DNA from: an uncultured Gemmatimonadota bacterium
GTDB lineage: Bacteria; Gemmatimonadota; Gemmatimonadetes; Gemmatimonadales; Gemmatimonadaceae
Length of the DNA: 42,923 bases
Reading direction: 5' to 3'
Assembly (NCBI GenBank): GCA_946480295.1
Contig: CAMLIT010000023.1
Coordinates: forward strand, 1 to 42,923
Below the pieces are notes generated by a model. The model was given only the letters and a program-made list of their open reading frames with translations, was not told the DNA's origin and ran no database searches. This document shows positions 1 through 42,923 of this stretch, one piece after another. The stretch's first letter is position 1. Every line of letters begins with the position of its first letter. A program made the position numbers and the translations under genes.

Positions 1-150
1 GGAAAAGCAGCACGGATCCCTGAGGGATTCGCCGATGGCGACGCGCCCGCCGAGGGGCCACGGTTGGGAGCCACATCGAGGAGATGAACGCGGCCGCGCG
101 GCCGTGGGAGGCCACGCCCACGCCACTCCACCCTCAGCGGAGTCAGGCCC

Positions 151-1329
151 ATGCTCGGTTCATCTACCACGCCCGCCGGGTCCACGGCGGGCACGATCAT
201 CGGCGTACCCATGCCGGAAGGCGGGACGCGACCGCGCACCGAATTCGATGCGAGGACGCAACCGACGGCATCGCCGCCGCCGCGCAATCGCGTCGTCGAA
301 ATCGAGCGCTATGGCGGCGCCGAGGGGCTGAGCATCGTCGACGCGGCGCTGCCGACGGCCGGCCCGGGGGAGGTGCGCGTGCGGGTGCTCGCCTCCAGCC
401 TCGAGTACACCGACGTCGTGATCCGGCGCCATCTCTACCCGCAGACGATGCGCCGCCGGCCGCCCTTCGTGCTCGGCTACGACGTCGTCGGGGAGATCGA
501 CCAGATCGGGGATGGCGTGAGCGGCTTCCGCATCGGCGACCGGGTGGCCGACATGACGGTGGTCGGCTCGAACGCGTCGTATCGCACGCTCAGGGCAGTC
601 GACGTGGTGCCGGTACCGCCTGGCGTCGACGCGGCGGAGGCGGCGGCGCTGATCCTGAGCTGGACGACGGCGTACCAGCTGCTGCACCGCACGGCGCGCG
701 TGCAGCCAGGGCAGCGCGTGCTGGTGCACGGTGCCGCGGGCGCGGTCGGCCAGGCGCTCCTCGTGCTCGGCGGGATGGCGGGGCTCGAGCTGTGGGGCAC
801 GGCGCGCGGCGAGCACGCGCCGATCGTTCGCGCGCTCGGCGCGACGCCGATCGACTACCAGCACGAGGACTTCACGCGCGTCCTGCCGGGCGGGTTCGAT
901 GCCGTTTTCGACGGCGTGGGCGAGGACGGATATCGCCGGTCGTTCGCCGCGCTGGCGCGCGGCGGCGTCGTCTGCGCGTACGGCTACTCGGCGCGCGTGC
1001 AGGCGCGGCGTCGCTCGCTCGCGATCCTGCCGTGGCTCGTGAGCGTGTATGTATGGCACCGGGTGCTGAGCTGGCTGCCGGCGCGGAAGGGGGTTCGCCT
1101 GTACTCGATCAACCTGATGCGGGCGCAGCACCCGGAGTGGTTCCAGGAGGACCTGGCGCGGCTGTTCGGGCTCCTGGCGAGCGGGGCGATCCGGCCGAGC
1201 ATCGCCGGGCGGATCTCGTTTGGCGGGGTGGCGGAGGCGCACCGCCGGGTGGAGGCGGGCGGGCTCGCCGGGAAGATCATCCTCTGCCCGGAGCTCGCGC
1301 CGGCGGGCGGGGGCCCGGCGGCCCCTTGA
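151..1329 (+). CDS. medium-chain dehydrogenase/reductase, quinone-oxidoreductase-like
   Basis: A 392-residue member of the zinc-independent medium-chain dehydrogenase (QOR/zeta-crystallin-like) superfamily, probably a cytoplasmic NADPH-dependent oxidoreductase. The GroES-like part covers roughly residues 50-160 and includes LGYDVVGEI. The Rossmann fold has the motif HGAAGAVG near residue 193, followed by RALGATPIDY and DAVFDGVG, typical of NADPH-binding members. The structural zinc Cys cluster is not seen. The start at 151 has a GGAG at 139-142 eight bases upstream. An ATG at 211 is a plausible alternative, because the first 45 residues look unconserved. The substrate cannot be read from sequence. 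It stops 54 bp before the BlaI gene and is probably a separate unit. Confidence 0.85.
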   Translation: MLGSSTTPAGSTAGTIIGVPMPEGGTRPRTEFDARTQPTASPPPRNRVVEIERYGGAEGLSIVDAALPTAGPGEVRVRVLASSLEYTDVVIRRHLYPQTMRRRPPFVLGYDVVGEIDQIGDGVSGFRIGDRVADMTVVGSNASYRTLRAVDVVPVPPGVDAAEAAALILSWTTAYQLLHRTARVQPGQRVLVHGAAGAVGQALLVLGGMAGLELWGTARGEHAPIVRALGATPIDYQHEDFTRVLPGGFDAVFDGVGEDGYRRSFAALARGGVVCAYGYSARVQARRRSLAILPWLVSVYVWHRVLSWLPARKGVRLYSINLMRAQHPEWFQEDLARLFGLLASGAIRPSIAGRISFGGVAEAHRRVEAGGLAGKIILCPELAPAGGGPAAP

Positions 1330-1380
1330 CGCCCCGGCCGGAGGTGCTAATCTGTTAGCACCTGCTAATGGATTAGCACC
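1326..1380 (+). promoter_or_regulatory. promoter with tandem palindromic BlaI operator
   Basis: TTGACG (1326-1331) and TAATCT (1348-1353) are separated by 16 bp and form a good vegetative promoter. The -10 lies inside a perfect inverted repeat, GGTGCTAA / TTAGCACC (1343-1350 and 1355-1362, 4-bp centre). It is followed directly by a second perfect palindrome, TGCTAAT / ATTAGCA (1363-1378). Tandem dyads overlapping the promoter are the usual arrangement for BlaI/MecI-type autoregulation. The operator assignment is inference from its position before a blaI-like gene. Confidence 0.8.
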
Positions 1381-1383
1381 TCC

Positions 1384-1764
1384 GTGACACATCAGGACCT
1401 CGGCCGCCGCGAGCGGCAGATCATGGACGCCGTCTACCGGCTCGGCCGCGCGACGGCCGCCGACGTGCGCGCCGAGCTCCCCGACCCGCCGAGCTATTCC
1501 GCCGTCCGCGCCATGCTCCGCCTGCTGGAGGAGAAGGGGCTGCTCGAGCACGAGCAGGACGGCCTGCGGTACGTCTACCGACCCACGATCGCGCCGGATA
1601 GGGCGCGCCGGTCGGCGCTCATGCACCTCGTGCGCACGTTCTTCGGCGGCTCGCCGGCGCAGGCCGCGGCGGCGCTGCTGGAGATGTCGGATGCCGAGCT
1701 CTCGCCCGCGGACCGGGCGCGGCTGGCGAAGCTCATCGAACGAGCCAAGGCGGAGGGGAGATAG
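1384..1764 (+). CDS. BlaI/MecI/CopY-family transcriptional repressor
   Basis: A 126-residue winged-helix repressor of the BlaI/MecI family (usual length 120-130). The N-terminal DNA-binding domain is recognisable from LGRRERQIMDAVYRLG through the recognition helix region PSYSAVRAMLRLLEEKG and wing LEHEQDGLRYVYRP. The C-terminal dimerisation helices end with LAKLIERAKAEGR. The start is GTG at 1384, just downstream of the tandem operator. No strong Shine-Dalgarno is visible and the transcript leader would be short. It is followed after 1 bp by an M56 peptidase gene, the standard repressor/sensor-protease pair, so it probably represses its own operon until cleaved or displaced. Confidence 0.93.
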   Translation: MTHQDLGRRERQIMDAVYRLGRATAADVRAELPDPPSYSAVRAMLRLLEEKGLLEHEQDGLRYVYRPTIAPDRARRSALMHLVRTFFGGSPAQAAAALLEMSDAELSPADRARLAKLIERAKAEGR

Positions 1765-1765
1765 C

Positions 1766-4207
1766 ATGCTGACCATCGTGTCGCTCGCCGTGAAGTCCAC
1801 GCTCATCCTCGCCGTCGCCGCGATCGTCGCGTTCCTCATGCGGCGTCGCTCGGCGGCGGCGCGGCACCTGGTGTGGAGCGTCGCGCTCGCATCGTCGCTC
1901 GCGCTTCCGGTGCTCGTTCCCCTCGTCCCGTCGTGGCGAGTGAACCTGCCGCACGCGGGGGACGACGAGCTGGTCGCCACGCCCGCCGTCGCGGCGGCGG
2001 TGCGGGTCGTTCCCTCGACGCCGCCGGTCGCGGCTCGCGCCGTCGCGGCCGCGCGTGCATCGGCGGCACCGCGTGCCGCCGGAGCCGTCGTCGCCTCCAC
2101 GGCGCCGGCCGCCGTGGACGTCGCGGTGCACGTGTCGCGTCACCCGTACGTCGCGTTCGCGGAGCCGGGAAGGGCCGAGCTCTCCGCGCCCATGTCCGGG
2201 TCGTGGGGCTCGGCGGCGCCGTGGGTGCTGCTCGCGTGGGCGGCGGGCGCGATCGTGCTGCTGACACGCGAGCTGCTGGCCGTCTCCGTCATCTCCGGGA
2301 TCGCGCGGCGCGCCGTGCCCGTGGAAGCCGACCCCGCGCTGGACCACGCCATCGCCGACGCGATCGCACGCTCGACGGTGGACGTCGTCGAGGTGCGCAC
2401 GAGCAGCGAGATCGACGTGCCGGTGGCGTGGGGGATCATCCGGCCGGTCGTGCTCGTGCCGAGCGAGGCCGCGGAATGGACGATCGATCGCTGGATGGTG
2501 GTGCTCGATCACGAGCTGGCGCACCTCGCGCGGCGCGACGTCTGGATGCACCTCATGTCGCGGGTCGCGCGCGCCGTGTACTGGGTGAATCCCCTCGTCT
2601 GGCACGCCGAGCGACAGCTGCGCCTCGAATCCGAGCAGGCGTGCGACGACGTCGTGCTCGCGCGCGGGACGCGGGCGACGCGTTACGCGGAGGAGCTGCT
2701 CGAGGTCGCGCGCGCCGTATCGGCGGCGTCGTACGCGGCCGTCGCGCCGGGCTTCGCCAGCGAACGGCGGATCGAGCGTCGCATCGCGGCGCTCCTCGAT
2801 CCACGCATCCCACGACGCCTGACGACCGCCGGCGACGGCGCACTGGCGGCGTTCGCCATCATGGCGGTCGCGCTGCCGCTCGCCGCGATGCAGCCGGGCG
2901 GAGACCGCCCGCCGGCAGCGCGCTGGACGGCGCCGACGGCGGCGCCGGCGCGTGCCGTGGCCGTGCGCGCCGAGGGGCACGTGACCCGCGCGGTGGTCGC
3001 CGTGAGTGGCGGGAGCGGCGGTGGAGAGATCACCCTCAGCGCCGTGGACGTGGCGCCGCCGAGCGAGGGTGCCGTCGCCGAGCAGAGCTGCGCGCCCGAC
3101 GGCGGTGCGTCGAGCAACATGGAGAACGACGATGGCGGCGTGCGCCGGTGGGAGGTGCACTGGACGGGCGCGGACTGCGCGGTGGACCTGCGCGCGCAGG
3201 GGAAGATCGACTTCACCGACGACCTCTCGGACGTGCGGGCGATCGCGCCCGGCGGGTGGCTCGATCTCTCGGTGCGCGAGGGCGATCGGCTCACGCGATT
3301 GGTGCTGCGGCCGGGCGCGGGTGGCGCCATCGACCGCCACTACACGGTCAACGGCGCGGCGCAGCGCTGGGACGACGGCGCGCGGAAGTGGTTCGCCGGC
3401 TTCCTGGTCGATCTCGATCGTCGCACCGCGTTCGCGGTGGACTCGCGCTTCCCGCGGCTGATGGCGCGGGGCGGGCCGAACGCCGTCCTCGACGAGGCGG
3501 CGCGCATGACGGGGGACTACGCCCGCGGGGTGTACCTGCGGCGGCTGATCGACAGCACGACGCTCGATCGCTCGCAGGAGCGTCGCGCGATCGAGCTGGC
3601 GGGGAGCGCGATGCGGAGCGACTACGAGCGCGCGCGGGTGCTCGTGGCGCTGGCGACGAAGGATGGGCTGCCGGATCCCGAGATGCGGGCGACGTACCTG
3701 CGCGCCCTCGACGGGATGCGGTCCGACTACGAGCGCAACCGCGCGATCCACGCGCTGCTCGACCACTCGCGGCCGACCGCGGCGGAAGCGGGCGCGATCC
3801 TCGCCGCCGCGTCCAGGCTGCAGTCGGACTACGAGCTGTCGCGCACGCTCGTCGACCTGGCGGGTCGGAAGCTGGTCGGGCCGGCGCAGGCCGACGACTA
3901 CCTGACGGCGGCGACGCACCTCCGCTCGGACTACGAGCGCTCGCGATCGCTGCGCGCGCTGCTCGGCGCCGGCACCCTGGACGACGCACAGGTGGGCCGC
4001 CTGATCGCGGCGGCCGCCGCCATCCAGAGCGACTTCGAGCGCGCGAACGTCCTCGTCGACGTGGCGCACCGGTACGCGCTCGCCGGCGCCGCGCGCGCGG
4101 CCTACGAGCGGGCGGCGAACGCCATCCGCTCGGGGTTCGATCGCGGGCGGGCGCTCGCCGCGCTGCGCGGCGATCGCGACAGCTCCACGGTCAGGATGTT
4201 TCGCTGA
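1766..4207 (+). CDS. M56 (BlaR1-type) membrane metallopeptidase with C-terminal SDYER repeats
   Basis: An 813-residue membrane metallopeptidase of family M56. The start at 1766 follows a strong GGAGGGGAG and lies 1 bp after the blaI stop. Hydrophobic segments occur at residues 1-40, 155-175 and 360-380. The zinc motif HELAH (about residue 248) is followed by EQACDD, which could supply the third ligand. A penicillin-binding sensor domain, as in BlaR1, is absent. The periplasmic-side C-terminus instead carries a beta-rich stretch (about 400-560), then six to seven copies of a 34-36-residue helical repeat whose signature is S-D-Y/F-E-R followed by R-x-L-x-A-L (about residues 575-808). The likely role is sensing an envelope signal and cleaving or inactivating BlaI; the ligand is unknown. 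Confidence 0.88.
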   Translation: MLTIVSLAVKSTLILAVAAIVAFLMRRRSAAARHLVWSVALASSLALPVLVPLVPSWRVNLPHAGDDELVATPAVAAAVRVVPSTPPVAARAVAAARASAAPRAAGAVVASTAPAAVDVAVHVSRHPYVAFAEPGRAELSAPMSGSWGSAAPWVLLAWAAGAIVLLTRELLAVSVISGIARRAVPVEADPALDHAIADAIARSTVDVVEVRTSSEIDVPVAWGIIRPVVLVPSEAAEWTIDRWMVVLDHELAHLARRDVWMHLMSRVARAVYWVNPLVWHAERQLRLESEQACDDVVLARGTRATRYAEELLEVARAVSAASYAAVAPGFASERRIERRIAALLDPRIPRRLTTAGDGALAAFAIMAVALPLAAMQPGGDRPPAARWTAPTAAPARAVAVRAEGHVTRAVVAVSGGSGGGEITLSAVDVAPPSEGAVAEQSCAPDGGASSNMENDDGGVRRWEVHWTGADCAVDLRAQGKIDFTDDLSDVRAIAPGGWLDLSVREGDRLTRLVLRPGAGGAIDRHYTVNGAAQRWDDGARKWFAGFLVDLDRRTAFAVDSRFPRLMARGGPNAVLDEAARMTGDYARGVYLRRLIDSTTLDRSQERRAIELAGSAMRSDYERARVLVALATKDGLPDPEMRATYLRALDGMRSDYERNRAIHALLDHSRPTAAEAGAILAAASRLQSDYELSRTLVDLAGRKLVGPAQADDYLTAATHLRSDYERSRSLRALLGAGTLDDAQVGRLIAAAAAIQSDFERANVLVDVAHRYALAGAARAAYERAANAIRSGFDRGRALAALRGDRDSSTVRMFR

Positions 4208-4213
4208 ACCAGC

Positions 4214-4291
4214 ATGTTCATCGAACATTGACAACCGCGCCCCGCGCGCGCTACACTCCCCTGCGTTCGTGAAACTCTAGTGTTCACCGAA
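4214..4291 (+). promoter_or_regulatory. cupin gene promoter flanked by two matching operator-like sites
   Basis: TTGACA (4228-4233) and TACACT (4252-4257) with an 18-bp spacer form a near-consensus promoter. An inverted repeat ATGTTC-ATC-GAACAT (4214-4228) abuts the -35. A second copy of its left part, TGTTCACCGAA (4281-4291), matches TGTTCATCGAA (4215-4225) at 10 of 11 positions. The copies start 66 bp apart on either side of the core promoter. The regulator is unknown. Confidence 0.65.
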
Positions 4292-4306
4292 ATGGCGGAG
4301 GGGAGG

Positions 4307-4888
4307 ATGGCGACGACGCAGCATGTCGCGCGGGGCGGCTCGCGCTTCGACGGCACGCCGGGCCCGCGGATCGTCGGGCCACGGGACGGCGGCTTCGTGC
4401 AGCTGGGCACGATCGGGGTGCGGTTCATGGTCCGGGGCGAGGAGTCGGGGGGCGGGTTCGCGCTCGTCGAGCACCCGATCCCGCCGCGCGCGCTCGCCGC
4501 GCCGCTGCACCGGCACGCGCGCGAGGACGAGTACAGCTACGTGCTGGCGGGGCGCCTGGGCGCGCAGCTCGGCGACGACGTGGTGTTCGCCGAGGCGGGC
4601 GACCTGGTGTTCAAGCCGCGCGGGCAGTGGCACACCTTCTGGAACGCGGGGGACGCCCCCTGCCGGATCCTGGAGGTCATCTCGCCGGCGGGGTTCGAGC
4701 GCTACTTCGACGAGCTGGGGGAGCGCATGGCCGCGGCCACCGCGCCGGATCCCGACGCCGCGGCCGCCCGCGCGGCGATGCAGGCTCGTTATGCGGTCGA
4801 GTTCAGGCCGGAGAGCATCCCCGAGCTCTGCCGCCGGCACGAGCTGTGGTTTCCGGGCGCGACCGGGACGAAGCCTAACGACCCCTAA
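4307..4888 (+). CDS. cupin-domain protein
   Basis: A 193-residue single-domain cupin. Both conserved motifs are intact. Motif 1 is H68-x-H70-x4-E75-x6-G82, and motif 2 is G-D-L-V-F-K-P-R-G-Q-W-H-x3-N, so a metal-binding double-stranded beta-helix is expected. I chose ATG 4307 because GGAGGGGAGG directly precedes it. In-frame starts at 4280 (GTG) and 4292 (ATG) are possible, but 4280 overlaps an operator-like site. The substrate is unknown; similar cupins bind small sugars or act as dioxygenase-like or sensor proteins. The gene has its own consensus promoter and ends convergently with the lipoprotein gene, with a 4-bp stop-codon overlap. Confidence 0.85.
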   Translation: MATTQHVARGGSRFDGTPGPRIVGPRDGGFVQLGTIGVRFMVRGEESGGGFALVEHPIPPRALAAPLHRHAREDEYSYVLAGRLGAQLGDDVVFAEAGDLVFKPRGQWHTFWNAGDAPCRILEVISPAGFERYFDELGERMAAATAPDPDAAAARAAMQARYAVEFRPESIPELCRRHELWFPGATGTKPNDP

Positions 4889-5847
4889 CGAATCCGGCGC
4901 ACCGTCAGCGGCCGCGGCGCCGCCGGCCGTCCGCGCTCGAGGGTGAACGGCCAGGCGCCGGCGCTCGCGTCGCGCAGCGTCACCGCGCCGAGCGCGGGCT
5001 GGTGAGAGGCCGTGAGCAGGAGACCGCCGAGCGGTGCCCGGTCACCCACGACGACGGAGGTCTGCGTGACGCGCTGCACCCCCTGCGCGGCCGCATCCTC
5101 GACGGCCACCGTGAGGTAGATCGGCACCCCCTGCGAGCAGGTGGTGGGCATGGGCACGGAGACGACGTGCGACACGCTCGTCTTCAGCGCATCGAACGCC
5201 AGCACGTGATACACGCACGGACCGGTGACCTGGACCAGCGACTGCCAGACGCCCGACTCGGCGCTCGCGGCATAGCTGACGGTCAGCGGCGCGCCCGGAG
5301 GCAGGTTGCCGGAGGGGGGCACCATGGCGACGGAATCGATGGTGGGGAAGGGCGTGCTCTCGGAGACCTCGGGTCCGCAGGTGAACGCGACTTTCGCCTG
5401 CTTCGGCTGGGCGTTGAGGTCGCGGTAGTAGCCGAAGTCGATCTCGCCGGCGAAGGGGATGCCGGAGGTGACGCTCCACGACGAGCGCTCCGTCTGTCCG
5501 GGCGCGATCGAGTCGGCGCTCCAGGCGTCGATGATGTCGCTCGCCTTCATCGTGAAGACGTCGCGGGGCGTCGTGCGCTTGGTGCCGTCGAAGTAGTAGT
5601 AGGTGCCGTCCACCCACTTCGCGCTGACGTTGCCGGTGGCGGTGGCGGAGAGATCGATCTCGCAGGTGATCGTCGGATGCCCTGCGGTGTCGCTGCCGAA
5701 GACGGGGCCGCGCAGGTCGTTGAGGTGCACGGTGACGTTCACCTCGGGCTGCGGTGCCGACGAGTCGTGGCACGCCGCGAGCGCGAGAGACGCGGCGACG
5801 AGGAGCAGGGCGGCGGCGCGCGAGGGCCGTGTCAGCGGGATGGGCAT
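4885..5847 (-). CDS. secreted lipoprotein of unknown function
   Basis: A 320-residue protein with a lipoprotein signal: a basic N-terminus, a hydrophobic run, and the lipobox L-A-A-C with Cys26. The mature part is beta-rich, with two stretches that look like immunoglobulin-type sandwiches, and no catalytic motif was recognised. It starts 19 bp downstream of the stop of the PQQ/Ig lipoprotein gene on the same strand. The two are probably one operon encoding envelope or surface lipoproteins. It has no assigned family and is called hypothetical. Confidence 0.75.
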   Translation of the reverse strand: MPIPLTRPSRAAALLLVAASLALAACHDSSAPQPEVNVTVHLNDLRGPVFGSDTAGHPTITCEIDLSATATGNVSAKWVDGTYYYFDGTKRTTPRDVFTMKASDIIDAWSADSIAPGQTERSSWSVTSGIPFAGEIDFGYYRDLNAQPKQAKVAFTCGPEVSESTPFPTIDSVAMVPPSGNLPPGAPLTVSYAASAESGVWQSLVQVTGPCVYHVLAFDALKTSVSHVVSVPMPTTCSQGVPIYLTVAVEDAAAQGVQRVTQTSVVVGDRAPLGGLLLTASHQPALGAVTLRDASAGAWPFTLERGRPAAPRPLTVRRIR

Positions 5848-5866
5848 CGGTGTCTGCGGGTGCGGC

Positions 5867-7939
5867 CTACTGGAGCGCGATGGCGGTCAGCTTCCCGGTG
5901 CTCTGGGCGATGAGCAGCCGGCCCTGTGGATTCAGGGCGAGCACGCCGCCCACCGGATAGGACCACGCCAGCAGGTGCGTCGTGAGATCGAAGGCGTAGG
6001 TGCTGTACGCGGTGCTGACGAAGAGGACGTTGTCGCTGACGATGCAGTTGCCCGGTGTGCCGGACGGCGGCGTCCACGACCACTGCAGCGAACCGTCGCT
6101 CTCGGCGCGGGCCTCGAGGCGGTTGCCGTTGGTCGCCCAGACCGTTCCGTTGGCGACGGCGGGAGTCCCCCTGAAGCTGCCGGGCACCGCCCAGCCGATC
6201 CGTCGTCCGGTGAGGTCGAAGGAGACGAGCCGTCCGCCGTTCGCGACGACCAGGTCGCTGCTTCCGCCGAGGACGGCGGCGTCCGCATAGTTGTACTGGG
6301 GGCTGTATGCGGAATCGGCAATCGTGAACGAGACCGCGCCGGTGGACGCATCCAGCGCGGTCACGCCGGCTGGCGAACCGGGGACGTAGATATAGGCGAC
6401 GCCGCCGCGGACGGTGGGGGTGGGGACGTACGGCGACGAGAAGGTCCAACGCGGTGTCCCGTCGACGGTGGAGAGGGCGGTGACGCCGCCGGGAGAGTCG
6501 GCGAAGCCGGTGTACACGGACTGCCCGACGACGACGGGCGCGTCGTGGAAGAAGGAGTTGGTGCCGTACGCCGCGCGGAAGCGGATCACGCCCGTGGCCG
6601 CGTCGAAGCTCCAGAGGCGCGTCTGGTTCGACGCGCCGGTCTGCACGTATATCGTGTCGTGGACGTACGCCGGCGCATCCACGCCGCCGTCGTCCCCGAA
6701 GTCGTAGATCCATCGGGTCGCACCGGTGGCGACGTTCAGGACGGCCATGCGGTACAGCGCTCCTTCGCCCGTGCTCTGGGTCACGACGACGGTGCTGTCG
6801 CCGGTGGCGATCCCGCTCAGCGGCCCGATGTCGAAGGGCGTCACGGTCCAGAGCTCGTGAAAGCGGCGCGGGTTCATCGTGACGGGCACGTAGCCGTCGT
6901 GGCTCGCGTCGCCCTGCCAGGTGCTCCAGTCCGTGGCCCTGCTCCAGTCGACGACGAGCGCGGCGGAGACGGCGACATCCGCCGTCGCGAACTTCCCGTC
7001 CACCGTGGCGGTGATGGTGGCGGTGCCGGCGCCGATCGCCTTCACGCGCCCGGTCGAATCCACCGTCACGATGCTCGGGTTCGAGCTCGTCCAGGTGGTG
7101 GAGCGCGGCCCGAGCTGGAAGCTCGCGGAGTCCCACGGCACGGCCGTGGCCTGGACGGTCTCGCCGACGTAGAGGGAATCGGGCGCGGGCATCCCCGAGA
7201 TCGTGACGCGCGCGACCTTCCGCCAGATCACCGCGTACACCGACGCGTTCAGCACGCGGCCGGAGACCCTGCCCGTCGCCGTGTCCACGGTGCTGCCGAA
7301 GACGGGCGACCAGGAGCCGCCGCTTTGCACGCCGAGCACGAGGCTCGTCGGCGAGACGCCGGCGGGGAGGTGCGAGCGGTCGTAGGCGACCGACAGCGAC
7401 GCCGGCTGCTGGAAGGTGAGGGACGTGGGGGAGAGCTCGTATGCCCTGCCGCCGGCGAGGTACGGATCGGCGGTCGGCGTCACGGCGCGGAAGAGGACGA
7501 GCGACGATCGCGACAGCGCGCCGCGCGGGACGTCGATCGTCACGCTGTCGCCGTACACCGACACACGGCCGCCGGAGGGGCCGACGGTGCCGCCGACGCG
7601 GAAGTCGAGTGGGACGATGGATGTCCTGCCGCCGCTCGTCGCGCTCACCGTATCGAGTCCGGCGCTGATGCCGGTCACGAGCCCCGCGGCGTTCACCGTC
7701 GCGACGGCGGGGTCGCTGGACTCCCAGGTCACCGGGTCGGAGAGGGTGTCCCCGTGTGCGTCCTCGGGGAGCGCGACGAGCTGCACGGTCGAGCCGACGA
7801 GCAGCGGATCGGCGGGCGCGCCGGAGATGACGACGGACGCCAGCCGCTGTCCCGGGCCCGTGCCGTCGTGACAGGCGAGGGCGAGCCCGGAGAGGACGGC
7901 CGCGCAGGCGATACGAAAGGGGCGGAGCGAGCGAGGCAT
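5867..7939 (-). CDS. lipoprotein with Ig-like (BIG2), ZU5-like and PQQ-type propeller domains
   Basis: A 690-residue exported lipoprotein. The start at 7939 gives a classical signal ending A-L-A-C with Cys23; the open frame continues upstream to 8227 but only through intergenic repeat DNA. Domains in order: BIG2-like Ig fold (about 30-110, with SSDPAVATVNAAGLVTG), a ZU5-like segment (about 115-225, with DVPRGALS), a second BIG2-like domain (about 230-315, with SSNPSIVTVDSTGRV), then repeated PQQ/YVTN-like blades to the C-terminus with the opening motif WSTWQGDASHDGY and repeated ALDASTG / SFDAATG turns. It is likely a surface-anchored propeller that binds ligands or partners; no enzymatic residues were identified. 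It is probably co-transcribed with the downstream lipoprotein. Confidence 0.82.
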   Translation of the reverse strand: MPRSLRPFRIACAAVLSGLALACHDGTGPGQRLASVVISGAPADPLLVGSTVQLVALPEDAHGDTLSDPVTWESSDPAVATVNAAGLVTGISAGLDTVSATSGGRTSIVPLDFRVGGTVGPSGGRVSVYGDSVTIDVPRGALSRSSLVLFRAVTPTADPYLAGGRAYELSPTSLTFQQPASLSVAYDRSHLPAGVSPTSLVLGVQSGGSWSPVFGSTVDTATGRVSGRVLNASVYAVIWRKVARVTISGMPAPDSLYVGETVQATAVPWDSASFQLGPRSTTWTSSNPSIVTVDSTGRVKAIGAGTATITATVDGKFATADVAVSAALVVDWSRATDWSTWQGDASHDGYVPVTMNPRRFHELWTVTPFDIGPLSGIATGDSTVVVTQSTGEGALYRMAVLNVATGATRWIYDFGDDGGVDAPAYVHDTIYVQTGASNQTRLWSFDAATGVIRFRAAYGTNSFFHDAPVVVGQSVYTGFADSPGGVTALSTVDGTPRWTFSSPYVPTPTVRGGVAYIYVPGSPAGVTALDASTGAVSFTIADSAYSPQYNYADAAVLGGSSDLVVANGGRLVSFDLTGRRIGWAVPGSFRGTPAVANGTVWATNGNRLEARAESDGSLQWSWTPPSGTPGNCIVSDNVLFVSTAYSTYAFDLTTHLLAWSYPVGGVLALNPQGRLLIAQSTGKLTAIALQ

Positions 7940-8143
7940 GCGATGCGACGGGTGGGTCGTCCGGCGCTCGATCGCCGGCGAGGTGGCGGGAGTGGCATCA
8001 TACCGATGGGCGCAGATGCTCGCCACCCCGTGACCGTCGCGGCACGCGAAGAATAAGAACGCTCTAATCCGACCGTGGCACGCGAGTTGGGGCGGGGCTA
8101 TCGTCGAGGTGCGATTCCAGGGAGGCGGAACGAGCAGAACGTC

Positions 8144-8275
8144 GTTGGTTCTTGGTCGTTCGTTCCTGGCGAGCCGCTCGGGACGCCACTCGTGGCATCC
8201 CGAGGTCCGCCAATGACCAACAACCAATCACGTCGTTCCTCGTTCCTCGTCCCTCGTCCCTCGTCCCCAGCCCAG
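8144..8275. repeat. heptamer-armed palindromic repeat, core A copy 1
   Basis: This fills most of the gap between the divergent genes at 7939 and 8280. The left arm reads in 7-nt steps (GTTGGTT, CTTGGTC, GTTCGTT, CCTGGCG; 8144-8171). The palindromic core CTCGGGACGCCA / TGGCATCCCGAG (8177-8188 and 8193-8204) has one mismatch and a 4-nt loop. The right arm is CGCCAAT, GACCAAC, AACCAAT (8208-8228), complementary to the left arm. A second heptamer series follows, two CGTTCCT, two CGTCCCT and one CGTCCCC (to about 8275), ending four bases before the MOSC gene start. The rest of the gap (7940-8143) holds only a weak possible -10 for the minus-strand gene (TATGAT, complement of 7997-8002). Confidence 0.8.
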
Positions 8276-8279
8276 CTCC

Positions 8280-8930
8280 GTGACCCTCCACTCGCCAGCC
8301 GCTCGCGTCGTCTCCGTGAACGTCGGCCTCCCGCGCGAAGTCGCGTGGCGCGGAGAGCCGGTGTCGACGGGGATCTTCAAGCACCCCGTGCGCGAGCGTG
8401 TCGCGGTGCGCGGCGTCAACCTCGAGGGGGACGCGCAGGCGGACCGCGTCGCGCACGGCGGTCCGGACAAGGCGGTCTACGCCTACGCGGTCGACGACTA
8501 CCGGTGGTGGGAGGCGGAGCTGGGGCGCGCGCTCGCGCCGGCCACCTTCGGCGAGAACCTCACGATCGAGGGGCTCGATGTGTGCGGCGCGTCGATCGGC
8601 GAGCGGTGGCGCATCGGGACGACGCTGCTCGAGGTGGCGCAGCCCCGATTCCCCTGCTTCAAGATCGGCGTGCGGATGAACGCCGCCGCCTTCCCGCGAA
8701 GGTTCGCCCGCGCGCTCCGGAATGGCGCGTACCTGCGCATCGTCGAGGAGGGGGAGCTCGGCGAAGGGGACGAGGTGGAGGTGGTCTCGCGCCCGCGGCA
8801 TGGCTGGACGATCCGCGAGGTGGCGCGGGTGCGGGAGCTCGAGCCGGGCCGGCTTCCGGAGCTGCTGGCGGTGGAGGGGCTCGGGTCGCACCTGCTGGAG
8901 AGCGTGCGGCGGCGGGTGGCGCGGGGGTGA
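8280..8930 (+). CDS. MOSC-domain protein (YiiM-like)
   Basis: A 216-residue MOSC-domain protein, the fold shared with the C-terminus of molybdenum cofactor sulfurase and with the YiiM/YuaD reductase-associated proteins. Visible family signatures are GVNLEGDAQADRVAHGGPDKAVYAY near residue 45, FGENLTIEG near 90, and PRFPCFKIG with the conserved Cys near 127. A role in handling molybdenum-cofactor-bound sulfur or in N-hydroxylated base detoxification is inferred from family members. The GTG start at 8280 lacks a clear Shine-Dalgarno because a heptamer repeat runs up to it; the true start could be slightly downstream. Confidence 0.87.
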   Translation: MTLHSPAARVVSVNVGLPREVAWRGEPVSTGIFKHPVRERVAVRGVNLEGDAQADRVAHGGPDKAVYAYAVDDYRWWEAELGRALAPATFGENLTIEGLDVCGASIGERWRIGTTLLEVAQPRFPCFKIGVRMNAAAFPRRFARALRNGAYLRIVEEGELGEGDEVEVVSRPRHGWTIREVARVRELEPGRLPELLAVEGLGSHLLESVRRRVARG

Positions 8931-9001
8931 GGCGGGGCGGGGGGAGCCGCCCGCCGGCCGCTCGAATCATGGCCCCGCGCACATCGCGCGTGCACGTGGG
9001 T

Positions 9002-10789
9002 ATGTTGCGATCGATGTCGTATTCGTCCCGTTCCTCGCAGCACGCGGCGACGCCTTCCAGTCGCCGCGACGTTCTCCGTCGTCTCGGCCGGTGCACGGCG
9101 GCGCTGACGGCGCTCGCGACCGCGACCTGCGTCCGCCGGCCGAGCCCGCCGCCGGCGGTCGCGCCGATCCCGGTCATCGTCGTCCGCCAGCCCGCGCAGC
9201 CGACGCCCCCCGCGGCGCAGGCACCGGCGCCCCCCGCGGACACCGCTCGCCCGGCGCCCGCGCCCGCGCTCGTCCCGCCGCCCCCGGTCACGCGCGAGTT
9301 CCGCGCGGCCTGGGTGACGCCGCTCTACGGCGCGCGCGGCGCCGACTGGCCCTCCACCCCGGGGCTCCCCGCCGACTCCCAGCGCGCCGAGCTGCGCGCG
9401 CTGCTCGACCACGCGCGGGCGATCGGGTTGAACGCCGTCATCCTGCACGTGCGGATCGCCGGCGACGCGATGTACCCGTCGTCGTATGCGCCCTGGTCGG
9501 CGTTCCTGACGGGGCGCGAGGGGGAGCCGCCCGAGCCGGCGTACGACCCGCTGGCCTACGCCGTCGAGCAGGCGCACGCGCGCGGGCTGCAGCTCCACGC
9601 GTGGTTCAACCCCTTCCGCGCGCGCTACCCGGGGACGCGCTGGGCGAACGCGGCATCGCACGTCACGCGCACGCACCCGGAGTGGATCCGGCGCTACGGC
9701 CAGCAGACGTGGATCGACCCAGGCGACCCGGCGGCGCGGGCGTTCGTGCTCGCGTCGATCCTCGACGTCGTGAAGCGCTACGACGTCGACGGCGTGCACA
9801 TCGACGACTACTTCTACCCGTACCGCGAGAGCGAGACGATCGTGCACCGGCATCGCCGGCACCACCGCCTGGTCGTCACGCGCACGGTGCGCGACATCCC
9901 CTTCCCGGACGACCGCACCTGGGAGCGCTACGGGCGCGCGCGCGGCTTCACGGACCGCGCGGCGTGGCGCCGCGCGAACATCGACGACTTCGTGCAGGCG
10001 ATGTACGACAGCGTGAAGGCGCTGAAGCCGTGGGTGCTCGTCGGCATCAGCCCGTTCGGCATCTGGCGGTCGGGAACGCCGCCGGGCGTGACGGGACTCG
10101 ACGCGTACGGGGAGATCTACGCGGACTCGCGCCGCTGGCTGCGCGAGGGGTGGCTCGACTACCTCGTCCCGCAGCTGTACTGGCCGCTCGACGGCGAGCA
10201 GCAGCGCTTCACGCGGCTGGACGCGTGGTGGCAGTCGCAGAACGTGCAGGGGCGGCACATCTGGCCGGGGCTCGAGACGGAGCTGACGACGGGGGGCCGC
10301 GACCCGTGGCCGGCGGCGGACATCACCGACGAGATCGCGTGGCTGCGCGAGAGCCACGACGGGGGACCCGCGGACGACGGCCACGTGCACTTCCGCTTCG
10401 GCTCGTTAGGCGAGGGGAGCGGCTCGCTCGCCGCGACGCTGCGCGACTCGCTCTACGCGGCGCCGGCGCTCGTCCCCGCGTCGCCCTGGCTCGACGCCCG
10501 CCACCCCGCGCCGCCGCGCGCGACGCTGATCGCCACCGGCGCGACGAGCGTCGCCGTGCAGCCGGGCGACAGCGTGCCGGTGGCGTGGTGGCTGGTGCAG
10601 GTGGAGAGCGCCGACGGGCGGTGGACGACGCGCGTCCTCCCCTCGACGGAGACGCTCATCGCCGTCGGGCCCACCTCCGGCAGCGCGGCCGTGGAGGTCG
10701 CGATCACGTCGCTCGGACGCACGGGCGAGGCGAGCGCGGCCACGATGATTCCGCTCGCGACCGCGCTCGAGGGCACGCCGTCGCCCTGA
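9002..10789 (+). CDS. exported glycosyl-hydrolase-like protein (GHL10/DUF187, YngK-like)
   Basis: About 595 residues. The N-terminus holds a twin-arginine-like signal (SSRRDVLRRLG) followed by a hydrophobic stretch and a Cys, then a Pro/Ala-rich linker (about 45-95). The rest is the GHL10 (DUF187) TIM-barrel domain, recognisable from REFRAAWVTP, the DYFYPY motif after DGVHIDD, and LDYLVPQLYWP. The family is related to glycoside hydrolases and is thought to act on cell-wall or exopolysaccharide glycans. A C-terminal Ig-like part follows (about 510-595). In-frame starts at 8969, 9002 and 9014 are all possible; the signal sequence is complete from each. It contains one TTA codon within CGTTAGGC at 10404-10411. 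Confidence 0.85.
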   Translation: MLRSMSYSSRSSQHAATPSSRRDVLRRLGRCTAALTALATATCVRRPSPPPAVAPIPVIVVRQPAQPTPPAAQAPAPPADTARPAPAPALVPPPPVTREFRAAWVTPLYGARGADWPSTPGLPADSQRAELRALLDHARAIGLNAVILHVRIAGDAMYPSSYAPWSAFLTGREGEPPEPAYDPLAYAVEQAHARGLQLHAWFNPFRARYPGTRWANAASHVTRTHPEWIRRYGQQTWIDPGDPAARAFVLASILDVVKRYDVDGVHIDDYFYPYRESETIVHRHRRHHRLVVTRTVRDIPFPDDRTWERYGRARGFTDRAAWRRANIDDFVQAMYDSVKALKPWVLVGISPFGIWRSGTPPGVTGLDAYGEIYADSRRWLREGWLDYLVPQLYWPLDGEQQRFTRLDAWWQSQNVQGRHIWPGLETELTTGGRDPWPAADITDEIAWLRESHDGGPADDGHVHFRFGSLGEGSGSLAATLRDSLYAAPALVPASPWLDARHPAPPRATLIATGATSVAVQPGDSVPVAWWLVQVESADGRWTTRVLPSTETLIAVGPTSGSAAVEVAITSLGRTGEASAATMIPLATALEGTPSP

Positions 10790-10803
10790 CGCGAGGCGGG
10801 GGC

Positions 10804-11415
10804 TCAGCCCCCCGCCGATTCGCTCGACTCGTTCCCGCGGAAGCGGTGCGCCAGCTCGGGGACGAGCTCGCCCTTCGCCGACTCCTCGATGGTGAGCTGG
10901 ATCCCCTGCTGGACGTCGGAGAGCGCCCTCCGCGCCGCGCGCGGCGCGTCGGCGCGCGTGAGCTCCGGCACCTCGGGCGTGGCGCGCACGCCGTCCGCCG
11001 CCTCGACGCCCACGCCCTCATGGTAGACGAGGCTGCCGCCGAGGTACGCCGAGTAGTTCAGCACGGCGAGCCCGGCGAGCCCCGCGAGCAGATAGGCGAG
11101 CCCCGGCTTCTCCGTGCGCGCTCGATAGGCAGCCATCGCCCCGGCGATCCCGACGAGACCGAGGTTCAGCGTACGGTGTGTCTGGAGCGCCTCGAGCGCC
11201 TTCCCCTCGACGTTGACCTCGGTCTGCGCCATCAGCCCGGCGACGCCGGCGACGAGTCCACTCGCGGCCGCCAGCGGCATGGTGCGGCGGCCGAGGTCGG
11301 ACAGCGCGTCGTTGCCCGTCACGCGCCCGAGCAGGTCGGCGCCGATCGACAGGGGGAGCAGCGCCAGCGGAAAGTGCACGAGCGCCGGATGAACTTCCTG
11401 AAGCCGCATGGCCAT
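10804..11415 (-). CDS. DUF2231 membrane protein
   Basis: A 203-residue integral membrane protein of the DUF2231 family. The hallmark start LQEVHPALVHFPLALLPL is present, with paired His residues in the first helix (H9 and H14). About four hydrophobic helices lie between residues 10 and 145, followed by a charged, Ala-rich cytoplasmic tail. Function in the family is unsettled; haem or quinone-linked roles have been suggested. An AGGAGAG lies upstream of the ATG. It begins 49 bp after the ECF41 sigma gene stop on the same strand, so it is probably the second gene of that operon. Confidence 0.87.
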   Translation of the reverse strand: MAMRLQEVHPALVHFPLALLPLSIGADLLGRVTGNDALSDLGRRTMPLAAASGLVAGVAGLMAQTEVNVEGKALEALQTHRTLNLGLVGIAGAMAAYRARTEKPGLAYLLAGLAGLAVLNYSAYLGGSLVYHEGVGVEAADGVRATPEVPELTRADAPRAARRALSDVQQGIQLTIEESAKGELVPELAHRFRGNESSESAGG

Positions 11416-11464
11416 CTTCGTCTCTCCTCGGTGTCCCGCATCCGACGGGGCAAGAGGGAGACCA

Positions 11465-12388
11465 TCACCCGGCCGCGCTCGGGTCCTCGCCGTGGAGGTA
11501 TACGGGCGGTCCGACGCGCCGCAGCTTGTCGGGGTTGAGGACGCGGTACACGGCGGCGACGCGTCCGTCCTCGACCGCGATGGAGGTGGTGAAGAGGGTG
11601 CGCCCTTTCACCAGGGTGAGCAGCGCGGGCTCGCCGTTGATCCACTCGATGCGGTGCGTGACGAGCCCGCGGCCCATCTGCTGGAAGCGGACGGCGAGCT
11701 TCGCCACTCGCTCGGCGCCGGAGACGAGCTTGCGCACGGCGGCCACCTTGCCGCCGCCGTCGCTCACCCAGAGCGCGTCGTCGGTGAGGAGTGCCTTGAG
11801 CGCCTCCTCGTCCTCCCCGGTCATCGCCGACACGAAGCGCTCGATGACCTCGGCCTTCACCTCCGCCGGCGTGCGCAGGCGCCGGCGCTCGTCGCGCACG
11901 CGCTCGCGCGCGCGGTGCACCACCTGCCGGCAGGCGGCCTCGCTGCGGTCGAGCACGCGCGCGATCTCGGCGTAGTCGGTCCCGAAGACCTCGCGCAGGA
12001 GGAAGGCGGCGCGCTCCTCCGGCTCGAGCCGCTCGAGGAGGACGAGGAAGGCCATCGAGAGGTCGGAGGCGAGCTCCGCGTGCTGATCGGGGGCCGGTAC
12101 GGCGCCGAGCGCCACCGGCTCGGGGAGCCAGTTGCCGACGTACGCCTCGCGTTCGGTGGACGCGCGCCGCAGCCGGTCCACGGCGAGGCGCGTGACGACG
12201 GCGACGAGCCACGCCTCGGCGCTGCGCACGGCGGACACGTCCGCCTGGTGCCAGCGCAGGTACGCCTCCTGGAGCACGTCCTCGGCGTCGTCGACCGTAC
12301 CGAGCATGCGATAGGCGATGCCGAAGAGCCGCGCGCGATGGCGCTCGAAGAGCGCGACGCGCTCGTCGGAGGTGTCGGGATGCATCAT
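11465..12388 (-). CDS. ECF41-family RNA polymerase sigma factor (SigJ-like) with SnoaL-like extension
   Basis: A 307-residue extracytoplasmic-function sigma factor. Region 2 (about 14-80) and region 4 (about 112-172) are joined by a linker carrying WLPEP at residues 87-91, a hallmark of ECF41. The C-terminal SnoaL-like extension (about 175-307) contains DGGGK at 210-214 and NPDKL at 285-289, both diagnostic for this group, where the extension controls activity in place of a separate anti-sigma factor. The start at 12388 (or 12385) is preferred over upstream extensions because the matching promoter at 12402-12427 would initiate transcription just before it. It is divergent from an epimerase, the typical ECF41 neighbour class, and upstream of DUF2231. 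Confidence 0.95.
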   Translation of the reverse strand: MMHPDTSDERVALFERHRARLFGIAYRMLGTVDDAEDVLQEAYLRWHQADVSAVRSAEAWLVAVVTRLAVDRLRRASTEREAYVGNWLPEPVALGAVPAPDQHAELASDLSMAFLVLLERLEPEERAAFLLREVFGTDYAEIARVLDRSEAACRQVVHRARERVRDERRRLRTPAEVKAEVIERFVSAMTGEDEEALKALLTDDALWVSDGGGKVAAVRKLVSGAERVAKLAVRFQQMGRGLVTHRIEWINGEPALLTLVKGRTLFTTSIAVEDGRVAAVYRVLNPDKLRRVGPPVYLHGEDPSAAG

Positions 12389-12401
12389 GTCAATGATGGA
12401 A

Positions 12402-12427
12402 GACGTCCGGGCCGTCGTCCCGTGACA
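12402..12427 (-). promoter_or_regulatory. ECF41-type promoter for the sigma factor gene
   Basis: On the minus strand, TGTCAC (12427-12422) is followed after exactly 16 bp by CGTC (12405-12402). This matches the TGTCAC...CGTC promoter class known for ECF41 sigma factors. Transcription would begin about 5-10 bases before the start codon at 12388, implying autoregulation and a very short leader. Confidence 0.82.
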
Positions 12428-12456
12428 GCCGGGGAGAAGGAAATCTCGCATGGAGC

Positions 12457-12482
12457 TGTCACGGGGAGGAGCGCCGGCCGTC
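12457..12482 (+). promoter_or_regulatory. ECF41-type promoter for the epimerase gene
   Basis: TGTCAC (12457-12462), a 16-bp spacer and CGTC (12479-12482) on the plus strand. The layout is identical to the divergent promoter of the sigma gene, and the two -35 elements are 29 bp apart. The predicted start site near 12489 leaves a leader of about 27 nt with CGGAG just before the GTG at 12516. Confidence 0.82.
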
Positions 12483-12515
12483 TATCCGGGCGTACACTCC
12501 ACAACGGAGCTCGAC

Positions 12516-13451
12516 GTGAAGATCCTCGTCACCGGCGCCACCGGCGTGATCGGCCGCCGCGCGGTGCCCCTCCTCATACAGGCTGGACATTCCGTGACCG
12601 CGGTCGGCCGCAACGCGCAGCGGATGGCGGCGCTCGGCCACGCCGGCGCGAGCGTGCTCACCCTCGACCTGTTCGACCGCGATGCCGTGCAGCGCGCGGT
12701 GCGCGGCCACGACGTGGTCGTGAACCTCGCCACGCACATGCCCGCGACGACGATGCGCAGCATGCTCCCCGGCGCGTGGCGCGAGAACGACCGGATCCGC
12801 CGCGAGGGCTCGGCGATCCTCGTGGACGCGGCGCTCGCGGGGGGCGTGTCGCGCTTCATCCAGGAGTCGTTCGCGCCGGTGTACGCGGACGCGGGGGCGC
12901 GGTGGGTCGACGAGAACCACCTGATCCGGCCGGCGCGGTACAACCGCACCGTGCTGGACGCGGAGCAATCGGCGGCGCGCTTTCGCGAACGCGGGCGCGT
13001 GGGGATCGTGCTCCGCTTCGCCTACTTCTACGGCTCGGACGCGCGGCACATGCCGGACATGCTGACCATGGTGCGAAAGGGGATCGCGCCCCTTCCCGGC
13101 CGGCCCGACGCGTTCGTCTCGTCGATCTCGCACGACGACGCGGCGACCGCCGTCGTCGCCGCGCTCGGCCTGGGCGCGGGCGCGTACAACGTGTGCGACG
13201 ACGAGCCCGTGACCCGACAGGCGTGGCACGACGCGCTCGCCGACGCGTTCCATCTCGCGCACCCGAAGCCCGCGCCCGCGTGGATGGCGAAGCTCTTCGG
13301 CTCCGTCGGCGAGCTGCTCTCGCGCTCCGTCCGGATGTCGAACCGCAAGCTGCGCGAGTCCGGCTGGGCGCCGACGTACCCGAGCGTGCGCGAGGGCTTC
13401 CGCGCGATGGCGGCGGAGATGGAAGAGGGCGCGACACGCGCGGTGGCCTGA
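12516..13451 (+). CDS. NAD(P)-binding epimerase/dehydratase-like SDR protein
   Basis: A 311-residue extended short-chain dehydrogenase-like protein. The GTG start at 12516 gives MKILVTGATGVIGRR, with the nucleotide-binding GxxGxxG at residues 7-13. The open frame reaches upstream to 12450, but that stretch contains the promoter. The expected catalytic Y-x3-K is replaced by Y-N-R-T-V, so classical epimerase chemistry is doubtful; it may be a reductase or a nucleotide-binding protein. ECF41 genes are commonly adjacent to carboxymuconolactone decarboxylases, oxidoreductases or epimerases, and this gene carries the matching promoter. It is the best candidate for the sigma factor's main target. 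Confidence 0.88.
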   Translation: MKILVTGATGVIGRRAVPLLIQAGHSVTAVGRNAQRMAALGHAGASVLTLDLFDRDAVQRAVRGHDVVVNLATHMPATTMRSMLPGAWRENDRIRREGSAILVDAALAGGVSRFIQESFAPVYADAGARWVDENHLIRPARYNRTVLDAEQSAARFRERGRVGIVLRFAYFYGSDARHMPDMLTMVRKGIAPLPGRPDAFVSSISHDDAATAVVAALGLGAGAYNVCDDEPVTRQAWHDALADAFHLAHPKPAPAWMAKLFGSVGELLSRSVRMSNRKLRESGWAPTYPSVREGFRAMAAEMEEGATRAVA

Positions 13452-13507
13452 TCGCGTTGTCCCGTATTCTCCCGCCAGCGGGCCGGAGACGATACCTTCT
13501 CCGGTCC

Positions 13508-16231
13508 ATGACCGATGCGACGAGAGACGACCAGCTTCCTCGTGGGCGCGCGATCGCGCGCGCGCTCCTGATATTCCTGCTCGCGCCCGTGCACGTGGCG
13601 AGCGCGCAGCAGGGCGGGGAGCGCGCCGAGCGGCCGCGCCCCGTCGCGGTCGCGGTGCAGGCCACCGGTCCCATCCACCTGGACGGCCGGCTCGACGAGG
13701 CCGCGTGGAGCGCCGCGCCGGCGATCACGACCTTCACGCAGCAGAAGCCTGACGAGGGCGCGCCGGCGACGCAGCGCACCGAGGTGCGCTTCCTCTACGA
13801 CGACGACGCGATCTACGTCGGCGCGCGCATGTACGAATCGGGGGGCGCGGCCGCGGTCACGAGCCGGCTCGCCCGGCACGACGACTCTCCGCAGAGCGAC
13901 ATCCTGCGCGTGGACTTCGACACCTACCACGGCCGGCTGCACTCGGTGGAGTTCGACGTGAATCCCGCCGGCTGGCGCGGCGACGCCACCGACGTGGACC
14001 GGTCGTGGGATCCGGTGTGGGAGGCGGCGTCGCGCGTCGATTCGGCCGGCTGGACGACGGAGATGCGCATCCCCTTCAGCCAGCTCCGCTTCTCCCGCGA
14101 CTCGGTGCAGACGTGGGGGCTGAACGTCACGCGCATAACGAATCGCACCCAGGAGCGCGACCTCTGGGCGTTCTGGCGGCAGAACGAGACGGGCGGCCCG
14201 GCGTTCTTCGGCGACCTGACGGGGCTGCGCATCCATCACGTGCCCGAGCGCGCGGAGCTGATCCCCTACGTCGTCACGCGCGAGAAGCAGCTCGGCTCCG
14301 GCGACCCGGGCAGCCCCTTCTACCACTCCCACGCGGGCGACATCCGCGCCGGCGCGGACATGAAGTACCTGCTCACGAGCAACTTCACGCTGAACGCGAC
14401 GGTGAACCCCGACTTCGGCCAGGTCGAGGTGGACCCGGCGGTGGTGAACCTGACCGCGTACGAGACCTTCTTCCCGGAGAAGCGCCCCTTCTTCGTCGAG
14501 GGGAGCAACCTCTTCGACTTCGGGAGCCCGGGGTGCAACATCAACTGCGGCTTCGGGCTCGACGTGTTCTACTCGCGCCGCGTCGGCCGCGCGCCGGCGG
14601 GCGCGGGGCTGGCGTACGCGGCAGGGCCGTACGCCGACGTGCCCGAGAACACGACGATCCTCGGCGCGGCGAAACTCACCGGGCGCACGCAGGGTGGCTA
14701 CACCGTCGGCGTGCTCGACGCGGTGACGCGGCGCGCCACCGCCGACGTCCAGCTGGCCGACGGCTCGTTCACCGACGTGCCCGTCGAGCCGCCGACGAAC
14801 GACATGGTCGGCCGCGTCACTCGCGAGATGCGCGGCGGCAACCTCGTGCTCGGCGGGATCGTGACGTCCGTCGACCGCGGGATCCACGACGCGGGGATCG
14901 CATCGCTCCTCCCTCGCTCGGCGCGCGCCGCCGGCGCCGACGTGCAGGGCTACCTGCGCAACCACACCTACCGCTTCTACGCGGCGGTGAGCGCCTCGCA
15001 CGTCCGAGGCGACTCGGCGGCGATCCTGCGGCTCCAGGAGTCCTCGGCGCGCTACTTCCAGCGGCCGGACCGGCGGAGCTCGTCAGGCGGATGGTTCAGC
15101 GACGCGCTCGATCCCTCGGCGACGGCGCTCAGCGGCTACGGCGCGATCGCGCGACTGGACAAGCAGAGCGGCGACTGGATCGGCGACATCAACGGCGCGT
15201 CCGTCAGCCCGGGGTACGAGACGAACGACCTCGGCTTCCTGCAGAAGGCCGACTGGCGGTGGGTGAACGGCACCTTCGGCCGCCAGTTCACGAAGCCGAC
15301 GCGCTGGTTCCGCACCCTCACGCTCATGGGCGGCGCGGAGCGGTACTGGAACTTCGACGGCGACGTCACGCAGCAGGACGTCACCGCGTTCATGCACCTG
15401 CAGACCCTCGGCTACTGGGACGTGGTCGCGGTGGCCCAGCACCAGCCCCCGCTGCTCTCCGACCGGCTGACGCGCGGCGGGCCCGACGTCCGCGAGGCGG
15501 GCGGCAACGTGGTCGTCATGAACCTGTCGAGCGATCCGCGGAAGCCGCTCATCCTCGGCATCAGCGGGCAGCACCAGCGCATGGAGGACGGCGCGTACGA
15601 CGACATGCTCTCGCTCTCGGCGACCATCCACCCCGCGCCGAACGTGAACGTCAGCCTCGGCCCGACGTACGAGACCGCCGCGGCGACCGACCAGTACGTC
15701 ACGACGGTGGTGGACCCGACGTCCACCCTCTTCTTCGGCCGGCGGTACGTCTTCGCCCACGTCGACCAGCGGCAGCTCTCGATGACGGCGCGGGCCAACG
15801 TGACCTTCACGCCGACGCTGTCGCTCGACCTGTTCGCGCAGCCGCTCATCGCGAGCGGCGCCTATCACGACTTCGAGGAGTTCGCCGCGCCGCGCCAGCG
15901 GGCGAAGCTCGTCTACGGGAAGGACATCGGCACCGTCACGCTCACCGGGCAGGGGAGCGACCTGCAGTACGTGGTCGATCCCGACGGCAGCGGCCCCGCC
16001 GCGAGCTTCACGATTCCCGATCCCGACTTCAACCTGCGCAGCCTCCGCGGCACGGGGGTGCTGCGCTGGGAGTGGCGGCCGGGCTCGACGGCGTATCTCG
16101 TGTGGACGCAGACGCGGAGCGGCGTCGCGCCGCTCGGCGACCTGTCCTTCCACCGCGACGAGCGGGCGCTGCTCCGCGAGCCGGCGGACAACATCTTCGT
16201 CCTCAAGATCAGCTACTGGCTCGGCTTCTGA
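13508..16231 (+). CDS. DUF5916 protein with CBM9-like domain and outer-membrane barrel
   Basis: A 907-residue exported protein. The signal peptide ends near ASAQQG (about residue 35). Next comes a CBM9-like domain (about 50-240) opening with IHLDGRLDEAAW, the standard start of this family. The long DUF5916 region contains NPDFGQVEVDPA and FFPEKRPFFVEGSNLF (about 300-335). The C-terminal 400 residues alternate as in outer-membrane beta-barrels and end in ISYWLGF with a terminal Phe, the usual barrel signal. It is likely an outer-membrane protein, possibly involved in carbohydrate or metal uptake; family function is not established. It starts 56 bp after the epimerase, so co-transcription is possible. 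It has a rare ATA codon within GCATAACG at 14133-14140. Confidence 0.9.
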   Translation: MTDATRDDQLPRGRAIARALLIFLLAPVHVASAQQGGERAERPRPVAVAVQATGPIHLDGRLDEAAWSAAPAITTFTQQKPDEGAPATQRTEVRFLYDDDAIYVGARMYESGGAAAVTSRLARHDDSPQSDILRVDFDTYHGRLHSVEFDVNPAGWRGDATDVDRSWDPVWEAASRVDSAGWTTEMRIPFSQLRFSRDSVQTWGLNVTRITNRTQERDLWAFWRQNETGGPAFFGDLTGLRIHHVPERAELIPYVVTREKQLGSGDPGSPFYHSHAGDIRAGADMKYLLTSNFTLNATVNPDFGQVEVDPAVVNLTAYETFFPEKRPFFVEGSNLFDFGSPGCNINCGFGLDVFYSRRVGRAPAGAGLAYAAGPYADVPENTTILGAAKLTGRTQGGYTVGVLDAVTRRATADVQLADGSFTDVPVEPPTNDMVGRVTREMRGGNLVLGGIVTSVDRGIHDAGIASLLPRSARAAGADVQGYLRNHTYRFYAAVSASHVRGDSAAILRLQESSARYFQRPDRRSSSGGWFSDALDPSATALSGYGAIARLDKQSGDWIGDINGASVSPGYETNDLGFLQKADWRWVNGTFGRQFTKPTRWFRTLTLMGGAERYWNFDGDVTQQDVTAFMHLQTLGYWDVVAVAQHQPPLLSDRLTRGGPDVREAGGNVVVMNLSSDPRKPLILGISGQHQRMEDGAYDDMLSLSATIHPAPNVNVSLGPTYETAAATDQYVTTVVDPTSTLFFGRRYVFAHVDQRQLSMTARANVTFTPTLSLDLFAQPLIASGAYHDFEEFAAPRQRAKLVYGKDIGTVTLTGQGSDLQYVVDPDGSGPAASFTIPDPDFNLRSLRGTGVLRWEWRPGSTAYLVWTQTRSGVAPLGDLSFHRDERALLREPADNIFVLKISYWLGF

Positions 16232-16276
16232 CGCCGCGGGCTACATGATCGGGGGCGGGCTCGGTAGCTTGGCTGC

Positions 16277-16837
16277 ATGCGTGTCTCCGAAGCCATCCAG
16301 AACCGCCGCTCGATCAAGCGCTTCACCGACCGCGCCGTCACGCGCGCGGAGATCGAGGAGCTGCTCGCCGCGGCGACGCTCGCCCCCAATCACCGCCTGA
16401 CGCAGCCGTGGCGCTTCTACGTCCTCGGCCCCGAGGCGCGCCACGCCTACGGCCTCGCGCTCGGCGAGCGCAAGGCGCGCAAGCTCGACGATCCGACGCG
16501 CGCGGCCGCGCTCCGCGAGACGGTCGCCGCCGAGCACCGTGCGCTGCCGTGCATGATCGCGGTCGCCATCGCGGCGAGCGAGAACCCGGAGGCCGCCGAG
16601 GAGGACTACGCGGCGGCGATGATGGGGATCGAGAACCTCGCGCTCGCGGCGGTGGAGCTGGGGCTCGGCACGCACATCAAGACGGGCGGCGTGATGAGCG
16701 ATCCGGCGGCGCGACGCGCGGCGGGGGTGCGGGAGAACGAGCGCATCGTCGCGATCGTGAACGTCGGCGAGCCGGCGGAGGTGCCGCCGCCGAAGAAGCG
16801 GACGGCACCCGTCGACGTCACGACGTGGTTGCCGTGA
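16277..16837 (+). CDS. nitroreductase-family flavoprotein
   Basis: A 186-residue nitroreductase-fold protein, a homodimeric FMN enzyme that uses NAD(P)H. The N-terminal FMN-contact motif AIQNRRSIKRF is present, followed by APNHRLTQPWRF (the N-x-Q-P-W phosphate-contact segment). The region AAMMGIENLALAAVELGLGTHIKTGG covers the core dimer helix. The C-terminus carries VNVGEPAEVPPPKKR. Length is typical of the compact YdjA/TM1586-like branch. The substrate is unknown. It lies 45 bp after the DUF5916 gene and ends 9 bp from the convergent metalloprotease gene. Confidence 0.9.
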   Translation: MRVSEAIQNRRSIKRFTDRAVTRAEIEELLAAATLAPNHRLTQPWRFYVLGPEARHAYGLALGERKARKLDDPTRAAALRETVAAEHRALPCMIAVAIAASENPEAAEEDYAAAMMGIENLALAAVELGLGTHIKTGGVMSDPAARRAAGVRENERIVAIVNVGEPAEVPPPKKRTAPVDVTTWLP

Positions 16838-16846
16838 CCAGCCGGC

Positions 16847-19126
16847 TCACTGCACCCTGACGAGCGACAGCATCACCTGCGCGGGAGGCGGCTGTCCGCC
16901 GACGGTGACCGTGACGAACACGTGGTCGTACGGCGGCACGGTGAAGCGCAGCGGGATCCCGCTCCCGCCGTTCAGCGTCACCCTGGCGGGTGCATCCGCG
17001 CCGAGGGGCAGCATCGTCAGGGGGTACGGAATGCTCGGGAAGAACCACTGGTCGTTGATCCCGCGGTGGTCCCAGCTCGGCTGCGTGTACTGCGTGCTCA
17101 CTCCCGGCACGAAGTCGTCGGCGAAGTGCGAGACCTGCCAGTCGCGGAAGATCGCCATCAGCCCGTCGGTGGTCGTCCCGAGCACGGCGGCGAGGTTGTC
17201 CATGCCCGCGGTCTTCGAGTTCACGAGCTGGTACCAGAGGGTGCCGTCGGTCGAGCCCTGCCGGTCGGCGAGGTAGCGGAGGAAGTTCCAGATGGAGCCG
17301 CGCATCGCGAAATCGTCCGCCGCGTTGTACGGCCCGGTGGATGCGGTCTCGGTGAGGTACCACTCGTAGTCGAAGAAGTTGTCGAGCTGCGTGACGTTGT
17401 ACGCGTCCGCCTCGGCCTGCGAGGTCAGGGGCGCGCTGCCGAGGTTCTGGCGCGGCGACGTCCCGCTGATCCTGTAGAAGAGGAGCTCCGAGGCCACGTG
17501 GCTCAGGCCCTCGTTGAGCCAGACCTCCTCGCCCACGGTCGCATCGTTCACGTACATGCGCCGCCCCTGGTTGATCATGTGCTGGTACTCGTGGGCGAGG
17601 GCGGACACGGTGTACCTGGACACCAGGTCCTTCGACAGGGGAGTGCCGTTGATCGAGCCGGCGGGGTCCGGCACGGCGATGTAGAACATCTCCGCCGCGT
17701 TGCTCGCCGCGCATGACGACTTCGGGAGGAGGTCCCGCGGGTGAAAGAGGCCGAGGACGACGCCACCCGGAGGCGCCACCTCGTTCACCGCGCGCGTGAA
17801 GACGATGCCCACCCGCCCATTGCCGTCGATGTCCGTCGGGTCGCCGAACGCCTGGCGATCGAGCGGGTCGACGAGCGTGTCGAAGGTGGCGGCGAAGCCC
17901 GTGTATTCTGCGTCGGTGAAGCCGCCGGCGGGATTCGCCGTATCGGCGAAGACGATGGTCCGGGTGCCGACGGCGACGACCCGCACGCCCTCCATCTGCG
18001 GGTTCGTGCAGAACGCGAAGAGGTTGAGGTTGAGCGCGACGGTGTCGCCCGCGTTGACGGTGTACGACGGCGGAGCGACCGACAGCAGTCCACCGCGCGC
18101 GGCGCGCTGCCGCCGCGCGGAGGCCACGAGCGGCTGCATGAGGTCGCGCGCGCGAGCCAGGAGGCGCGTCTCCACGGTGTGATCGATGCGCGGCCGCGTG
18201 GACACCCGGCTCAGCCCGCGCAGCCGGAAGGGGAGCGTCGGCATCGCGAGCGGCGCGATGCGCGCCGCCGCCGGTGGCGTTCCGACGCCCGCCGCGGCGA
18301 CCTGCAATTCGATCGTCGCGCTCGCCGTCGGCGACCCGAAGAAGGGGATGAGCGCGTAGTCGCCGCCCGTCGTCCCGCCGCGCAGGCAGAACCCGGACGA
18401 CGCGACGTCCGTGAGCACCTGGCCCACGGCCACCGCCGTCGCCGCGGTGCCGCCGCAGGGCGAGACCGGCGCCGAGATGGCCACCGAGTCCATCAACGTC
18501 CCGGCGCTCGCGACGACGTAGGTCGGCGTGCCGCGCGCGAGCACGTGCACCAGGCCGTCGGCGTCCGCGTGCATGACGCTCTCGTTGCGCGAGGCCCACG
18601 CGATGCTCTGCCCGGAGACGGCGTTCCCGTACTGGTCCTGCGTCGCGGCGCTCACCCGCACGGTGTCGAGCTCCGTCGGCACGTGCACCGCGTGTGCGTC
18701 GACCGCCAGCTTCGCCAGCGGCCCGGGGGTGGCGGTGACGGAGAAGTGCGCCGACTCCCCGACGTTCGCCGCCGAGGCGGTGACGTCGAACGGGCCGCCG
18801 GCTCGGGTCGTGAGGAGGAGCTGTGCCTGCGCCCGTCCGTCGGCGTCGGTGACGCCACTCGACACCGACAGGATGTTGCCCGTCGGCGCGAGGAAGGTGA
18901 CGGCGACGCCGGGGACGGAGATGCCCTTCGCGTCGGTCACGTGCACGACGAGCGGTGCGGGGAGGGCGGTGCCGACGACGCCGGACAGGGTCGTGCTCGA
19001 CACCGCCTCGATCTTCGCCGCGGGGCCGGGCTTGGCCGGTCCGGTGGAATCGCCGCCGCAGCCGGCGATCGCGAGGGTGGCGGCCACCGCCGATGCGGTG
19101 GCGAGCGTGAAGTGGAGCGTTCGCAC
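16847..19126 (-). CDS. lipoprotein with Ig-like domains and an M30/hyicolysin-like metalloprotease domain
   Basis: A 759-residue exported lipoprotein. GTG 19126 follows GGGAGG and gives a signal peptide ending I-A-G-C with Cys23. Domains: a BIG1-like Ig fold (about 35-140, with GVTDADGRAQAQLLL), a second BIG2-like Ig region (about 140-240), then a long peptidase domain. The zinc motif HEYQH (about residue 512) is followed by EEVWLNEGLSH, with a Glu and His correctly placed for a gluzincin-like site. HEYQHMI is the pattern of family M30 (hyicolysin). The protein may be a surface-bound protease; Ig modules probably position it. A C-terminal beta-rich domain is present (about 660-759). Confidence 0.85.
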   Translation of the reverse strand: MRTLHFTLATASAVAATLAIAGCGGDSTGPAKPGPAAKIEAVSSTTLSGVVGTALPAPLVVHVTDAKGISVPGVAVTFLAPTGNILSVSSGVTDADGRAQAQLLLTTRAGGPFDVTASAANVGESAHFSVTATPGPLAKLAVDAHAVHVPTELDTVRVSAATQDQYGNAVSGQSIAWASRNESVMHADADGLVHVLARGTPTYVVASAGTLMDSVAISAPVSPCGGTAATAVAVGQVLTDVASSGFCLRGGTTGGDYALIPFFGSPTASATIELQVAAAGVGTPPAAARIAPLAMPTLPFRLRGLSRVSTRPRIDHTVETRLLARARDLMQPLVASARRQRAARGGLLSVAPPSYTVNAGDTVALNLNLFAFCTNPQMEGVRVVAVGTRTIVFADTANPAGGFTDAEYTGFAATFDTLVDPLDRQAFGDPTDIDGNGRVGIVFTRAVNEVAPPGGVVLGLFHPRDLLPKSSCAASNAAEMFYIAVPDPAGSINGTPLSKDLVSRYTVSALAHEYQHMINQGRRMYVNDATVGEEVWLNEGLSHVASELLFYRISGTSPRQNLGSAPLTSQAEADAYNVTQLDNFFDYEWYLTETASTGPYNAADDFAMRGSIWNFLRYLADRQGSTDGTLWYQLVNSKTAGMDNLAAVLGTTTDGLMAIFRDWQVSHFADDFVPGVSTQYTQPSWDHRGINDQWFFPSIPYPLTMLPLGADAPARVTLNGGSGIPLRFTVPPYDHVFVTVTVGGQPPPAQVMLSLVRVQ

Positions 19127-19270
19127 GGCGAGGCCCTCCCGCAGGAAGATGCAGCTGGCCCGACAGCTCGTTCACGAACGGATCTGCTTCACAATCCAGC
19201 GCCCGCGCCGTGCGTTCCAACGTGCTTCGATGGGGGCCGCACCGTCACCGGCGCGACCCCCATGCCGTGA

Positions 19271-20626
19271 TCAGCTGATGATCCGCTTCGCGCCCTGATC
19301 CCAGCGCACCGCCGTCTTCCGGAAGTACGACTCGTTCGCCATGTGGCAGGCGAGCGCCGCGTGATGGCCGAACAGCGCGTCCTCCACCACCGGCTTGCGA
19401 TCGCGCACCGCGTCGAAGAACACGGTGAGGTGCGGCGCGAGGTCGTCGAAGTCGGGGCCGTGGAAGGTCGTGACCTGCTGCGTCGCCTCGCGCGCGACGC
19501 GGGCGTCGTTCTCCTCGTGCCACTTCTTCTCGTACTCCTCGCGCATCGCGCGCGGGAAGCTGCCGTCGTAGTAGCTCGGGTACTGATCGTCGCCGGTCTG
19601 CGGGTCGTAGACGACCCGATCGCCGGTCACGGTGAGGATCCCCTTCGAGCCCTGGAAGCGGTACGTCTCCGGCATCTCCGTGCCGAGGTTGAGGCGCAGA
19701 TACACCGGCAGGTCGCTGTAGTAGAACGTGGTGGCGAGGATGTCGGGCATGTTGCGCCCGTCCTTCCAGTGGCGGATCCCGCCGACCGACGAGGCCATCG
19801 CGGGTGCCTCGTTGATGCCGAGCATGAACATCATCCCGCTCACGAGGTGGACGAGCAGGTCGCCGGCGACGCCGGTGCCGTACTGCTTCCACGCCCGCCA
19901 GCGCGCGAAGTAGATCGGGTTGAAGGGCACCTTCGGGACGTCGCCCTGCCAGGTGTCCCAGTCGAGGTTCGCCGGCGAGAGGTCGAGTGGCGGCGGATAC
20001 TCCCACGCGCCCGTCGGCGAGTTCCGGCCGAGCCAGCCCTCGACGAGCATCAGGTCGCCGAGCGTGCCCGCGGCGATCATCTCCTTCGCCTTCGCGCAGA
20101 TCTTCGAGCTCACGCGCTGCGACCCGATCTGCACGATGCGTCCCGTGCGCTGCGCGGCATCGAGCATCGCGACGCCGTCGGCCGCGCTGTGCGACATCGG
20201 CTTCTCGCAGTAGATGTCCTTCCCCGCGTTCACGGCGTCGATGACCACCTGGCGGTGCCAGTGGTCGGGGACGGCGGCGAGGATGCAGTCGATGTTCTTG
20301 TCCTCGAGGAGCTGCTGGTAGCGGCGCGTGACCGTGAGGCTCGGGTTGTTCGTGATCTCGCGGGCGAGGACGTGGCGGCCGTCGTAGAGATCGGCGGCGG
20401 CGACGCACTTCACGCCGGGGAGGCGGATCGCCGTCGAGAGGAGGCCCGAGCCCTCCATGCCGACGCCGATGATGCCGAAGCGGAGGGAATCGCTCGGCGC
20501 CACGCGCCGCGGCGCGGGCGCGGGTCCGGTCTCCGCGAGAAGGGGGTGGCTGCCGATGAGCGAGGCGCCAGCGGCGGCGGCGCCAAGCTCGAGGAATTCA
20601 CGTCGCGACACGGTGGGCTTCGTCAT
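19271..20626 (-). CDS. Tat-exported Gfo/Idh/MocA-family oxidoreductase
   Basis: A 451-residue oxidoreductase. The N-terminus has a twin-arginine signal, SRREFLELGAAAAGASLIG, so the folded enzyme is likely exported with its NAD(P). The Rossmann domain starts at RFGIIGVGMEGSGL (about residue 50). The signature EKPMS, carrying the family Lys, is near residue 140. The C-terminal alpha/beta domain includes the DLLVHLVSGM segment, with the His expected in the active site. The ATG at 20626 is preceded by GGAGGC; the frame extends upstream without a better start. Such exported members occur in sugar or inositol catabolism of soil bacteria; the substrate is not determinable. Confidence 0.92.
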   Translation of the reverse strand: MTKPTVSRREFLELGAAAAGASLIGSHPLLAETGPAPAPRRVAPSDSLRFGIIGVGMEGSGLLSTAIRLPGVKCVAAADLYDGRHVLAREITNNPSLTVTRRYQQLLEDKNIDCILAAVPDHWHRQVVIDAVNAGKDIYCEKPMSHSAADGVAMLDAAQRTGRIVQIGSQRVSSKICAKAKEMIAAGTLGDLMLVEGWLGRNSPTGAWEYPPPLDLSPANLDWDTWQGDVPKVPFNPIYFARWRAWKQYGTGVAGDLLVHLVSGMMFMLGINEAPAMASSVGGIRHWKDGRNMPDILATTFYYSDLPVYLRLNLGTEMPETYRFQGSKGILTVTGDRVVYDPQTGDDQYPSYYDGSFPRAMREEYEKKWHEENDARVAREATQQVTTFHGPDFDDLAPHLTVFFDAVRDRKPVVEDALFGHHAALACHMANESYFRKTAVRWDQGAKRIIS

Positions 20627-20745
20627 GGCGCCTCCGGGCTGATCGGGTGGGATACAGCCCATAGAGTACACGCCGGGGGCGCGTCGCGTTAGAACCGGCT
20701 CAGGGGGTCCGGCGCGAGGACAAGGCGTGGGCCCTGGCCGGAGGC

Positions 20746-20789
20746 GGGACGCGGGACGCGTACGGGCTGGCCACCTCCGCCTTGCGCGC
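20746..20789. repeat. heptamer repeat D copy 1
   Basis: Two GGGACGC units are followed by a conserved tail CGGGCTGGCCAC and CTCCGCCTTGCG. The same heptamer plus tail recurs at 38028 and 41450 (and heptamers only at 22418). It lies in the gap between the TPR gene and the Gfo/Idh gene. Confidence 0.7.
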
Positions 20790-20803
20790 GGGCTCTCGAC
20801 ACG

Positions 20804-20836
20804 AAAGCGGCGGACGGCAACGTCGCCGCCCGCCGC
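20804..20836 (-). terminator. probable rho-independent terminator of the TPR gene
   Basis: On the minus strand, a 12-bp stem (arms 20836-20825 and 20818-20807, one G-T wobble) with a 6-nt loop is followed by TTT. It sits 24 bp after the TPR gene stop. The T tract is short, so termination strength is uncertain. Confidence 0.55.
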
Positions 20837-20859
20837 TGCTGCCGGCCGGCATGCACCAA

Positions 20860-22305
20860 TCAGCCCTTCATCGACGCGCGATACTTCGCGATCGGGATCG
20901 CCGTCGAGCCGTACGGGATGTTCTTCCGCGCGAACAGCGCCGCGCGTTCGGCGTCCGCGCTCTTCCGGTCGCCCATCATCTTGTAGGCTTCGATGAGGCC
21001 CAGCTGCGCATACGGGTTGCTCCCGCCCTGTTTCAGCTCGGCGATGGCCTCGGCGGGCTTCTTCTCCGCGAGCAGGGTGAGGCCGGTCATCCGATGCACG
21101 TTCGGGTCGCGAACGTCCGCCGGCACCGAGTGCGTGAAGCGGACATACTCCTCGAGCGCACGGCGAGCCCGCACACCGTCGCCGAGCAGCGCGAACGAGA
21201 TCACGCGGTTGTCCACGAGCAGGCCGGCGGAGGAGCCGAGGCGCTGCGCCGCCGCGAGGTGGGCGTCCACGCCGCCGGCGTCGTGCACGGCCGCGGCGAG
21301 GAGCGCCATGTTCAGGTGCGCGGTGGCGGCCACGTCGGTCATCCCGCCCGCCTCGGCTTCGCGCGCGAAGGCGGCCAGGGAGTCGACCGCCTGCGACAGC
21401 TTCCCCTCGTGCAGGAACGTGACCGCGCGCGAGATGCGGTACCCCGTCCGCCGTGCGGAGTTGGGCGAGAGCGCGAGCGCGCTGTCGAACGTCGCGCGCG
21501 CACGCGCGTACATGCCCTCACGGATCGCGATCTCCGCCTTCAGCGCGTACGCCCACTCGTTGGTGGGCGACATCGCCGTCGCCTCGTCGAGGTGCTGCAA
21601 CGCCTCCTCGTGCCGGAGGAGCCGCTCGAGCACGTGGCCCATGATGGTGTGCCCGGCGGCCGATCCCGGGGCGAGGCGCATGGCGTCCCGTGCCGCGTTC
21701 AACGCCTCGTCGGCGGTCGCCGGTGAGAACTGACCGAAGCCGTCCGCCGTCAGGAAGAAGGCCAGCCAGAATCGCGCGGGAGCGTAGTCGGGGAAGCGCG
21801 CGGCCGCCTCGCGCAGCGCGCGGATCCGTTCCTCGCCGAGGAGCGAGGTCGCGCGGTCCACCGCGACGCGCGGGTCGCCGGGCGTGAGCTCCGTCGCGAG
21901 GGCGAAGAGCTTCGCCGCGTTCTGAATCCGCCCGGCGTTCTCCTCGCGCATCGCCTCGACGAGCACCGCTTCGGGAAGCGACGCGGTGGCGGCGTCGCTC
22001 GCGGCGCGATCGAACTCCGCCGCCGCGGCGGGGCCGCCGCGCAGCCGGGCGAGCCACGCCCGGGCGAGGCCGAACTGGGGATCGAGGTCCAGCGCGCGTT
22101 GCGCGTGCTCCGCGGCGGTGGTGAACGACCACGCGAGCTGGTCGTCGACCGCCGCCTGCAGCTCGACGATCGCAGCGCCGCGCTGGTTCGCGGGGGCGAG
22201 TCGTGCCGCGGTCGCGCTCTGTTGCTGGACCTGTGCCGCGACCGGAACCGCCGTCGCCGCGGCAAGGATGAGGGACAGAGCCACCGCGTGTTGCCTAACG
22301 GCCAT
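20860..22305 (-). CDS. exported TPR-repeat protein
   Basis: A 481-residue protein with a Sec signal peptide (cleavage near VPVAAQ, residue 24) and helical tetratricopeptide-like repeats through most of its length. Recognisable repeat units include AEHAQRALDLDPQFGLARAW, EEALQHLDEATAMSPTNEWA and ARATFDSALALSPNSAR. No catalytic motif was found, so it is likely a periplasmic or surface scaffold. The start at 22305 is preceded by GAGGAGGG, and a perfect 7-bp hairpin (22317-22334) sits immediately upstream of that Shine-Dalgarno. An ATG at 22374 is in frame but would put 23 hydrophilic residues before the signal peptide. Confidence 0.85.
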   Translation of the reverse strand: MAVRQHAVALSLILAAATAVPVAAQVQQQSATAARLAPANQRGAAIVELQAAVDDQLAWSFTTAAEHAQRALDLDPQFGLARAWLARLRGGPAAAAEFDRAASDAATASLPEAVLVEAMREENAGRIQNAAKLFALATELTPGDPRVAVDRATSLLGEERIRALREAAARFPDYAPARFWLAFFLTADGFGQFSPATADEALNAARDAMRLAPGSAAGHTIMGHVLERLLRHEEALQHLDEATAMSPTNEWAYALKAEIAIREGMYARARATFDSALALSPNSARRTGYRISRAVTFLHEGKLSQAVDSLAAFAREAEAGGMTDVAATAHLNMALLAAAVHDAGGVDAHLAAAQRLGSSAGLLVDNRVISFALLGDGVRARRALEEYVRFTHSVPADVRDPNVHRMTGLTLLAEKKPAEAIAELKQGGSNPYAQLGLIEAYKMMGDRKSADAERAALFARKNIPYGSTAIPIAKYRASMKG

Positions 22306-22377
22306 GGCGCCCTCCTCGTGCCCATGCGGGCACGCTGTGGGTGGGTAAGTGCGCCGGCTCAGCAGGGTTTCCATAAT

Positions 22378-22413
22378 GGGGAGGAGCGGGGCGGGGGGCC
22401 AGAGCGGGGGGGG
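22378..22413. other. G-quadruplex-type G-run cluster
   Basis: Four plus-strand G-runs of 4, 4, 6 and 8 bases are separated by 6, 1 and 7 bases. They lie in the upstream region of the minus-strand TPR gene. This fits a four-tract quadruplex pattern; formation is not shown. Confidence 0.5.
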
Positions 22414-22417
22414 CGCG

Positions 22418-22438
22418 GGACGAGGGACGCGGGACGCG
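22418..22438. repeat. heptamer repeat D copy 2
   Basis: Three 7-nt steps of GGGACGA/GGGACGC type lie directly after the G-rich tract. The GGCCAC tail seen in the other copies is degenerate here. Confidence 0.6.
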
Positions 22439-22509
22439 TGGGGCTCCTCGGCGCGGCCGGACTCCTCGCGCGGGCGCGCGTCCCTCTACCCGGCCGGCTT
22501 CGAACGAGC

Positions 22510-22660
22510 CGACACGGATGCCACGGGACCTGCGGATCGGCACGGATGGGATGAGGGGGGAGGGGACCGGGTCCCGGGCCGGCCGCTGGCCGAGAAGCGC
22601 CATCGCGCCATACGGCGCGATCCGCGGTATCCGTGACCTCCGTCCAATCCGCGTTCCCCT
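22510..22660. repeat. dispersed inverted-arm repeat C, copy 1
   Basis: The left arm has CACGGATGCCACGG and CACGGATGGGATG. The right arm has GCGATCCGCGGTATCCGTG and CCGTCCAATCCGCG. It shares CACGGATGCCACGG and the inner block ACGGCGCGATCCGCG with the longer copy at 41540-41723. With the D repeat and the G-rich tract it fills the 475-bp gap between the TPR gene (22305) and the thr leader (22781). No credible gene was seen in that gap. Confidence 0.65.
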
Positions 22661-22745
22661 CGGCCATGATGCCCGCTCAGCGAAGGACCCGGCGCATGGC
22701 GCGACCAGCCGCACCCCAGGCACCGCTCCCCGCCCCCCGCCCTCC

Positions 22746-22774
22746 TTGCGCTTCTCCCGCCCCGGCGCGACAAT
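22746..22774 (+). promoter_or_regulatory. candidate promoter of the thr leader-thrA transcript
   Basis: TTGCGC (22746-22751) and GACAAT (22769-22774) are 17 bp apart. The expected start site is about 22781, the first base of the leader-peptide GTG, which would make the leader peptide's message leaderless. Confidence 0.55.
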
Positions 22775-22780
22775 TCACCC

Positions 22781-22873
22781 GTGACCACCGCCAACGCGCC
22801 CCTCGGCCTCATCGGCATCATGTGCATGCGCACCACGATCATCATCACGTGGTGGGGGCGCGCGCACGAGTAA
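22781..22873 (+). CDS. Thr/Ile-rich leader peptide of the thrA attenuator
   Basis: A 30-codon open frame from GTG 22781 to TAA 22871-22873, with five Thr and five Ile codons. Six consecutive regulatory codons, ACC ACG ATC ATC ATC ACG (Thr-Thr-Ile-Ile-Ile-Thr, 22832-22849), lie inside a hairpin and just before the antiterminator arm. Internal ATG starts at 22820 and 22826 would give 17- and 15-residue peptides with the same codons. No Shine-Dalgarno is visible for any of them; the GTG coincides with the predicted transcription start. The composition matches the role of ThrL in enteric bacteria, and the downstream gene is the same enzyme, aspartokinase/homoserine dehydrogenase. Confidence 0.8.
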   Translation: MTTANAPLGLIGIMCMRTTIIITWWGRAHE

Positions 22874-22911
22874 CGGTCGAGCACGACGACACGGCACACT
22901 CGCGCGGCCCC
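22831..22911 (+). promoter_or_regulatory. pause hairpin and antiterminator of the thr attenuator
   Basis: Hairpin 1:2 pairs CACCACG (22831-22837) with CGTGGTG (22848-22854) perfectly, with the three Ile codons as its loop. The antiterminator pairs GGGGCGCGCG (22855-22864) with CGCGCG/CCCC (22901-22906 and 22908-22911): ten pairs with one bulged G at 22907. Its 3' arm is the same strand that forms the left arm of the terminator, so the two are mutually exclusive. Confidence 0.72.
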
Positions 22912-22936
22912 GCTGAAACGGGGCCGCGTTCTTTTT
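22903..22936 (+). terminator. attenuator terminator upstream of thrA
   Basis: A perfect 10-bp GC stem, arms 22903-22912 and 22919-22928, with hexaloop CTGAAA, is followed by TTCTTTTT (22929-22936). This is a textbook intrinsic terminator placed between the leader-peptide stop and the thrA start at 22950, in the same direction, where only a regulatory role makes sense. Confidence 0.92.
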
Positions 22937-22949
22937 CCGGGATGCGCAG

Positions 22950-25499
22950 ATGACGTACGACGGGAACGGGAACGGCAACGGCAAGCCCGCGCCACGGCAG
23001 GAACGCCGGCGCCAGCGACCGACGATCCACAAGTTCGGCGGCGCCGCGCTCGCCGACGCCGCGGCGATCCGCCAGGCGGTGGACATCGTCGCCACGCGCG
23101 CGACGCCCCCCACCGTCGTCGTCGCCTCGGCGCTCGCCGGCGTTACCGACGCGCTCTTCGCCATCGCCGGCCGCGCGGTCGCCGGCGACGACACCGGCGA
23201 CGAGATCGCCGCGCTGCGCGCCCGGCACGCGGAGGCGGTGCGCGCGCTCCTCGACGGGGCGGAGGCCGACGCCGTCGCCCGCGCGGTGGACGACGCCTTC
23301 GACGAGCTGGAACGCATCGCCGGCGGGCTGCGCGCGCTGCGCGAGCTCACGCCGTCCATGCGCGACGCCGTCGTCGCGCGCGGGGAGCGGCTCTCGGCGC
23401 GGCTCCTCGCCGCCGCGCTCTGCGCCCGCGGGATCGCCGCGCGCTACGTCGACGCGACCGAGGTGGTCCGCGCCGACGACCGCGCGGGGAACGCCTCGCC
23501 CGATCTCGCCGCCACCGACGCGAACGCCCGGCGCGTCCTCGTGCCCCTTCTGCGCGAGGGGATCGTCCCCGTCGTCCCCGGCTTCATCGCCGCCGCGCCG
23601 TCGGGCCAGCTCGTCACCCTCGGCCGCGGCGGCTCGGACCTCACCGCCACCGTGCTCGGTCGCTCGTTAGGTGCCGCCGAGGTCGTCCTGTGGAAGGACG
23701 TCCCCGGGATCCTCACCGCCGATCCGCGCGCCGTCCCCGAGGCGCGCGTCGTCCCCCAGCTCAACGTCCGCGAGGCCGCCGAGCTCGCGTACGCCGGCGC
23801 CAAGGTCCTCCACCCGCGCGCCCTCATCCCGTTAGGCGACCGCGCCCGCGTCTTCGTGCGCCCCTTCGCCGACCCGGCCGCCGAGGGCACCGAGGTCTCC
23901 CAGCGCCGCACCCTCGCGCGCTACCCGGTGAAGGCCATCTCCGCCGCGAGCGGCCACTCGCTCGTCACCATCACGGGGCGCGGCATGCTCGGCATCCCCG
24001 GCATCGCCGCGCGCACCTTCGCCGCGCTCCACCGCGCGCAGATCTCCGTCTCGCTCATCTCCCAGGCGTCGTCGGAGCAGTCCATCTGCCTCGCCGTCCC
24101 GGAGACCGCGGTCGCCGAGGCGGAGGCGCGGCTCCTCGAGGCGTTCGCCGACGAGATCCGCCGCGGCGACATCACCGGCGTCGAGGTGAAGCGCGCGGTG
24201 AGCACGATCGCCGTCGTCGGCCTCGGCATGGCCGGCGTCCCCGGCATCGCCGCGAAGCTCTTCGGCGCCGTCGCCAAGGGTGGGATCAACGTCATCGCCA
24301 TCGCGCAGGGGGCGTCGGAGTTCAACGTCTCCTTCGTCGTCGACGCGCAGGACGCGGTGGCGGCGCAGCGGCGCATCCACTCCGCCTTCCAGCTCGACAA
24401 GATCGGCGGCGGCGCCGCCGTGCGCGGCAATCACATCGACATCGTCCTCCTCGGTTTCGGCCAGATCGGCCGCGAGCTGTCGGAGCAGCTCACCGCCACC
24501 CGCCGCAGCGGCCACGGCGTGCGCGTCGTCGGCATCATCGACCGCTCGGGGTACGTCTTCGAGCAGCGCGGCATCGCCGCCGGGCGCGTGCGCGAGCTGG
24601 CGCGGGCCAAGGCGCGCGGAGTCCCTCTCGCCGAGTGCGAGGGCGGCACCACGGCGTCGCCTGACGAGGCGCTCCGCACCATCGCCAGCCACGCCCTCTC
24701 CCGCCCGCTCCTCGTCGACGTCACCGCCGCCGACACCGGGCCGCTCCTCGAGACGGCGCTCGCCCACGGCATCGACCTCGTCCTCGCCAACAAGCGCCCC
24801 CTCGCCGGGCCGCGCCGCTGTGCCGAGGCGCTGTTCGCGCACGCCCTCGCCCGCGGGCGGCGCGTCTACCACGAGGCGACGGTCGGCGCCGGGCTGCCGA
24901 TCATCGACACCTTCCACAAGCTCGTCGAGAGCGGCGACGAGGTGCTGCGCATCGAGGGCTGTCCGTCGGGGACGCTCGGCTTCCTCCTCGGCGAGCTGGG
25001 TCGGGGCACGAAGTTCAGCGCCGCCGTGCGCGACGCGATGAAGCGCGGCTACACCGAGCCCGATCCCCGCGACGACCTCTCGGGGATGGACGTCGCCCGC
25101 AAGGCGCTCATCCTCGGTCGGCTGCTCGGCTTCGCCGGGGAGCTGGACGACGTGAAGGTCGAGTCGCTCGTGCCCGACGAGGTGCGCGGCGTGCCGGTCG
25201 AGGAGTTCATCGCCCGCCTCGAGGAGTTCGACGCCGAGTGGGAGCGGCGCGTGCGCGACGCGGCGGCGCGCGGCAAGGTGCTGCGGTACCGGGCGACGGC
25301 GACCCGGCGCTCCGTGCGCGTGGGGCTCGTCGAGATCGACGCCTCGAGCCAGCTCGCGTCGCTCACCGGCACCGACAACCAGTTCTCGTTCTGGACGCAG
25401 CGCTACAGCACCAACCCCCTCGTCATCACCGGCCCGGGCGCGGGGCGCGAGGTCACGGCGGCGGGGGTGTTCAACGATGTGCTGAAAGCGCGCGCCTAA
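22950..25499 (+). CDS. thrA: bifunctional aspartate kinase / homoserine dehydrogenase
   Basis: An 849-residue fusion enzyme catalysing the first and third steps from aspartate to homoserine (threonine, methionine and isoleucine supply). The kinase domain covers about 25-300, with HKFGGAALADA, the R-G-E-R-L-S segment near 145 and GRGGSDLTATVLG near 225. Two ACT-type regulatory repeats lie at about 325-465 (ITGRGMLGIPGIAARTF and VVGLGMAGVPGIAAKLF). The homoserine dehydrogenase follows from about 495: GFGQIGREL, the ANKRP motif near 615, EATVGAGLPIIDT, and DPRDDLSGMDVARK with catalytic Asp/Lys. The usual KFGGTS is KFGGAA here. A Gly-Asn-rich N-terminal tail (DGNGNGNGK) is extra. No good Shine-Dalgarno is seen. 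Two TTA codons occur, both in CGTTAGG. Confidence 0.96.
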   Translation: MTYDGNGNGNGKPAPRQERRRQRPTIHKFGGAALADAAAIRQAVDIVATRATPPTVVVASALAGVTDALFAIAGRAVAGDDTGDEIAALRARHAEAVRALLDGAEADAVARAVDDAFDELERIAGGLRALRELTPSMRDAVVARGERLSARLLAAALCARGIAARYVDATEVVRADDRAGNASPDLAATDANARRVLVPLLREGIVPVVPGFIAAAPSGQLVTLGRGGSDLTATVLGRSLGAAEVVLWKDVPGILTADPRAVPEARVVPQLNVREAAELAYAGAKVLHPRALIPLGDRARVFVRPFADPAAEGTEVSQRRTLARYPVKAISAASGHSLVTITGRGMLGIPGIAARTFAALHRAQISVSLISQASSEQSICLAVPETAVAEAEARLLEAFADEIRRGDITGVEVKRAVSTIAVVGLGMAGVPGIAAKLFGAVAKGGINVIAIAQGASEFNVSFVVDAQDAVAAQRRIHSAFQLDKIGGGAAVRGNHIDIVLLGFGQIGRELSEQLTATRRSGHGVRVVGIIDRSGYVFEQRGIAAGRVRELARAKARGVPLAECEGGTTASPDEALRTIASHALSRPLLVDVTAADTGPLLETALAHGIDLVLANKRPLAGPRRCAEALFAHALARGRRVYHEATVGAGLPIIDTFHKLVESGDEVLRIEGCPSGTLGFLLGELGRGTKFSAAVRDAMKRGYTEPDPRDDLSGMDVARKALILGRLLGFAGELDDVKVESLVPDEVRGVPVEEFIARLEEFDAEWERRVRDAAARGKVLRYRATATRRSVRVGLVEIDASSQLASLTGTDNQFSFWTQRYSTNPLVITGPGAGREVTAAGVFNDVLKARA

Positions 25500-25504
25500 C
25501 TCGA

Positions 25505-25718
25505 GGGGCGAGGGTCGAGGGTCGAGGGTCGAGAGGCGGGGCGAGTGGTGAGTGGTGAGTGGCGAGATGGAGCTGATTCGGCTTCGAAGCTTCATCTCGC
25601 CACTCGCCCCTCGAGGCACTGACGGGAACGGGAACGAGTCGCGGCATGACTATTTCCTAGTTCCTGTCTCACTAGTCACTGCGTTGCTCGACCCTCGACC
25701 GTCGACCCTCGACCCTGG
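25505..25718. repeat. heptamer-armed palindromic repeat, core B copy 1
   Basis: This fills the 222-bp gap between thrA and the NRAMP-like gene. The left arm is one GGGGCGA and three GGGTCGA (25505-25532), then GTGGTGA, GTGGTGA, GTGGCGA (25545-25565). Core 25564-25599 is a 36-bp palindrome (GAGATGGAGC...GCTTCATCTC). The right part has CCACTCG, then CTAGTTC-type 7-nt steps (about 25650-25675), then CCCTCGA-type units (about 25687-25715) ending four bases before the next start codon. The core may also act as a terminator for thrA. Confidence 0.8.
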
Positions 25719-25721
25719 AGC

Positions 25722-27005
25722 ATGCCCGGACGCCGAAAGGGAATCAGGAAGCTCGTCGCCGTTCTGGGCCCCGGCCTCGTCACCGGCGCGGCCGACGACG
25801 ATCCGGCGGGGATCACGACGTACTCCCAGGCGGGGGCGCAGTTCCGGTACGGGCTCCTCTGGACCGTCCTCCTCCAGATCCCGCTCATGTCGGCGGTGCA
25901 GCTCATGTCCGGGCGCATCGGCCAGGTCGCCGGGAAGAACCTCGCCCAGGTCATCGCCGAACGATTCCCGCGCTGGGTGCTCTGGGGCGTCTGCGTCCTC
26001 TTCATCGTCGCCAACACCTTCACCGCGGGCGCCGACATCGCCGGCATCGCCGCGGGGGTGCACCTGCTCGTCGGCGCCCCGGCGGCGATCGTCGCGGCCG
26101 TCGTCACCCTCGGCCTCGTCGTGGTGCTCGTCTTCGGCAGCTACACGATGATCCGCGAGGTGCTGAAGTGGCTCACCGTCGCGCTGTTCGCGTACGTCCT
26201 CGCCGGCCTGCTCGCGCGGCCGGACTGGGGGATGGTGCTGCGGCGCACCTTCGTCCCCGGCATCACCTGGTCGACCGCGTACCTCTCGATGTTCGTCGCC
26301 GTGTTCGGGACGACGATCACGCCGTATCTCTTCGTCTGGCAGTCGGCCGAGGAGGTCGCGGACCAGAAGGAGGCGGGGAAGCGGACGCTCGCGCAGCGGC
26401 GGGGCGCGACGCGGCAGGAGCTGCGCGAGGTGGAGGAGGACACGATCGCCGGCATGGCCGTGTCGCAGCTCATCGGCTACTTCATCATCATCGCCGCGGG
26501 GGCGACGCTCTGGCCGGCGGGGGTGCACGACATCTCCTCCGCGTCGCAGGCGGCGCAGTCGCTCCAGCCGATCGGCGGCGGGATCGGGAAGATCCTCTTC
26601 TCGCTCGGCCTCGTCGGCACGGGGCTGCTCGCCGTCCCCACGCTCACCGGCTCGTCGGCGTACGTGCTCGCCGCGGTGAAGGGGTGGCCCGTCGGGATCC
26701 AGGAGCGGGCGGCGAAGGCGAAACAGTTCTACTGGGCGCTCGCCGTGACGACGGTGATCGCCGGCGCGATCGCGATGGCGGGGAAGAGCGCGATGAAGCT
26801 CCTCGTCGCGTCGGCGGTGCTCAACGGCCTCCTCGCGCCGCCCCTGCTCGTGCTCCTGCTCATCGTGTCGAACGACGAGCGCGTGCTCGGCGAGCACACC
26901 AACGGCTGGCTGGCGAACTCGTTAGGCGTGCTCGCCACGGCGATCATGACGGTGGCCGCGGCGTGGCTCGCCGTCGTGTGGGTGTCGTCGAGGCTGGCTG
27001 GCTGA
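25722..27005 (+). CDS. NRAMP-family-like divalent metal transporter with atypical metal-site motifs
   Basis: A 427-residue polytopic membrane protein with about 11 hydrophobic helices, a proton-coupled divalent cation transporter fold (LeuT-like). In TM1 the canonical D-P-G-N metal motif is DDDPAGITTYSQAG. In TM6 the A/M-M-P-H motif is replaced by TTITPYLFVWQSAEEV, so the Met and His ligands are missing. This pattern is typical of the divergent bacterial NRAMP-like branch, some of which transport magnesium rather than manganese or iron. Selectivity is therefore open. The ATG 25722 comes directly after a heptamer array, with only GGAG very close upstream. It has a TTA codon in CGTTAGGC at 26920-26927. 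Confidence 0.88.
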   Translation: MPGRRKGIRKLVAVLGPGLVTGAADDDPAGITTYSQAGAQFRYGLLWTVLLQIPLMSAVQLMSGRIGQVAGKNLAQVIAERFPRWVLWGVCVLFIVANTFTAGADIAGIAAGVHLLVGAPAAIVAAVVTLGLVVVLVFGSYTMIREVLKWLTVALFAYVLAGLLARPDWGMVLRRTFVPGITWSTAYLSMFVAVFGTTITPYLFVWQSAEEVADQKEAGKRTLAQRRGATRQELREVEEDTIAGMAVSQLIGYFIIIAAGATLWPAGVHDISSASQAAQSLQPIGGGIGKILFSLGLVGTGLLAVPTLTGSSAYVLAAVKGWPVGIQERAAKAKQFYWALAVTTVIAGAIAMAGKSAMKLLVASAVLNGLLAPPLLVLLLIVSNDERVLGEHTNGWLANSLGVLATAIMTVAAAWLAVVWVSSRLAG

Positions 27006-27082
27006 TCGGCGCGCTCTCGCGCCTGTCCGTCGCGCGGCCCGTCCCCTGCACCGCTCGACCTCCGGTACAACGGGAGGATCGC

Positions 27083-27451
27083 ATGGCCGATCGAAACGAG
27101 CAGAAGGACCGCGACGACCGGAACGACGAGGGCATCGCCAGGGACGCCGCCGACAAGCGCGAGAGCGGCGAACCCGGCGGCGGCGCCGGCCGCCGCGACG
27201 ACGTCGGCCACTCCGGCGTCTACCCGATGTCCGGCACCGAGCGCCCGAAGGGCCACGCCGAGCTCCGGACGGAAGCCGAGTGGGGCCAGGGCGACCGCGG
27301 CGCCGCCGGCTACGAGGACTCGGGCAGCTCGGAGCTGGACGGGGAGCTGCTCAAGCGGATAGAACAGGGTCGAGGGTCGACGGGCGAGGGTCGAGGGTCG
27401 ACCGGCGAGGGTCGAGGGTCGACGGGCGAGGGTCGAGGGTCGAAGGGCTGA
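27083..27451 (+). CDS. small hydrophilic protein with heptamer-encoded C-terminus
   Basis: A 122-residue, strongly charged, probably disordered protein beginning MADRNEQKDRDDRNDEG. ATG 27083 is preceded by GGGAGGAT. A moderately conserved-looking middle (HSGVYPMSGTERPKGHAELR, WGQGDRG) suggests a real gene of unknown function. The last 28 or so residues are three 7-residue repeats, GRGSTGE, plus GRGSKG. They are encoded exactly by the 84-bp array of twelve 7-nt units at 27367-27450. The stop codon falls at the end of the array, so the native C-terminus has probably been replaced or extended by the repeat. Confidence 0.7.
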   Translation: MADRNEQKDRDDRNDEGIARDAADKRESGEPGGGAGRRDDVGHSGVYPMSGTERPKGHAELRTEAEWGQGDRGAAGYEDSGSSELDGELLKRIEQGRGSTGEGRGSTGEGRGSTGEGRGSKG

Positions 27452-27580
27452 GGGTCGAGAGAGGGGCGAGTGGAGAGTGGCGAGATGAAGCCTCGATGCC
27501 GAAGCTGCTCCATCTCGCCACTCACCCCTCGACCCTCGCCACTCAAAGTCTCGACCCTCGACCCTCGACCCTCGCCCCTA
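27367..27580. repeat. heptamer-armed palindromic repeat, core B copy 2 (inverted)
   Basis: 27367-27450 is twelve 7-nt units in a 21-nt super-period (GGGTCGA, GGGTCGA, CGGGCGA or CCGGCGA). A GTGGAGA, GTGGCGA stretch follows, then core 27482-27517, a 36-bp palindrome. Its reverse complement matches the core at 25564-25599 at 32 of 36 positions. The right arm has CCACTCA and CCCTCGA units to about 27575, and the next gene's stop lies at its edge. Confidence 0.82.
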
Positions 27581-28750
27581 CTGATACTGTATGTACACCG
27601 GCCGCGGGAACAGCTTCAGCACGTCCGCGGGGCTCATCAGCTTCGTCCCGCTCTTCGTGTCGTTGTGATAGAAGAGCTTGAAGCCGGTGTACTCGACCGG
27701 GTGCTTGTAGATGTACGCCTTGTACGAGCCGCGCTTCAGCGAGGGCGGGCCCCAGCCGTCCATGTCGATCACGATCTGCACCCGCGGGTCGAGCTTGATG
27801 TCCTCCGAGTGCGTGAGCATGTGCCGCGTGAAGCGGTGCACGACGAGCACCTTCGGCGGCAGCGAGTCCGCCGTCACCAGGCTGTCGAGCAGCGCCGACG
27901 CGTAGTTCACGTCGGCCGCGTCGAAGGTGCCGATCACCTTGCCCGGCGCCTGGCCGTGCTTCATCGAGAACTCCGGGTCGATCGCCAGCTCGACGTCCGG
28001 CCGCTTCAGGAAGGGGATCAGCCGCGGCAGCTCCTCCTGCAGCGTGCTCTTCCCCACCTGCACGTCCAGGAACAGGAGCGCGTTCCGCTGCTGCGCCCAT
28101 GAGTACACGCGCTCGATCAGCGAGTCGGTCATGCGCAGGCGGTACTTCCCGTCGCGCCCCGGGCTCCCCTGCGCGACGACGGCGATGAGCTGGAGCGCGG
28201 GCTGGACCGGCGTCGCCGGATCCGCCTCCTCCCACGCGTGCACCTCGCTGTCGAGCTTCGCCAGCATGCGATCGGGCGGGAGCTTGCCGAGGATCCCCAT
28301 CCGCTTCGACAGCGGGTTGCCGTAGAACGCGACGATGCGCTTCGTCGGCAGGATCGAGCCGGGGAGGAGCGGCGGCGGGGTCACCGGCCAGACGAGCGCG
28401 GGCTTCGCGCGCGTCGAGTCGGACCCCGCGTGGTGCTTCCGCGACCGATGCTTCCTCGTCGGCTTCGCTGGGGGCGTGTCCGCCGTCGCCGCCTTGCCGG
28501 AGTCGTTCACGGCGAGCGGGCGCGTGCTGTCGGAGGTCCCGTCCATCGCACGGTGCGCCGTGGCGCCGCCGCTGTCCACCGCGCCCGGCAGCGACCGCTG
28601 CGCGGCCGCGCGGGCGCTGTCGTCGGCACGCGGGCGCGTCGTGTCGGACGCGGACCGGGTCGTGTCCTGGGCGGCGACGGCGCCGGCCGTACCTAACGAG
28701 AGGGCGCAGACGAGGGCGAGCGCGCCAGCGCGCGCACGACGGATGGGCAT
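27578..28750 (-). CDS. exported protein of unknown function
   Basis: A 390-residue exported protein with a signal peptide ending VAAQD (about residue 28). A low-complexity linker rich in Asp, Ser, Thr, Arg and Lys follows (about 28-120, including RKHRSRKHH). The folded domain (about 130-390) contains VAFYGNPLSKRMGILG, then PALQLIAVVAQGSPGRDGKYR, LFLDVQVGKS, ELAIDPEFSMKHGQ and IDMDGWGPP. Acidic residues at strand ends suggest a TIM-barrel-like fold, but I do not recognise the family. Starts at 28750 and 28777 are both possible; neither has a clear Shine-Dalgarno. The stop sits within the heptamer region. It has a TTA codon within the complement of CCTAACG at 28692-28698. Confidence 0.75.
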   Translation of the reverse strand: MPIRRARAGALALVCALSLGTAGAVAAQDTTRSASDTTRPRADDSARAAAQRSLPGAVDSGGATAHRAMDGTSDSTRPLAVNDSGKAATADTPPAKPTRKHRSRKHHAGSDSTRAKPALVWPVTPPPLLPGSILPTKRIVAFYGNPLSKRMGILGKLPPDRMLAKLDSEVHAWEEADPATPVQPALQLIAVVAQGSPGRDGKYRLRMTDSLIERVYSWAQQRNALLFLDVQVGKSTLQEELPRLIPFLKRPDVELAIDPEFSMKHGQAPGKVIGTFDAADVNYASALLDSLVTADSLPPKVLVVHRFTRHMLTHSEDIKLDPRVQIVIDMDGWGPPSLKRGSYKAYIYKHPVEYTGFKLFYHNDTKSGTKLMSPADVLKLFPRPVYIQYQ

Positions 28751-28829
28751 GGTCGACAGGCGTGAGGATGGGATCATGTAACCTACTACCCCATCACGCG
28801 CCTCCGTTTCGCTTCTGGTCGCGGATTTT

Positions 28830-28847
28830 TCGTGACGGGGATCACGA
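28830..28847. promoter_or_regulatory. small inverted repeat between divergent genes
   Basis: TCGTGA (28830-28835) and TCACGA (28842-28847) form a perfect 6-bp dyad with a 6-bp centre, in the gap between the divergent genes starting at 28750 and 28944. Operator function is a guess from position. Confidence 0.3.
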
Positions 28848-28943
28848 GGCCGGACCGTATCGTGCATCCGTCCGCTTCCGGCTGGAACGCCCGCGCCCGT
28901 CGCTCGTCGTTCCATGGTCCGGAACGAGAGACGGAGGCTGTTC

Positions 28944-29366
28944 ATGCAGATGGATGGTCCGCTCGGCTTCATCTCGGCGCTGCTCCTGCGCGCCCTCGCG
29001 GTCGGCCTGCTCCTCGGCTACGGCCACCGCGCCGTGGGCAGCCAGCGCCGGCGCCTCGCCTGGCTCATCGGCGTCGGCGTCGCCGCCGGGCTCACCCTCG
29101 CCGAGCGGTTCTGGCCGGCCTTCCACGACGACGTGTTCATCCTCTGGGCGGCGCTGTGCATCGCCCTCGGCGGCCTCGTCCCGACCTTCGTCGCCGCGGC
29201 CGTCCTCGACCGCAAGACGGTGCTCGTGCGCGACGACGTCGGCTGGATGGTCGACGACCGCCCGCTCTCGAAGCGCACGTCGCGCGCGATGGCCGGCTAC
29301 CTCATCGCCGCAGCGCCCGGGGCGGCGGTGCTGGTGTATGGGTTGAGGCCGCTGCTGGTGAGGTAG
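28944..29366 (+). CDS. small membrane protein of unknown function
   Basis: A 140-residue protein with four likely transmembrane helices: about 6-24 (FISALLLRALAVGLLLGYG), 36-52, 62-86 and 120-140. A short, charged cytoplasmic segment RKTVLVRDDVGWMVDDRPLSKR lies between helices 3 and 4. ATG 28944 is chosen because GGAGG lies 6 bases upstream; an ATG at 28914 is in frame without one. A 7-bp inverted repeat (28907-28913 / 28921-28927) precedes the ribosome site. I recognise no family, and no neighbour gives a functional clue. Confidence 0.68.
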   Translation: MQMDGPLGFISALLLRALAVGLLLGYGHRAVGSQRRRLAWLIGVGVAAGLTLAERFWPAFHDDVFILWAALCIALGGLVPTFVAAAVLDRKTVLVRDDVGWMVDDRPLSKRTSRAMAGYLIAAAPGAAVLVYGLRPLLVR

Positions 29367-29373
29367 GCGGGGG

Positions 29374-29510
29374 GCGGAACGCCGAACGCGGAACGCCGTC
29401 GTTGGTCGTTGGTCGTTGGTCATTGGCGAGCCGCTCGGGATGCCACCAGAAGCGTCCCGAGCGGCTGGCCAACTACCAATGACCAACGACCAACGGCGTC
29501 GTTGCCGGCC
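29374..29510. repeat. heptamer-armed palindromic repeat, core A copy 2
   Basis: Three GCSGAAC units (29374-29394), then GTTGGTC x3 and ATTGGCG (29401-29428). The palindromic core GCCGCTCGGGATGC / GCGTCCCGAGCGGC follows (29430-29443 / 29452-29465, 14-bp stem with one wobble). The right arm is GGCCAAC, TACCAAT, GACCAAC, GACCAAC (29467-29494). The 17-base block starting TGGCGAGCC is identical to that of the copy near 8167. The element occupies nearly the whole gap between 29366 and 29532. Confidence 0.82.
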
Positions 29511-29531
29511 CCGGTCATCCGGCAACCGCTT

Positions 29532-30269
29532 TCAGGCCCTGAACAGCTTCTTCTCGTACACCTCCCTGATCCCCGTCCCGTCCCACACGTACACCAGGTG
29601 CCGGGACTGCTTGCAGGCGGTGATCGCCGGGGGCCGTAGCACCGCGACGCACTCGCCGCCCGGGTCGCGCACGCTGTCGAAGGCCAGCCCCCACGAGCGT
29701 GCGGCGTGCAGGCGCACCGCGAGCGCGCGCGAGGCGGTGTAGTCGTCGGGGTCGTAGATCGCCGGGTACGCGTCGGCGAGGCCGCGCACGTCGTGCAGCT
29801 CGGCGGCGACGTTCGCCTGCAGCACGCGCATGTCGAGCTCGATCGGCGGCTCCTTCGTCGCCGCGAGGAAGCGCGCGCGGTGGTACTTCGTCTCCGCGAC
29901 GGCCGTGTGCAGCGTGTGCGCGGCGTACCAGGCGCCGAAGTTCCCCGTCGAGAAGCGTCCGCCGGGGCCGGCGACGTGGGTGAAGGGCGCCATGATCCAC
30001 GTCGCGCCCGGCCCGGTGACGCGGTCCGCCGGATCCACGAGGGCGAGGTCCCCCACCTGCTCGCGGATGCGCACGTTCGTCAGCGCCTCGACGGCGAACA
30101 CCGCCTCGAGGTCGGCCGGATCGGCCACGCGCTCGAAGAGGTCCACCGGCGGGAAGCGGCTCGGGATGACGCGATAGCAGGGGCGCCACGCGACCGGCCG
30201 CAGGGGTGGTACGAAGGTCGCCAGCGGCTCCGCGGAGCCCGGCGGCGTCGCGCGCTTACGGCCAGCCAC
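29532..30269 (-). CDS. RES-domain toxin (NAD+ phosphorylase-type)
   Basis: A 245-residue RES-domain protein, the toxin of RES/Xre type II systems, which kills or arrests cells by degrading NAD+ (established for MbcT and related toxins). The name-giving residues are in place: Arg33 in CYRVIPSRF, Glu in AVAETKYHRARF (about residue 127), and Ser in GLAFDSVRDPGG (about 195). The GTG start at 30269 overlaps the end of the antitoxin gene by 14 bp, the usual coupled arrangement. It is longer than the compact members because of an N-terminal stretch of about 25 residues. It appears intact. Confidence 0.92.
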   Translation of the reverse strand: MAGRKRATPPGSAEPLATFVPPLRPVAWRPCYRVIPSRFPPVDLFERVADPADLEAVFAVEALTNVRIREQVGDLALVDPADRVTGPGATWIMAPFTHVAGPGGRFSTGNFGAWYAAHTLHTAVAETKYHRARFLAATKEPPIELDMRVLQANVAAELHDVRGLADAYPAIYDPDDYTASRALAVRLHAARSWGLAFDSVRDPGGECVAVLRPPAITACKQSRHLVYVWDGTGIREVYEKKLFRA

Positions 30270-30660
30270 CGCGCTGCGCGTCGAGGTACTGCCGCACGAG
30301 GAAGAGGTCGGCGACGTTGCCCGAGAGCATGACGTCGAGCGCCGAGCGGCCGTTGAAGAGCGGCGCGGCGTTCGGGCGCTTCACCCACGCGTCGGCGGCG
30401 GCGGGATCGGGGAGGAGGATCTGGAGCGCCTTGTAGATGCCGAGGAGGTACGAGAGGCGCTCGAGGAGGTCGCGCGACACGGTGCCGACGGCGCCCCCCT
30501 TCCACTTGTAGAAGGTGGAGGGGGCGGGGCTGCCGAGGAGGGTGCGGGCCTCCTCGGCGGAGAGGCGCCAGGCCTCGGCGATGCGGAAGAAGGTGCGCAG
30601 GGCGCCTGGGGCGAGCTCGGCGGCCGACGGGGCGCGGGCCGGGCGGGGTGCTGGCATCAT
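30256..30660 (-). CDS. Xre/MbcA/ParS-type antitoxin (DUF2384)
   Basis: A 134-residue antitoxin. The N-terminal helical HTH-like part (about 20-75, with LSAEEARTLLGSPAPSTFYKWKGG) precedes the C-terminal DUF2384 (MbcA/ParS) domain, recognisable from PNAAPLFNGRSALDVML. The C-terminal tail GNVADLFLVRQYLDAQ should insert into the RES toxin active site. It is the first gene of the pair. Tandem ATG codons occur at the start (30660 and 30657). Part of the operator palindrome doubles as the ribosome-binding region (GGAG). Confidence 0.92.
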   Translation of the reverse strand: MMPAPRPARAPSAAELAPGALRTFFRIAEAWRLSAEEARTLLGSPAPSTFYKWKGGAVGTVSRDLLERLSYLLGIYKALQILLPDPAAADAWVKRPNAAPLFNGRSALDVMLSGNVADLFLVRQYLDAQRGGWP

Positions 30661-30662
30661 GT

Positions 30663-30712
30663 CTCCATATGGAGGACAGCATCACGATACTCCATATCGG
30701 GAGAACGGGCAA
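30663..30712 (-). promoter_or_regulatory. promoter and operator of the RES/Xre operon
   Basis: Minus-strand TTGCCC (30712-30707) and TATCGT (30689-30684) have a 17-bp spacer. A perfect 12-bp palindrome CTCCATATGGAG (30663-30674) sits between the -10 and the start codon. A related imperfect copy CTCCATAT...GGGAG (30690-30703) sits in the spacer, offset by 27 bp. The antitoxin probably binds both. Confidence 0.72.
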
Positions 30713-30731
30713 GAGCGCGCCCCGCCCCCGC

Positions 30732-30783
30732 TTGCCATAGGGGGCGGGGGTATGTAGGATTCACTCATACCCCCGAGGGGTAT
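30732..30783 (+). promoter_or_regulatory. copper operon promoter with CsoR-type operator
   Basis: TTGCCA (30732-30737) and TAGGAT (30755-30760) have a 17-bp spacer. Just downstream, ATACCCC-CGA-GGGGTAT (30767-30783) is a perfect 7-bp dyad with a G/C-tract of the form recognised by CsoR-family repressors. A further G-tract (30740-30750) lies in the spacer. A csoR homologue is the last gene of the operon, so feedback control by copper is inferred. Confidence 0.8.
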
Positions 30784-30803
30784 CCAGCCACAGGAGAGGA
30801 GCC

Positions 30804-31016
30804 ATGACGGAGAAGATGACGCTCGAGATCGGCGGCATGAGCTGCGGCCACTGCGTCGGCGCCGTGCGCAAGGCGCTCGAGAAGGTCCCCGGCGTGAAGG
30901 TCGACGACGTCCAGATCGGCCGCGCGACCGTCGAGTACGACCCCGCGCAGGTGAAGGACACGGCGATCCGCGACGCGGTCGACGACGCCGGCTACGAGCT
31001 CGTCGCGGCCCGGTGA
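30804..31016 (+). CDS. copZ: copper chaperone, heavy-metal-associated domain
   Basis: A 70-residue HMA-domain metallochaperone of the CopZ/Atx1 type. The Cu(I) motif GGMSCGHC has Cys14 and Cys17, followed by the beta-alpha-beta-beta-alpha-beta fold through VKVDDVQIGRATVEYD to [11 protein letters not shown]. It should carry Cu(I) to the CopA ATPase encoded downstream. A strong AGGAGAGGAG precedes ATG 30804. It is first in the operon directly behind the CsoR-type operator. Its stop overlaps the start of the next small ORF (GTGA). Confidence 0.93.
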   Translation: MTEKMTLEIGGMSCGHCVGAVRKALEKVPGVKVDDVQIGRATVEYDPAQVKDTAIRDAVDDAGYELVAAR

Positions 31017-31139
31017 CCGGCGCCGACTGGGTCGTCCTCGCCGCCGGCGCGGCGGCCATCGCCTGGGTCAACTGGTACTTCTTCAAGAGCAGTGACCGCA
31101 GTGGGCGAGGAAAGAGTAGTGGAGTGGAGGAGCACCACC

Positions 31140-31147
<8 letters not shown>
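31013..31147 (+). CDS. small single-pass membrane protein between copZ and copA
   Basis: A 44-residue ORF from GTG 31013 (overlapping the copZ stop as GTGA) to TGA 31147 (overlapping the copA start as ATGGCTGA). It has one clear transmembrane segment, [20 protein letters not shown] (residues 5-24), then a basic and His-containing tail ending EEHHHG. The tight overlaps at both ends argue that it is translated. The membrane segment looks like the N-terminal anchor of cupredoxin-type proteins found in some copper operons, but here no cupredoxin domain follows. It may be a truncated relic or a stand-alone small regulator or metal-binding subunit of CopA; that is inference. Confidence 0.65.
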
Positions 31148-33652
<2,505 letters not shown>

Positions 33653-33656
<4 letters not shown>

Positions 33657-34063
33657 CGGCCCGGGCATCGCATAAAGCGGAAGGCGGAGAGCGGAAAGCG
33701 GAGAGCGGACAGCGGAAGGCGGAGAGCGTGCCTCGGACCCACACGACCCCCTGCCCCTGCGGCGATGACGGCGTGCGCCACGCCATCGCCGTCGACCCGG
33801 CGATCAAGGAGCGCAACCTCAAGCGGCTCCGGCGCATCGAGGGGCAGGTGCGCGGGCTGCAGAAGATGGTCGAGGAGGAGCGCTACTGCGCCGACGTCAT
33901 GACACAGATCTCGTCGGTGCACGAGGCGCTGCGCGCGGTGGGGAAGGAGCTGATGCGGAACCACCTCAAGCACTGCGCGGCGCAGGCGATTCGGTCGAGC
34001 GACGACGCGGCGGAGACGACGTACGACGAGCTGGTGGAGCTGATGTTCCGCCACGCCCGCTAG
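33653..34063 (+). CDS. csoR: CsoR-family copper-sensing repressor with repeat-encoded N-terminal extension
   Basis: A 136-residue member of the CsoR/RcnR (DUF156) family. The copper-binding triad matches Mycobacterium CsoR in spacing: Cys79 (RYCADVM), His104 and Cys108 (HLKHC), 25 and 4 residues apart. The helical core starts at [20 protein letters not shown]. The start codon overlaps the copA stop (ATGA). About 43 residues precede the usual N-terminus; 19 of them, [18 protein letters not shown], are encoded by eight 7-nt units. It closes the copper operon and probably binds the dyad at 30767-30783, releasing when Cu(I) binds. Confidence 0.92.
33674..33729. repeat. heptamer array inside csoR
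   Basis: Eight consecutive 7-nt units of pattern A-A/G/C-A/G-G-C-G-G (AAAGCGG, AAGGCGG, AGAGCGG, AAAGCGG, AGAGCGG, ACAGCGG, AAGGCGG, AGAGCGT). The array is 56 bp and gives a 7-residue protein period. Confidence 0.88.
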
Positions 34064-35226
34064 CCGACCGCCTCTTGGACCGGCACGGCGGCTCCGACGT
34101 CGACGGAATGGAGGAGGGCGGCGGGCGCGGCGATCGGGCGGCCGCGCAGCCGCTTTCGCATCGGCTCCTCGATCCAGCGGTAGACGACGAGCGCCGCGAC
34201 CGTCGCGCCGATCGCGCACGCGACCCGGAACGCCAGTGACGTGGCGTCCACGCCGATGCGCTTGGCGATGCTCGCGGATGCCGCGACCAACGGCACGTGA
34301 AGGATGTACAGCGCGTAGCTGGCCTCGCCGAGCCGCACCATCAGCGGATGCCGGAGCAGGCGATGCAGGAGCCCGTCGCCGCTGGCGAGGGCGAGGATGA
34401 GCAACGCGAACAGCGGCGTGAGGATGCCGGTGTCGAGCATCACGTAGGGGATGTCGAGCGGCAGCGCGAGGACGAGCAGGACGGCGGCGAACGCGGGCAG
34501 TGCCAGGCGGCTCAAGGACCTGCCGCGGCCACGCAGATACCACTGACCGGCGAGCACGCCGAGCAGGAATTGCGGAAGCTGAACCGCCGGATCGAACTTC
34601 ACCACGAACAGCCAGAACGCGTGGTCGTACACCGTGCCGGCTCCGATGCCATCGGGATTCAGCCGGAGGTAGAGCATCGGCGCGACCAGCGCGATCGCCC
34701 AGGCGCCGAACATCAGGAAGGCGAGATGCCGATCCCTGCGCGCCGCCGCCCAGGTCGCGAGCACCGGGAAGAGCAGGTAGAAGAAGGCTTCGGCGGAGAG
34801 CGACCACCCCGGACAGTTCCACGAGCAGGCCGCGCTCGGAACCCAGGACTGCAGGAGCGCGGGCGCGAGGAGTGCCGGAGCGACGAGTGGACTTCCGGCG
34901 CGAATGACCTCGCGGAGGAAGAACGGCAGCGCGAGCACGAGCCCGATCACGTAGACCGGGTAGATTCGCGCGAAGCGAGCCCGCCAGAACGCCCGCCGGT
35001 CGATGGTCGGGGACGGGCTTCCATCCAGGTACGTGTACGCGAGAATGAACCCCGAGAGGACGAAGAACAGCCCCACCCCGACGTAGCCGCGACCGACCAG
35101 TCGCTGCAACGGGTGATTCTCCGGCTGATGCAGCGGTCGTACATGGAAGGCGACGACCAGGAGAGCGGCGAGATAGCGGAGACCCGTGAGGGGCGGCAGT
35201 TGCGGCTTGCGGGCTGGTTTCGACAT
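34060..35226 (-). CDS. acyltransferase family 3 membrane protein
   Basis: A 388-residue integral membrane acyltransferase (acyltransferase 3 / OafA-like superfamily), which transfers acyl groups to sugars of envelope or exported glycans. It has the family opening LTGLRYLAALLVVAFHVRP with the membrane-embedded His-Arg pair, then GYVGVGLFFVLSGFILAYTY. About ten hydrophobic helices follow, with LGEASYALYILHVPL near 300. Start 35226 is chosen as the first Met before the domain (MSKPARKPQ). It ends convergently with csoR, with overlapping stop codons, and is divergent from the YdcF-like gene. The acceptor is unknown. Confidence 0.9.
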   Translation of the reverse strand: MSKPARKPQLPPLTGLRYLAALLVVAFHVRPLHQPENHPLQRLVGRGYVGVGLFFVLSGFILAYTYLDGSPSPTIDRRAFWRARFARIYPVYVIGLVLALPFFLREVIRAGSPLVAPALLAPALLQSWVPSAACSWNCPGWSLSAEAFFYLLFPVLATWAAARRDRHLAFLMFGAWAIALVAPMLYLRLNPDGIGAGTVYDHAFWLFVVKFDPAVQLPQFLLGVLAGQWYLRGRGRSLSRLALPAFAAVLLVLALPLDIPYVMLDTGILTPLFALLILALASGDGLLHRLLRHPLMVRLGEASYALYILHVPLVAASASIAKRIGVDATSLAFRVACAIGATVAALVVYRWIEEPMRKRLRGRPIAAPAALLHSVDVGAAVPVQEAVG

Positions 35227-35275
35227 GGCCTCGTAACATCTCATGGTGCACACGCCACTTCCAGTGAAGGAGCGC

Positions 35276-36109
35276 ATGACCAGCGTCTCGGGACAGGAGG
35301 GCCGGGATTCCACGGACGATCGGGCGGAGGCCGGGTATCGTGCGGCGCCAGCGCTCCTCGCCACCGGCGCCGCCTACGGCATCGTCCTCTGGGCCGAAGC
35401 CTGCGCCCTCGGCCTCACGTACATCACCAACACCCACGCCGCCGCACTCCTCCCGCTCTTTGTCGTCGCCGGCGCGCTGGTGTGGTGGGCCGGCTGGCGG
35501 CGCGTCGTGTGGTGGGTGGTGGGACTCGTCTCGCTCGTCGTCCTCGTCGTCGCGCTCACGCCCATCATGCGCGCCCCGGTCCACGCCCTCGTCAGGCGCG
35601 ATCCGCTGCCGGCGCACGTCGACGCGGTGATCGTGCCGCACGGCGGGTCCACCGCCGATGGCCTCATCGCGTCGGCCACGCTCGATCGGCTGCTCGGCGG
35701 GATCGAGCTGCTCCATCGCGGGGTGGCGACGACGATCATCGTCGTCGAGCCGCACTCCCCCTTCCGGTCCATCCGCGACCAGATGCGCGTCCTCGAGCTC
35801 GCGCCGGCGGGGACGCGGATCTTCGTCGCCGAGGACGTCTACACGACGCGCGACGAGGCGGTGAAGACGGCGGCGATCGCGCGCGCGCACGGGATCCGCA
35901 CGGTGGCGGTGGTCACCTCGCCGATCCACACGACGCGCGCCTGCGCGACCTTCGCGAAGGTCGGGTTCCTCGTGAGCTGCGTGCCGGCGCCGGACCGCAC
36001 GGTGGCCGTGCGCACGATGGCCCTGCCGGCGGACCGCCTGCGCGGGTTCGGCCAGTGGCTCTACGAGCGGCTGGGGCTGGTGAAGTACCGGCACAAGGGG
36101 TGGATCTGA
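35276..36109 (+). CDS. YdcF-like (DUF218) membrane protein
   Basis: A 277-residue protein. Two to three transmembrane helices lie at about 25-105 (including LLPLFVVAGALVWWAGW and VVWWVVGLVSLVVLVVAL). The DUF218/YdcF domain follows (about 120-260): DAVIVPHGGSTADG, LLGGIELLHRG, and the conserved TRDEAVKTAAIARAHGIRTVAVVTSPIHTTRA segment. Relatives are implicated in envelope glycan or cyclic enterobacterial antigen handling, and some bind S-adenosylmethionine. ATG 35276 follows GAAGGAGC; an ATG at 35243 is in frame but has no ribosome site. Together with the divergent acyltransferase it suggests an envelope-modification pair. Confidence 0.88.
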   Translation: MTSVSGQEGRDSTDDRAEAGYRAAPALLATGAAYGIVLWAEACALGLTYITNTHAAALLPLFVVAGALVWWAGWRRVVWWVVGLVSLVVLVVALTPIMRAPVHALVRRDPLPAHVDAVIVPHGGSTADGLIASATLDRLLGGIELLHRGVATTIIVVEPHSPFRSIRDQMRVLELAPAGTRIFVAEDVYTTRDEAVKTAAIARAHGIRTVAVVTSPIHTTRACATFAKVGFLVSCVPAPDRTVAVRTMALPADRLRGFGQWLYERLGLVKYRHKGWI

Positions 36110-36157
36110 GGGATCCGCGGATCGCGACGCCGGATTCGGAACGCGGGTGTACCGACG

Positions 36158-36167
36158 TGTATACAAT
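36158..36167 (+). promoter_or_regulatory. extended -10 promoter element
   Basis: TGTATACAAT (36158-36167), an extended -10-type sequence in otherwise GC-rich DNA, lies about 70 bp before the small gene at 36236. No -35 at correct spacing was seen. Confidence 0.5.
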
Positions 36168-36235
36168 TCGACAAGGTTCGCGCGCCTCCTGCCGAGACTG
36201 AGAGATGCGGGCCGACCGATGCCGGCGGACCGGGA

Positions 36236-36637
36236 GTGATCAGGGCGCACGAGTCCCCAAACGCAGAGCAGTCGCAGCCGATGCACCGTCTGTCCAGGCC
36301 GGACCAGGATCACGAAGCCGCGAAGCGGCTCGACACCGACACCCTCGTCGGGCTCGCGCTCGCCGCCCTCGGTCAGCCCGCCGCCGCGCTGGCCGATACA
36401 CTGGGGACCTCCGTTGAGCGCGCGATCGAGTGCGAGTGCCGTCCGGAGCTGACCTCCTTCGAGGAGCGGGTGCGTCTCCTCGACGCGCTCGAGCGGCGGT
36501 CGCGGACGACCAGCGACCCGGCGCTCCACCAGCTCGTCGACGCGCTCAGGCGCGCGCTCTGGCCGAACGCGCGGCCGGCGCCCCGCCAGGAAGACGCGCC
36601 GGGCGCCTTCAGCCAGACGCAGCGCGAGTCGGCGTAG
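36236..36637 (+). CDS. small protein of unknown function
   Basis: A 133-residue protein from GTG 36236; ATG 36281 is an alternative and no strong Shine-Dalgarno favours either. The central part, DTDTLVGLALAALGQPAAAL followed by ADTLGTSVERAIECE, has the look of a degenerate helix-turn-helix. FEERVRLLDALERRSRTTS then forms another helix. The C-terminal 25 residues are polar and likely disordered. An extended -10 element upstream supports expression. I recognise no family. Confidence 0.5.
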   Translation: MIRAHESPNAEQSQPMHRLSRPDQDHEAAKRLDTDTLVGLALAALGQPAAALADTLGTSVERAIECECRPELTSFEERVRLLDALERRSRTTSDPALHQLVDALRRALWPNARPAPRQEDAPGAFSQTQRESA

Positions 36638-36715
36638 GGGCCGCCGCCGCGCGGGCCACTGGACGCGCGCGCCAGCGGCGCCCATCATCAGCGGTCCTCC
36701 ACCCGAGCCGCTGCC

Positions 36716-38008
36716 ATGACCAGTCGCAGGCACTTCGTCACGTCGCTCCTCGGCGCCGGCGCCGCGCTCCCCGCGATGCGCGCGTCCGCCTTCCGTCAGC
36801 TCTTCCGCGCCGAGCACCTCGCCGACGGCCGCCCGCCCGCGGCGGTCGCCGAGGACGAGACGTACTGGTACGAGATCCAGCGCGCGTTCGACCTCGACAA
36901 GACGATGGTCAACCTGAACAACGGCGGGTGCAGCCCGGCGCCGACGCACGTCCTCGAGCAGATGATCCGCGACCTGCGCTTCTCCAACGAGCTGCCGGTG
37001 GAGCACATGTGGGCGGTGCTCGAGCCGCGGATCGAGAGCGTGCGCACCGGGCTCGCCGAGCAGTTCGGGTGCGACCCCGAGGAGATGGCGATCACGCGCA
37101 ACGCCAGCGAGGCGAACGAGACGATGATCTTCGGGCTCGACCTGAAGCCCGGCGACGAGGTCGTGTTCACCACGCAGAACTACCCGCGCATGCAGAACGC
37201 GTGGACGCAGCGCGCGCGGCGCGAGGGCATCGTCCTGAAGAAGGTGGTCGTGCCGACGCCGGTGCCGAGCGACGACGTCTTCGTCCAGAAGATCGCCGAG
37301 GCGATCACGCCGCGGACGAAGGCGATCGAGGTCATGCACATCAGCTTCATGACCGGCTACATCGCGCCGGTGCGGCGCATCGTCGACCTGGCGAGGCCGA
37401 AGGGGATCACGGTGTTCGTCGACGGCGCGCACGCCTTCGCGCACTTCCCCTTCACGCGCGACGAGCTGGGGTGCGACTTCTACGGCACGAGCCTGCACAA
37501 GTGGCTCATGGCGCCGATCGGGACGGGGTTCCTCTACGTGCGGCAGGACCGCATCAAGGGACACTGGCCGCTGATGGCCGGGTCGGTCGAGGAGGAGGGG
37601 AACATCCGCAAGTACGAGGAGATCGGCACGCACCCCGCCGCGAACCACAACGCGATCGCCGTCGCCCTCGCCTTCCACCGCGGCATCGGGCCGGAGCGGA
37701 AGATCGCGCGCCTGCGCTACCTGCGCGATCGCTGGGCGAAGCGGCTGCTCGCGGCGAGCGATCGCGTGCACATGATCACCGAGATCGGGCCGGACAGGAG
37801 CGGCGCGATCGGCGTCGTCGCCATCGACGGGATGGACATGGGGAAGCTCGGCGGATGGCTGCTGAGCAGGCACCGCATCGTCACGACGCCGATGGTGACG
37901 TCGGAGTTCGCCGGCCTGCGCGTCACGCCGTCGGTGTACACCTCGCTCGACGAGGTGGACATGTTCGCCGAGCGGGTGGAGGAGGCGGTGAAGCGGGGCG
38001 TGGTGTGA
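36716..38008 (+). CDS. Tat-exported class V aminotransferase-fold PLP enzyme
   Basis: A 430-residue fold-type I PLP enzyme of the class V (isopenicillin N epimerase / cysteine desulfurase-like) group. It has a twin-arginine signal, TSRRHFVTSLLGAGAALPA, indicating export of the folded holoenzyme. NLNNGGCSPAP (about residue 63) and ITRNASEANETM (about 125) bind the cofactor phosphate. VFVDGAHAFAHF carries the Asp that contacts the PLP ring nitrogen, and Lys262 in TSLHKW forms the Schiff base. C-terminal domain: VTTPMVTSEFAGLRVTPSVYTS. Many soil bacteria export such enzymes; the substrate is unknown. Confidence 0.92.
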   Translation: MTSRRHFVTSLLGAGAALPAMRASAFRQLFRAEHLADGRPPAAVAEDETYWYEIQRAFDLDKTMVNLNNGGCSPAPTHVLEQMIRDLRFSNELPVEHMWAVLEPRIESVRTGLAEQFGCDPEEMAITRNASEANETMIFGLDLKPGDEVVFTTQNYPRMQNAWTQRARREGIVLKKVVVPTPVPSDDVFVQKIAEAITPRTKAIEVMHISFMTGYIAPVRRIVDLARPKGITVFVDGAHAFAHFPFTRDELGCDFYGTSLHKWLMAPIGTGFLYVRQDRIKGHWPLMAGSVEEEGNIRKYEEIGTHPAANHNAIAVALAFHRGIGPERKIARLRYLRDRWAKRLLAASDRVHMITEIGPDRSGAIGVVAIDGMDMGKLGGWLLSRHRIVTTPMVTSEFAGLRVTPSVYTSLDEVDMFAERVEEAVKRGVV

Positions 38009-38027
38009 GGCGGGAGGGGGCCGCGGG

Positions 38028-38070
38028 GACGCGGGACGCGGGACGCGTCCGGGCTGGCCACGGGCGCCGA
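38028..38070. repeat. heptamer repeat D copy 3
   Basis: Three GGGACGC-type units are followed by the shared tail CCGGGCTGGCCAC (about 38049-38061). The remainder of the gap up to the PIN gene includes a small dyad GGTCGC/GCGACC-like sequence (AGGTCCGCG...CGCGACCT). Confidence 0.72.
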
Positions 38071-38109
38071 GGTCCGCGAACTCGCGACCTCCGACCCGCC
38101 CCAGCCCCC

Positions 38110-38493
38110 CTACCACACCCGCCGCACGCCAAACGAGTCGAACAGGTCCTCGTTCGACACGAGGGTGAGGTTCTCCGCGTGCGCCTGCGCGACGAGCATC
38201 CGGTCGAACAGATCCCGGTGCGCGCCCGTCAACGAGCCCGCGCGCTCCGCATGGTCCAGCGTGATGTCCAGCGACTCGAAATCCTGCGACGCGAGCACGG
38301 CGTCCAGGCGGCCCATGAGCGCGGTCGCGTCGAGCTTCCCCAAGCGGTGCTTCGTCGCGATCTCCCATGCCGTGGCGGCGCTCACGAACACGGTGCTGGT
38401 CGCGTCGGCGATCGCGGCGCGCGCCGCCGCGGAGAGGCGTGCGTCTCCCGCAAGCCACCAGAGCAGGGCGTGGGTGTCGAGGAGCAGGCGCAC
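38110..38493 (-). CDS. PIN-domain toxin, VapC-like
   Basis: A 127-residue PIN-domain ribonuclease of the type usually paired with Phd/YefM or VapB antitoxins. The four acidic residues of the magnesium site are visible: Asp6 (LLLDTHALLWW), Glu44 (TAWEIATKHRLG), Asp97 (LFDRMLVAQA) and Asp116 (LVSNED). Length is typical and the protein looks intact. It starts 10 bp after the antitoxin gene stop, so the two are co-transcribed. VapC toxins cleave tRNA or rRNA; the target here is unknown. Confidence 0.93.
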   Translation of the reverse strand: MRLLLDTHALLWWLAGDARLSAAARAAIADATSTVFVSAATAWEIATKHRLGKLDATALMGRLDAVLASQDFESLDITLDHAERAGSLTGAHRDLFDRMLVAQAHAENLTLVSNEDLFDSFGVRRVW

Positions 38494-38503
38494 TCGATCG
38501 CCC

Positions 38504-38737
38504 TCACCCTCCCCAGCCGGCCAGCTCCTCCGCCGGCAGTGGCTCGAAGAACCCAGCGGTCACCTCGAGCTTTCCTTCGAGCGCTCCGAAACGCCGGCGT
38601 GGGGTGTCCTGCTCCACCGGGACCAGGCGGGCGACCGGCCGACCGTCGCGCGCGATGACGATCTCCTCACCGCCGAGCGCGCGTCGGATGAGCTCGGAGA
38701 GGTTGGTCTTGGCCGCGTGCATGTTGACGATCTTCAT
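38504..38737 (-). CDS. Phd/YefM-family antitoxin
   Basis: A 77-residue antitoxin. The N-terminal Phd/YefM DNA-binding domain is recognisable from MKIVNMHAAKTNLSELIRRA and EEIVIARDGRPVARLVPV. The C-terminal tail (GFFEPLPAEELAGW) should wrap the PIN toxin. ATG 38737 follows GGAGGTGAC; an ATG at 38761 in frame lacks a better site. It is the first gene of the pair, probably autorepressing through the dyad at 38792-38813. Confidence 0.92.
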   Translation of the reverse strand: MKIVNMHAAKTNLSELIRRALGGEEIVIARDGRPVARLVPVEQDTPRRRFGALEGKLEVTAGFFEPLPAEELAGWGG

Positions 38738-38791
38738 GTCACCTCCGGGAACGCCCGGCACCGGATCTCCGCATAGCGTCCCGAATCGACG

Positions 38792-38813
38792 CTAGCTAAG
38801 GTAAGTTAGCTAG
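38792..38813. promoter_or_regulatory. perfect dyad between the toxin-antitoxin pair and rph
   Basis: CTAGCTAA (38792-38799), a 6-bp centre, TTAGCTAG (38806-38813). It is AT-rich in a GC-rich genome and lies 54 bp upstream of the antitoxin start and 78 bp upstream of rph, so one operator may serve both directions. I could not assign convincing -35/-10 elements. Confidence 0.65.
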
Positions 38814-38891
38814 TACCGGCTCGGATGCCAACCCGCAAGTCCGCGCGATCGACCCGCAGCGCGGAATGGCACGAGAGACAGAGGAACCCGG

Positions 38892-41426
38892 ATGGGCCGC
38901 TACGTGCTGGACCTTCGTGAGATCGACGCGACCCGGACCCCGCTCGCCGGCGGCAAGGGCGCCCACCTCGGCGAGCTGACGCGCATCGACGGCGTACGCG
39001 TGCCGCCCGGCTTCTGCATAACGACCGACGCCTTCCGGCGGATCCTCGCCGACGCGTCCTCGCTCGACGCGCTGCTCGATCGCCTGTCGCCGCTCGACCC
39101 GGACGACCGCGAGGCGATCCGCGAGCTGAGCGCGGAGATCCGCCGCACGGTGGAAGCGATCCCGATCCCCGGCGACATCGCCGCGGCGATCACCGCGTCG
39201 CTCGAGCGCCTCGGCGCGGACGCCGCGTGCGCCGTGCGATCGAGCGCGACGGCGGAGGACTCGCCGACGGCGTCCTTCGCCGGCCAGATGGACACGTACC
39301 TGGACGTCGTCGGGCCTGCGGCGATCCTGCGGCACGTGAGCCGATGCTGGGCATCGCTCTTCACCGAGCGCGCGGTGACCTACCGCCTGCGGAACGGGAT
39401 CGACCACCGGGCGGTCCGCATGGCCGTCGTCGTGCAGCGGATGGTGGCCCCGCGCGCCTCGGGCATCCTCTTCACCGCCGACCCGGTCACGGGCAACCGG
39501 AAGGTCGCGTGCATCGAGGCCACCCCCGGACTCGGCGAGGCGCTGGTGTCGGGGAGCGTGAACGCGGACGTCTACCGCGTGCGCGACGGCGAGCTCGTCG
39601 CGATCACGCTCGCGCCGGAGCGGCCGCATAACGAGCCGACGCTCGTCGGCGCCCAGGCCGTGCGGCTTGCGGCGCTCGGCCGGCGCATCGAGGCGCACTT
39701 CGGCCGACCGCAGGACATCGAGTGGTGCCTCGTCGACGACGACTTCCAGATCGTGCAGAGCCGGCCGATCACGACGCTCTTCCCGATCCCCGCCGCCGCC
39801 GACGGGGAGAACCACGTCTACGTCTCCGTCGGCCACGCGCAGATGATGACCGACGCGATGAAGCCGCTCGGCCTCTCGCTCTTCCAGCTCACCGCCGGCC
39901 GCCCGATGTACGAGGCGGGCGGCCGGCTCTTCGTCGACGTCACGCGCGAGCTGGCGTCACCGTCGCGCCACGCGGGGCTCCTCGAGATGATGGCGCGAGG
40001 GGATCCGCTGGTCGGCGACGCGCTGCGCATCGTCCTCGACCGCGGCGACTTCATCCGGCCGCTGCCTGACGAGGAGCGCGCCGCGCCACCCGCCGGCGCC
40101 GCGCCGCCACCCATCGAGACGGACCCGGCGATCGTGAAGGAGCTGATCGCGCGCAGCGAGGAATCCGTCGCCGCGCTCGAGCGCGAGATCGCGACGAGGT
40201 CGGGAGCGGCGCTGCTCGACTTCATCCTCGCCGACATCCAGGAGCTCAAGCGCATCCTGTTCGATCCGCGCAGCAACCGCGCCATCATGGCGGGGATGGA
40301 GGCGGCGTGGTGGCTCAACGAGCGGCTCGAGGCGTGGCTCGGCGAGGCGAACGCCGCCGACACGCTCACGCAGTCGCTGCCTGACGACATCACCTCGGAG
40401 ATGGGGCTCGCGCTCCTCGACGTCGCCGACGTCGTCCGCCCGCACCCGGAGGTGGTGGCGTTCCTGGAGCACGTGGACGCCGACGACTTCCTCGACGCGC
40501 TGCCCGCGCTCGCTGGCGGGCGCGAAGCGCGCGACGCGATCCAGGGATGGCTCGACCGACACGGCATGCGCTGCGTCGGCGAGATCGACGTCACGAGGCC
40601 GCGGTGGAGCGAGAGCCCACGCACGCTCGTCCCCATCATCCTCGGCCACGTCAGGAACTTCGAGCCTGGCGAAGGCAGGCGTCGCTTCGAGCGGGGGCTG
40701 CGCGAGGCGTCGAGCAAGAGAGACGATGTGCTGCGGCGGCTGCGCTCACTGCCCGACGGCGACGACAGGGCCGACGAGACGGCGCGGACGATCGACCGGC
40801 TCCGCACCTTCGCCGGCTACCGCGAGTACCCCAAGTACGGCATCGTCAGCCGCTACTTCGTCTACAAGCGGGCGCTGCTCGGTGAAGCCGAGCGACTCGT
40901 CAGGGCCGGCGTGCTGCGCGAGAGGGAGGACATCTTCCACCTCACGCTCGAGGAGCTTCGCAACGTCGTGCGCACGCGGCGCGTCGACGACGACCTCCTC
41001 CGCCGGCGCCGGGAGGAGTTCAGGGCGCACCAGGCGCTGACGCCGCCGCGCGTGCTCACCTCCGACGGCGAGGCGATCGCCGGCTCGTACCGGCGCGACG
41101 ACGTCCCCGCGGGCGCGCTGGTCGGCCTCGCCGTCTCCGCCGGCGTCGTCGAGGGCCGGGCGCGCGTCGTCCTCGACATCGCTGACGCCGACCTCGAGCC
41201 GGGTGACATCCTGGTGACGACCTCCACGGATCCGAGCTGGACGCCGCTGTTCGTGTCGATCGCCGGGCTGGTGACGGAGGTGGGCGGGCTGATGACGCAC
41301 GGCGCCGTGATCGCGCGCGAGTACGGGCTGCCGGCGGTGGTCGGGGTGGAGCAGGCCACGCGGGTGATCCGGGATGGGGAGAGGATCAGGGTGGATGGGA
41401 GGAGGGGGTGGGTGGAGAGGGTGTAG
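38892..41426 (+). CDS. rph: rifampicin phosphotransferase (PEP-synthase-like)
   Basis: An 844-residue enzyme of the rifampin phosphotransferase family (usual length about 865), which inactivates rifamycins by transferring the beta-phosphate of ATP to the C21 hydroxyl. N-terminal ATP-grasp domain (about 1-315): GGKGAHLGEL, RSSATAEDSPTASFAGQ, DIEWCLVDDDFQIVQSRPIT. The rifampicin-binding domain (about 320-740) starts with VSVGHAQMMTDAMKPLGLS. The swivelling phosphohistidine domain has His803 in GGLMTHGAVIAREYGLPAV. Some homologues are labelled PEP synthase, but the middle domain fits Rph. The shorter C-terminus is normal. GAGG lies upstream of ATG 38892. It has two GCATAACG motifs (39016 and 39626), one giving a rare ATA codon. 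Confidence 0.92.
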   Translation: MGRYVLDLREIDATRTPLAGGKGAHLGELTRIDGVRVPPGFCITTDAFRRILADASSLDALLDRLSPLDPDDREAIRELSAEIRRTVEAIPIPGDIAAAITASLERLGADAACAVRSSATAEDSPTASFAGQMDTYLDVVGPAAILRHVSRCWASLFTERAVTYRLRNGIDHRAVRMAVVVQRMVAPRASGILFTADPVTGNRKVACIEATPGLGEALVSGSVNADVYRVRDGELVAITLAPERPHNEPTLVGAQAVRLAALGRRIEAHFGRPQDIEWCLVDDDFQIVQSRPITTLFPIPAAADGENHVYVSVGHAQMMTDAMKPLGLSLFQLTAGRPMYEAGGRLFVDVTRELASPSRHAGLLEMMARGDPLVGDALRIVLDRGDFIRPLPDEERAAPPAGAAPPPIETDPAIVKELIARSEESVAALEREIATRSGAALLDFILADIQELKRILFDPRSNRAIMAGMEAAWWLNERLEAWLGEANAADTLTQSLPDDITSEMGLALLDVADVVRPHPEVVAFLEHVDADDFLDALPALAGGREARDAIQGWLDRHGMRCVGEIDVTRPRWSESPRTLVPIILGHVRNFEPGEGRRRFERGLREASSKRDDVLRRLRSLPDGDDRADETARTIDRLRTFAGYREYPKYGIVSRYFVYKRALLGEAERLVRAGVLREREDIFHLTLEELRNVVRTRRVDDDLLRRRREEFRAHQALTPPRVLTSDGEAIAGSYRRDDVPAGALVGLAVSAGVVEGRARVVLDIADADLEPGDILVTTSTDPSWTPLFVSIAGLVTEVGGLMTHGAVIAREYGLPAVVGVEQATRVIRDGERIRVDGRRGWVERV

Positions 41427-41442
41427 GGGGGCGGGGGCGGGA
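41405..41442. other. G-quadruplex-type tract over the rph stop codon
   Basis: Six G-runs of 5, 3, 3, 6, 5 and 3 bases, with loops of 1-6 bases, span the last seven codons, the TAG stop and the following 16 bases on the plus strand. Confidence 0.5.
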
Positions 41443-41449
41443 GGCGAGG

Positions 41450-41503
41450 GGACGAGGGACGAGGGACGAGGGACGCGCCCGGGCGGGCCACGTCCGCCGT
41501 GCG
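41450..41503. repeat. heptamer repeat D copy 4
   Basis: Three GGGACGA and one GGGACGC unit (41450-41477) are followed by CGGGCGGGCCAC and GTCCGCCGTGCG. The tail is nearly the same as in copy 1 near 20763-20789. Confidence 0.75.
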
Positions 41504-41539
41504 TCCGGTCCTGCGTGGCGCGCGGCATCAACGCCGATT

Positions 41540-41723
41540 GGACACGGATGCCACGGAGGGCACGGATGCCGCGGATGGGGAGCGGGCGCCGGGATGCGGG
41601 AAAGGCGCTGGTGTCATCCTTCGCTCCGTTCGACCCGATGAGGAGATCCCGGCGCACGGTGCCGTCCCGCCACACGGCGCGATCCGCGTGCATCCGTGCA
41701 GTTCATCCGTGGCATCCGTGTCC
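41540..41723. repeat. dispersed inverted-arm repeat C, copy 2
   Basis: A perfect 18-bp inverted repeat (41540-41557 and 41706-41723; key part CACGGATGCCACGG) encloses 148 bp containing CACACGGCGCGATCCGCG, shared with copy 1 at 22610-22627. After it, a 9-bp dyad CCCGGGCAC / GTGCCCGGG (41741-41749 / 41771-41779) and CCTCCCG units (about 41786-41800) run to the next gene. The whole 384-bp gap (41427-41810) is repeats of this kind, with no gene seen. Confidence 0.75.
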
Positions 41724-41810
41724 CCACCGTGTGATGCAAGCCCGGGCACGGAGCACGACGCACGGCGAGAGTGCCCGGGATGCCCGCCTCCCGCCTCCCG
41801 CCGCCCGCGT

Positions 41811-42923
41811 TCATCTCCACTCCACCCTCCTCACGCACACAGTCCCCAATACCGGCTCCCTCAACGCACTCCTCGGCGCCTCGATCACGGCGGCGTCATC
41901 GCGATATACCACGGGGCCGGGGGCGAATGACGGGTTCGTGACGGCGCAGGTCGGGCCGAGCTGATAGACGGGCGGGCGCCCCTCGATGTCGGCCGCCGTC
42001 CAGACGATCGCGCGCGGGGAGTAGACGGCGCCGAGGCGGTAGCCGTCGACGAGGAGCACGGCGTTGCGCGGGAGGAGGGAGTCGAGCGGGGCGAGGTCGC
42101 GCCAGAAGGGGATGAAGCGCGCGCGGAAGTCTTCCGCGTCCAGGAGTCCCGTCGACACGCGCACGAAGGGGATCGAGTACCAGAGCTGTGCGCCGAGCCA
42201 GGGGAGGACGAGGAGGGCGACGAGGGTCCACGACACCGCTCGGCGGGAGAGCCAGGCGGCGATGCGCGGGTGCGGGGCGCGCGCGAAGAGGATGGCGAGG
42301 GCGATCGGGATGCCGGAGAGAAAGCGCGGGTCCCACGGGAGGAGGGCGACGATCGCGACGAGCTGCCCGCCGAGGATCGCCGCGGCGAGGAGGCGCGAGC
42401 GCGGGGGAAGGGTGCTGGCGACGAGGGCGCCCAGCGCGGCGAGCCAGAGCAGCGGGGTGCGGCGGGCGAGCAGCTCCAGGGGCGCCGAGTGGATCGGGCG
42501 GCGGCTCACCTGCCTGACGAGGTCGACGACGCGGTGGATGTGGGCCGCGTCGTAGACGGTCGTCGGAAAGCGCCACGCCTCGAAGGGGCCGAAGGGGGCG
42601 CCGGACTGGAGCCAGGTGGCGAGGACGACGGGGAGGTAGAAGACGAGCCACGGGCCGACGGCCGCGGCGACAATCCGGCGGCGGCCGCCCGGCTCGGCGT
42701 CGCGCCAGGCCTGGACGGCGCCGACCACGGTCATGGCGACGGCGAGGGGGAGGAGGGAGATCTTGGTCGTCGCGGCGGCCAGCGAGAACAGCGCGACGCC
42801 GAAGGCGTGGGTGCTCGGCGGGACTCGGCGGCGGAGGAGGTCGGGGGCGCAGAGGGCGACGACGGCGCAGGTGACGGCGAGGTCGCCCATGGCGTGGGCG
42901 CCGGCGGTGGGCCACCAGACTGC
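41811..42923 (-). CDS. membrane glycosyltransferase-like protein, 5' end outside the window
   Basis: The C-terminal 370 residues of a polytopic membrane protein. The frame stays open to the window edge (codons for AVWWPTAGAHA precede the internal Met at 42890), so the start is missing. The fragment has about seven hydrophobic helices, then a soluble C-terminal part (about the last 110 residues, with LPRNAVLLVDGYRLGAVYSPR). The WWPTAGAHAMGDLA segment and the overall pattern resemble GT-C or PMT-like glycosyltransferases that use polyprenyl-phosphate sugars. The catalytic N-terminal loop is not in view, so the assignment is tentative. The stop lies next to CCTCCCG repeats. Confidence 0.7.
   Translation of the reverse strand, partial: AVWWPTAGAHAMGDLAVTCAVVALCAPDLLRRRVPPSTHAFGVALFSLAAATTKISLLPLAVAMTVVGAVQAWRDAEPGGRRRIVAAAVGPWLVFYLPVVLATWLQSGAPFGPFEAWRFPTTVYDAAHIHRVVDLVRQVSRRPIHSAPLELLARRTPLLWLAALGALVASTLPPRSRLLAAAILGGQLVAIVALLPWDPRFLSGIPIALAILFARAPHPRIAAWLSRRAVSWTLVALLVLPWLGAQLWYSIPFVRVSTGLLDAEDFRARFIPFWRDLAPLDSLLPRNAVLLVDGYRLGAVYSPRAIVWTAADIEGRPPVYQLGPTCAVTNPSFAPGPVVYRDDAAVIEAPRSALREPVLGTVCVRRVEWR

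Follow-up and report, generated by a model that had tools for sequence, protein, structure and literature searches.

The thrA gene in a 42,923-nt stretch of DNA from an uncultured Gemmatimonadota bacterium (hereafter the window; G+C content 72%) is preceded by a short Thr/Ile-rich reading frame and a terminator-like hairpin, which raises the question of how expression of this gene is controlled. We propose that it is under ribosome-mediated transcription attenuation, a reading that we hold with a probability of roughly 0.9. The gene (22950–25499, plus strand) encodes an 849-residue protein recognised by Pfam and by NCBIfam NF006959 (738.5 bits against a cut-off of 726) as bifunctional aspartokinase I/homoserine dehydrogenase I (AK-HSD I). 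A TPR gene lies upstream in the opposite direction (20860–22374, minus strand), and on the plus strand no gene with a domain match is seen that the terminator would end. The next gene on the thrA strand, 222 nt further, encodes an Nramp transporter.

The elements of the proposed attenuator lie on the plus strand between 22746 and the thrA start. The best-scoring candidate promoter, TTGCGC-N17-GACAAT (22746–22774), has 7 of 12 matching positions by our own count, and we rate it as weak because no promoter passed a consensus scan; the -10 element said in the preliminary description to lie close to the start codon is separated by 6 nt from the GTG at 22781. The leader reading frame (22781–22873, stop codon TAA at 22871–22873) encodes the 30-residue peptide MTTANAPLGLIGIMCMRTTIIITWWGRAHE, and its translation contains the described Thr-Thr-Ile-Ile-Ile-Thr codons (ACC ACG ATC ATC ATC ACG, 22832–22849), so that Thr or Ile fills six of eight codons; within the peptide, the residues I-G-I-M-C-M-R-T-T-I-I-I-T form one run containing Ile, Met and Thr codons. 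A 7-bp hairpin whose loop contains the Ile codons (22831–22854) had also been described, and its complementarity is indeed exact, CACCACG (22831–22837) being the reverse complement of CGTGGTG (22848–22854). Since it ends at 22854 and the antiterminator starts at 22855, however, it cannot be a competing 1:2 stem; the two can form together, and the role of the hairpin is uncertain. The antiterminator, previously given ten pairs, contains these with one bulge and reaches 14 pairs between its 5′ half (segment 2, 22855–22871) and its 3′ half (segment 3, 22898–22911), with a duplex energy of -26.1 kcal/mol. Segment 3 overlaps the 5′ arm of an intrinsic terminator (22902–22936), in which the perfect 10-bp stem of the earlier account turns out to have 11 pairs (22902–22929, loop of 6), followed by a T tract (22930–22936) reading TCTTTTT. 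The thrA ATG (22950) lies 13 nt beyond this tract, as described, and the identity of the gene as AK-HSD I was confirmed by the domain assignments above.

A comparison across the phylum indicates that these elements occur together. Loci were fetched from part of the matching genomes in overlapping samples of 395 phylum, 179 family and 288 order genomes, and 46 of them were dropped as duplicates, 4 as short and 2 as N-terminally incomplete, together with those below 44% identity and one slicing artefact (L159), leaving 104 thrA upstream regions with the window included; L100 is a duplicate of L095. At least six Thr/Ile codons in eight were found in four of these regions, namely the window, L090, L078 and L095, and every one of the four has a terminator, whereas 9 of the remaining 100 do (Fisher p = 1.6e-4; 1.2e-3 when the window is left out). 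On the reverse strands of the 105 regions present before removal of L159, there was no codon cluster and one terminator. The leaders of L090 (MIASSRNTYTRMTTTTTPCRGGGAHSV), L078 (MTPVHRNSMTTRTTSTTGGVAVASE) and L095 (MSMHALRAGTTYTTTTTRVTTTTGRRRSRVR) contain 7 to 11 Thr codons each, their control-codon run being Thr where that of the window is Thr/Ile, and each is followed by a terminator, with a bulged stem in L078, and then by thrA, whose product is 45–55% identical. A Thr-rich leader, an antiterminator and a terminator thus stand in the same order before three other thrA genes, which upholds the preliminary description's reading of the locus as a Thr/Ile attenuator. Relatives lacking the codons had been named there as evidence to the contrary, and the outcome is divided: three relatives possess the cluster, and it is missing from 100 of the 104 regions, so that the thrA device is sporadic. 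Sequence, comparison and the modelling described below together back the codons, the antiterminator, the terminator, their geometry and their joint recurrence.

The ThrA proteins most similar to that of the window, P0001 (82% identical) and P0002 (67%), are both without genomic context. Other matches lie at about 62%, some of them named Gemmatimonadales, and among the matches listed for the three overlapping genome samples no full-length ThrA exceeded 63% and two partial ones reached 65%. In the ThrA tree, the window groups with L090, L078, L051 and others in a clade of 29 members (support 0.997), these three deriving from genomes G075, G345 and G084, all in the Gemmatimonadaceae family sample; the window thus most likely comes from a genome near this family, of a lineage outside the genome samples searched. 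L073, the sister of L090 in this tree, is on a contig that ends within the T tract, which is consistent with a leader of this kind and proves nothing. For L095, the best ThrA matches are unnamed (61–71%), the first named ones belong to Longimicrobiaceae (64 and 62%) and a later one to Gemmatimonadales (59%). Because only one other member (G147) of the 12-genome family of its genome, G286, has a full-length AK-HSD, and this is of another type, L095 thrA may have been transferred or misbinned. Upstream of thrA in L141, L099, L059 and L051 there are promoter-like or hairpin elements and no usable Thr leader. The spacer that separates the codons from the terminator was tested for homology in 15 pairs with 1000 resamplings each: those as good or better numbered 30 for window–L078, 15 for window–L141, 6 for L090–L078 and 42 for L095–L141, and at least 102 for each of the other 11 pairs (window–L090 310, L095–window 832, L095–L090 592, L095–L078 538). 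These values lend weak support to a putative common descent of the spacer inside the window's clade, and none to a descent of the L095 spacer shared with the window, L090 or L078. On this sequence evidence we read the attenuator as a probably old element of the window's clade that has often decayed; it may also have originated independently in each lineage.

We propose the following hypothetical mechanism, in which the leader would be both transcribed and translated, and stalling of the ribosome would convey the response to Thr and Ile. RNA polymerase and the ribosome would travel together along the leader. When charged Thr- and Ile-tRNA are in sufficient supply, the ribosome would reach the stop codon at 22871 and cover 22855–22871, upon which the hairpin 22902–22929 would fold behind the polymerase and transcription would terminate in the T tract before thrA. 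With Thr-tRNA or Ile-tRNA in short supply, the ribosome would stall in the early part of 22832–22849 and leave 22855–22871 free to pair with 22898–22911 before the 3′ arm of the terminator is made; the terminator would then not form in time and thrA would be transcribed. Ile is itself made from Thr.

Thermodynamic folding, in which all RNA up to 13 nt beyond the A-site codon's first base was blocked (a footprint of our own choosing) and antiterminator pairs were computed before the terminator 3′ arm is made, is consistent with this scheme. With the ribosome placed at the early control codons, the expected number of antiterminator pairs is 11.7 to 15 across the four leaders, and with the ribosome at the stop codon it is 0 in each. 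For the window, the expectation drops from 13.7 pairs at the first Thr codons to 8.5 when the ribosome stands at the last one (22847) and to 1.7 at a Gly codon that follows the first Thr codon by 24 nt; from the codon after that through the stop it is 0. For L090, 4.9 pairs are left at the last Thr codon. According to the model, stalling must therefore act at codons earlier than the last Thr codon. With no ribosome on the RNA, 13.0 antiterminator pairs are expected in the window, 11.1 in L090, 14.3 in L095 and only 1.6 in L078. Since the antiterminator of the first three forms without a ribosome, they would have no protector stem that enforces termination of untranslated leaders. The full-length window leader at equilibrium favours the terminator at every modelled ribosome position (9.1–10.8 expected pairs), and the switch must therefore be kinetic and be decided during transcription.

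A simpler account would take the hairpin as a constitutive terminator or a leftover, the Thr/Ile codons as chance and thrA as being read from another promoter. Nine of the 100 cluster-free thrA regions do have a terminator (for instance L059, L141 and L099), and the codon cluster is absent from the great majority of regions. Chance, however, rarely produces the cluster, which arose in 1 of 2100 resamplings over the whole locus set, and cluster and terminator go together in four of four cases. A terminator scan of the 1-kb region of the window found one where 0.2 were expected, and among 3000 Markov resamplings of its 310-nt region 17 had a codon cluster, 21 a terminator and none both. The whole leader fold of the window is only modestly better than that of shuffled sequences (z = -1.87; equalled or bettered by 10 of 200 shuffles). 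The energy of the window antiterminator was equalled or beaten in 5 of 500 shuffles of its 5′ partner, and across the four Thr-leader loci 5, 23, 11 and 3 of 500 shuffles were as good (combined p 5.6e-5). In contrast, six terminators that precede thrA in the absence of a Thr leader (L059, L141, L099, L030, L044 and L097, that is, five of the nine cluster-free terminators counted above plus one belonging to a less similar ThrA; the terminators of L021, L024, L025 and L066 were outside this control) have no better-than-shuffled antiterminator, with 265, 247, 88, 318, 380 and 186 of 500 shuffles as good (combined p 0.65). We thus regard an unregulated terminator as unlikely to explain the thrA leader.

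The terminator/antiterminator architecture alone names no sensor, and the same terminator could serve a ligand-binding riboswitch or a T-box, the small reading frame being incidental. No Rfam family reached its gathering score in the window, and a relaxed search of 22700–22970 (E up to 10) returned six sub-gathering matches that include no T-box, no amino-acid riboswitch and not the Rfam Thr_leader. The best of them, to the Burkholderia sRNA BcKCsr2 over 22822–22934, scored 19.5 bits (E 0.02), the gathering score being 40. Moreover, codons and geometry are common to all four leaders, whereas the spacer alignment of L095 with the window, L090 and L078 is unsupported, and we consider such a sensor very improbable. 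We assign the same low odds to a leader that works via translation or Rho instead of the intrinsic terminator. Leader peptides without obvious terminators were predicted before Actinobacteria cys operons (PMC1262725), and in the minimum-energy fold of the window 22938–22947, just before the thrA start, is partly paired; the thrA ATG is unpaired in that fold, however, and a strong intrinsic terminator with a T tract is present. Attenuation by a ribosome on the Thr/Ile leader remains our preferred explanation.

The best predicted -10 element, weak in the window, lies 6 nt from the leader start in both the window and L095, a spacing that would make the leader leaderless. Depending on the start chosen, the distance is 3 or 49 nt in L090 and 4 or 28 nt in L078, and in 14 ilv leaders (see below) it is mixed, ranging from 1 to 60 nt. 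Leaderless-type spacing is thus missing in L090, L078 and most ilv leaders, and a general leaderless rule was dropped because spacing varies among both thrA and ilv leaders.

Attenuator-like leaders occur at other biosynthetic loci of the family. A search for IlvB in 59 Gemmatimonadaceae genomes (the family of G075) gave 14 loci over the family cut-off, all 14 of which have a branched-chain leader and a terminator-like hairpin, directly before ilvB in L184 and L188 and, in the other 12, upstream of an ilvD that precedes ilvB (identified by Pfam in two, by its N-terminus in four and by position alone in the rest). These leaders, with starts picked by eye, are 21 to 43 codons long, of which 8 to 17 encode Ile, Leu or Val as raw counts. 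The ilvD leader screen flagged 11 of the 12, and the twelfth, L244, was recognised on inspection of the sequence. Poor T tracts are seen in L184, L235, L239, L240 and L242. In L247, a 13th region with an IlvB below the cut-off, the screen flagged neither leader nor hairpin. No Rfam family matched at gathering score in L184, L188, L090, L078, L095 or L235–L247. At trpE, a Trp leader and a terminator together were found in none of 30 loci (from 54 of the 59 genomes, those with a match), with a terminator-like hairpin in L212 and two nearby Trp codons in five loci. The occurrence of ilv leaders in 14 of 14 loci would make the general attenuation mechanism at home in Gemmatimonadaceae and raises our confidence in the thrA case.

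A more far-reaching idea, which we put forward as speculative and rather doubtful, is that Gemmatimonadota evolved a minimal attenuator of their own: it would dispense with a competing 1:2 stem, use the codons just past the control run as antiterminator half, begin translation at the very first nucleotide of the RNA and, in the window lineage, combine Ile, Met and Thr codons (all three amino acids being made from homoserine) in one stretch, so that thrA would be gated by the whole product branch. Our findings place textbook amino-acid attenuation, for thrA and for ilvD–ilvB, in a phylum for which we found no report, the thrA version being present in some related genomes and missing in most. 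How a complete regulatory RNA is gained and lost, and whether leader peptides are translated leaderless, thereby become testable in cultured Gemmatimonadota.

The best-known counterpart, represented in Rfam as Thr_leader, is the thrL attenuator in the thr operon of E. coli and other enteric bacteria, in which a Thr/Ile-rich leader peptide, an antiterminator and a terminator precede thrA (AK-HSD I), and the window has the same elements before a gene for the same enzyme. Unlike thrL, it belongs to a different phylum, one of its antiterminator halves lies inside the last codons of the leader, no competing 1:2 stem is shown and thrA is not followed by thrB; Thr_leader itself has no gathering match in the window. 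The window's thrA attenuator is thus of a well-known kind, in a phylum where a literature search, which missed most subscription papers, found no report of leader-peptide or transcription attenuation. Attenuators were reportedly surveyed by Vitreschak and others in 2004. In the available part of a 2010 article, the authors state that to their knowledge no leader-peptide system had been shown outside Proteobacteria and Actinobacteria, with the ermC leader as an atypical exception, and themselves add Firmicutes (PMC2965389), and 'Gemmatimon' does not occur in the accessible text of that article or of two others (PMC4833913, PMC2864571). The attenuators predicted in Actinobacteria resemble the window in combining leader peptides with terminators outside Proteobacteria, and concern trp, ilv, cys and leu genes and some tRNA synthetases, thrA not being mentioned in the portion of the paper at hand (PMC1262725). 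The ilvB-OMG and ilvB-II motifs, as far as the accessible text describes them, likewise place a leader reading frame upstream of a biosynthesis gene, the ilvB-OMG frames occurring in various phyla and being rich in branched-chain amino acids and Thr, but they precede ilvB and not thrA (PMC10272879). A further counterpart is the experimentally tested ilvBNC attenuator of Corynebacterium glutamicum, which, according to the available part of its description, differs from the window in its branched-chain codons, its ilvB target and its host phylum, Actinobacteria, and shares with it a short leader, control codons and an overlapping antiterminator and terminator; its leader peptide starts one nucleotide from the transcript start, which provides a precedent for leaderless leader peptides (PMC11857589).

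Leader peptides rich in Ile, Leu and Val, each followed by a terminator-like hairpin, were found at all 14 ilvB loci that scored above the cut-off in a search of 59 Gemmatimonadaceae genomes, lying directly upstream of ilvB (L184 and L188) or upstream of the ilvD gene that precedes it (L235-L246). The T tract is poor at five of these 14 hairpins, many of the loci carry an additional hairpin between the leader peptide and the terminator-like one, and no Rfam family matched any of these leader regions at its gathering score.

Upstream of thrA, two loci carry a promoter-like site followed, by a by-eye count, by a terminator after 54 nt (L099, genome G353) or 33 nt (L141, G401). Their Thr runs are short: TRTIT in L099, where the reading frame lacks a start codon, and TTYT in L141. 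Each of these elements may represent a decayed or shortened attenuator. In the window itself, Pfam family PF05569 identifies an M56 peptidase domain of the BlaR1 type in the protein encoded at 1691-4207; its NCBIfam matches were below cut-off.

In the window leader, Met-Cys-Met (within 22820-22831) lies shortly ahead of the Thr run; homoserine is the common source of Met, Thr and Ile. Alternatively, its ATGs could serve as later start codons. The top match in a relaxed Rfam search was BcKCsr2, a Burkholderia sRNA, at 19.5 bits against a gathering score of 40 (E 0.02); it takes in the entire model and lies at 22822-22934, from the leader's codons to the terminator. This match is probably due to chance, or else hints that the BcKCsr2 sRNA is itself an attenuator product.
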